Positions 1 through 32,615 of a stretch of DNA of 32,615 nucleotides are shown here, in pieces (within the stretch, counting starts at the first letter, position 1; every line of letters begins with the position of its first letter). The position numbers and the translations under genes are program-made. This stretch comes from Bacteroidales bacterium. GTDB lineage: Bacteria > Bacteroidota > Bacteroidia > Bacteroidales > F082. Location: the NCBI GenBank assembly GCA_017439405.1, contig JAFSJF010000155.1:1-32615 (forward strand), given 5' to 3'. Under the pieces are notes generated by a model, which was not told where the DNA came from, searched no databases, and was given only the letters and a program-made list of their open reading frames with translations.

Positions 1-12
1 AGCGTAAGGACA

Positions 13-210
13 ATGAGCAACCATAAGGACAGCGGAGAAATCAAAACGGTTTACATCTGCCTTGGAAGGTTCGCGGAATGCTACCATAAAAGGCCTGACT
101 GTGAAGGCTTGGAAAACTGTTCAAAGACGGTTGATACTATCAGTTTGCGAGGGGCAGTGGATATGGGGAGAAAACCATGCCGCTATTGCTTTGGTTATAG
201 ATGGAACTGA
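13..210 (+). CDS. Small cysteine-rich protein, unknown function
   Basis: A 65-residue protein with five cysteines and a closing C-x2-C (PCRYC). The pattern is aromatic-x-C near residue 16, then YHK, two cysteines, a helix with an Ala/Gly-Arg-x-PCxxC ending. This resembles the small YH...C...PCxxC module often found at the ends of bacterial secreted or nuclease proteins, and it probably binds a metal or is disulfide-bonded. There is no signal peptide. An AAGGA sequence lies five bases before the ATG, so the start is plausible, but the window begins just upstream and the gene could belong to an operon that is cut off. It faces the large AlbA-domain gene tail to tail with 25 bases between them. 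The function is not known. Confidence 0.6.
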   Translation: MSNHKDSGEIKTVYICLGRFAECYHKRPDCEGLENCSKTVDTISLRGAVDMGRKPCRYCFGYRWN

Positions 211-235
211 CGGAAGGCAAATGGAATTTTGGTGA

Positions 236-2566
236 CTATTGTTTCGGCCTTGAAGCTGCCTTTTTTGCCCTGATTTGCTTCTTCATCTTGTCGGTCATCA
301 CCAAAGTCTCGTTGTTGATGCGGATATAGGCCGTGCCGTCCATTTCCACGATGCCGTTTTCGTAGGGATCGACCTTGATGGAAAGCACCTTGTCGTCATA
401 CATGGGCTTCATCTGGAACAGCGCGAGCTCGTCCTGGTCGAAGAATTTCTTGGCTTCGTCTTGGATGAACCTCATGTAGCTGTCAATCGTAGTCATTTTC
501 AAATATGTCATATCGGCTTCAAGGCCAATTACATAGCCCAAGTCGGAGACCCCGATGTAGAGCGTCCCGCCGGCTTGCGTGTTGAGGAATCCGCAGAGTG
601 CCTTGAAGATGTTCTTTTCTTGGAGGTGGTAGTTGGGCATCATGTTGTAGTTGGGCGGATAGACGAAAGAGGTCTTGAACTCTTGGTGACGGTCCTCGAT
701 GCCGAGATAGATGCCGTTCTCCTCGTCGAGGTCGGTGGCGTCTTCGGTCTCCAGCGACAGGCTCTTGATGATCTCCAGCTTGATGATGTTCTTGGTGGCG
801 GCGGGCACGATGTCGCCCAGCGTGTTGCACGATTGGACGAGCTTTGCGATCTTGATCATGGTTTCGTCGGTGCTTTCCTTGACGAGTTTCTCGAGGGTCT
901 CGTTGTCGGCCTCGTTGCCGTATGCCATCAGAATCCTCACGATGTCGCACTTGAGCTTGACCACATCCACTGCCTCGAAGCCGTGGGCGGGTTCCAGTTC
1001 CCTAACCTTGTCGTAGTTGCCTTTGGCGAACAGGATGAGCCGTTTCAAATATTCCATCACGAATGTGACGTAGTCAAGGCATTCCTGCGAGTCGATGAGG
1101 CAGGCCATGGCCTTGAGCACGCATAGCACCCTGAACCGGTCCGAAGGGTTCACGATGGTCTTCTGGTAGTGGAGCAGCATGCGGATCAGGTCGCGTATGC
1201 TGCCCTCGTTGAGCATGGTCGTTTTGTCGTCCTCGTCCCACGACGGCTCGAAGACGAAGCCTTCGATCATCTCCTTCTTCACCTTGTCCATGTTGAAGTA
1301 GTTGTTTGACTCACAGATGATTGCCGCATTGATGTAGCCGTAGTAGGAGCCTGAGCCGAGGTTGACGATCTTCACCTTGCCGAAGCTGTCTCTCGTAAAG
1401 CGCTCGTCGTAGGCCGTGTGGACGGTGTAGCCGTCTTCCGTGAACCAGTCGATCTGCTTCTCGCCCCGCTTGTTCGTCGCGATGCTCATGACACGGGCGA
1501 GGGCCACTTTGCCCATCTGGTCGCGCCCGTTGATGATGTCTTCGATGAGGTATCTCACGAAGCTGCCCTTGATGGTGAAGGTCTGCTTGGCATAATCCTC
1601 CAGTTCCACCTCGATCTCATCGTTGACTTTCAGGTATTTTGTGAAATCCATGTAGTTGTAGTACAAGATGTTGGCCTCGTTGATGACGATTTTGCCTTCA
1701 ATGGTCTCGTATTCGGGGTCGATGCTCTTGATTTTGATGCCGTTGTAATGGATTGAGACCACTTTGGCGGAGAGGGTGTCGCCTTCGTTGTAGGTTTTCT
1801 TCGACTTTTTCCTTGAAGGCGAGGTGCTGGCCTGCTCGATGATGAAGTCGCCTATGAATTTCTCGAGGGCTTCCACATTGTTCTCCACCGACTTTTTCAG
1901 TTTCTCGTTCTTCAGGGTGGTCAGGTTGATTTTGTCTTCCAGCAGCGAAATGGAGTTGACCAACTGGAAGCGCTTGGTCTTTATCATGTCTTCGTTCATC
2001 GGGACAATGCTCAGCGCGTCGTTGGCGATGAGCATAGTGCCCTTGTTCTCATAGACCAGTTCCGACGACTTTGACTCTATGAAGACCATGTTGTTGATGA
2101 TTTTGTGGGCGAATATTTCAGGCTCGAAGTTGATGATGTCGTCCCAATTGTACACGATTTTCGGCTCGGCTTCCGACATGAGGTTGTCCACCGTAAGGGT
2201 CAGGAGGTCGGAACACACGTCAGCCGAAACCAATAGCGCGATGGAGTTGAGCATGGGTATGAGCAGCCTTTTCTTGGTTGCGCTGTTGATGTCGCCGTCC
2301 GACAAGAGCAGTGCGGCCAAAAGCCGGGTCTCGAAGGTCAGTTCCGTCTTGTCGTGGGTGTTGGACTCGTCATAATATAAAGGCCTGGTCTTTATGGTTT
2401 CAATGAGTATCTTGCCGCGTTTGGCCAAGATGTCGAGCGTGAACCGGTAGAACGAGTCGGTTTTGTCGCCTTTCTTCAGGAATTCGAGCACTTTCTCGAA
2501 GTTCTCATCGATATATTCAGTCTTGATGTCGAGCCAAAGCGGGACGTTTTCGTGGTTTTTTTTCAT
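236..2566 (-). CDS. AlbA_2/Schlafen-type putative DNA-binding multidomain protein
   Basis: A 776-residue cytoplasmic protein without signal peptide or membrane segments. Residues about 620-760 match the AlbA_2 (Schlafen, formerly AAA_4) domain: RHQEFKTSFVY, then a helix with ALCGFLNTQAGGTLYIGVSDLG, the characteristic E-x-K...FxNxxGGxLxIGV pattern. Residues about 258-335 (EGDTLSAKVVSI...GKIVI...VNDEIEVEL) look like an OB/S1-like beta-barrel, and the region 355-420 may be a second one. The N-terminal 250 residues are alpha-helical and unrecognised. AlbA_2 domains are usually found in transcription regulators and defence or stress proteins, and the role here is unknown. The start ATG at 2566 is preceded by a -7 element at 2645-2652. 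The gene is monocistronic. Confidence 0.85.
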   Translation of the reverse strand: MKKNHENVPLWLDIKTEYIDENFEKVLEFLKKGDKTDSFYRFTLDILAKRGKILIETIKTRPLYYDESNTHDKTELTFETRLLAALLLSDGDINSATKKRLLIPMLNSIALLVSADVCSDLLTLTVDNLMSEAEPKIVYNWDDIINFEPEIFAHKIINNMVFIESKSSELVYENKGTMLIANDALSIVPMNEDMIKTKRFQLVNSISLLEDKINLTTLKNEKLKKSVENNVEALEKFIGDFIIEQASTSPSRKKSKKTYNEGDTLSAKVVSIHYNGIKIKSIDPEYETIEGKIVINEANILYYNYMDFTKYLKVNDEIEVELEDYAKQTFTIKGSFVRYLIEDIINGRDQMGKVALARVMSIATNKRGEKQIDWFTEDGYTVHTAYDERFTRDSFGKVKIVNLGSGSYYGYINAAIICESNNYFNMDKVKKEMIEGFVFEPSWDEDDKTTMLNEGSIRDLIRMLLHYQKTIVNPSDRFRVLCVLKAMACLIDSQECLDYVTFVMEYLKRLILFAKGNYDKVRELEPAHGFEAVDVVKLKCDIVRILMAYGNEADNETLEKLVKESTDETMIKIAKLVQSCNTLGDIVPAATKNIIKLEIIKSLSLETEDATDLDEENGIYLGIEDRHQEFKTSFVYPPNYNMMPNYHLQEKNIFKALCGFLNTQAGGTLYIGVSDLGYVIGLEADMTYLKMTTIDSYMRFIQDEAKKFFDQDELALFQMKPMYDDKVLSIKVDPYENGIVEMDGTAYIRINNETLVMTDKMKKQIRAKKAASRPKQ

Positions 2567-2644
2567 TTTTTTCCAGAGTTTATGTCTTGGGGATGGTGGG
2601 AATGGTGGATACTACTTGTTGAACAGGGTGGTTTGACTGGGGTG

Positions 2645-2652
2645 CAAAGATA
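2645..2652 (-). promoter_or_regulatory. Bacteroidetes -7 element for the AlbA-domain gene
   Basis: TATCTTTG on the minus strand matches the TAnnTTTG consensus and lies 78 bases upstream of the ATG at 2566. No clear -33 TTG is at the usual spacing. Confidence 0.5.
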
Positions 2653-2748
2653 GTGTTTTTGCCCAAACGGAAAAGCGGCCTGACATGATTCGGGTCGCTT
2701 GGGTTGCTAATGGGAATTCTTGGCAACTGAACTGTTGCCGACGTTTCG

Positions 2749-2820
2749 TGAACCCGCAGGGAATCGAACCCTGATCGAAGGAACCGGAATCCTTTATTCT
2801 ATCCATTAAACTACGGGTCC
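2749..2820 (-). tRNA. tRNA-Arg (anticodon CCG)
   Basis: The minus strand folds into a full cloverleaf of 72 nt: acceptor GGACCCG pairs with CGGGTTC (one G-U), then a discriminator A. The anticodon stem AAGGA/TCCTT encloses loop TTCCGGT, giving anticodon CCG, which reads CGG. The T-loop is TTCGATTC in a stem AGGGT/CCCT. CCA is not encoded. A -7 element lies 33 bases upstream. Confidence 0.93.
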
Positions 2821-2852
2821 GGGAGGAATGGTCGTGCCTCCTTTTTGTGGTG

Positions 2853-2860
2853 CAAAAATA
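2853..2860 (-). promoter_or_regulatory. -7 element for tRNA-Arg
   Basis: TATTTTTG on the minus strand fits TAnnTTTG and lies just upstream of the tRNA 5' end at 2820. No convincing -33 box is seen. Confidence 0.5.
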
Positions 2861-2929
2861 GTCTTTTTCTGGATACGGACAGTCGTGTAGGCCTTAATTT
2901 CGATGAATTTTGCGTCTTGGACGGTCGGC

Positions 2930-4279
2930 TCATTTGGATTCGTTGCTGATGACCATCACGTTTTCGTTGCCTATCCTGACCTTCAGCCAACGCTCGATGC
3001 GGTCGTGAAGCTCGTCGTCGATGGGCTTGCCGCTGCTGACAATGGCCACGATCTGCTCGATTTCAGCTCCATTTGCGCTAACCGCCGAGCCGCGTGTCAG
3101 GCTGAGGCCGGTGATGTCGGGGTATTGCGCAAACAATTCCTTGGAGATGGCTCCCACGGGAATTTCCTTGCCCTTGTAGTCGGAAAGCATGGCCTCTAAC
3201 TGGGCGATGCTGTCGTTCAGCCGCTTGAGTTGCTTGTCGTTGTACTCGTAAATCCCTTTGATGATCTCGGTTTCGGAGAATTCTTCGCGGACGCTGGTGG
3301 CGTCTTCGTGGAAGATGATTTGGCTGCGCTTGATGCCGTAGTCTTCTGCCTCCCGACAGAAGCGTTCCTTGGCTTCGGGTGTCAGCGTTTCGCCGGCAAG
3401 GAAAATGTCTAATGTAGGCGACTTGCGCGAATAGGTGGCTTTATGGTCGTAGATGAAGCATTTGCCGAGGTTCTTGTTTTCGGCCACCAACCGCTCGGAA
3501 TGCGTGATGAAGTTGTTTTCCTTGACGACCGAGATGGCGGAGATGATGCTAGGCACGATGACAATGAGTAAAATGAGATAAACAGCGCTTTTGGGCAGAT
3601 GGCGTTTCTGTTCGTCCGACTCCACGATGGGGAAACGGAAATACTTCACGATGGCGAAGGTGGCCAATGCAATAAAGATGCTGTTGATGAGAAAAAGATA
3701 GAGTGCACCAAAGATGACTGAGCCTTTCCAGATGGAGATGCCGTAGCCGACGGTGCAAAGGGGAGGCATGAGGGCGGTGGCAATGGCCACGCCCGTGATC
3801 ACGCTGCCCTTGTCCTTTCGCGAAGTCTCGACGATGCCTGCAAAGCCACCAAACAGCGCGATAAGCACATCGTAAATGGTGGGGTTGGTGCGCGCCAGCA
3901 ACTCCGACGGATTGGCCAAACTCAATGGGCTGAGCAGGAAGAATAGGGTTGAGGCCAAAATGCTGATGACGACCATCACGGCGAAGTTCTTCAGCGAGCT
4001 CTTGACCAATTCGTTGTCCTCAGTGCCAAGGCCGAGGCCGAAACCGAGGATGGGCCCCATGACGGGCGATACCAACATCGCGCCAATGATGACGGGGATG
4101 GAGTTGACGTTCAATCCCACCGAGGCGATGACGATGGCGCAAGCCAAAATGAACACGTTGGTGCCGCGGAAGGCGATGTTCTTGCGGATGGAGGCGCTGG
4201 CATTCTCGTAGTCGATTTCGTCCGAAATGTGGATGATGGATTTCAAATATATGAGGATTCTGCGGATAATGTTTTTCAT
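2930..4279 (-). CDS. DUF389 family integral membrane protein
   Basis: A 449-residue protein of the DUF389 (TIGR00341-like) family. Residues about 38-255 hold six or so hydrophobic helices, with the family's conserved stretch IIGAMLVSPVMGPILGFGLG at about 64-83 and a later ALMPPLCTVGYG loop. The C-terminal 190 residues are soluble and unrecognised, with a short coiled coil (YNDKQLKRLNDSIAQLEAM). This tail is longer than in minimal family members and probably sits in the cytoplasm or periplasm as a sensor or partner-binding part. The transported substrate, if any, is not established for the family. The gene lies downstream of msrC after a 165-base gap with a GC-rich hairpin, so it may have its own promoter; only a weak GTTCTTTG is seen at 4299-4306. 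Confidence 0.88.
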   Translation of the reverse strand: MKNIIRRILIYLKSIIHISDEIDYENASASIRKNIAFRGTNVFILACAIVIASVGLNVNSIPVIIGAMLVSPVMGPILGFGLGLGTEDNELVKSSLKNFAVMVVISILASTLFFLLSPLSLANPSELLARTNPTIYDVLIALFGGFAGIVETSRKDKGSVITGVAIATALMPPLCTVGYGISIWKGSVIFGALYLFLINSIFIALATFAIVKYFRFPIVESDEQKRHLPKSAVYLILLIVIVPSIISAISVVKENNFITHSERLVAENKNLGKCFIYDHKATYSRKSPTLDIFLAGETLTPEAKERFCREAEDYGIKRSQIIFHEDATSVREEFSETEIIKGIYEYNDKQLKRLNDSIAQLEAMLSDYKGKEIPVGAISKELFAQYPDITGLSLTRGSAVSANGAEIEQIVAIVSSGKPIDDELHDRIERWLKVRIGNENVMVISNESK

Positions 4280-4390
4280 GGTCGTGTCTTTTTTTCTGCA
4301 AAGAACAGCTTTTTTGTTGAATTGCGCAAGAATGATGAAGAAATAAAGGGGATTCCCTTTGGGGAATGGAGTGTTGATGGCGTTTTGTTA

Positions 4391-4438
4391 GGCGGCGGCT
4401 TGTGGGACTTACGAATAGTATGTGCTTCTGCCGCCGCT
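4391..4438 (-). terminator. Possible stem-loop after msrC
   Basis: An 8-bp perfect inverted repeat, GCGGCGGC (4392-4399) and GCCGCCGC (4430-4437), lies just 3' of the msrC stop. The loop is long (30 nt) and there is no T-run after it on the minus strand, so termination is only a weak suggestion. Confidence 0.25.
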
Positions 4439-4444
4439 TGAAGC

Positions 4445-4924
4445 TTAATGACCGACTTCCATTCCCCGCAGGGGAATCTTGTCCGCCACTACCTCCGCGA
4501 TTTGCTCCAGCCATTCCTTGTCAATGGCGTCGAAGGTGGCCAAACGCTCGCTGTCGATGTCGAGCACGCCGACCACTTCCTCACCTTTATATAAAGGTAT
4601 TACGATTTCGCTCCGCGACTCGCTGCTGCAGGCAATGTGGCCTGGGAATTGCTCCACGTCTTCCACGACAATGGTTTTCTTATCTTTCCATGCCGTTCCG
4701 CAAACGCCCTTGCCAAAGCCGATGCGGGTGCAGGCCACGGGGCCTTGGAAAGGCCCGAGCACCAATTGGTTGCCGATGACGCGGTAGAAGCCCGTCCACC
4801 AGAAGTGGAACGCCTCTTGGATCAGTGCGGCCACGTTGGCCATGTTGGCGATGGGGTCGCTTTCGTCTTTCACCATTGCTCGCACTTGTGCGAGAAGGGT
4901 TTTGTAGGTTTCGTTTTTGTCCAT
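4445..4924 (-). CDS. msrC: Free methionine-(R)-sulfoxide reductase (GAF-domain fRMsr)
   Basis: A 159-residue single GAF-domain protein that matches the fRMsr family, which reduces free L-methionine-(R)-sulfoxide in the cytoplasm using thioredoxin. The three family cysteines are visible: Cys65 (GPVACTRIGFG), Cys75 (GKGVCGTAW) and Cys99 (GHIACSSESRSE). Their spacing of 10 and 24 residues equals that of Cys84, Cys94 and Cys118 in the E. coli enzyme, so the active site appears intact. The FWWTGFYRV and EVVGVLDIDS blocks are also typical. The length is the usual one for the family. It lies 46 bases downstream of the RsmI-like methyltransferase gene and is probably cotranscribed with dnaA and that gene, as no separate promoter is seen. 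Confidence 0.93.
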   Translation of the reverse strand: MDKNETYKTLLAQVRAMVKDESDPIANMANVAALIQEAFHFWWTGFYRVIGNQLVLGPFQGPVACTRIGFGKGVCGTAWKDKKTIVVEDVEQFPGHIACSSESRSEIVIPLYKGEEVVGVLDIDSERLATFDAIDKEWLEQIAEVVADKIPLRGMEVGH

Positions 4925-4970
4925 GGTTTCTTGTTTTGGGTCACTACACTGCGCAGCGTTTTGAGTTGGG

Positions 4971-5750
4971 CTAATGAAGTTTCGTCGCTTCCTGACGGGA
5001 CGGCCCTTGATGTTGCCATTTTCTTCTTGGCTCGCTGTAAACCAAAAACACGGCGGGTTTTTTATTCAGGTCGCCTTTGAAGCCTTTCCATTCCCCGATG
5101 CTTTGGCTGATAATGAGTTCGTTCTCGCAAGTCAGGTTGCATGCGACGCAAACTCTTGTGGCAGGGTGGAGGTTTTTGCACAAATCCTGTAGCATGGCGT
5201 TGTTTCGGAAGGGTGTCTCGATGAACAGCTCGGTCTCGTTGTGGGCCATCGAGCGGCGTTCCAGGTCCTTGATGGCGTTTTGCCTTTCAGGGCTTTTGAT
5301 GGGCAGGTAGCCGTGGAAGGCGAAAGCCTGTCCGTTGAAGCCTGAGGCCATCAATGCGAGGATCATCGCGTTTGGGCCTACCAATGGAACCACTTGGATT
5401 CCGGCGGAATGCGCCAAATCAACGACCAACGCGCCAGGGTCGGCCACGCAGGGCGTTCCTGCCTCCGACATCAGTCCCATGTCTTCGCCTTGCAGGCAGG
5501 CGCCGAGGTGTTCCATCAGGTCGAGGTTGCGGGCATCGTGCTTGTCCAATTCGATAAACTCGATGTCGTCAATGGCATTTTCCATCCCAATTCGGCTCAA
5601 AACGCGCCGCGAGGTGCGGGTGTTTTCCACCACGAAATGTTTCAATCGTTTCACGATTTCCAATGTGCCTGTTGGCAGAACCTGTTCGGGCTTGGTGAGA
5701 CCGAGCAAGTTGGGTACCAAATAGAGTTTTCCGAAATTGTTGGTAATCAT
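4971..5750 (-). CDS. RsmI-like SAM-dependent methyltransferase
   Basis: A 259-residue tetrapyrrole-methylase-fold protein of the RsmI (16S rRNA C1402 2'-O-methyltransferase) type in its divergent Bacteroidetes form. Visible landmarks are KLYLVPNLLG at the N-terminus (LYLVATPIGN in classical RsmI), VENTRTSRRVL (AEDTRHTRKLL), MSEAGTPCVADPG (SDAGTPLISDPG), and VPLVGPNAMILALMASG. The GTP-C-ADPG block contacts SAM. Met at 5750 is chosen because it directly precedes the conserved first strand; the open frame runs further upstream, but only inside dnaA in another frame. Because Bacteroidetes commonly encode a second, more classical RsmI, the exact rRNA target is uncertain. The start is 26 bases after the dnaA stop, which suggests one transcript. 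Confidence 0.85.
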   Translation of the reverse strand: MITNNFGKLYLVPNLLGLTKPEQVLPTGTLEIVKRLKHFVVENTRTSRRVLSRIGMENAIDDIEFIELDKHDARNLDLMEHLGACLQGEDMGLMSEAGTPCVADPGALVVDLAHSAGIQVVPLVGPNAMILALMASGFNGQAFAFHGYLPIKSPERQNAIKDLERRSMAHNETELFIETPFRNNAMLQDLCKNLHPATRVCVACNLTCENELIISQSIGEWKGFKGDLNKKPAVFLVYSEPRRKWQHQGPSRQEATKLH

Positions 5751-5776
5751 CGCTTTGTATTGGTGGTAGGATATCG

Positions 5777-7237
5777 TTACATCGAAATCTTTTTCTCCAA
5801 GTCGGCCATCATCACCTTGAATTGCTTGTCGGTGTCCAAACGGTCGGCGACCGTCTTGCAGGCGTGGTGTACGGTGGCGTGATCCTTGTTGCCGCATTGC
5901 TTGCCGATGGTAGCGAGGCTTGCGTTGGAGTATTTCTTGGCGAGGAACATGGCAATTTGCCTTGCTTCAACGACTTGGCGTTTTCGGGTCTTCAGCGCAA
6001 GCTGTTCAAGCGGGATGTTGAAATAGTCGCAGACGATGTTGATGATGTATTCGACGGAGACTTCCTTGACCGAGTTGCGGAGGAAGCGGTCGAGAATCTG
6101 TTGCGTCAGCTCGATGGTGATGGCTTTCTTGTTGAGCGACGACTGGGCCACGAGCGAAATCATCACGCCTTCCAACTCGCGCACGTTGGTTCTCACGTTG
6201 GTAGCCAGATAGTTGACAATCTCGTCGGGCAGGCTGATGCCGTTGCTGTAGAGCTTGTCTCTCAGGATGGCGGAACGCGTGGCCACGTCGGGCGTCTGGA
6301 GGTCGGCAGTCAAGCCCCATTTGAATCGCGACAAGAGGCGAGGCTCCATGTCCTGCAAGTCGGCGGGAAACTTGTCGCTGGTGATGATGAGTTGCTTGTT
6401 GTTTTGGTGCAAGTAGTTGAAAATGTGGAAGAATGTCTCTTGTGTCATGGTCTTCTTGGCCAAGAACTGGATGTCGTCGATGATGAGCACGTCGATCATC
6501 TGGTAGAAGTGGACGAAGTCGTTCAGGTTTTTGTTTTTCGAGGCCGTGACATACTGGTTGGTGAATTGTTCGGCCTGCACGTAAAGGACGGTCTTATCAG
6601 GGTGCAACCGTTTCACTTCCAGTCCGATGGCATGGCATAGGTGTGTCTTGCCAAGGCCGGTGCCACTATAAATGAGCAAAGGGTTGAAGGCTGTCTTGCC
6701 CGGGTTTTTCGCCACGGCTAATCCGCCTTGGCGCGCCACGCGGTTGCAGTCGCCCTCGATGAAGTTTTCGAACGTGTAGTTCTCGTTGAGCTGCGAGTCG
6801 ATTTGCAGCTTTTTCAGTCCGGGAATGACGAAGGGGTTGATGGGGCTTTGCGACAGGTTTTCAGGTGCGGGCCGTCCGATTGGGTTCTTGATGTTGTTGT
6901 GGTTCGAACCGGGCATCACCATCGTGTACGACTGGTCGGAACTGTCCATGAGGATGCTGTATTCCAGCTTTCCGTCGGGGCCAAGGAAGCGCTTGATCGT
7001 CTTCCTCAGCAGGTCGATGTAGTGGTCTTCGAGCCAGTCGTAGAAAAACATGCTGGGGACTTGGATGGTGAGTACTTGGTTGTGGAGCGACAGCGGCACG
7101 ATGGGCTTGAACCACGTTGCATAGCTCTGCTCCGAAGTGTTGTCTTTAATCACTTCAAGGCATTTGTTCCAAATGTTCAAATGGTTGCTCGTCATCTGAA
7201 GTCCGTTATTTGCTTGTTTTTCAATCTGATTTGCCAA
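5777..7237 (-). CDS. dnaA: Chromosomal replication initiator protein DnaA
   Basis: A 486-residue DnaA with all four domains. Domain I begins IWNKCLEVIKDNTSEQSYATWF. Domain II is a linker of about 40 residues rich in Asn and Pro. The AAA+ domain III starts near YTFENFIEGDCNR, with Walker A GTGLGKTH (192-199), Walker B LIIDDIQFL (251-259), and the sensor regions. Domain IV ends with the DNA-binding signature GNKDHATVHHACKTV, in which the usual GGRDHSTV reads GNKDHATV. The product binds origin DnaA boxes and opens DNA. The start could also be Met15 (7195). Upstream lies an AT-rich gap, but no TTATCCACA-type box was found there. The gene leads a likely dnaA-methyltransferase-msrC transcript. Confidence 0.97.
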   Translation of the reverse strand: MANQIEKQANNGLQMTSNHLNIWNKCLEVIKDNTSEQSYATWFKPIVPLSLHNQVLTIQVPSMFFYDWLEDHYIDLLRKTIKRFLGPDGKLEYSILMDSSDQSYTMVMPGSNHNNIKNPIGRPAPENLSQSPINPFVIPGLKKLQIDSQLNENYTFENFIEGDCNRVARQGGLAVAKNPGKTAFNPLLIYSGTGLGKTHLCHAIGLEVKRLHPDKTVLYVQAEQFTNQYVTASKNKNLNDFVHFYQMIDVLIIDDIQFLAKKTMTQETFFHIFNYLHQNNKQLIITSDKFPADLQDMEPRLLSRFKWGLTADLQTPDVATRSAILRDKLYSNGISLPDEIVNYLATNVRTNVRELEGVMISLVAQSSLNKKAITIELTQQILDRFLRNSVKEVSVEYIINIVCDYFNIPLEQLALKTRKRQVVEARQIAMFLAKKYSNASLATIGKQCGNKDHATVHHACKTVADRLDTDKQFKVMMADLEKKISM

Positions 7238-7403
7238 ACAAAAGGACGTTTTTCCGCTTATCGATGCCTTGTGTTTGACTTTGCAAAGGTCGGAAATTAA
7301 TGGTTAATAAAGAAATTAATTTTCCATTGTTTTTGCATTTTCTTTTTCGTAAAATACGAGGTTTTTCCGATTTTGGAATGGGTTTTATTTGTAAACTATT
7401 GGT

Positions 7404-8015
7404 TTATAGCGTGTTAATATGCTCTATTTTTACTCCGAAAATATTCCGGAATTTCTCCTCGATTCTTGAAGCGGAATTTTTCCTTGTTGAAAACTCCAAA
7501 TGGCAGTCCAATTCGAATCGTGGATTCTGCTGCTCCAAGTTTTCCTCTTTCATGATGCGCATCACTTCGTTCATCAAGGGGTATTCGAACTCCAAACTGT
7601 AAATTTCGTTTATGGTTTTCTCCACAATTTGCGCGTTGTCAAGGGCTTCTCGGGCGGCGGTCTTGTAGGCGTTGATGAGTCCCGATGTGCCCAATTTGAT
7701 GCCTCCGAAGTAGCGCGTCACAACGACGCATACGTTGGTGACGCCCTTTGAGAGAATCTGGTTGAGGATGGGCTTGCCCGCCGTGCCCGAAGGCTCACCG
7801 TCGTCGCTTGATCGGAAAACCTTCTTGTCGGGACCGATCATGTAGGCGTAGCAATGGTGTCGTGCATCGAAATATTTCTTCTTGACCGAGGCGACTGCGG
7901 CTTTGGCCTCGTCCTCGTTCATCACTACGAAAGCGTCGGCGATGAACTTGCTGCCTTTCTCCTTGTAGAGGCCTTCGCCGCGGGTGGCTAACATATAGTA
8001 GGTGTCGTCGTTCAT
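7404..8015 (-). CDS. IMPACT/YigZ family protein
   Basis: A 203-residue protein of the IMPACT (UPF0029, YigZ) family. Conserved blocks are KEKGSKFIADAF at the N-terminus, ARHHCYAYMIG, and DDGEPSGTAGKPIL, followed by VVVTRYFGGIKLGTSGLINAY, the diagnostic R-Y-F-G-G-x-x-L-G-x-x-G-L motif. The last 70 residues form the DUF1949-type alpha/beta tail. The biochemical role is not settled; the family is related to translation and stress control in eukaryotes. Its ATG overlaps the stop of the upstream transporter gene (ATGA at 8012-8015), so translation is likely coupled. A longer open frame exists upstream, but it lies inside the transporter gene and lacks family sequence. Confidence 0.93.
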   Translation of the reverse strand: MNDDTYYMLATRGEGLYKEKGSKFIADAFVVMNEDEAKAAVASVKKKYFDARHHCYAYMIGPDKKVFRSSDDGEPSGTAGKPILNQILSKGVTNVCVVVTRYFGGIKLGTSGLINAYKTAAREALDNAQIVEKTINEIYSLEFEYPLMNEVMRIMKEENLEQQNPRFELDCHLEFSTRKNSASRIEEKFRNIFGVKIEHINTL

Positions 8016-8872
8016 GGCTTCAGGGTAATGAGGATGACGGCGATGATGGCGATGGCCAAACCCAAATAATTCTTCCATGTGAGTTTCTCCTTGAAAAGCA
8101 TCCGGCCCACAAGCGCGGTGACGCTGACCACACCTATATTATATATTGGGAACAGCACGACATTGTCGAAACAGCGCATGGCATTATAGACGCTGAAAGT
8201 GGAGAAAAAGTTGATAACACCCAATCCGATGCCGCCGAGGGCGCTTTCCCATTGCCATTTCGACTTGCCACCGACGAAGTCATAGGCCACGATGAGGATG
8301 CCGAACAGCATGGCAATGAAGTAAATGAAGGCAATCATGAAGCCCATGTCGTTGGCTCCGTTGCACTGTTCGGTGAGCTTCATCAGAATGTCGCCCGTGC
8401 CGGTGCCGAAGAATATCAAAATGGGTAGTAACCAATTGGTTTTGTTGGTTTTATTGTTTTGTCTTTTCCCGCCTACCACCAGCGTCAAGGCCACCAAAGC
8501 CAAAACAATGCCCGTTGTGGCCACGATATTCAGCCTTTCGCCAAACAACAACACACCCGCCAGGGTAGGTAGCACCACCGACAGCTTGCTCGACAGTGAG
8601 GTGACCGTCACACCCGAGCGTTGGGTTGAGGCAGTCATCAGCAAGTAGGTGAAAATGAACCAGAAACCCGTAATGAGCGAGAGACCGAACCACGGCTCGG
8701 CGACCAACTGTGGAAGCGTGTCAAACTGCTTGCACATCAGGAAACCCGTGCCGGCGGCGAAAACATAGTTCCACATCAGCGCTTGGTGGTTGTCGAGCTT
8801 GAAGCGCTCAAAAAGGCGCATCGCTACGAAGACGCCGGTGGAGAATAATATCGCGAGAATGAGATAAAGCAT
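8012..8872 (-). CDS. EamA/DMT superfamily transporter
   Basis: A 286-residue inner-membrane protein with about ten hydrophobic segments arranged as two five-helix halves, as in EamA-type drug/metabolite transporters. The first half ends at GVLLFGERLNIVATTGIVLALVAL and the second at LVGRMLFKEKLTWKNYLGLAIAIIAVILI; the paired G/K-E-(R/K)-L-x-(I/W) motif before the last helix of each half is characteristic. A short hydrophilic link (GGKRQNNKTNKTN) separates the halves. The substrate cannot be told from the sequence. It follows leuS by 54 bases and its stop overlaps the next start by four bases, so leuS, this gene and the IMPACT gene probably form one operon. Confidence 0.9.
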   Translation of the reverse strand: MLYLILAILFSTGVFVAMRLFERFKLDNHQALMWNYVFAAGTGFLMCKQFDTLPQLVAEPWFGLSLITGFWFIFTYLLMTASTQRSGVTVTSLSSKLSVVLPTLAGVLLFGERLNIVATTGIVLALVALTLVVGGKRQNNKTNKTNWLLPILIFFGTGTGDILMKLTEQCNGANDMGFMIAFIYFIAMLFGILIVAYDFVGGKSKWQWESALGGIGLGVINFFSTFSVYNAMRCFDNVVLFPIYNIGVVSVTALVGRMLFKEKLTWKNYLGLAIAIIAVILITLKP

Positions 8873-8926
8873 GATGAGTACCGGTGCCTGGTAAAACTTT
8901 CTTTATGGAAGTGGCAGGCCAAAAAA

Positions 8927-11900
8927 TCACCCCACCACGATATTCACAATCTTCTTAGGCACATAAATCACCTTGCGCACTTGCTTGCCCTCAATCCATT
9001 TGGCGGCTTCGGGGGCGGCCAGCACGGCGGCTTGCACCTCGTCGGCACCCATCGTGACGGGCAGCTCCATGTTGAAGCGCATCTTTCCGTTGAAGCTGAC
9101 AGGATAGTTGAAGCTGTTCTCCACGGTCTTCGACTCGTCGTAAACGGGGAACGTGGCATTGACCACCGAAGTGTCGTGACCCAGCAGGTGCCACAGCTCC
9201 TCGGCGATATGCGGCGCGTAAGGCGAAATCATAATGCACAGCGGCTCAAGCACTTCGCGCTTGTTGCACTTGAGGTCGGCAAGCTCGTTGACGCAAATCA
9301 TGAAGGCCGAGACGACCGTGTTGAACGAAATGCTCTCGATGCCGTCCTCTTCCTTCTTGATGAGCTTGTGCAGGCTCTTCAACTCAGGGGCGGTGGCAGG
9401 TTCGTCGCTGACGCAAAACTCGTTGTTCTCGTTGTGGTACAACCTCCAGAACTTGCGCACGAAGCGGAACGTGCCTTCGATGCCTTGCGTATCCCAAGGC
9501 TTGGACTGTTCCAAAGGCCCAAGGAACATCTCGTAGAGGCGCAGCGTGTCTGCACCGTATTTCTCCACGAGGTCGTCAGGGTTCTGCACATTGTATTTCG
9601 ACTTCGACATCTTCTCGACTTCGTTTCCACAGACGTAAATGTCGTTGCCGTCCTTGTCCTTCTCGAAGAAGAACTGCGCCTCTTTCAGGTCATCGCGCCA
9701 TTGGCGGAACTCGTCCACGTCGAGGATATCGTTGTGTACCATATTGATATCCACATGAATCGGGTCGGTGAACAACGCCCGGTCGGGCAAATTCTTGGAG
9801 GCGAACATCGCACCCGTATAAGGCTTACCCTCCACGAAAGCAGGCACTTCCTTGCCGGCGACAAGGTCTTTGATCTTTTGCTCTACCTTGTCGGTACCGT
9901 TCTGATAATCGTTCACACATTCGACAATCGGTACCAGCAGCAACTTGTAGCCCTTGCTGTCGGCATATTCTTCCCATGGCTCGGCCACTTTTTCGAGGTT
10001 GCCCATGCGGTTGATTTCGATGAGGATGCCTTTCTCGGGACAGAAGAAGTCGAAACGGCGGCGACCATCCCTGAAATCTTTGACGAACTCCACACCCAAC
10101 TTCTTGTCTTTGATGATGTCCCACACGGCTTCTTCGCACAATTTCTCCATATTGACGCGATAGGCGAAACTGGAACGGCCTTGGATCATGCCCTGGTTAA
10201 TCATACGCTGGAACGGCTCGTCCTTGCACGACAAACCAATGTCGTAGAGGAACTTGCACCAGAAGCGGCTGTAAATCAAGTGGCCGGTGGCGTGTTCGGC
10301 ACCACCGATGTAAAGATCCACGTTCTGCCAATAGTCGTTGGCTTCGCGGCTGAAGTATTCCTTGTCGTTGTGCGGGTCTTCGTAGCGGAAATAGTAACCG
10401 CTGGAACCGGCAAAGCCCGGCATGGTGTTGGTCTCGATGGGATAGCCTTCCTCCGTGACCCAGTTCTTGGCACGGGCCAAAGGCGGCTCGCCCGTCGCGG
10501 TGGGTTTGTATTCGTCGATGGCGGGCAGCTCGAGTGGCAGCTTGCTCTCGTCCATGGCGTAAGGCATGCCGTCCTTGTAGTAGATTGGGAACGGCTCGCC
10601 CCAATAGCGCTGGCGGCTGAAGATGGCATCGCGCAGGCGGTAGTTGGTCTTGCCCGTGCCCACACCGAGTTTCTCCAACTCCTCAATCATGCGCTCGATG
10701 GCTTTTTTGACCGGCAGACCGTTAAGGAAGCCTGAATTGACCAATTCGCCGTCCTTGGCATCGAAGCTCTCTTCCCATGTGGCGGGGTCGGTCAGCTCGG
10801 TGCCGGGTTTCTTCACTACTTGGATGATGGGCAGGCTGAAATGACGGGCGAAGGCGAAGTCGCGGCTGTCGTGGGCAGGCACGGCCATGATGGCACCCGT
10901 GCCGTAGCCCATCAGCACATAGTCGGCAATCCAAATCGGGAGTTTCGCACCCGTGATGGGGTTGATGCCATAGGCACCCGTGAAGGCACCGCTTACCTTG
11001 CGGACCTCGGTCATGCGCTCGCGCTCGCTGCGGTTCTTGGTGCGGGCGATGTAATCCTCCACCTCAGCGCGTTGGTCGGCAGTGGTGATTTCGCGGACCA
11101 ATTCATGCTCAGGAGCCAGCACCATGAACGTTGTGCCAAACAGCGTGTCCGCACGAGTCGTAAACACCTCAAGATCAATATCTTTACCATCCACTTTGAA
11201 AATGACGGAGGCACCCATCGACTTGCCAATCCAGTTGCGCTGCAGGTCTTTCACCGACTCGCTCCAATCGACGGTCTCCAGACCTTGAAGCAGGCGGTCG
11301 GCGTAGGCTGTGATGCGCAGCTGCCACTGCTTCATCGACTTGCGCTCCACGGGGAAGCCGCCACGCACCGAGAGGCCGTCAGCCACCTCGTCGTTGGCGA
11401 GCACCGTACCCAGTCCCGGGCACCAGTTCACCATGGCCTCGGCTTGATAGGCGAGACGATAGTTCATCAGCACCTCTTGTTGCTCCTTTTCGCTCATCGC
11501 CTTCCACTCGGCGGCGGTGAACTCCAAAGGCTTGCTTTGGGCCACATTGAGACCTTCGGTGCCTTTTTCCTCGAAGTAAGCGATGAGGTTCTTTATGGGC
11601 TGAGCCTTCTGGAAGCCGTTGCAGTAATAGGAGTTAAACAGCTGGATGAAAGTCCATTGCGTCCACTTGTAGTAGCCTGGCTCGCAGGTGCGCACCTCGC
11701 GGTCCCAGTCGTAGCAGAACCCGATCTTGTCCATCTGCTCGCGATAGCGGTTGATGTTCTTCTCGGTCGTCACGGCGGGGTGCGTGCCCGTCTGGATGGC
11801 ATATTGCTCGGCGGGCAGACCGTAGGCGTCGTAGCCCATCGGGTGCAGCACGTTGAAGCCTTTCAGACGTTTATATCTTGCATAAATATCCGATGCGATA

Positions 11901-12064
11901 TAGCCCAACGGATGCCCCACATGCAGGCCCGCGCCCGAGGGATAAGGGAACATGTCCAAGACGTAGAACTTGGGCTTCGTGTGGTCGATGTTGACCTTAT
12001 AGATTTTGTTGTCGCGCCAGTATTGCTGCCACTTTTTCTCGATTTCGTTGAAGTTGTAATCCAT
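8927..12064 (-). CDS. leuS: Leucyl-tRNA synthetase with an extra inserted domain
   Basis: A 1045-residue class I synthetase that charges tRNA-Leu. The HIGH-type motif is [16 protein letters not shown] (HVGH at 48-51), and KMSKS lies at 818-822. The CP1 editing domain is present ([20 protein letters not shown]). The C-terminal anticodon-binding region contains [18 protein letters not shown]. Bacteroidetes homologues are usually about 940-950 residues. The excess comes from roughly 105 residues inserted between YRVN (about residue 638) and [16 protein letters not shown] (residue 767), i.e. at the leucine-specific region just before KMSKS. Flanking synthetase sequence on both sides is intact and in frame. 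The start Met at 12064 ([16 protein letters not shown]) is chosen because upstream in-frame sequence is promoter-like. A terminator of the phosphatase gene and a -7 element precede it. Confidence 0.96.
9850..10150 (-). other. LeuS insertion resembling a PD-(D/E)XK (DUF559/Vsr-like) domain
   Basis: Codons for about residues 639-738 of LeuS. The segment reads as helix ([17 protein letters not shown]), strand, then [20 protein letters not shown], then a helix and [15 protein letters not shown]. This order (helix, D in RFDFF at 672, E-x-N at 683-685, GYKxLxV strand) resembles the DUF559/Vsr restriction-nuclease fold, where the second motif is normally E-x-K or E-x-D. Here the third position is Asn, so activity is doubtful. 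The resemblance is by eye only. Confidence 0.5.
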
Positions 12065-12139
12065 ATGATTAAGGTGTTGTTTGCTGTTTTTGAAAGAAGT
12101 TGCAAACCTTGGATTGTAGCGTGATTGTCGGCGACCAAG

Positions 12140-12169
12140 TTTGCAGGTACAAAATTTGCAAGTGCAAAA
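12140..12169. repeat. Two tandem 15-bp repeats in the leuS leader
   Basis: TTTGCAGGTACAAAA (12140-12154) is followed directly by TTTGCAAGTGCAAAA (12155-12169), with 13 of 15 bases the same. They lie in the untranslated leader between the -7 element and the leuS start, and partly overlap the -7 element. Confidence 0.55.
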
Positions 12170-12172
12170 GTA
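12165..12172 (-). promoter_or_regulatory. -7 element for leuS
   Basis: TACTTTTG on the minus strand matches TAnnTTTG and lies about 100 bases upstream of the leuS ATG, after the terminator of the preceding gene. Confidence 0.5.
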
Positions 12173-12205
12173 GTAAATTTGTGGCAACTATCAGCAAGTT
12201 ATGAG

Positions 12206-12235
12206 TAAAAATAGCGTCAATACGGAAAACGCTAT
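12206..12235 (-). terminator. Terminator after the histidine phosphatase gene
   Basis: On the minus strand a 7-bp stem ATAGCGT/ACGCTAT with an 11-nt loop is followed by TTTTTA. It lies about 25 bases downstream of the phosphatase stop and separates it from leuS. Confidence 0.6.
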
Positions 12236-12259
12236 GAACCAATTCGATAGGACGATTCA

Positions 12260-13534
12260 TTATTTTTGCCTTGCCAACGAATCCATTCGTTGGATCAGCG
12301 CTTCAAACGGACAAAGCCCATCAGCGTTGGCATTTAAGCCTTTGAGACGAATGGGGAACGTCATGGGTGGGTTCTCCAAGTCCAGCAAGGCCATGCTGCG
12401 CAATTGGTCGGTGCTTTGGTAAACAAGGTTGAGCGAAGCAAACGATTGGCCTTCAGTGTTTTCCCACCTCCCTATCACTAATTTGCAACCGATGGGCGTC
12501 TTCCTCTCGATGGTTTGTGGCAGGCTGTAGTCCTCGGCGTCCAAGGCGGCCAAGACGCTGCCGATGTTGGAGTCGTGTCCGCAAAGGAAGGTGAACTTTC
12601 GTCCTTCGTTCAGCAATTCCTCAAGCATGGTTTGCAGTAGCGGCCGAGCCACCTGTCGGGCCACTGCAGGCGCGGTGAACAACACGTCGCCATACCAATC
12701 CTTGATGGCCGAAATGCTTACCCACTCCTCCCAACATATCGTGTCGCCAAAGGCAGCCTTCACAGCGTTGGGTTCCTCATAGTATTGCAGTACGAGCGCG
12801 TCGGCAGCCTGACAAGCGAGGCGCAGCGAGCCGCCCATACCTGGCTCACGGTTCTTGACGATATATACGTGTGCATCATCGGTGCGGAAATGACAAGTGT
12901 CGCCTTCACGGCAAGCCGCACTAAGCTCAATGTCAAGCACTTGTTCTAAGACCTTGAAGTTTTCCGCCATCTTCTCTCCGATGCCAGCCATGCCTATCTC
13001 GCCGCCCATCTTCATAATCTGTTGTCGGGCAAGGGCTTTGAAGCTTTCGTTGTCGTCTGTGATTTGGGGGTTGAACACGGGGTCCATCTTGCCTATCTCG
13101 CAATGGCGCTCGACGCAGACGTTGGCCACGGGTAGCATGCCAGAGGAAAAACACTGTGCCGTGGCAATGGTGCGCTGCAAGGAGTTGGCATAGAAACGCA
13201 TGGCACCCTCGGCAGGGATTTCGTTCTCTTGCATCAAACCTTCGCTGACGAGCCATTTGCGGAAATACTGGCCCATTATTGTCTCCAGTGCACCGCCGCG
13301 AAGCGACAGCTCGCCGGGTGCCGACGACCATTGGCGCCATTCGTGAGGTGTAATGCGCTGCAGGGCAGAACGTTTCCCCGAAAGGGGCGAGCGGATGTTG
13401 TGCCGACTCAGCACGACGACTTGTTTCAACGTGTATCGTTCCCCGAAATCGGCAGGGCGACCGACTTGGGCGATGCCTGATAGCGTCATGCCCAACAATA
13501 GGACAAGCAGGAGGGCTTTGGATGTCTTGCTCAT
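12260..13534 (-). CDS. Secreted histidine-type phosphatase (acid phosphatase/phytase clan)
   Basis: A 424-residue protein with a signal peptide (MSKTSKALLLVLLLGMTLSGIAQ, likely cut after AQ). The branch-2 histidine phosphatase active site is visible: RHNIRSP at 44-50, with the phosphohistidine His45 (family pattern RHGxRxP, where Gly is Asn here), and the proton-donor motif GHDSNIGSVLAAL near residue 330. Intermediate helices contain the family's LTPHEW-like segment and repeated cysteines that may pair in the periplasm. Such proteins hydrolyse phosphomonoesters such as inositol phosphates or sugar phosphates; the substrate cannot be told here. Start Met at 13534 is chosen because it opens the signal peptide; upstream in-frame codons overlap the promoter and terminator. 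It is monocistronic, with a promoter at 13552 and a terminator at 12206-12235. Confidence 0.88.
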   Translation of the reverse strand: MSKTSKALLLVLLLGMTLSGIAQVGRPADFGERYTLKQVVVLSRHNIRSPLSGKRSALQRITPHEWRQWSSAPGELSLRGGALETIMGQYFRKWLVSEGLMQENEIPAEGAMRFYANSLQRTIATAQCFSSGMLPVANVCVERHCEIGKMDPVFNPQITDDNESFKALARQQIMKMGGEIGMAGIGEKMAENFKVLEQVLDIELSAACREGDTCHFRTDDAHVYIVKNREPGMGGSLRLACQAADALVLQYYEEPNAVKAAFGDTICWEEWVSISAIKDWYGDVLFTAPAVARQVARPLLQTMLEELLNEGRKFTFLCGHDSNIGSVLAALDAEDYSLPQTIERKTPIGCKLVIGRWENTEGQSFASLNLVYQSTDQLRSMALLDLENPPMTFPIRLKGLNANADGLCPFEALIQRMDSLARQK

Positions 13535-13551
13535 GATGGTTTGTTTGCCTG

Positions 13552-13559
13552 CAAAAGTA
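13552..13559 (-). promoter_or_regulatory. -7 element for the histidine phosphatase gene
   Basis: TACTTTTG on the minus strand fits TAnnTTTG and is 18 bases from the ATG, implying a leader of about 11 nt. The same spacing is seen for the 59-aa gene before gpmA. Confidence 0.55.
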
Positions 13560-13560
13560 C

Positions 13561-13597
13561 AAAAAAAACGTGCGGGACAATCGGATTTGTCCCGCAC
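13561..13597 (-). terminator. Strong minus-strand intrinsic terminator
   Basis: A perfect 10-bp stem TGCGGGACAA/TTGTCCCGCA (13571-13580 and 13587-13596) with a 6-nt loop is followed on the minus strand by a run of eight T. It stands just upstream of the phosphatase promoter, yet the next protein gene upstream runs the other way, so no known transcript ends here (see candidate RNA). Confidence 0.75.
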
Positions 13598-13646
13598 ATG
13601 ATAAAACTAACTCAAAAATTCATTCTAAAAACTAATGACAAAAATC
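13561..13646 (-). ncRNA. Candidate short RNA ending at the orphan terminator
   Basis: A minus-strand -7 match TACCTTTG at 13652-13659 would start a transcript near 13646. It would run about 85 nt through AT-rich sequence with no start codon-led frame of note and end at the strong terminator 13561-13597. It could be a small RNA or an attenuated leader of the phosphatase gene. No known RNA family is recognised, and the -7 match alone could be chance. Confidence 0.3.
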
Positions 13647-13651
13647 TACTG

Positions 13652-13659
13652 CAAAGGTA
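13652..13659 (-). promoter_or_regulatory. -7 match upstream of the orphan terminator
   Basis: TACCTTTG on the minus strand fits TAnnTTTG. No clear -33 TTG is at the normal distance. Confidence 0.35.
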
Positions 13660-13895
13660 CAGCCATTCTGGAAAGTGTGTAATCCCTAATGTTGGGTAAT
13701 TTGCCTCCATTCAAATCCCAACTTTTGGCGATAGGGGAGGGAAACGGGTTTTATTATCTGCCTCAACCTGCGTCCCTAAGCCTCATGCAACAAGTGTCTG
13801 TTAGCAAAGTCGGGGTTCGGCTTCAAAAGTTCCATTGTGGCCTTGGCTTTTTTCCCGTTTTTTATGTATTTGGCTTATAATTCGGGATTTTTATG
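13660..13895. other. Non-coding gap between divergent genes
   Basis: No supported gene is seen in this stretch. A 63-codon plus-strand frame (13689-13880) lacks any start signal, family resemblance or composition like real genes. The region carries scattered short inverted repeats but no recognised RNA gene. Confidence 0.5.
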
Positions 13896-13903
13896 TAAGT
13901 TTG
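13896..13903 (+). promoter_or_regulatory. -7 element for the S46 peptidase gene
   Basis: TAAGTTTG fits TAnnTTTG. A TTTG at 13869-13872 lies 23 bases upstream, slightly farther than the usual -33 spacing. The leader would be about 85 nt. Confidence 0.5.
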
Positions 13904-13993
13904 CCGCCAATTTCGATGGAAATGGGTCGGAAGGAATAGAACTATTTGACGGATTGGATGTTGAAAAGTCAAACAACAAACTATAACTACACA

Positions 13994-16135
13994 ATGAAAA
14001 AACCATTCTCGTTACTCGCAGCATTATTGCTGACCTTGACGGTGGCCCGCGCCGACGAAGGCATGTGGCTGCCTTACGCCCTCAACGGGCAAAACCTCGC
14101 CGAGATGCAAGCCATGGGCTGCAAACTTACGGCGGAACAAATCTTCAGCTTCAACCAGCCCAGCCTCAAGGATGCCATCGCGCAGTTTGGCGGCGGCTGC
14201 ACCAGCGAGCTCATCTCGCCCGAAGGCCTGCTGCTCACCAACCACCACTGCGGCCTGAGCTTCGTGCAGAAACTCTCGTCCATCGAGCACGACTACCTCA
14301 CCGACGGCTTCTGGGCCAAGAGCAAGGGCGAAGAACTGCCCAATCCAGGCCTTTCGGTGTTGTTCCTCAACCATGTCGAGGACGTGACCGAAGCCGTGCT
14401 GCAAGGCGTGACCGCCCAAACCACCGAGGCCGAGCGCGATGAGCTTATCGCGAAGAACGGACGCGAACTCGCCAAGGAACGCAAGGGCGACCGCAACGTG
14501 CGCGTCGAAATCGTGCCGTTCTACAGCGGCAACCAGTTCATCCTCTTCGAGTATGACGAATACAAGGACGTGCGCCTCGTGTGCTGCCCGCCTTGGGGCA
14601 TCGGCAAGTTCGGCGCCGACACCGACAACTGGACCTGGCCGCGCCACAAGGGCGACTTCAACATCTTCCGCGTCTATACCGCCCCCGACGGCAGTCCTGC
14701 CGAATACAGCGCGGATAATGTCCCGATGAAGAGCAAGTGGTACCTGCCTATTAATTTAGGTGGCGTGAAGCCCGGCGACTACGCCATGGTGCTTGGCTTC
14801 CCTGGCACGACCGACCGTTATTCCACGTCCTACACGGTGAAGAACGTCATCGAGGAGGAAGGCCCCGCCATCATCGACTGCCGCACCACCAAGCTCGAGA
14901 ACTACCGCAAGCACATGGACGCCGACCAAGAGGTGTTCATCAAATACGCCTCGAAGCAAGCCAGCGTGTCGAACTACTGGAAATACTACATCGGTCAGGT
15001 GAAGCAACTGAAGCGCAACCATGTGTATGAACGCCGCCAAGCCCAAGAGGAAGACTTCGCCAGATGGGTGGGCGCCGACGCCAGCCGCAAGGCCGAATAT
15101 GGCGACATCTTCAAAGGCATCGTCAAGAAATGGGAGATCCTCGACGAGATTGAGAAGTCGTTTGTCTACCATCGCGAGGCGGGTTGGAACGGCGGCGAGG
15201 CCATCGCGTTCAGCCGCAGGTTCATGCGCATCAACAAGATGTTTGAGGACAAGGCCGACAAAGCCGACATCAAGGCCGCTGCCGAGAAGATGCAGCCCCA
15301 AGTCGATGCTTTCTTCAAGGACTATTCCATGCCGCTCGACCAAGACGTGACCGCCGCGTTGCTCGCCTTGTTCTACAAGAACATTCCCGCCGAACTCCGT
15401 CCGAGCGAGGTTTCACGCATCGGCGACGAAAACGGCGGCGACTTCACAAAATATGTGGCCAAGGCTTTCGAGAAATCCATCTTCACCGACCAAGCCCGCC
15501 TCGAAAAGTGGATGCAGAAGCCCAAAGCTCTTGACAAGGATCCTATCTACGCACTCGCGATGAACATCATCGACTCGTACCAAGAGCTCTATGCCCGCTA
15601 TGAGGAGGCCCAAAACCTTGGCAACCAAGGCGAGCGCCTCTACATGAAGGGCTTGATGGAGATGCAGAGCGACCGCAACTTCTATCCCGACGCCAACTTC
15701 ACCATGCGCCTGACCTACGGCACCGTGGAGCCTTACAAGGCCGCCGATGCCGTCAATTATAACTATTACACCACCATGGACGGCGTGATGGCCAAGTACG
15801 TACCCGGCAACTGGGAGTTCGACATCCCGAAGGACGTCCGCGACCTCGTGGCCAAGAAGGATTATGGCCGCTATGCCAATGAAAACGGCGAGTTGGTCGT
15901 CAACTTCATCACCACCAACGACATCACGGGCGGCAACTCGGGCAGTCCCGTCATCGACGGCGAGGGCAACCTCATCGGTTTGGCCTTCGACGGCAACTGG
16001 GAGGCCATGAGCGGCGACCTCAGCTTCGAGCAAAAGGTGCAGCGCACCATCTGCATGGACGCCCGCTACCTGCTCTGGTGCATCGAGAAGGTGGGCAAGT
16101 GCCAGAACATCATCGATGAGCTGGTGATAAAATAA
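13994..16135 (+). CDS. S46 family dipeptidyl-peptidase, DPP7 type
   Basis: A 713-residue periplasmic serine exopeptidase that removes dipeptides from peptide N-termini. The signal peptide is MKKPFSLLAALLLTLTVARA, then the mature start DEGMWLPYAL, typical of the family. The catalytic triad can be placed: His85 in LLTNHHCG, an Asp in FGADTDNWTWPRHKGDF (209 or 211), and Ser649 in TGGNSGSPV. Gly667 in LAFDGNWEAMSGD occupies the position that is Gly in DPP7 and Arg in DPP11, so cleavage after hydrophobic P1 residues is expected rather than after Asp or Glu. The length is normal for S46. Start Met at 13994 opens the signal peptide; the open frame's earlier Met has no such peptide before it. It supports peptide-based nutrition. 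Confidence 0.95.
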   Translation: MKKPFSLLAALLLTLTVARADEGMWLPYALNGQNLAEMQAMGCKLTAEQIFSFNQPSLKDAIAQFGGGCTSELISPEGLLLTNHHCGLSFVQKLSSIEHDYLTDGFWAKSKGEELPNPGLSVLFLNHVEDVTEAVLQGVTAQTTEAERDELIAKNGRELAKERKGDRNVRVEIVPFYSGNQFILFEYDEYKDVRLVCCPPWGIGKFGADTDNWTWPRHKGDFNIFRVYTAPDGSPAEYSADNVPMKSKWYLPINLGGVKPGDYAMVLGFPGTTDRYSTSYTVKNVIEEEGPAIIDCRTTKLENYRKHMDADQEVFIKYASKQASVSNYWKYYIGQVKQLKRNHVYERRQAQEEDFARWVGADASRKAEYGDIFKGIVKKWEILDEIEKSFVYHREAGWNGGEAIAFSRRFMRINKMFEDKADKADIKAAAEKMQPQVDAFFKDYSMPLDQDVTAALLALFYKNIPAELRPSEVSRIGDENGGDFTKYVAKAFEKSIFTDQARLEKWMQKPKALDKDPIYALAMNIIDSYQELYARYEEAQNLGNQGERLYMKGLMEMQSDRNFYPDANFTMRLTYGTVEPYKAADAVNYNYYTTMDGVMAKYVPGNWEFDIPKDVRDLVAKKDYGRYANENGELVVNFITTNDITGGNSGSPVIDGEGNLIGLAFDGNWEAMSGDLSFEQKVQRTICMDARYLLWCIEKVGKCQNIIDELVIK

Positions 16136-16143
16136 GTATAGAG

Positions 16144-16216
16144 GACGCGGGACTTCGAGACGCGGGACACGAGACATGAGCTTCGTTCCGTGTCCCGTAG
16201 TCTCGTGTCTCGTGTC
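16144..16216. repeat. Nested direct and inverted repeats in an intergenic spacer
   Basis: The 88-base gap between the peptidase and the Gre-type gene is made of GACGCGGGAC twice (16144-16153, 16159-16168), GACACGAGAC (16166-16175) and its exact complement GTCTCGTGTC twice (16200-16209, 16207-16216), plus GGGACACG/CGTGTCCC (16164-16171, 16189-16196). Alternative hairpins are possible. It has no T-run, so it is not an ordinary terminator; it looks like a short palindromic repeat element. Confidence 0.65.
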
Positions 16217-16223
16217 AATACCA

Positions 16224-17240
16224 ATGAGCCGAGGTTTCATCAAAGAAGGCGACCAAGAGGAGATTCCAAGGGTGCCGATGAGGGCCTATCTGCCCGAAGG
16301 CGTGCCCAACTTCGTCACCAAAGAAGGGCTTGAGGCACTCAAAGCAGAGCTGAAAAACCTTGAAATTGAACACTCTAAGGTCGGCGACAACTACATCATG
16401 GGCAACTTCATCGACGCGAAGATGAAGTTGCTCATTGGTCGTATCAATAGCGCCGTTGAAGTTGACCTCTCAAAAGCCAAAAAGGATACGGTGAGCTTTG
16501 GGGCTTGGGTGCGCTACAACGGTCGCACGGTGCGGATTGTGGGCGTGGACGAAGCTGACATCGACAAAGGTCTCATCTCGTTCATCTCACCTTTGGCCAA
16601 GTCGCTGATGGGGAAGAAAGTGGGAGACATCATTGGATTGAAAGGCTCGGAAAAGACAAGGGTGGAGGAAGTGTCGTTCGAGCCGATGGCGCTCACGCAG
16701 ATTGTTCGTGAAAAAAACATTGAAACGGCGACAATCACCAAAATAGAGACGCAAAAACCCATCGAAAAGGAAATAGTTGGGATGGGTCTGACTCAGCAAG
16801 AAGTGCATGAGGAAGTCACGGACTTGCCAACCAAAGCAGACGAACCGCACCGGTTTGAGCCTGAGACGACTGCCATGGAGTTCCTGCCCATCGTCAACGA
16901 GCGTGGCAACATCGTGGGGCGGGCAACCTATTTCGAACTGCACAAAGGAAACAAATTGTTGCATCCCGTCGTGCATCTGCATGTCATTAATGAAATAGGT
17001 GCGACCACAAGGCTGTATTGGTGGCACGTGGCCTTCGGCGAAACGCCGGAGAAGACGCTCAAGCGGAAGATGGCGGAGATTTTGGGTTTGTCAGAAGCGA
17101 AACCGAAACTGAAACGGCAATACATCAGGGATGTCAAGACCGAGAAGGAGCTGGTTTTTGTTTTCACGGTGGTTTCCGAAGAGAATCTACCTTTGACTTC
17201 TGAGGGGAAGGATTATGGTGATGTTTTTGCGAAGGATTAA
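16224..17240 (+). CDS. GreA/GreB-type elongation factor fused to a degenerate Nudix domain
   Basis: A 338-residue fusion. Residues 1-152 match the Bacteroidetes Gre-like factor: MSRGFIKEGDQEEIPRVP start, a helical region (35-80) and a C-terminal domain with VGVDEADIDKGLISFISPLAKSLMGKKVGD. Such factors bind RNA polymerase through the secondary channel and help rescue stalled complexes. Residues about 155-215 are a linker. Residues 218-335 resemble a Nudix hydrolase (FLPIVNERGNIVGRAT, KLLHPVVHLHVIN), but the span from the strand after VIN to the Nudix box is much shortened, and the box reads HVAFGETPEKTLKRKMAEILGL, so the usual RE-x-x-EE is RKMAEI. Metal-binding residues are lost, and hydrolase activity is unlikely. 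Start Met at 16224 matches the family N-terminus. Confidence 0.85.
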   Translation: MSRGFIKEGDQEEIPRVPMRAYLPEGVPNFVTKEGLEALKAELKNLEIEHSKVGDNYIMGNFIDAKMKLLIGRINSAVEVDLSKAKKDTVSFGAWVRYNGRTVRIVGVDEADIDKGLISFISPLAKSLMGKKVGDIIGLKGSEKTRVEEVSFEPMALTQIVREKNIETATITKIETQKPIEKEIVGMGLTQQEVHEEVTDLPTKADEPHRFEPETTAMEFLPIVNERGNIVGRATYFELHKGNKLLHPVVHLHVINEIGATTRLYWWHVAFGETPEKTLKRKMAEILGLSEAKPKLKRQYIRDVKTEKELVFVFTVVSEENLPLTSEGKDYGDVFAKD

Positions 17241-17299
17241 TCGACACCAAGAGCCTCTCTTTGTGGTGGGAAAACTACCCAGCAGACCGAACCAAGAAA

Positions 17300-17330
17300 A
17301 AAACAGCTTGGGAAACTCCTAAGCTGTTTT
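17300..17330. terminator. Bidirectional terminator between the Gre-Nudix gene and tRNA-Pro
   Basis: A perfect 10-bp stem AAAACAGCTT/AAGCTGTTTT with an 11-nt loop. T-runs follow on both strands (five T on plus, seven on minus). It ends the gene from the left and the tRNA from the right. Confidence 0.8.
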
Positions 17331-17337
17331 TCATTGG

Positions 17338-17411
17338 TCGGGATGACAAGATTCGAACTTGCGGCCTCTTCGTCCCGAACGAAGCGCGCTACCGGGCTGC
17401 GCTACATCCCG
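17338..17411 (-). tRNA. tRNA-Pro (anticodon CGG)
   Basis: The minus strand folds into a 74-nt cloverleaf: acceptor CGGGATG/CATCCCG with discriminator A, D-arm GCGC/GCGC, anticodon stem CTTCG/CGAAG with loop TTCGGGA (anticodon CGG, reads CCG), and T-arm GCAAG/CTTGT with loop TTCGAAT. CCA is not encoded. A -7 element and a terminator flank it. Confidence 0.93.
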
Positions 17412-17426
17412 AACCGTTTTGCGCTG

Positions 17427-17434
17427 CAAAATTA
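17427..17434 (-). promoter_or_regulatory. -7 element for tRNA-Pro
   Basis: TAATTTTG on the minus strand matches TAnnTTTG and lies 16 bases from the tRNA 5' end. Confidence 0.55.
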
Positions 17435-17531
17435 CACATTTTTTTACTTCTGTAACGCAAAATGGTCTTTTTTTTGTTCATTAATAGCAAAACATCTGCA
17501 AATTAAACATTTAGGAAACGTCAAAAACGGG

Positions 17532-18167
17532 TTACAACGACTCGAATATTTTGTTTAGAGACTTCTCCATTGCGAGCAGCCGTTTCTCAATCTTTTTCCA
17601 GTCCAACGGCTTCCCGTCAGCCATCTTTACGGGAGCAGCCTTGTTGATGTCATCGAAAAACACAATGCCTTTGAGGGGCATCAACGGATTCGCATGGTAT
17701 TTTTCTTCGTATAACGAAAGCATTTGCCGCATAGAAAACATTGACGAAAGGTAGGCGACATCAACGAAATCCTTGATCCGTGTGCCGTTGCTGGCAATGG
17801 CGTTCAGCTTCATGGCACAAATGTCTTCCAGACTCGCTAACCGAATTCCGTCCTCTTTTTCAAAGGGGTTCAACCAAGGATAGCAATGGGCGATGCAGTC
17901 AATCTGAACGCCTTTGATTTCTCCCTTTACGATGCTTCGTTCCATGAAATCGGTTTGAAAATGATAACTTCTTTCCAAATAAGACCTCAAATCTTCCTCA
18001 TTGAAATCGGTTTCGCAAAACAAATCCAAGTCAACGCTTAGACGATGCCCTAATTGCAGCGCAAGCGATGTGCCGCCCACAAGGACAAAGTCTTGCAGAT
18101 GGTCGTCCGACATCAATTTGCTCAGAAGCTCCCGTGTAGCGGGTGCGATGGTCTCATAGTGTAGCAT
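17532..18167 (-). CDS. AbiEii/AbiGii-type nucleotidyltransferase toxin
   Basis: A 211-residue protein of the DUF1814 (AbiEii/AbiGii) nucleotidyltransferase family, the toxin half of type IV-like toxin-antitoxin and phage abortive infection pairs. The nucleotidyltransferase motif is visible at 31-50: GGTSLALQLGHRLSVDLDLF, with GGTS and the Asp-x-Asp (46-48), followed later by KLNAIASNGTRIKDFVDVAYL, the conserved second half. These enzymes add nucleotides to RNA or protein targets, for example tRNA 3' ends. The start Met at 18167 is supported by an AGAGGAAC ribosome-binding sequence directly upstream. The preceding gene overlaps its first 46 bases, which suggests translational coupling. The immediate C-terminal extension after the domain is unremarkable. 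Confidence 0.9.
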   Translation of the reverse strand: MLHYETIAPATRELLSKLMSDDHLQDFVLVGGTSLALQLGHRLSVDLDLFCETDFNEEDLRSYLERSYHFQTDFMERSIVKGEIKGVQIDCIAHCYPWLNPFEKEDGIRLASLEDICAMKLNAIASNGTRIKDFVDVAYLSSMFSMRQMLSLYEEKYHANPLMPLKGIVFFDDINKAAPVKMADGKPLDWKKIEKRLLAMEKSLNKIFESL

Positions 18168-18439
18168 CTCAGTTCCTCTTTTTTTAGGTTGAATACGAAG
18201 CAGGCAAAATTCATGTCTTTTCGGTTCATGTAGGGTATGGCTCGCAGGGCATCCCTTACGCCTTCCCATCCGTATAGGTTGAGCATGGCGTAGTAGTCGT
18301 CCATACGGCCGCGCTCCAGCACACGCTGGACCACCACGTTGCGCATCGACTGCCAGTTGAATCGGTCGAGGTCGAATTCCCACAGCAGCGACGGCCTTAC
18401 CTTAGCGTCGGAATGAAAGATGTAATCCTCGAAAAGCAT
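18122..18439 (-). CDS. Putative antitoxin (DUF6922-like) of the AbiEii-type pair
   Basis: A 105-residue protein beginning MLFEDYIFHSDAKVRPSLLWEFDLDRF. The pattern LLWEFDLDRFNWQSMRNVVVQRVLERGRMDDYYAMLNLYG, then a helix with AIPYMNRKDMNF, and ELRCYTMRP near the end, matches my memory of the DUF6922 family, which commonly stands directly upstream of AbiEii-type toxins in Bacteroidetes. The role as antitoxin is inferred from position. The gene overlaps the toxin by 46 bases in a different frame. A longer frame upstream has no family sequence, so the Met at 18439 is chosen, 16 bases from the -7 element. It is the first gene of a two-gene operon. Confidence 0.78.
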   Translation of the reverse strand: MLFEDYIFHSDAKVRPSLLWEFDLDRFNWQSMRNVVVQRVLERGRMDDYYAMLNLYGWEGVRDALRAIPYMNRKDMNFACFVFNLKKEELRCYTMRPSHPLHGSF

Positions 18440-18454
18440 GTTTCTAATTTTGTG

Positions 18455-18462
18455 CAAAAATA
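18455..18462 (-). promoter_or_regulatory. -7 element for the toxin-antitoxin operon
   Basis: TATTTTTG on the minus strand fits TAnnTTTG and is 16 bases upstream of the antitoxin ATG. Confidence 0.5.
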
Positions 18463-18531
18463 AGAAATTTGTCTCAAAGCCCATCATTTATCGGGTGATT
18501 TCTTGCCTGATTTCATATGGCTTTCATCGCC

Positions 18532-18939
18532 TCATTGTTTCATCCATTTTCCGTTTTCTGCTTCTTTGTTGTTTGAGTGTACCTTCCAAACATAAACGCC
18601 TTCGGCCCAATCCGCCGCATCAATCGCCGTCACGTTCTCCGTGAGGGCTTGGCTGTGGACGAGCCTGCCGGTGGTGTCGTACACCTCCCCCCACGCATCC
18701 TTCAATCCCGTGTGGATGTTGAGCGTACGGCTTCCCGGATTGGGATAGGCTGTCGCCACGGCGAAGCCGTGGGCATGGGCCTGCTCCACGTCCAGGAAGT
18801 CCGGAAGGGTGACTTTGTAGACACAGTTGGGAGCCGTGTTGAGAATCAAGCAAGACACAAGGCATCCCCCGTTGGGGAGTGCCAGGTCGCTAACGGGGGT
18901 GTGCAGCCGGTCGGCTTGAGAGCACGGGGGTATTGGCAC
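18532..18939 (-). pseudogene. Truncated 3' end of a T9SS-secreted protein gene
   Basis: The frame encodes a T9SS type A C-terminal sorting domain (ATAYPNPGSRTLNIHTG, then EVYDTTGRLVHS, AADWAEGVYVWKV) preceded by a segment (LPNGGCLVSCLILNT, YKVTLPDFLD) that resembles the last repeat of secreted neighbours such as the 550-residue protein (DEGCLVSGYSYY...). No signal peptide or body is present; the frame simply begins near the end of the neighbouring gene. Its sorting domain differs from the three nearby copies, so it is not a recent duplicate of them. It probably remains from a deletion. Confidence 0.65.
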
Positions 18940-18981
18940 CCGGTTTGTGCCCGATTCGCCTCTCCCGAAAAACGCCCCGCC

Positions 18982-20634
18982 TCACTCCTTCACCACCTTG
19001 TCGGTGAACGCCTGGCCGCCCTCGAGGGTGACGCGCATCGTGTATGCGCCGGAGGCCAGGCCTTGCAGGTCGAGGCGCTCCAGGCCGTTGCGCTGCGAGC
19101 GCACGAGGCGGCCCTGAAGGTCGTATAGCTCGATTTGGGTGGGCGTCACGTCGGGCGAGTATTGCAGGTGTAGCTCGTCCTGGGCGGGGTTGGGCCAGTA
19201 GGCGTAGGGGCGGACAAAAGCCTCCATATCGGGAACGGACAGTGTGCCATCGGAGAAGAACTTGAGCATGAAAATCTCAGGATTGGAGCCATAGCGGACG
19301 GAACCGTAAATGTCCGAGTAATAGCTATAACCCGAAACAAGGCAACCTTCATCAGATGTGGTGGTGATGAAATTGGGATAATACACCTTCATGCCGTGTT
19401 CGGGATGGTACCTGTCCCAATACCGCTGCCAGATGACATTGCCGTCGATGTCCATCTTGGTCACCACAAAGCAATTCATCCAATCGTAGCCCGTGCCGTG
19501 CGGCGCGCCAACGGTATGATAGAAATAGAAGGAATCCTCGCCAACCAAATCCATGCAAGTGGCTCCTTGTATCGCCTTGATACTGTCGTTTTCAACACCC
19601 GTGTCGCCTTGCCCCGTGGCAGAATAGGAAATCAAATCGCCTTCAGGGTCGAATCTCACCATGGCGACGACTTCGTCACTCTGGAAATTGTATTGGTGAT
19701 CTATTCGTGTCATTAGCCCTGGAAAGCCAAGAACCATGGAACCATCCGGCAATGGGTCAATTGTATAAATGAATGGTCTGATGCAACTTAGGACGACTTG
19801 GTGGTAATTGCTTTGGGTATGGTCTTCGATTGTGGTGGGAACAAGCGTGGAGCTGACCAATTCCAAGTCTCTGTTGATACGGACAAGATAGGTCTGTGTC
19901 GAATATCCAGATGAGGACCCCACAAGTTTGCCATAATCTCCGCTGCCGTCCCGAAACTCGAAGAAACTTCCGCAATTGACGACAAAGGAGTCGTATTGGC
20001 CTGGGGGGTGGTTAATGGCGGCAAGCTCCCCTTCGGTGGTCAGGCGACAGAAGACCACCGACGACAGCCCCGTCACACCCAAACAGCATACAATGTCATT
20101 GCCGCTGTCCATGATGGAAGCCAGAAGAATGTTGCCTTGGTAGGGTTCGGGAAGCTCTATCTCCTTTTGCCACAATAGGTTCATGTCGTGGTCGAACTTC
20201 GCCATGAAAGGCCTGTCGTAATGAAGGACATTGTCATGCGTGAACCCAACGGCAAGACAGCATCGAACATCCTGGGGGTCCTCAAACAGCCTGTTGACCA
20301 TGAAATATCGGTCTTCATAGCCCAAAGCCAGTTCGCCGAGTATTTCCCCACCAAGGGAAACCTTGTAAACCATAGGCATGAAGGCCACGCTGTCTGATTC
20401 ATAACTTGAGGCATTCTTGCTGTCGCTTGCAGCAACGAAATAACATCCTTCCGAATCCCCGTCAGGGGCAATCTCCAGGTGGACAACCTCCACTTGCTCT
20501 TCCAAAAACACGACATGGGTGAACTCGTAAGGATACGGGTGCTCAAACAGGAAGTCGGGCTGCTGGGCCGACACGATGGAAGTGGCACCAAGGGCAAGGG
20601 CAAAGCAGACAATGATAGGATAGAAGTTTTTCAT
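18982..20634 (-). CDS. Secreted protein with T9SS sorting domain, copy 1
   Basis: A 550-residue protein with a signal peptide (MKNFYPIIVCFALALGATSIVSAQ) and a large body of repeated beta-strand units with phrases such as GDIVCCLGV, DGSMVLGF and DEGCLVSGYS, which suggest a beta-propeller-like or sensor-like extracellular fold; no enzyme motif was found. The last 75 residues are a T9SS type A sorting domain (YAYWPNPAQDELHLQYSPDV, then ELYDLQGRLVRSQRNGL, and ending TDKVVKE). T9SS exports such cargo across the outer membrane and removes or uses the domain for attachment. The start Met at 20634 begins the signal peptide. It shares its sorting domain almost exactly with the next two genes upstream, although the bodies differ. 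The substrate is not known. Confidence 0.8.
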   Translation of the reverse strand: MKNFYPIIVCFALALGATSIVSAQQPDFLFEHPYPYEFTHVVFLEEQVEVVHLEIAPDGDSEGCYFVAASDSKNASSYESDSVAFMPMVYKVSLGGEILGELALGYEDRYFMVNRLFEDPQDVRCCLAVGFTHDNVLHYDRPFMAKFDHDMNLLWQKEIELPEPYQGNILLASIMDSGNDIVCCLGVTGLSSVVFCRLTTEGELAAINHPPGQYDSFVVNCGSFFEFRDGSGDYGKLVGSSSGYSTQTYLVRINRDLELVSSTLVPTTIEDHTQSNYHQVVLSCIRPFIYTIDPLPDGSMVLGFPGLMTRIDHQYNFQSDEVVAMVRFDPEGDLISYSATGQGDTGVENDSIKAIQGATCMDLVGEDSFYFYHTVGAPHGTGYDWMNCFVVTKMDIDGNVIWQRYWDRYHPEHGMKVYYPNFITTTSDEGCLVSGYSYYSDIYGSVRYGSNPEIFMLKFFSDGTLSVPDMEAFVRPYAYWPNPAQDELHLQYSPDVTPTQIELYDLQGRLVRSQRNGLERLDLQGLASGAYTMRVTLEGGQAFTDKVVKE

Positions 20635-20669
20635 GGGTGTCAATGTTTGGTATAATTGTTCTTTAAGCG

Positions 20670-20677
20670 CAAAGATA
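20670..20677 (-). promoter_or_regulatory. -7 element for T9SS cargo copy 1
   Basis: TATCTTTG on the minus strand fits TAnnTTTG and is 36 bases upstream of the ATG at 20634. Confidence 0.5.
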
Positions 20678-20730
20678 AGGAGTTTTCCGAACACAAGAGG
20701 ATGTGTCAAAACAAAAACCACTTCTCGGGG

Positions 20731-20868
20731 GATTAAGTTGATTGTTGTTTAGTTACGGTCAAATCCGCCTTAGGCCTCGCTTGTAGGGCTGTCGCATTGC
20801 GGCAGCCGCGTCCCGTTTCCGGCGGCTGCCACGGTGTGACAGCCCTACAGCCCTACAAGCCCCCACGT
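20731..20868. repeat. 3' hairpin block, copy A
   Basis: Directly 3' of T9SS cargo copy 2. The 138-base block shares almost all bases with 22357-22486. It holds a long imperfect hairpin: TGTAGGGCTGTC (20782-20793) pairs with GACAGCCCTACA (20838-20849), and inside it GGCAGCCGC (20801-20809) pairs with GCGGCTGCC (20822-20830). Copy A has an extra AGCCCTAC duplication after the hairpin. It may act as a terminator or RNA stabiliser. Confidence 0.75.
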
Positions 20869-22335
20869 TCAGTTTTTCACCACCTTGTCCGAAAACACCT
20901 TGCCGCCCTCCAACGTGATGCGCATCGTGTAGGTGCCCGAAGACAAGCCTTGCAGATTAAGGCTCTCCAAGCCGTTGCGCTGGCTGCGCACGAGGCGGCC
21001 TTGCAGGTCGTAAAGCTCGATTTGCGTAGGCTTCACGTCAGGCGAGTATTGCAGGTGCAGCTCGTCCTGGGCAGGGTTGGGCCAGTAGGCGTAGGGGCGG
21101 ACAATGATGCCCTGCTCCTCAAGCGCGTCATAGTCGTTGTTCACGAAAAGGGCAAATACTATAGGCCTAGACGAATTGAAGCCTACCATACCCAAACCGC
21201 CATCTCCCAATATTTCCATGTGACACATGTGGTCCCATTCAACAAGGTTGAGGTAATAGTTCTGCCAGAGGATGTTCAGTTCGGAATCCAACAAGGCCAC
21301 GGAGAACCTGTTTAATCCAGATAAATCGCCATAGGCTATGTAGATGTGGCCCTCCTCTGTTTGTCTCACGTCCACGACATAAGGGCTCGCACTTCTCTTT
21401 CCTACTGATATCACATGAAACGGGAAATAAACCGTCTTCAGATTCGTATGTGTGGCCTTGTCACGCTTCGTCACCTGTACGCCTTTTTGGTGTAGAGTAC
21501 CATTAACATAGTATTTTTCAAATGGAGTGGCAAGAAGGTAGGTGCTTTCGTCCAATGCCTCAACCGTGTTTGATCCATGGTGCTTAAACCACACGTTGGG
21601 GTATTGGGGCGTATGCTCTAATGCTATCGTTTCCCTGAGGTTGAGCAACGAGTCCAGCACATAAAAAAAGCAATGCCGCGTTGAGCCTTTGTAGCCCGTG
21701 AACACATACTCTCTTGGGTTGTCTTTCCATACCTTGATCTCGCTGCTTTCCCAATAGGGGCAGACGGAGTCGGGATAGACCACCCTGTCCTTCAAGGTGC
21801 CATCCAACCCGAAGCGCTGGAAAACGTGTGAGCCGTTACCATCGCCGCTCTCCATGATGAAGCTTTCCTCCTCAAGCAAGAAATGATCCGTTCCGCCATA
21901 GACGGTGTCTGTCAGTGGGACACAGATTCCATCCTCAAAAACCAAGTCGTCATTGAAATTCCTGATTTTCATGAAGTTGCTCCCCGTTAGGGAATCATAC
22001 ACCTGGTTGATGAACAGGTAGCCTTTCTGCGAAGGATGCGGCTCTAAAAGATAGCAGTTCGTGTAATTGTCGGGCACGAAAACGGAGTCCATAATGGAAG
22101 CGTCCTCGCGGTTCAGTTTGAGGAAACAGTATCCGTGGTCTGTCGTGTAATGGCCTGCATCATCCAAGTTGAACAGCCGTGTACAAGTCAAAATGTTACC
22201 ATCTTGCAACTCCACGAAGTTCTCCATATACTGGATATACCAGCCGAAACTGTAGTCCACAAGCGAGGCGTAGCTTTGGGCCTTCGTCAAATGGCAGGCC
22301 ATTAGGATGACGAGAAAGAGTGTAATTCTTTTCAT
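20869..22335 (-). CDS. Secreted protein with T9SS sorting domain, copy 2
   Basis: A 488-residue protein. The signal peptide is MKRITLFLVILMACHLTKA, then QSYASLVDYS. The body consists of beta-strand-rich repeats without a recognised enzyme motif, with phrases such as LQDGNILTCTRLF and ILGDGGLGMVGFNSS that recur in the neighbours. The last 76 residues are the T9SS type A sorting domain (YWPNPAQDELHLQ, ELYDLQGRLVRSQRNGLESLNL, SDKVVKN). Its body resembles that of the 504-residue gene next door in layout, so the two are probably paralogues. The function is unknown; it is presumably an extracellular or surface protein. No exact -7 element was seen upstream, only TATCTTAG. Confidence 0.8.
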   Translation of the reverse strand: MKRITLFLVILMACHLTKAQSYASLVDYSFGWYIQYMENFVELQDGNILTCTRLFNLDDAGHYTTDHGYCFLKLNREDASIMDSVFVPDNYTNCYLLEPHPSQKGYLFINQVYDSLTGSNFMKIRNFNDDLVFEDGICVPLTDTVYGGTDHFLLEEESFIMESGDGNGSHVFQRFGLDGTLKDRVVYPDSVCPYWESSEIKVWKDNPREYVFTGYKGSTRHCFFYVLDSLLNLRETIALEHTPQYPNVWFKHHGSNTVEALDESTYLLATPFEKYYVNGTLHQKGVQVTKRDKATHTNLKTVYFPFHVISVGKRSASPYVVDVRQTEEGHIYIAYGDLSGLNRFSVALLDSELNILWQNYYLNLVEWDHMCHMEILGDGGLGMVGFNSSRPIVFALFVNNDYDALEEQGIIVRPYAYWPNPAQDELHLQYSPDVKPTQIELYDLQGRLVRSQRNGLESLNLQGLSSGTYTMRITLEGGKVFSDKVVKN

Positions 22336-22356
22336 GTTGCTAAGATATTGATTGAT

Positions 22357-22486
22357 GATTAAGTTGATTGTTGTTTAGTTACGGTCAGATCCACCTTAGG
22401 CCTCGCTTGTAGGGCTGTCGCATTGCGGCAGCCGCGTTGCGTTTCCAGCGGCTGCCACGGTGTGACAGCCCTACAAGACCCCACGT
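22357..22486. repeat. 3' hairpin block, copy B
   Basis: This 130-base block lies 3' of T9SS cargo copy 3 and closely matches 20731-20868. The hairpin arms are TGTAGGGCTGTC (22408-22419) and GACAGCCCTACA (22464-22475), with the same inner GC-rich stem. The block runs from GATTAAGTTG to the stop of copy 3. Confidence 0.75.
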
Positions 22487-24001
22487 TCAGTTTTTCACCA
22501 CCTTGTCCGTGAACACCTTCCCGCCCGCCAGCGTGACGCGCATCGTGTAGGTGCCCGAAGACAAGCCTTGCAGATTAAGGCTCTCCAAGCCGTTGCGCTG
22601 GCTGCGCACCATGCGCCCTTGCAGGTCGTGAAGCTCTATCTGCGTGGGCGTCACGTCCGGCGAGTATTGCAGGTGCAGCTCGTCCTGGGCGGGGTTGGGC
22701 CAGTAGGCGTAGGGGTGCATTTGTTCCATCGCCGTTTCGTTTACACCCCAGCCGTCATCGCTGACGACGAGCATGAAGATTTCGGGGCGATACCAATACC
22801 CTCCGGCCACAGCCACGCCGCCGTCGTTGAGGACGGCAAAAACCGATGCGTTGCGATAATATCCTTCTGGCTCCAAGCAGAAGCGTTGCCACTGCACATT
22901 GAAGTCTGCATCCAGCTTGACCACCGCGACTTGTCCTTTGTCTGTAAACATTAAGTTTTGCGTACTATAGGCAAAATACAAAGAGCCCTCCGCATCCTTG
23001 CCTAACCCTGTGGGGTAAGCACCATAACCCAAAGTGCCACTCGGTATCATGGGCATGGACTGGAACAATGCCACATCTTTTTCTTCAAGAGTGTGCTTGT
23101 CGTACCTGACTAAACAAACCCCATTATTCTGTGTACCTTTTTCATAACGGCTGCACAGGATGAAATCATCACCGTCAACAAGCAAACGCTCGCCCATGCC
23201 AAATTCATAGTAAAAGTTTGGTAGGGCAGAGTTTTGGGTAATGTTGAAGGAGTTTTTGAATTGGAAAAGCGAGTCGAAAACATAACCGACGAATTGGTCG
23301 TGACTATTAGCAGGGTGATTGATGCCGTACAGGCAGTATTCCAACGGCGACTCGTTGAAAACGCACATGCCACGGAAACTTCTCAATGGAAACGATGAGA
23401 ATGGCATGACGTTCTCATGCTTCAGCGTTCCATCGAGGCCGAAGCAGGCGAAGTGCAAGTCATAGTCTCCCCCGCCAATTGGGGTGAGATAGGAAAATAC
23501 AAGATCGTTACTGCTATTGATGAGATATCCCCTCTTGAAACTAAAAGCAAGGGTGTCCGACAAAAGTGTGCGCACCTCATTCAGTGTGTCGAAGCGCAAG
23601 TCGCTGTCGAAAGGGAATACCCTGATGAAACTGCTGTGGTTTATAGAGTCGCGGAAAATGCCTATGCGAAGATTGTCGTTTCCGTTGGGGGTTTTGGTGA
23701 AAAAGTAGTAGGGTGGGTCGTCGTCATAGACGAACAACGTGTCCAAAATGACAGCTCCGTGCCTTGAAACTTTGTAGTACTCATGACCAACGACATCCCC
23801 TTCGCCGCCACCGCCGAAGTTAATGCCTTCCTTGTGGACGAACAGGATGCTGCCGTCACTCATCTGAAAAGCGTTTTCCATCTGCCCGCCACCATTGGGC
23901 CCGTAATAGCCAAGGACGTGGTGCGCGATGGAGTCTAAAGTCTGGGCTGAAGCATGGCAAGCCATGAAAACAATGGCCCATGAAACGAGAATTCTTTTCA
24001 T
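22487..24001 (-). CDS. Secreted protein with T9SS sorting domain, copy 3
   Basis: A 504-residue protein starting with the signal peptide MKRILVSWAIVFMACHASAQ at 24001. The body (QMSDGSILFVHKEG, VLNDGGVAVAGGYWYRPEIF) resembles copy 2 in its order of strand repeats, so these are likely paralogues. It ends in the T9SS type A sorting domain (HPYAYWPNPAQDELHLQ, ELHDLQGRMVRSQRNGLESLNL, TDKVVKN), nearly identical to copy 2. An extra in-frame Met upstream (24055) lies in an intergenic hairpin and is rejected. The function is unknown. Confidence 0.8.
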   Translation of the reverse strand: MKRILVSWAIVFMACHASAQTLDSIAHHVLGYYGPNGGGQMENAFQMSDGSILFVHKEGINFGGGGEGDVVGHEYYKVSRHGAVILDTLFVYDDDPPYYFFTKTPNGNDNLRIGIFRDSINHSSFIRVFPFDSDLRFDTLNEVRTLLSDTLAFSFKRGYLINSSNDLVFSYLTPIGGGDYDLHFACFGLDGTLKHENVMPFSSFPLRSFRGMCVFNESPLEYCLYGINHPANSHDQFVGYVFDSLFQFKNSFNITQNSALPNFYYEFGMGERLLVDGDDFILCSRYEKGTQNNGVCLVRYDKHTLEEKDVALFQSMPMIPSGTLGYGAYPTGLGKDAEGSLYFAYSTQNLMFTDKGQVAVVKLDADFNVQWQRFCLEPEGYYRNASVFAVLNDGGVAVAGGYWYRPEIFMLVVSDDGWGVNETAMEQMHPYAYWPNPAQDELHLQYSPDVTPTQIELHDLQGRMVRSQRNGLESLNLQGLSSGTYTMRVTLAGGKVFTDKVVKN

Positions 24002-24024
24002 GCTACACTTAGTCTTGATAGGAA

Positions 24025-24064
24025 AGGCATTCCATGTGGCTATGAAACGCCGCATGGAATGCCT
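24025..24064 (-). terminator. Stem-loop between the lipoprotein gene and T9SS cargo copy 3
   Basis: A perfect 12-bp stem AGGCATTCCATG/CATGGAATGCCT, extended by GGC/GCC, lies 10 bases beyond the stop of the lipoprotein gene on the minus strand. Only three T follow it, so termination is possible but not strong. Confidence 0.5.
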
Positions 24065-24074
24065 GTACCTTCTG

Positions 24075-25100
24075 TTAGTACTCGTTTGTGTTTCCGGTAA
24101 CTACATATCTGCCCAGTTTCACAGTGACGATATGGATAAAGTAATCCCATTTGTATTGATCAACAAACTCTATTTGATCCCAACTTAATTTCCAATTCAC
24201 CGGGCGTTGGTTGGCCAGGTTGTGATGCGTACCGACGTACTCAAATGGAAGGCCTAAGTATGAGTCGAGGCAGTAGCACATGTTGCTTGCTGAGATTGTC
24301 GGGGTGGCATGGGTATCGGCTGGCCATGCATAAATTCTCGAGTTTCCGATGAAATCAGACCCGTACTGGTCGATATATTCATTATAATTGAATTCGACAT
24401 CCATCGAATAGACATAAAAAACCCTTTGAGGAGGACATTCTGGCATCGCGTACAACTTTCCTTCTAGGAGATTGAGGGCTTGCTGCAAAGTTCTTAAGCC
24501 ATTGCCGTTCCAGACATACGTAATGTTGTCGCTGAACAGCGAGTCGCACATCACGCCTGCCTCCCAGGAATCTTGGAAATACCACCAATGGTCGCGCGTC
24601 ACATAGGTGGTAATCAGAGAAATCGTAACCTCTCCGCTTTCGGAGATGTCGGCTCCGATGAAGCGGAAGTGCTTGCCATCAAGGTTGAGGCTGTGGTAGA
24701 ACTCGTCAATGTCGTAGGCGACATTCGAGTAAAGGGCGTTAAGGTCGGTCAGCGAAACCTCTCCGTTGGCCACGTCGATGTGGTAGCGGAGCGTGTCGTA
24801 GCGCAGGTCGGTGAACTCCACGTTGGCATTGGCGAAGTCGTAGTTGGCCACGCTCGAAAGGTGCCAGGCGGCCTCCTCGAGGCTAAGCATCTCGTCCTCG
24901 CCTCGGGTGGCGGTCTGCATCCTCTGCTTGAACTCCTTCAGGTAGGCGTTCATGTCGTCCACTTGTGGCGGAGTGAAGGCCTTGGCGGGTTGTGCGTTGT
25001 TGTTCAAGAAGGCGTCGTGGTTTTCTTTCTTGCACGACACCACGGCCACCGTAATGGCCACCACCATCAAGAAGATGGAAAAGATTGAAAACTTTTTCAT
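24075..25100 (-). CDS. Putative lipoprotein, unknown function
   Basis: A 341-residue protein with a lipoprotein signal (MKKFSIFSIFLMVVAITVAVVSC, Cys23 lipidated). After a Lys/Asn-rich linker comes a helical segment (DDMNAYLKEFKQRMQTATRGEDEMLSLEEAAWHLSS) and then an aromatic-rich region (HWWYFQDSWEAGVMC, YVYSMDVEFNYNEY) with three or four cysteines. The family is not recognised. It stands 42 bases after the DUF3244 protein and downstream of the TPR regulator, so it may be a target of that regulator, which is an inference from position. The start Met at 25100 opens the signal; an upstream Met at 25127 is not followed by a signal sequence. Confidence 0.75.
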   Translation of the reverse strand: MKKFSIFSIFLMVVAITVAVVSCKKENHDAFLNNNAQPAKAFTPPQVDDMNAYLKEFKQRMQTATRGEDEMLSLEEAAWHLSSVANYDFANANVEFTDLRYDTLRYHIDVANGEVSLTDLNALYSNVAYDIDEFYHSLNLDGKHFRFIGADISESGEVTISLITTYVTRDHWWYFQDSWEAGVMCDSLFSDNITYVWNGNGLRTLQQALNLLEGKLYAMPECPPQRVFYVYSMDVEFNYNEYIDQYGSDFIGNSRIYAWPADTHATPTISASNMCYCLDSYLGLPFEYVGTHHNLANQRPVNWKLSWDQIEFVDQYKWDYFIHIVTVKLGRYVVTGNTNEY

Positions 25101-25142
25101 GGATTTAGGTTTTAATTGGTTAAACATAGGTTTAGAGTTGTA

Positions 25143-25526
25143 TTAATCCGTCACCGTGAACTCACCATAATACTCGTCGCCGTTGGGGAGGGTGAAGGTG
25201 ACAATGTAATTCCCCGCATTGGGGATGTAAACCTGCAAACCGTTCGGGGTAAACACCGAAAGGCATTGCACTGAAGCACCAGCAGCTGTGGCAACTTCCA
25301 CAGAGACTTGACCAAGGTTCTCACTGAATACCACCGTAAGCACATGACCATTAATTGAAGGTGCAATGCTTCCGCTCTTATCAACACCTCCATGGTGAGC
25401 TTTCTGTTTGGTAAGAATGGATCCTTCTCCTTTTTCTTTTTCCGTTCTGGCCGCGCCACAGGCGTAGCAATATGCTCCCGAAAGGACCAAGCAGAGCATT
25501 AGAATCAATGTTGTTACTTTTTTCAT
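25143..25526 (-). CDS. DUF3244-like small secreted protein
   Basis: A 127-residue protein with a signal peptide (MKKVTTLILMLCLVLSGAYC) and, after a charged linker, a short immunoglobulin-like or beta-sandwich domain: SINGHVLTVVFSENLGQVSVEVATAAG, then GLQVYIPNAGNYIVTFTLPNGDEYYGEFTVTD. The order NGxxLxVxFxxxLGxVxVxVxxxxG...GxYxIxFxxxxGxxxYGxFxV is that of the Bacteroidetes DUF3244 family. Such proteins often lie next to TPR-HTH regulators of the kind found just upstream. The mature N-terminus may be lipidated at one of the two cysteines of YCYAC. A promoter with -7 and -33 elements precedes it. Confidence 0.75.
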   Translation of the reverse strand: MKKVTTLILMLCLVLSGAYCYACGAARTEKEKGEGSILTKQKAHHGGVDKSGSIAPSINGHVLTVVFSENLGQVSVEVATAAGASVQCLSVFTPNGLQVYIPNAGNYIVTFTLPNGDEYYGEFTVTD

Positions 25527-25552
25527 CGTGTATTAGGTTTAAAATCACGATG

Positions 25553-25583
25553 CAAAAGTATAGGGATTGTGAAGACCCTGCAA
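25553..25583 (-). promoter_or_regulatory. Promoter (-33 and -7) of the DUF3244-lipoprotein pair
   Basis: On the minus strand, TTG at 25581-25583 is followed after 20 bases by TACTTTTG at 25553-25560. This matches the Bacteroidetes housekeeping promoter and lies 27 bases upstream of the ATG at 25526. Confidence 0.6.
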
Positions 25584-25633
25584 GAAATTAATGGTTCGGA
25601 AAGGTTGGGTGTTTTTTGTTAACGTCTTGTAAA

Positions 25634-27613
25634 TCAAATTGATGATGGGTTTCGAGCTATATCCATCAAGATAACGGGAAGCGGTTTTTCACTGCCCAAT
25701 ATCTTCTGGATTTTGATGACGCGCTCAACCACGGTGTTATAGGCGCGTTGCATCAACGCGGAAACATCGGCGTGGGTCAGGTTGAGCAGATAGAGGCAGC
25801 AATAGTCAATATCAATATTGGTGAGTTTTGGGTATGTCTTCCTGAGACGGAGCGTTAACTGGCTAAAGTGAAGGTCGGCAGCCACACGCAAGTCCAATAG
25901 CTGCTGCTTGTCCAAAGCGTATGACTTATAGAGCTCACAATCTATTTTCGCCTTGAACTGCCCTTCGTTCACCCGCTCCATGATGAGGCGGCATATAGGT
26001 TCTTCATTGAACGAGGTAGCCGATTCGGTTTTTGCAGCCAAATCATCCAATTGCTTGATTTGGTCTTTCAGTTCGCGCAGTTCCTGGTTGCTCCGTTTCA
26101 GCCGGCCCGACATGGCGGCTTGCTCCATGCGGTGGGTTTGTCGCTCGGCTTCAAGGACTTCTGCGTGCTGCTTGTCCTTTTCTTCCATCTCTTTTCTTGC
26201 TTTGGCCTCTTTTGTCTCCAACTCCCTTTGGTGATGTCTTTCTTTGTCCTCCAGCAGTTTTCTTGCTTCCGCTTTTTGCTCCCTCAGCTGCTTCTTGTTT
26301 CTCAGTTTTACAACAATGAAGACAACCAAAGCAACCACTATGGCTATGGGAACGATCATCCACAATGCTTTCTTTACGGCTTTTTCTCGTTCCAATTCGA
26401 CCCGCTTCTCTTGTTTTTGAGCCAAATAGTCCTTGAACATCTCGTTAACCTTCGAGCCATACGTTTTCTTTTCAATCTCCGACAGCGTAAAGCCCGCGAG
26501 AAACGAGGCATATTTTTGGGCTTTTATGGAATCTCCTTCCATCTGGTATATGCTACTTAAATTCTCCGCAGCCATCATCTTGGATGTAATGTCTTCTTTT
26601 TGTTCAAATACGGTTTCCAAATAGACTCGCGAAGAATCATAGTGCTTATCATCAAACAAGATATTGCCGAGAGTCAATAACCTGGTAGTCTTTTCTTCCT
26701 CATCTGCCGAAAGTGCAACTAAATGTTTTAAATTCTTCACGACAGAATCCAAACTATAAGGCACATTATAATAGGCAAATATGGTTTTGTTCGTCATAAG
26801 GTCTCTATAATGGAGATTGTCAAAATCAGGCATGTTCTTCAATGCTTCATCATAGTAGAATGTTGCACTGTCTTTTTGGTCAAAAATGTCATATTGTAGC
26901 CCCAAATGATATAGCAAAACAGGTATTCCATATTTAGACGTCGGTTCTCGTCGGCAATAAAACAATGCTTGTTTATAACAAGCAATGGCTGGTTCGGCCA
27001 ACAATTGTTCCTCAAACATTTCACCAAGACGACCATATGTTAAGGCCATAAACTGCGCCTTTTTCCCCACCAGTCCCCTCTCCTCAAACTGTTCTTCCAT
27101 CACCTCCAAGGTCTTCAGGTATTCCGCACAGGCTTGCACAATACTGTCGTTTTCGTAATAGCCTACGCCGTTGATGTAGTGGGCGCGGGCATCCAAGAAT
27201 ACGAGGTTGTCGATTTGGTTTGGAGATTGCGGGTCAAGCCCGCAATGACGGTTTCGTGGCTGAGAGTTGTCGTTCAGAGCGATTGTCAGGCTGTCGAAAT
27301 AGGCCACGGCTTGAAGCAGTTCCTCGCGGTTGGTCTGCCCCCAGTCGTTCTTATACAGCAACTCCGAAATCAGCATTTGGCAGTAATGCCCATTAAACCC
27401 ATCCAGGCTATCCGCCTCGGGGCTTGCCACAAACCGCTGCAGCTGCACCAAGGCACTATCCGGCTGCCGCCACATCAGGCTGTCGATGGCGGACAGTTCT
27501 TCAGACGGCCCTTCGGCAGGCTCATCGACCTGGGCCGAAGGCGAGCAGGCCACTACCATAGCCATCAAAGCAACCCATAGCCATAATCCTGTGAAACCGA
27601 TATGCTTTCCCAT
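25634..27613 (-). CDS. Membrane-anchored TPR/coiled-coil regulator with HTH-like C-terminus
   Basis: A 659-residue protein. The N-terminus is a lipoprotein signal (lipobox before Cys23). Residues about 40-400 are helical TPR-like repeats. Residues 416-436 form a transmembrane helix (WMIVPIAIVVALVVFIVV). A long charged coiled coil follows (437-530). The C-terminal 75 residues (LRLRKTYPKLTNIDIDYCCLYLLNLTHADVSALMQRAYNTVVERVIKIQKILG) resemble the LuxR-like helix-turn-helix end of Bacteroidetes TPR regulators. Residues 120-133 (RNRHCGLDPQSPNQ) derive from a palindromic DNA repeat. The role is likely a membrane sensor or transcription regulator of the adjacent DUF3244 and lipoprotein genes; the target is inferred. 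Promoter at 27639. Confidence 0.75.
   Translation of the reverse strand: MGKHIGFTGLWLWVALMAMVVACSPSAQVDEPAEGPSEELSAIDSLMWRQPDSALVQLQRFVASPEADSLDGFNGHYCQMLISELLYKNDWGQTNREELLQAVAYFDSLTIALNDNSQPRNRHCGLDPQSPNQIDNLVFLDARAHYINGVGYYENDSIVQACAEYLKTLEVMEEQFEERGLVGKKAQFMALTYGRLGEMFEEQLLAEPAIACYKQALFYCRREPTSKYGIPVLLYHLGLQYDIFDQKDSATFYYDEALKNMPDFDNLHYRDLMTNKTIFAYYNVPYSLDSVVKNLKHLVALSADEEEKTTRLLTLGNILFDDKHYDSSRVYLETVFEQKEDITSKMMAAENLSSIYQMEGDSIKAQKYASFLAGFTLSEIEKKTYGSKVNEMFKDYLAQKQEKRVELEREKAVKKALWMIVPIAIVVALVVFIVVKLRNKKQLREQKAEARKLLEDKERHHQRELETKEAKARKEMEEKDKQHAEVLEAERQTHRMEQAAMSGRLKRSNQELRELKDQIKQLDDLAAKTESATSFNEEPICRLIMERVNEGQFKAKIDCELYKSYALDKQQLLDLRVAADLHFSQLTLRLRKTYPKLTNIDIDYCCLYLLNLTHADVSALMQRAYNTVVERVIKIQKILGSEKPLPVILMDIARNPSSI
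27221..27250. repeat. REP-like palindrome inside the TPR gene
   Basis: ATTGCGGG (27226-27233) and CCCGCAAT (27239-27246) form an 8-bp palindrome with loop TCAAG. With its flanks it reads GTCATTGCGGGCTTGACCCG... on the minus strand, the pattern of a widespread bacterial intergenic repeat. It is translated as RHCGLDPQSP within the TPR regulator. Confidence 0.75.
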
Positions 27614-27638
27614 TTCGTTTCAAATGTTTACACGTGTG

Positions 27639-27646
27639 CAAAAATA
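27639..27646 (-). promoter_or_regulatory. -7 element for the TPR regulator
   Basis: TATTTTTG on the minus strand fits TAnnTTTG and is 26 bases from the start codon at 27613. Confidence 0.5.
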
Positions 27647-27695
27647 ATGAAAATTGTATCGTCTCGTTCACTATTCGAAGTGCCATTCATCACCC

Positions 27696-28259
27696 TTAAA
27701 GCACGCCCAAATGCTCCAAAAGAATCTTCAATCCAATGAGAATCAAGATAATACCACCAAACACTTCGGCGTTCTTCTTGAATTTCGTTCCGAAGACGTT
27801 GCCGATTTTCACGCCGAGGACGGAAAAAACGAAGGTCGTCAACCCGATAATTGCCACCGACGCCCACAGCTCCACCTCGATGCAGGCGAACGAAACGCCC
27901 ACCGCCAAGGCATCGATGCTGGTGGCGATGGCCAAAAGAAGCATCGTCTTGAAATCCAATGCATTGGTCTGCTTCGAGTCCTCCTTGCCCGCTACGGCCT
28001 CGCGAATCATGTTGGCACCAATCAGAAAGAGCAAGCCGAAGGCAATCCAATGATCAACCGACTCGATGAAACACGCAAACTGCAACCCCAACAAATACCC
28101 GATTACGGGCATCAAGGCCTGGAACGTGCCAAACCACAAGCCGCAAACGAGTGCCATACGCATAGAGAACCTTCTCGTTGTCAGTCCTTTGCAGACCGAA
28201 ACCGAGAACGCATCCATTGACACGCCCACAGCAATCAGCAATAGTTCGACGAAGGTCAT
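27696..28259 (-). CDS. mntP: Manganese efflux pump MntP
   Basis: A 187-residue inner-membrane protein with six hydrophobic helices arranged as two similar halves. Each half opens with the conserved acidic motif in the membrane: GVSMDAFSVSVCKG at residues 12-25 and ATSIDALAVGVSFA in the second half, with the Asp residues expected to bind manganese. The closing GGIILILIGLKILLEHLG is typical of MntP (DUF204). It exports Mn2+ to avoid toxicity. Start Met at 28259 is chosen because MTFVELLLIAVGVSMDAF is the normal N-terminus; an earlier in-frame Met lies in the promoter. It is divergent from the outer-membrane protein gene, with 89 bases shared between them. Confidence 0.94.
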   Translation of the reverse strand: MTFVELLLIAVGVSMDAFSVSVCKGLTTRRFSMRMALVCGLWFGTFQALMPVIGYLLGLQFACFIESVDHWIAFGLLFLIGANMIREAVAGKEDSKQTNALDFKTMLLLAIATSIDALAVGVSFACIEVELWASVAIIGLTTFVFSVLGVKIGNVFGTKFKKNAEVFGGIILILIGLKILLEHLGVL

Positions 28260-28277
28260 TTCGATTGATTTGTGGTG

Positions 28278-28285
28278 CAAAAATA
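28278..28285 (-). promoter_or_regulatory. -7 element for mntP
   Basis: TATTTTTG on the minus strand fits TAnnTTTG and is 19 bases upstream of the mntP ATG. Confidence 0.55.
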
Positions 28286-28296
28286 GCACATTTTTA

Positions 28297-28326
28297 TTGG
28301 GGACTGACGGAAAAAAACTAATTTTG
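28297..28326 (+). promoter_or_regulatory. Promoter (-33 and -7) of the outer-membrane barrel gene
   Basis: TTG at 28297-28299 is followed after 19 bases by TAATTTTG at 28319-28326, an exact match to the Bacteroidetes consensus. It is 23 bases upstream of the ATG at 28349. Confidence 0.65.
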
Positions 28327-28348
28327 CCATCATTTTAAACATCGAACT

Positions 28349-29695
28349 ATGAAGAAATCCTTACTCCTCGTGCTCGCCCTGCTATTGGCTGTGGGCGGTT
28401 TTGCACAAGACGAACAAAAGCAAGAAAAGAAGAAAGCCAAGAAAGAAAAGGTTTACAACGAAAAAGGCGAGATCATCAAGCAGGGTTGGAATATCGGCCC
28501 GTTGCCTGTGTTGGGCTTCGATAGCGACTTGGGCTTCCAGTATGGCGCCTGTGTCGATATCTTCAACTTCGGCGACGGCACGCGCTATCCGCGTTATTTC
28601 TACAAGTTCAACGTCGAGGTGTCGCGCTACACGAAAGGCTCAGGCGTGTTCCGCTTCTATGCCGACATGCCGTATTTGGTGAAGGACACGAAACTCTTCT
28701 TCGACCTCACCTACAACTACTCGAAGAAGTTCGAGTTTTTCGGCTTCAACGGCTTCGAGGCCAGCGGCTTCGACCCCTACGCTGAATTGGTGGATACCAA
28801 GAGCGGCTATCATTTCATCAAGCGCAACACGTTGCGTTTTGTTGGGTCGATGCAAAGGCCGTTGCGTTTCCTCCCGAACTTGAACTGGGTGGCAGGCCTG
28901 GCCTACTACAACGTCAAGACCGACCGCATCAACCTTGAGGGCTATGAGGACCAAGTGACGCTTTATGAGAACTATGTGGATGCTGGCATCATCAAGGAAA
29001 ACGAGAAGGAAGGCGGCAACATCGCCCAACTTCGCCTCGGCTTGAATTACGACAGCCGCGACCACAACAGCGACCCGTCGAAAGGCATTTATGCCGAATA
29101 CACCCTTACGGGTTCTTCCGACTTCATCGACGGAAACGGTTACAACAGCTTGATGCAAACCTTCATGTGGCGGCATTATATCCCACTTTACAAGGACAAG
29201 CTCACATTCGCCTACCGTTTGGGGGTGCAGCACAAAATTGCCGGCAACACGCCGTGGTACATGATCAACAACATCAACATGCCGTTCTTCCAGAAGATGT
29301 ACACGGAAGGCTTGGGCGGCGTGGTGACCATGCGCGGCGTGAACCGCAACGGCGTGCTCGGCGATGGCTTCGTGCTGGGTAACGCTGAGGTCCGCTGGCA
29401 CTTCCTCGATTTCCAGTTCATCAACCAAAACTGGCAACTGGCTTTCTGCCCCTTCTTCGATGCCGGTATGGTCATCCAGCCTTTCCGCGAGAAGGAATTG
29501 CAAGAAGCTGAAATCGAGGGTGTTGAGTTGTATAGCGGCAATAAGGAAGGCATCCACACCAGCGCGGGTGCCGGATTGAAAATCATCATGAACCGCAACA
29601 TGATCCTTGGTGTTGACGCAGGCCGTGCCCTCGACTCGCGCGACCGTGACGGTAAAGCGGTAAAGATTTTTGTCGGATTCAATTACATCTTCTAA
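28349..29695 (+). CDS. BamA/TamA-like outer-membrane beta-barrel protein
   Basis: A 448-residue protein with a signal peptide (MKKSLLLVLALLLAVGGFAQ), a Lys-rich linker (QEKKKAKKEKVYNEKGE), and then a sequence of alternating beta strands ending with VKIFVGFNYIF, the aromatic C-terminal signature of outer-membrane barrels. The stretch GVVTMRGVNRNGVLGDGFVLGNAEVRW looks like the lid loop and strand (RGV/F motif and a following N-A-E-x-R) of the Omp85 surface-antigen barrel. No POTRA domains are present, so it is a stand-alone barrel. Its partner or substrate is unknown. It lies divergent to mntP, and a hairpin follows it. Confidence 0.8.
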   Translation: MKKSLLLVLALLLAVGGFAQDEQKQEKKKAKKEKVYNEKGEIIKQGWNIGPLPVLGFDSDLGFQYGACVDIFNFGDGTRYPRYFYKFNVEVSRYTKGSGVFRFYADMPYLVKDTKLFFDLTYNYSKKFEFFGFNGFEASGFDPYAELVDTKSGYHFIKRNTLRFVGSMQRPLRFLPNLNWVAGLAYYNVKTDRINLEGYEDQVTLYENYVDAGIIKENEKEGGNIAQLRLGLNYDSRDHNSDPSKGIYAEYTLTGSSDFIDGNGYNSLMQTFMWRHYIPLYKDKLTFAYRLGVQHKIAGNTPWYMINNINMPFFQKMYTEGLGGVVTMRGVNRNGVLGDGFVLGNAEVRWHFLDFQFINQNWQLAFCPFFDAGMVIQPFREKELQEAEIEGVELYSGNKEGIHTSAGAGLKIIMNRNMILGVDAGRALDSRDRDGKAVKIFVGFNYIF

Positions 29696-29702
29696 TTCTA
29701 AT

Positions 29703-29749
29703 AAATGACGTAGGGCTGCCATAATATGACAGCCCTACATGCGTCATTT
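29703..29749. terminator. Hairpin between the barrel gene and gpmA (REP-like)
   Basis: AAATGACG/CGTCATTT (29703-29710 and 29742-29749) forms the outer stem and TAGGGCTG/CAGCCCTA (29711-29718 and 29730-29737) the inner, with a CATG bulge. The inner arm shares TAGGGCTG with the hairpins at 20782 and 22408. It lies between convergent genes and probably ends both transcripts. Confidence 0.65.
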
Positions 29750-29760
29750 CACAAATCACA

Positions 29761-30507
29761 TTATTTCGCCTTGCCTTGGTTGGCGACGGCGGCCATCAGC
29801 GCGGCCACCTTTTCGGGGTCGCCGAGGAAGAAGTCCTTCTGGAGTTTCATGTCGTCGTCAAACTCGAAGACATACGGGATGCCCGTCGGTATGTTGAAGG
29901 CGATGATCTCGTCGTTGCCCATGCCTTTCAGCACCTTGACGACACCACGAAGGCTGTTGCCGTGGGCGACGACCAACACTTGGTCGTGGGTCTCAAAAGC
30001 CTTCATGATATGGTCTTCGTAATAAGGCATCACACGCTCGATGGTGTCGCAAAGGGCCTCGGTGAGCGGGATTTGCTCGTCGGTGAGTTCGGCGTAGCGC
30101 GGGTCCATGCGTGGGCTTTTCGGGTCGTTCATCTCCAGCGCGGGCGGTCGCACGTCGAAGGCTCGGCGCCACAGGCGCACTTGCTCGTCGCCGTATTTCT
30201 CGGCGGTCATCTTCTTGTCGAGGCCTTGCAGTTGTCCATACGACTTCTCGTTGAGACGCCACGACTTATAGACCGGTAGCCAGTCCATGTCCATAGCCTC
30301 AAGAGCCAAGTTCAAGGTCTTGATGGCGCGTTTCAGGTAGGAGGTGAAGCAGATTTCGGGCTTGTAGCCGTTCTCTTTCAGCACCTTGCCCGCTTCCTTG
30401 GCTTCTTCGATGCCTTTCTCCGAGAGGTCCACGTTGGTCCATCCCGTGAAGAGGTTCAATTTGTTCCATTCACTTTCACCGTGACGGATTAAAATCAGTT
30501 TTTTCAT
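29761..30507 (-). CDS. gpmA: 2,3-bisphosphoglycerate-dependent phosphoglycerate mutase
   Basis: A 248-residue glycolytic enzyme that interconverts 3- and 2-phosphoglycerate through a phosphohistidine intermediate. The N-terminal LIRHGESEWN carries the catalytic His9. Other landmarks are NLFTGWTNVDLSEKG, TSYLKRAIKTLN, WRLNEKSYGQLQG (Glu and Tyr that contact substrate), and the second catalytic histidine in VVAHGNSLRGV. The length is the typical 248-250. The start at 30507 is 26 bases downstream of a small upstream gene, and they probably share a promoter. Confidence 0.96.
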   Translation of the reverse strand: MKKLILIRHGESEWNKLNLFTGWTNVDLSEKGIEEAKEAGKVLKENGYKPEICFTSYLKRAIKTLNLALEAMDMDWLPVYKSWRLNEKSYGQLQGLDKKMTAEKYGDEQVRLWRRAFDVRPPALEMNDPKSPRMDPRYAELTDEQIPLTEALCDTIERVMPYYEDHIMKAFETHDQVLVVAHGNSLRGVVKVLKGMGNDEIIAFNIPTGIPYVFEFDDDMKLQKDFFLGDPEKVAALMAAVANQGKAK

Positions 30508-30533
30508 TTGATTCGGTTTTTATTTGATTCTGC

Positions 30534-30713
30534 TTAGTGTCTTGGGTTTTGTGGCTTGATGTACCATGTCTCCAATCTGCGCTTGAAGTCACTTGCACTC
30601 ATGTCGCCAGATCTCTCGTCTTCGCGTATCTTGTTTCGATAATCATCCAGCGTCATCTCAACATCCGGGTCGGGAAAAAGCCAATTGATTCTTTTTGTTT
30701 CGGTAGTTGCCAT
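30534..30713 (-). CDS. Unrecognised 59-residue protein upstream of gpmA
   Basis: A short open frame (ATG at 30713, stop at 30534) that encodes a 59-residue acidic/basic protein beginning MATTETKRINWLFPDPDVEM and ending in KPQNPRH. It is polar and predicted to be largely helical, with no signal or membrane segment. A -7 element lies 17 bases upstream and the stop is 26 bases before gpmA, so the frame looks real and is likely the first gene of a gpmA operon. I do not recognise the family. The central stretch (TLDDYRNKIREDERSGDMS, then FKRRLETWYIK) could be a small antitoxin or regulator, but this is only a guess. Confidence 0.6.
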   Translation of the reverse strand: MATTETKRINWLFPDPDVEMTLDDYRNKIREDERSGDMSASDFKRRLETWYIKPQNPRH

Positions 30714-30729
30714 GGTTCATTATTTTGCG

Positions 30730-30737
30730 CAAAAGTA
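30730..30737 (-). promoter_or_regulatory. -7 element for the 59-aa gene and gpmA
   Basis: TACTTTTG on the minus strand fits TAnnTTTG. It directly follows the terminator T-run of the upstream operon. Confidence 0.55.
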
Positions 30738-30778
30738 CAAAAAAATCCGCAATCCAAGCATTCGCCCGAATTGCGGAT
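30738..30778 (-). terminator. Terminator of the acetyltransferase operon
   Basis: A 9-bp stem ATCCGCAAT/ATTGCGGAT (30745-30753 and 30770-30778) with a 16-nt loop is followed by a run of seven T on the minus strand. It is 17 bases after the acetyltransferase stop. Confidence 0.75.
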
Positions 30779-30794
30779 GATTTCGATGCCCCGC

Positions 30795-31331
30795 TTATTC
30801 AATCATCCTAATGACCTTCGCCGGCACACCGCCAACGATGGCCCCATCAGGCACATCCTTTCCAACCACGGCACCAGCGGCCACGATGGCGTTCTCGCCG
30901 ATGGTGACACCTGCAAGGATGGTGGCGTTGGCGCCAATCCAGGCGTTCTTCTTGATGACGATGGGCTTGGTGAGGAGAGAATGTCTCGTTTCAGCGTCTT
31001 CGGGATGGTATTCCGTGGCCAACACACAATGCGGCGCAATGAACACGCCCTCTTCGATGGTGATGCCGCCCAAGGCCAAGAAGGTGCAGCCGAAGTTGAC
31101 GAAACTGTTTTTGCCGAAGGTCGTCCGCTTGCCGTAGTTGATGTTGAACGGCGGAAACACACGTACCGTGTCGTCGATTTCCGACCCCGTGATTTTCCGA
31201 AGGTATTCGCGTACTTCGGCCTCCGTCTTGGGGCCGCAGTTCATCTCGGCCACCAGACGCATGCACTCCTTCACCTCTTCGTACAGCGCATCGCTGCCGA
31301 CATGGTCTTTTCCAGTGGGTTTGTTGTCCAT
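30795..31331 (-). CDS. Sugar O-acetyltransferase (maltose/galactoside acetyltransferase type)
   Basis: A 178-residue left-handed beta-helix acetyltransferase of the LacA/Maa type, transferring acetyl from acetyl-CoA to a sugar hydroxyl. The N-terminal helical cap contains AEMNCGPKTEAEVREYL, then PPFNINYGKRTTFGKNSFVNFGCTFLALGGITIEEGVFIAPHCVLAT, with the catalytic-loop His in IAPHC. Hexapeptide coils follow (KKNAWIGANATILAGVTIGENAIVAAGAVVGKDVPDGAIVGGVPAKVI). The start Met at 31331 is two bases after the stop of the flavodoxin gene; an in-frame TTG six bases earlier would overlap that stop. Cytoplasmic; the sugar acceptor is unknown. Confidence 0.92.
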   Translation of the reverse strand: MDNKPTGKDHVGSDALYEEVKECMRLVAEMNCGPKTEAEVREYLRKITGSEIDDTVRVFPPFNINYGKRTTFGKNSFVNFGCTFLALGGITIEEGVFIAPHCVLATEYHPEDAETRHSLLTKPIVIKKNAWIGANATILAGVTIGENAIVAAGAVVGKDVPDGAIVGGVPAKVIRMIE

Positions 31332-31333
31332 GG

Positions 31334-31870
31334 TCAAATGCTTTTACCCATTTCGTAAGCCTCGTGCAACTTGGCGTTGCCAGCGATGTCGTTTGGCCCA
31401 CCGACGCCGCCGCAGAACAGATGCCCTTTGAGGGAGGACTTTCCATAGCAGTCGATCCAGCCTTGCAGTCCGCTCTCGGCGCGCTGGGGGACAAAGGCCT
31501 CGTCCTCAAATGCCGTGGTCAGCAGATAGATGTCGCGGAAGCGGTAATCCTTTGTGTACATGGCGTTCATGCGGTCGATGAGGGTCTTCATTGAGCCGCT
31601 CATCTCGTAGTAATAGATGGGCGTCGCCCAGCACACCACGTCGGCATTGAGTACGCTCTCCATGATGGCCGGCACGTCGTCCTTGTAGACGCAGGCGCCC
31701 GTCTTTTGGCATGACAGGCAGCCGATGCAGAACTTGATGTCCTTGTCGCGCAGTGAGATGAGTTCCACTTGATGCCCGGCAGCTTCCGCGCCCTTGGCAA
31801 ATTGCTCCGCTAAAGCATGGCTGTTCGAGCCGGGGCGGAGACTTGTTGAGATTACGATTACTTTTTTCAT
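31334..31870 (-). CDS. Flavodoxin-family / iron-sulfur flavoprotein-like NADPH-FMN oxidoreductase
   Basis: A 178-residue flavodoxin-fold protein. The N-terminal phosphate-binding loop is STSLRPGSNSHALAEQF. A four-cysteine motif, Cys48-x2-Cys51-x2-Cys54-x5-Cys60 (FCIGCLSCQKTGAC), matches the compact cysteine cluster that binds a [4Fe-4S] centre in iron-sulfur flavoproteins, so this is probably an FMN-dependent electron carrier or reductase. WATPIYYYEMSGSMKTLIDR is the conserved FMN-binding loop. It is cytoplasmic. It sits between a hydrolase and an acetyltransferase with 3-base and 2-base gaps, so all three are cotranscribed. The substrate is not known. Confidence 0.88.
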   Translation of the reverse strand: MKKVIVISTSLRPGSNSHALAEQFAKGAEAAGHQVELISLRDKDIKFCIGCLSCQKTGACVYKDDVPAIMESVLNADVVCWATPIYYYEMSGSMKTLIDRMNAMYTKDYRFRDIYLLTTAFEDEAFVPQRAESGLQGWIDCYGKSSLKGHLFCGGVGGPNDIAGNAKLHEAYEMGKSI

Positions 31871-31873
31871 GGT

Positions 31874-32615
31874 TTACTTCAGATTACTGTTGAAAAACTC
31901 GGCCAACTTGTCCCAAGGAATCATGTTCTTCGGTTCGCCCTTGCCTTCGGGTTCGGTGTAGCCGCCGTCGTAGAGGTCGCAATGGGTGGCTCCAGGGATG
32001 ATGAGCAATTCCTTGTTTTTGGGATTCGGATTGGGTTTTCCGACGAAGTTGTAGCCCTCAGCTTGGCCTTCCACCATGTATTTGTAGGCGGCTTCGCCAA
32101 AGTAGCGAGAGTGAGCCTCTGCGCCGTGCATAACGAGGACTGCGGAACGGATTTCGTTGATGTAGTAGAGGAAACGGGCGTTGGCGTAGGCCTGGGTGCC
32201 GATGACGCGCCAACCGTCGTTGCTGTTGCCGCTGCGCTTGTGATAGCCGCGCGGGGTCTTGTAATAAGCATGGTAATCTTTCACGAACTGAGGTGCATCC
32301 TCAGGAAGTGGATCGACGACACCGCCTGCCATTGCCATCGGGTCGGTAAGACGCTGTTTGGCAAGGGCTTCACGGGCGGCATGGCGGTCGGCCTCGTTGT
32401 CGTTTGAATCGTAATAGCCGTTGCCGCTGATGCGGGTCATGTCGTACATCGTGCTGGCCACGGTGGCTTTGATACGCGTGTCTGTGGCAGCGGTGTTGAG
32501 GGCAATGCCACCCCAACCACAAATGCCGATGATGCCAATGCGCTCGGCATCCACATTGTCTTGCTTCGACAAGAAATCGACGGCAGCCATGAAGTCCTCG
32601 GTGTTGATGTCGGGC
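31874..32615 (-). CDS. Alpha/beta hydrolase, 5' end cut by the window
   Basis: The C-terminal 246 residues of an alpha/beta hydrolase of the dienelactone-hydrolase type; the frame runs off the window, and an in-frame Met at 32590 is internal. The visible nucleophile elbow is GIIGICGWGGIALN, where a Cys takes the place of the usual Ser, as in dienelactone hydrolases. Later come TMYDMTR, YYKTPRGYHKRSGNSNDGW, SAVLVMHGAEAHSRYF and PGATHCDLYDGGY, the last holding the catalytic His. A similar set of blocks is common in gut-bacterial hydrolases of unknown substrate. It is the first visible gene of the operon with the flavodoxin-like and acetyltransferase genes. Confidence 0.85.
   Translation of the reverse strand, partial: PDINTEDFMAAVDFLSKQDNVDAERIGIIGICGWGGIALNTAATDTRIKATVASTMYDMTRISGNGYYDSNDNEADRHAAREALAKQRLTDPMAMAGGVVDPLPEDAPQFVKDYHAYYKTPRGYHKRSGNSNDGWRVIGTQAYANARFLYYINEIRSAVLVMHGAEAHSRYFGEAAYKYMVEGQAEGYNFVGKPNPNPKNKELLIIPGATHCDLYDGGYTEPEGKGEPKNMIPWDKLAEFFNSNLK

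Follow-up and report, generated by a model that had tools for sequence, protein, structure and literature searches.

The leucyl-tRNA synthetase (LeuRS) gene on contig JAFSJF010000155.1 of an uncultured gut Bacteroidales bacterium, a stretch of 32,615 nucleotides referred to below as the window, carries about 105 extra in-frame residues within the hairpin ahead of the KMSKS motif, a position that we call site A. The extra block is probably the fossil of a non-spliced selfish DUF559 element that entered LeuRS once and is now a constrained but dispensable appendage. It has the look of selfish-gene remains because it is an old nuclease-family domain, is lost in some close relatives, and has intact cousins inside other essential enzymes.

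The identity of the gene was established from its translation and from family profiles. HIGH and KMSKS motifs, an editing domain and an equivalog score (TIGR00396, 948 bits) are all present, as in a bacterial LeuRS, and the gene is the single LeuRS-length match in the 3.5 Mb genome, where four other matches span 85-95 query residues. The features of the gene are as follows.

8927..12064 (coding 8930-12064), minus strand: leuS, leucyl-tRNA synthetase, 1045 residues plus stop (translation; TIGR00396)
11912..11923, minus strand: HVGH (HIGH motif), residues 48-51, from the translation, invariant in 27 LeuRS
10676..11239, minus strand: LeuRS editing domain, residues 276-463 (PF13603, 221 bits)
10154..10174, minus strand: first strand of the insert-holding hairpin, SSFAYRV, residues 631-637, found with and without the insert
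9830..10153, minus strand: DUF559-derived insert at site A, residues ~638-745, matched by DUF559 profiles and absent in 11/49 same-genus frames
9614..9808, minus strand: second strand and remaining pre-KMSKS region, residues 753-817, retained, and aligned in insert-bearing and insert-less LeuRS
9599..9613, minus strand: KMSKS motif, residues 818-822, from the translation, with 818-821 invariant in 27 LeuRS

A preliminary description of this DNA had reported a LeuS about 100 residues longer than usual, with an in-frame extra block and intact synthetase on either side. These points were borne out, since insert-less LeuRS of the same genus measure 935-956 residues and the HVGH motif, editing domain and KMSKS motif flank the block; RRRFDFF (668-674), ILIEINR (680-686) and GYKLLLVP (705-712) also lie where that description had put them. 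The interval it gave, 9770-10150, corresponds to LeuRS residues 639-765, while the inserted domain proper covers residues ~638-745. When aligned with the solved LeuRS 9tjv_A, presumably that of E. coli, the block maps to a turn (GENGERN in the alignment) ahead of the remaining leucine-specific region. One structural account describes this region as shifting between the editing and the aminoacylation state, as a buttress for the KMSKS loop and as a guide that brings tRNA to the catalytic site, and AgnB2 as being without a leucine-specific domain (PMC5059758). Its absence in AgnB2 marks the region as variable, and we infer that a region able to withstand loss also withstands gain. Elsewhere in the window (18982-24055), three consecutive minus-strand proteins each end in a Por_Secre_tail sorting domain.

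Searched alone, the window insert matched no family in Pfam (E up to 10) or NCBIfam. Inserts from eight relatives were compared with Pfam DUF559 (PF04480, curated cut-off 20.6 bits): five scored above the cut-off (23.4, 24.7, 28.5, 29.8 and 46.2 bits) and the remaining three below it (16.4, 19.6 and 13.0 bits). We then constructed profile A2 from 20 diverse site A inserts and profile A3 from 14 intact DUF559 domains, the latter with no LeuRS site A rows. Profile-profile alignment of A2 with A3 by hhalign gave a probability of 98.6% and an E-value of 1.3e-15 (for that single comparison). A2 matched the solved endonuclease-like protein 3HRL, itself a member of DUF559 (E 1.9e-7), and A3 found the window insert itself at 9872-10147 (E 5.9e-6). 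On the strength of the PF04480, 3HRL and intact-DUF559 matches, the insert is established at the sequence level as a diverged DUF559 domain, a relative within the Vsr/PD-(D/E)XK superfamily, and the preliminary assignment to a DUF559/Vsr-type PD-(D/E)XK fold holds at that level. What that description had missed is the wider context, namely the DUF559 copies that lie in frame inside other large enzymes (see below). A3 also matched the mobile intron protein 3R3P (E 2.2e-6), presumably I-Bth0305I, a Vsr-like homing endonuclease, whereas A2 had no match to 3R3P at E up to 10; the insert also differs from that system in having no intron and no splicing, and its mobility is only putative. EDxHD is a named group of homing endonucleases (PMC6083498).

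Active-site positions were read from a joint alignment of the 20 diverse site A inserts with the 14 DUF559 domains, in the residue numbering of A3, and from a wider alignment of 166 site A inserts (90 distinct), each taken in only if the A2 profile found it at E 1e-5. The most decayed insert (L135, G243) is too diverged and stands outside the residue counts, the column ranking and the domain tree.

10133..10135, minus strand: Glu644, the invariant DUF559 Glu (E21 of A3), in 20/20 site A inserts, 14/14 DUF559 domains and 90/90 distinct inserts
10049..10051, minus strand: Asp672, the invariant DUF559 Asp (D49 of A3), in 20/20 site A and 89/90 distinct inserts
10016..10018, minus strand: Glu683, the invariant DUF559 Glu (E60 of A3), in 19/20 site A inserts with one Asp, and 87 Glu with 3 Asp among 90 distinct inserts
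10010..10012, minus strand: Asn685, third motif position, Asp in 14/14 DUF559 domains and Lys in 15/20 diverse site A inserts
9998..10000, minus strand: Asn689, at the invariant DUF559 His position, His in 14/14 DUF559 domains and 0/20 site A inserts

With clusters down-weighted, E644, D672 and E683 rank 2, 8 and 10 of 119 columns in conservation, and position 685, which among the 90 distinct inserts is Asn in 53, Lys in 33, Arg in 2 and Ser in 2, ranks 46. In one lineage (L117/L136) Asp672 has become Thr. Homology with DUF559 and 3HRL runs over ~93 columns, with Glu, Trp, Asp, Phe and Glu common to both sides; unlike them, site A is embedded in LeuRS and is without the Gln, Asp, His, Asp and Arg invariants, so that DUF559 Q40, D62, H66, D75, R78 and R91 are retained in 1, 0, 0, 0, 0 and 0 of the 20 inserts. 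What we take to be the Vsr-like His/Asp catalytic pair is absent, the His being replaced in the window by Asn689 and the Asp by Glu698, and either residue is retained in 0/20. The choice of which DUF559 residues to regard as catalytic was guided by an account of Vsr (PMC11879112). Because the His and its partner invariants are gone in all 20 diverse inserts, the domain is unlikely to cleave in the usual DUF559 manner, and because the remaining polar invariants are kept in 0 to 1 of 20 we do not class site A as a working DUF559 nuclease. The preliminary description had reached the same conclusion from Asn685; the conclusion is likely to be right, but that reason is a weak one, since the position is variable and often Lys in relatives. 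That the three acids were kept points to a metal or nucleic-acid site of continuing importance in most lineages, or else to a structural role for these residues.

To place the insertion in a phylogenetic context, we examined samples of increasing breadth. Searches of 60 genomes of the genus yielded 49 same-genus LeuRS frames, some of them partial (incomplete genes were ignored in presence/absence counts); the block is present in 38 and missing from 11, and is thus not a product of chance or of assembly error. The insert was found in 7 of 16 genera of the window's family (173 genomes) and, across the order sample, in 18 of 247 genomes with 13 family codes, a count made up of 17 profile matches from the first position and G243, whose diverged insert is spanned by a whole-protein match. 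Within the phylum sample (296 genomes) the window alone matches from profile position 1, among the matches listed. When one peptide pattern was run against a single genome from each of 84,980 species, 139 relatives came back; of the 80 that were kept, 77 bear the label Bacteroidales, Bacteroidia or Bacteroidetes, and the other three are 'bacterium F082' (L215), Candidatus Limimorpha equi (L246) and a contig (L191, NZ_JAFSNZ010000003.1) under the label Methanobrevibacter. The LeuRS on this last contig is of Bacteroidales type, and the label is probably a binning error.

Trees of the domain and of its host were then compared. In the domain tree, built with a choice of 28 from the 88 extracted inserts, all 28 fall on one side of a branch from the other 25 DUF559 rows, of which one is a duplicate, with support of 100/99 and recovery in 100% of 200 bootstrap trees, consistent with one origin for site A if the root lies among the other DUF559 rows. 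On the host tree, built from LeuRS without the insert columns and using 55 of 119 long frames, the insert trait needs 13 changes, at least nine of them forced by starred branches; rows L144 and L111, scored empty, aligned uncleanly. Insert-less families have a bare hairpin at site A. Within the genus, however, empty sites bear remnants: L047/L048 retain KFKDYFAGKEIPF/KYKEYFANKEMPF, in our reading the two ends of the insert, and in L039-L046 VTGQKV is left, apparently a part of it. Some absences therefore look like losses. Moreover, in the LeuRS tree L037, which has the insert, has as its sister row L048, which is empty. The patchy distribution is best described as one gain in Bacteroidales followed by losses or transfers, and the other absences could be transfers. 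As separate observations, genomes without the LeuRS insert were smaller (2.36 versus 3.02 Mb, completeness-corrected; 11 versus 34 genomes), a comparison given no weight because its rows are phylogenetically non-independent and four partial-gene genomes were excluded; and at G021:C11:174421-174573 a fragment resembling LeuRS residues 992-1043 (67%, one stop) lies ~1.3 kb past an intact leuS.

The only other DUF559 match in the window genome also resides in a synthetase, a valyl-tRNA synthetase (ValRS) of 1056 residues (G000:C80:49741-50037; L084, L152). This copy lies in frame in the editing domain with the DUF559 invariants in place, and its host passes NCBIfam valS. In 11 same-genus ValRS a 24-residue loop takes the same place (15 loci are given, of which the motif search missed 4), and across the 60 genus genomes the ValRS insert occurs in G000 and G012 only, among the matches listed. 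Its ends are hairpins, CTCCCCC AGA GGGGGAG and CCTCCCC TCG GGGGAGG. Spread as repeats within the window genome was considered and rejected: the sole exact hairpin match is at the ValRS element, and three others have three mismatches each.

Similar copies were found well beyond the window genome. The order sample contained 13 DUF559 matches outside site A in frames longer than 300 residues, hosted by the LeuRS editing domain (seven times, one of them in G248, which also has site A), ValRS, IleRS, HsdM, an aminotransferase, a DNA methyltransferase and a GNAT protein. From the phylum sample we examined 20 of at least 32 long frames, the window genome's own ValRS apart; their hosts are the LeuRS editing domain (3), a third LeuRS site (2), RecG (4), MetH (2), HsdR (5), IcmF (1) and proteins to which we gave no host name (3). 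Nine hosts were checked against NCBIfam, where IleRS, RecG, MetH, IcmF, HsdR, ValRS and LeuRS pass their cut-offs and HsdM and the aminotransferase fall below; host names other than those seven, including the DNA methyltransferase and GNAT, are our reading of conserved sequence. Within LeuRS, ten genomes from several families have a DUF559 insert in the editing domain, which we call site B (L105-L111, L278, L282, L293), the 1201-residue LeuRS of L109 holds both site A and site B inserts, and the third site (L281, L294) lies between PPLARA.. and the YELTTMPGW segment. The RecG copies (L284, L285, L286, L289) share one common site in three genera; the RecG of G703 is filled, the 25 other sampled genomes of its genus are empty, and G500, of the same genus and from outside the sample, is also filled. 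This occupancy is suggestive of mobility into empty alleles, for young copies only. Further in-frame copies occur in MetH (L283, L295), HsdR (L277, L279, L280, L288, L291; close in place, judged by eye), IcmF (L296) and IleRS (L112). In seven genomes of the window's genus, DUF559 also stands at the C-terminus of what we read as a GNAT-like protein, joined by a palindrome-derived linker (L086-L092).

GC-rich hairpins accompany the DUF559 copies, fused and free-standing together. They were detected in the right flank of 23/23 and the left flank of 9/23, compared with 30/423 random stretches from the same loci, although the 23 copies are not independent, as seven belong to one close-knit GNAT fusion. 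At site A, hairpin ends were found on the left of 2/79 and the right of 1/79 loci, and on neither side in the window. An origin of site A from a hairpin-ended element is therefore an analogy with these younger copies.

Does the insert serve its host? Over 28 disjoint pairs, sum dN/sum dS was 0.141 for the insert, 0.031 for residues 1-625 and 0.053 for residues 770-1045; over 313 pairs the values were 0.092, 0.034 and 0.053, the insert values being overestimates, as pairs with saturated dS still add dN. The insert is thus under purifying selection, weaker than that on the rest of LeuRS. Bulk positive charge, looked for as a sign of tRNA binding, is absent: net charge is near zero, with a mean of +0.3 over 28 inserts and -3 in the window. 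These results bear on the proposal of the preliminary description that the host recruited the nuclease fold as a module, kept without cleavage for binding tRNA-Leu or for tuning the swing of the leucine-specific domain. Purifying selection and the conserved acidic triad speak for such a module, as does its position beside a domain described in PMC5059758 as tRNA-guiding and KMSKS-loop-buttressing. The proposal also keeps real weight because of FASTKD4, a Vsr-like protein believed to have adapted to RNA while having no nuclease activity (PMC11879112). We nevertheless judge recruitment rather unlikely, since charge is near zero, the genus has lost the domain repeatedly and keeps remnants at empty sites, and the dN/dS of the insert is ~3-5x that of LeuRS residues 1-625; tRNA binding as such is possible but unsupported. 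A working metal-dependent nuclease, in which E644, D672 and E683, with Lys685 in many lineages, form a PD-(D/E)XK site acting on DNA (homing) or on tRNA, would account for the near-invariant triad and for Lys at the third motif in 33/90 distinct and 15/20 diverse inserts. Weakly in its favour, a diverged insert between close flanks was seen in 2 of 2211 LeuRS pairs and in none for eight control segments, as might follow if closely related LeuRS genes had swapped the insert; the opposite case, an alike segment between diverged flanks, occurred 0 times for the insert and 4 and 1 times in two control segments. We consider continued nuclease function improbable, given that His66, Asp62, Asp75 and Arg78 of DUF559 are gone in 20/20, that the window has Asn at 685 and that Asp672 is replaced by Thr in one lineage. 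In the two pairs concerned (L186/L223 and L194/L212), synonymous divergence peaks over LeuRS residues 640-745 between close flanks, as if the insert had been exchanged as a unit; this is a lead only, as synonymous divergence is higher in the insert generally.

Two further accounts concern the history of the block. Its patchiness could stem from horizontal transfer of whole insert-bearing LeuRS genes in place of one gain and many losses, which would fit both the 13 changes on the host tree and the presence of the insert in 18/247 order genomes. The remnant-bearing empty sites point to loss for at least some absences, and the sister relationship of L037 and L048 points the same way, so that we regard transfer as the less probable account. 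That the block is an ordinary variant of the leucine-specific domain with no nuclease kinship is, by comparison, almost certainly wrong. It does lie in the leucine-specific region and is lineage-wide in part of Bacteroidales, but DUF559 matches were reached by four routes and the usual hairpin-to-KMSKS sequence follows the insert; an unrelated variant was rejected on the DUF559 homology.

We therefore return to the selfish-element fossil as the favoured reading. Its likely source would be selfish DUF559 units with hairpin ends that settle, unspliced and in frame, at conserved positions of large housekeeping proteins, the ValRS copy of the window genome being one of them. A single in-frame entry into LeuRS, in an ancestor inside Bacteroidales, would have placed such a unit in a permissive surface hairpin where the leucine-specific region begins, ahead of KMSKS, and the gene would have survived because LeuRS tolerates an insert at that hairpin. 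In-frame, unspliced residence in an essential gene may shield the unit from imprecise deletion. The hairpin ends, the His-based chemistry and the other DUF559 invariants would then have decayed, the fold presumably persisting by structural constraint, perhaps with weak use of the acidic site, while some lineages deleted it; its present role may be neutral or minor. The near-invariant acidic triad and a dN/dS far below 1 hint against a purely passive remnant, and the 13 host-tree changes could stem from LeuRS gene transfer in addition to loss.

Insertions of a comparable kind are known from Rickettsia, where palindromic elements of ~150 bp form in-frame palindromic insertions in many protein genes, according to PMC10969869. 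DUF559 units resemble them in being in frame, unspliced, palindromic and located in unrelated metabolic proteins; they differ in holding a nuclease-family domain between the hairpins, and site A differs in being without hairpins. Likewise, the site A insert occupies the same pre-KMSKS region as the bacterial leucine-specific domain (as described in PMC5059758), but it is extra, non-homologous and nuclease-derived. We would rate the in-frame selfish insertion as the known kind, and a nuclease-family domain retained in a synthetase as what is new. The preliminary description knew of no earlier report of such an insertion, and literature searches, whose coverage left out subscription journals and most preprints, agree: none joined DUF559 with leucyl-tRNA synthetase, none on nuclease-like or in-frame insertions in synthetases or Bacteroidetes was found beyond unrelated papers, and, by titles and abstract starts, neither papers naming DUF559 nor those on the leucine-specific domain mention one in LeuRS.

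A broader reading, which we offer tentatively and hold to be doubtful, is that Bacteroidota harbour an intein-like, non-splicing class of selfish elements, hairpin-ended DUF559 units homing in frame into conserved positions of essential enzymes, namely LeuRS (at several sites), ValRS, IleRS, RecG, MetH, IcmF and HsdR. Site A would be its oldest, domesticated member, and a copy with Glu-Asp-Glu-Lys intact may still be active on nucleic acid that the synthetase binds. The insertion connects an essential synthetase with a lineage of seemingly selfish nucleases, and provides a natural series of young intact copies, an old retained copy and remnant-bearing absences for studying how mobile domains join housekeeping enzymes. 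DUF559, a poorly studied family, gains a testable biology, that of unspliced in-frame insertion at conserved sites of large proteins. For LeuRS, close relatives with and without the insert form natural pairs with which to probe the tolerance of the pre-KMSKS region.
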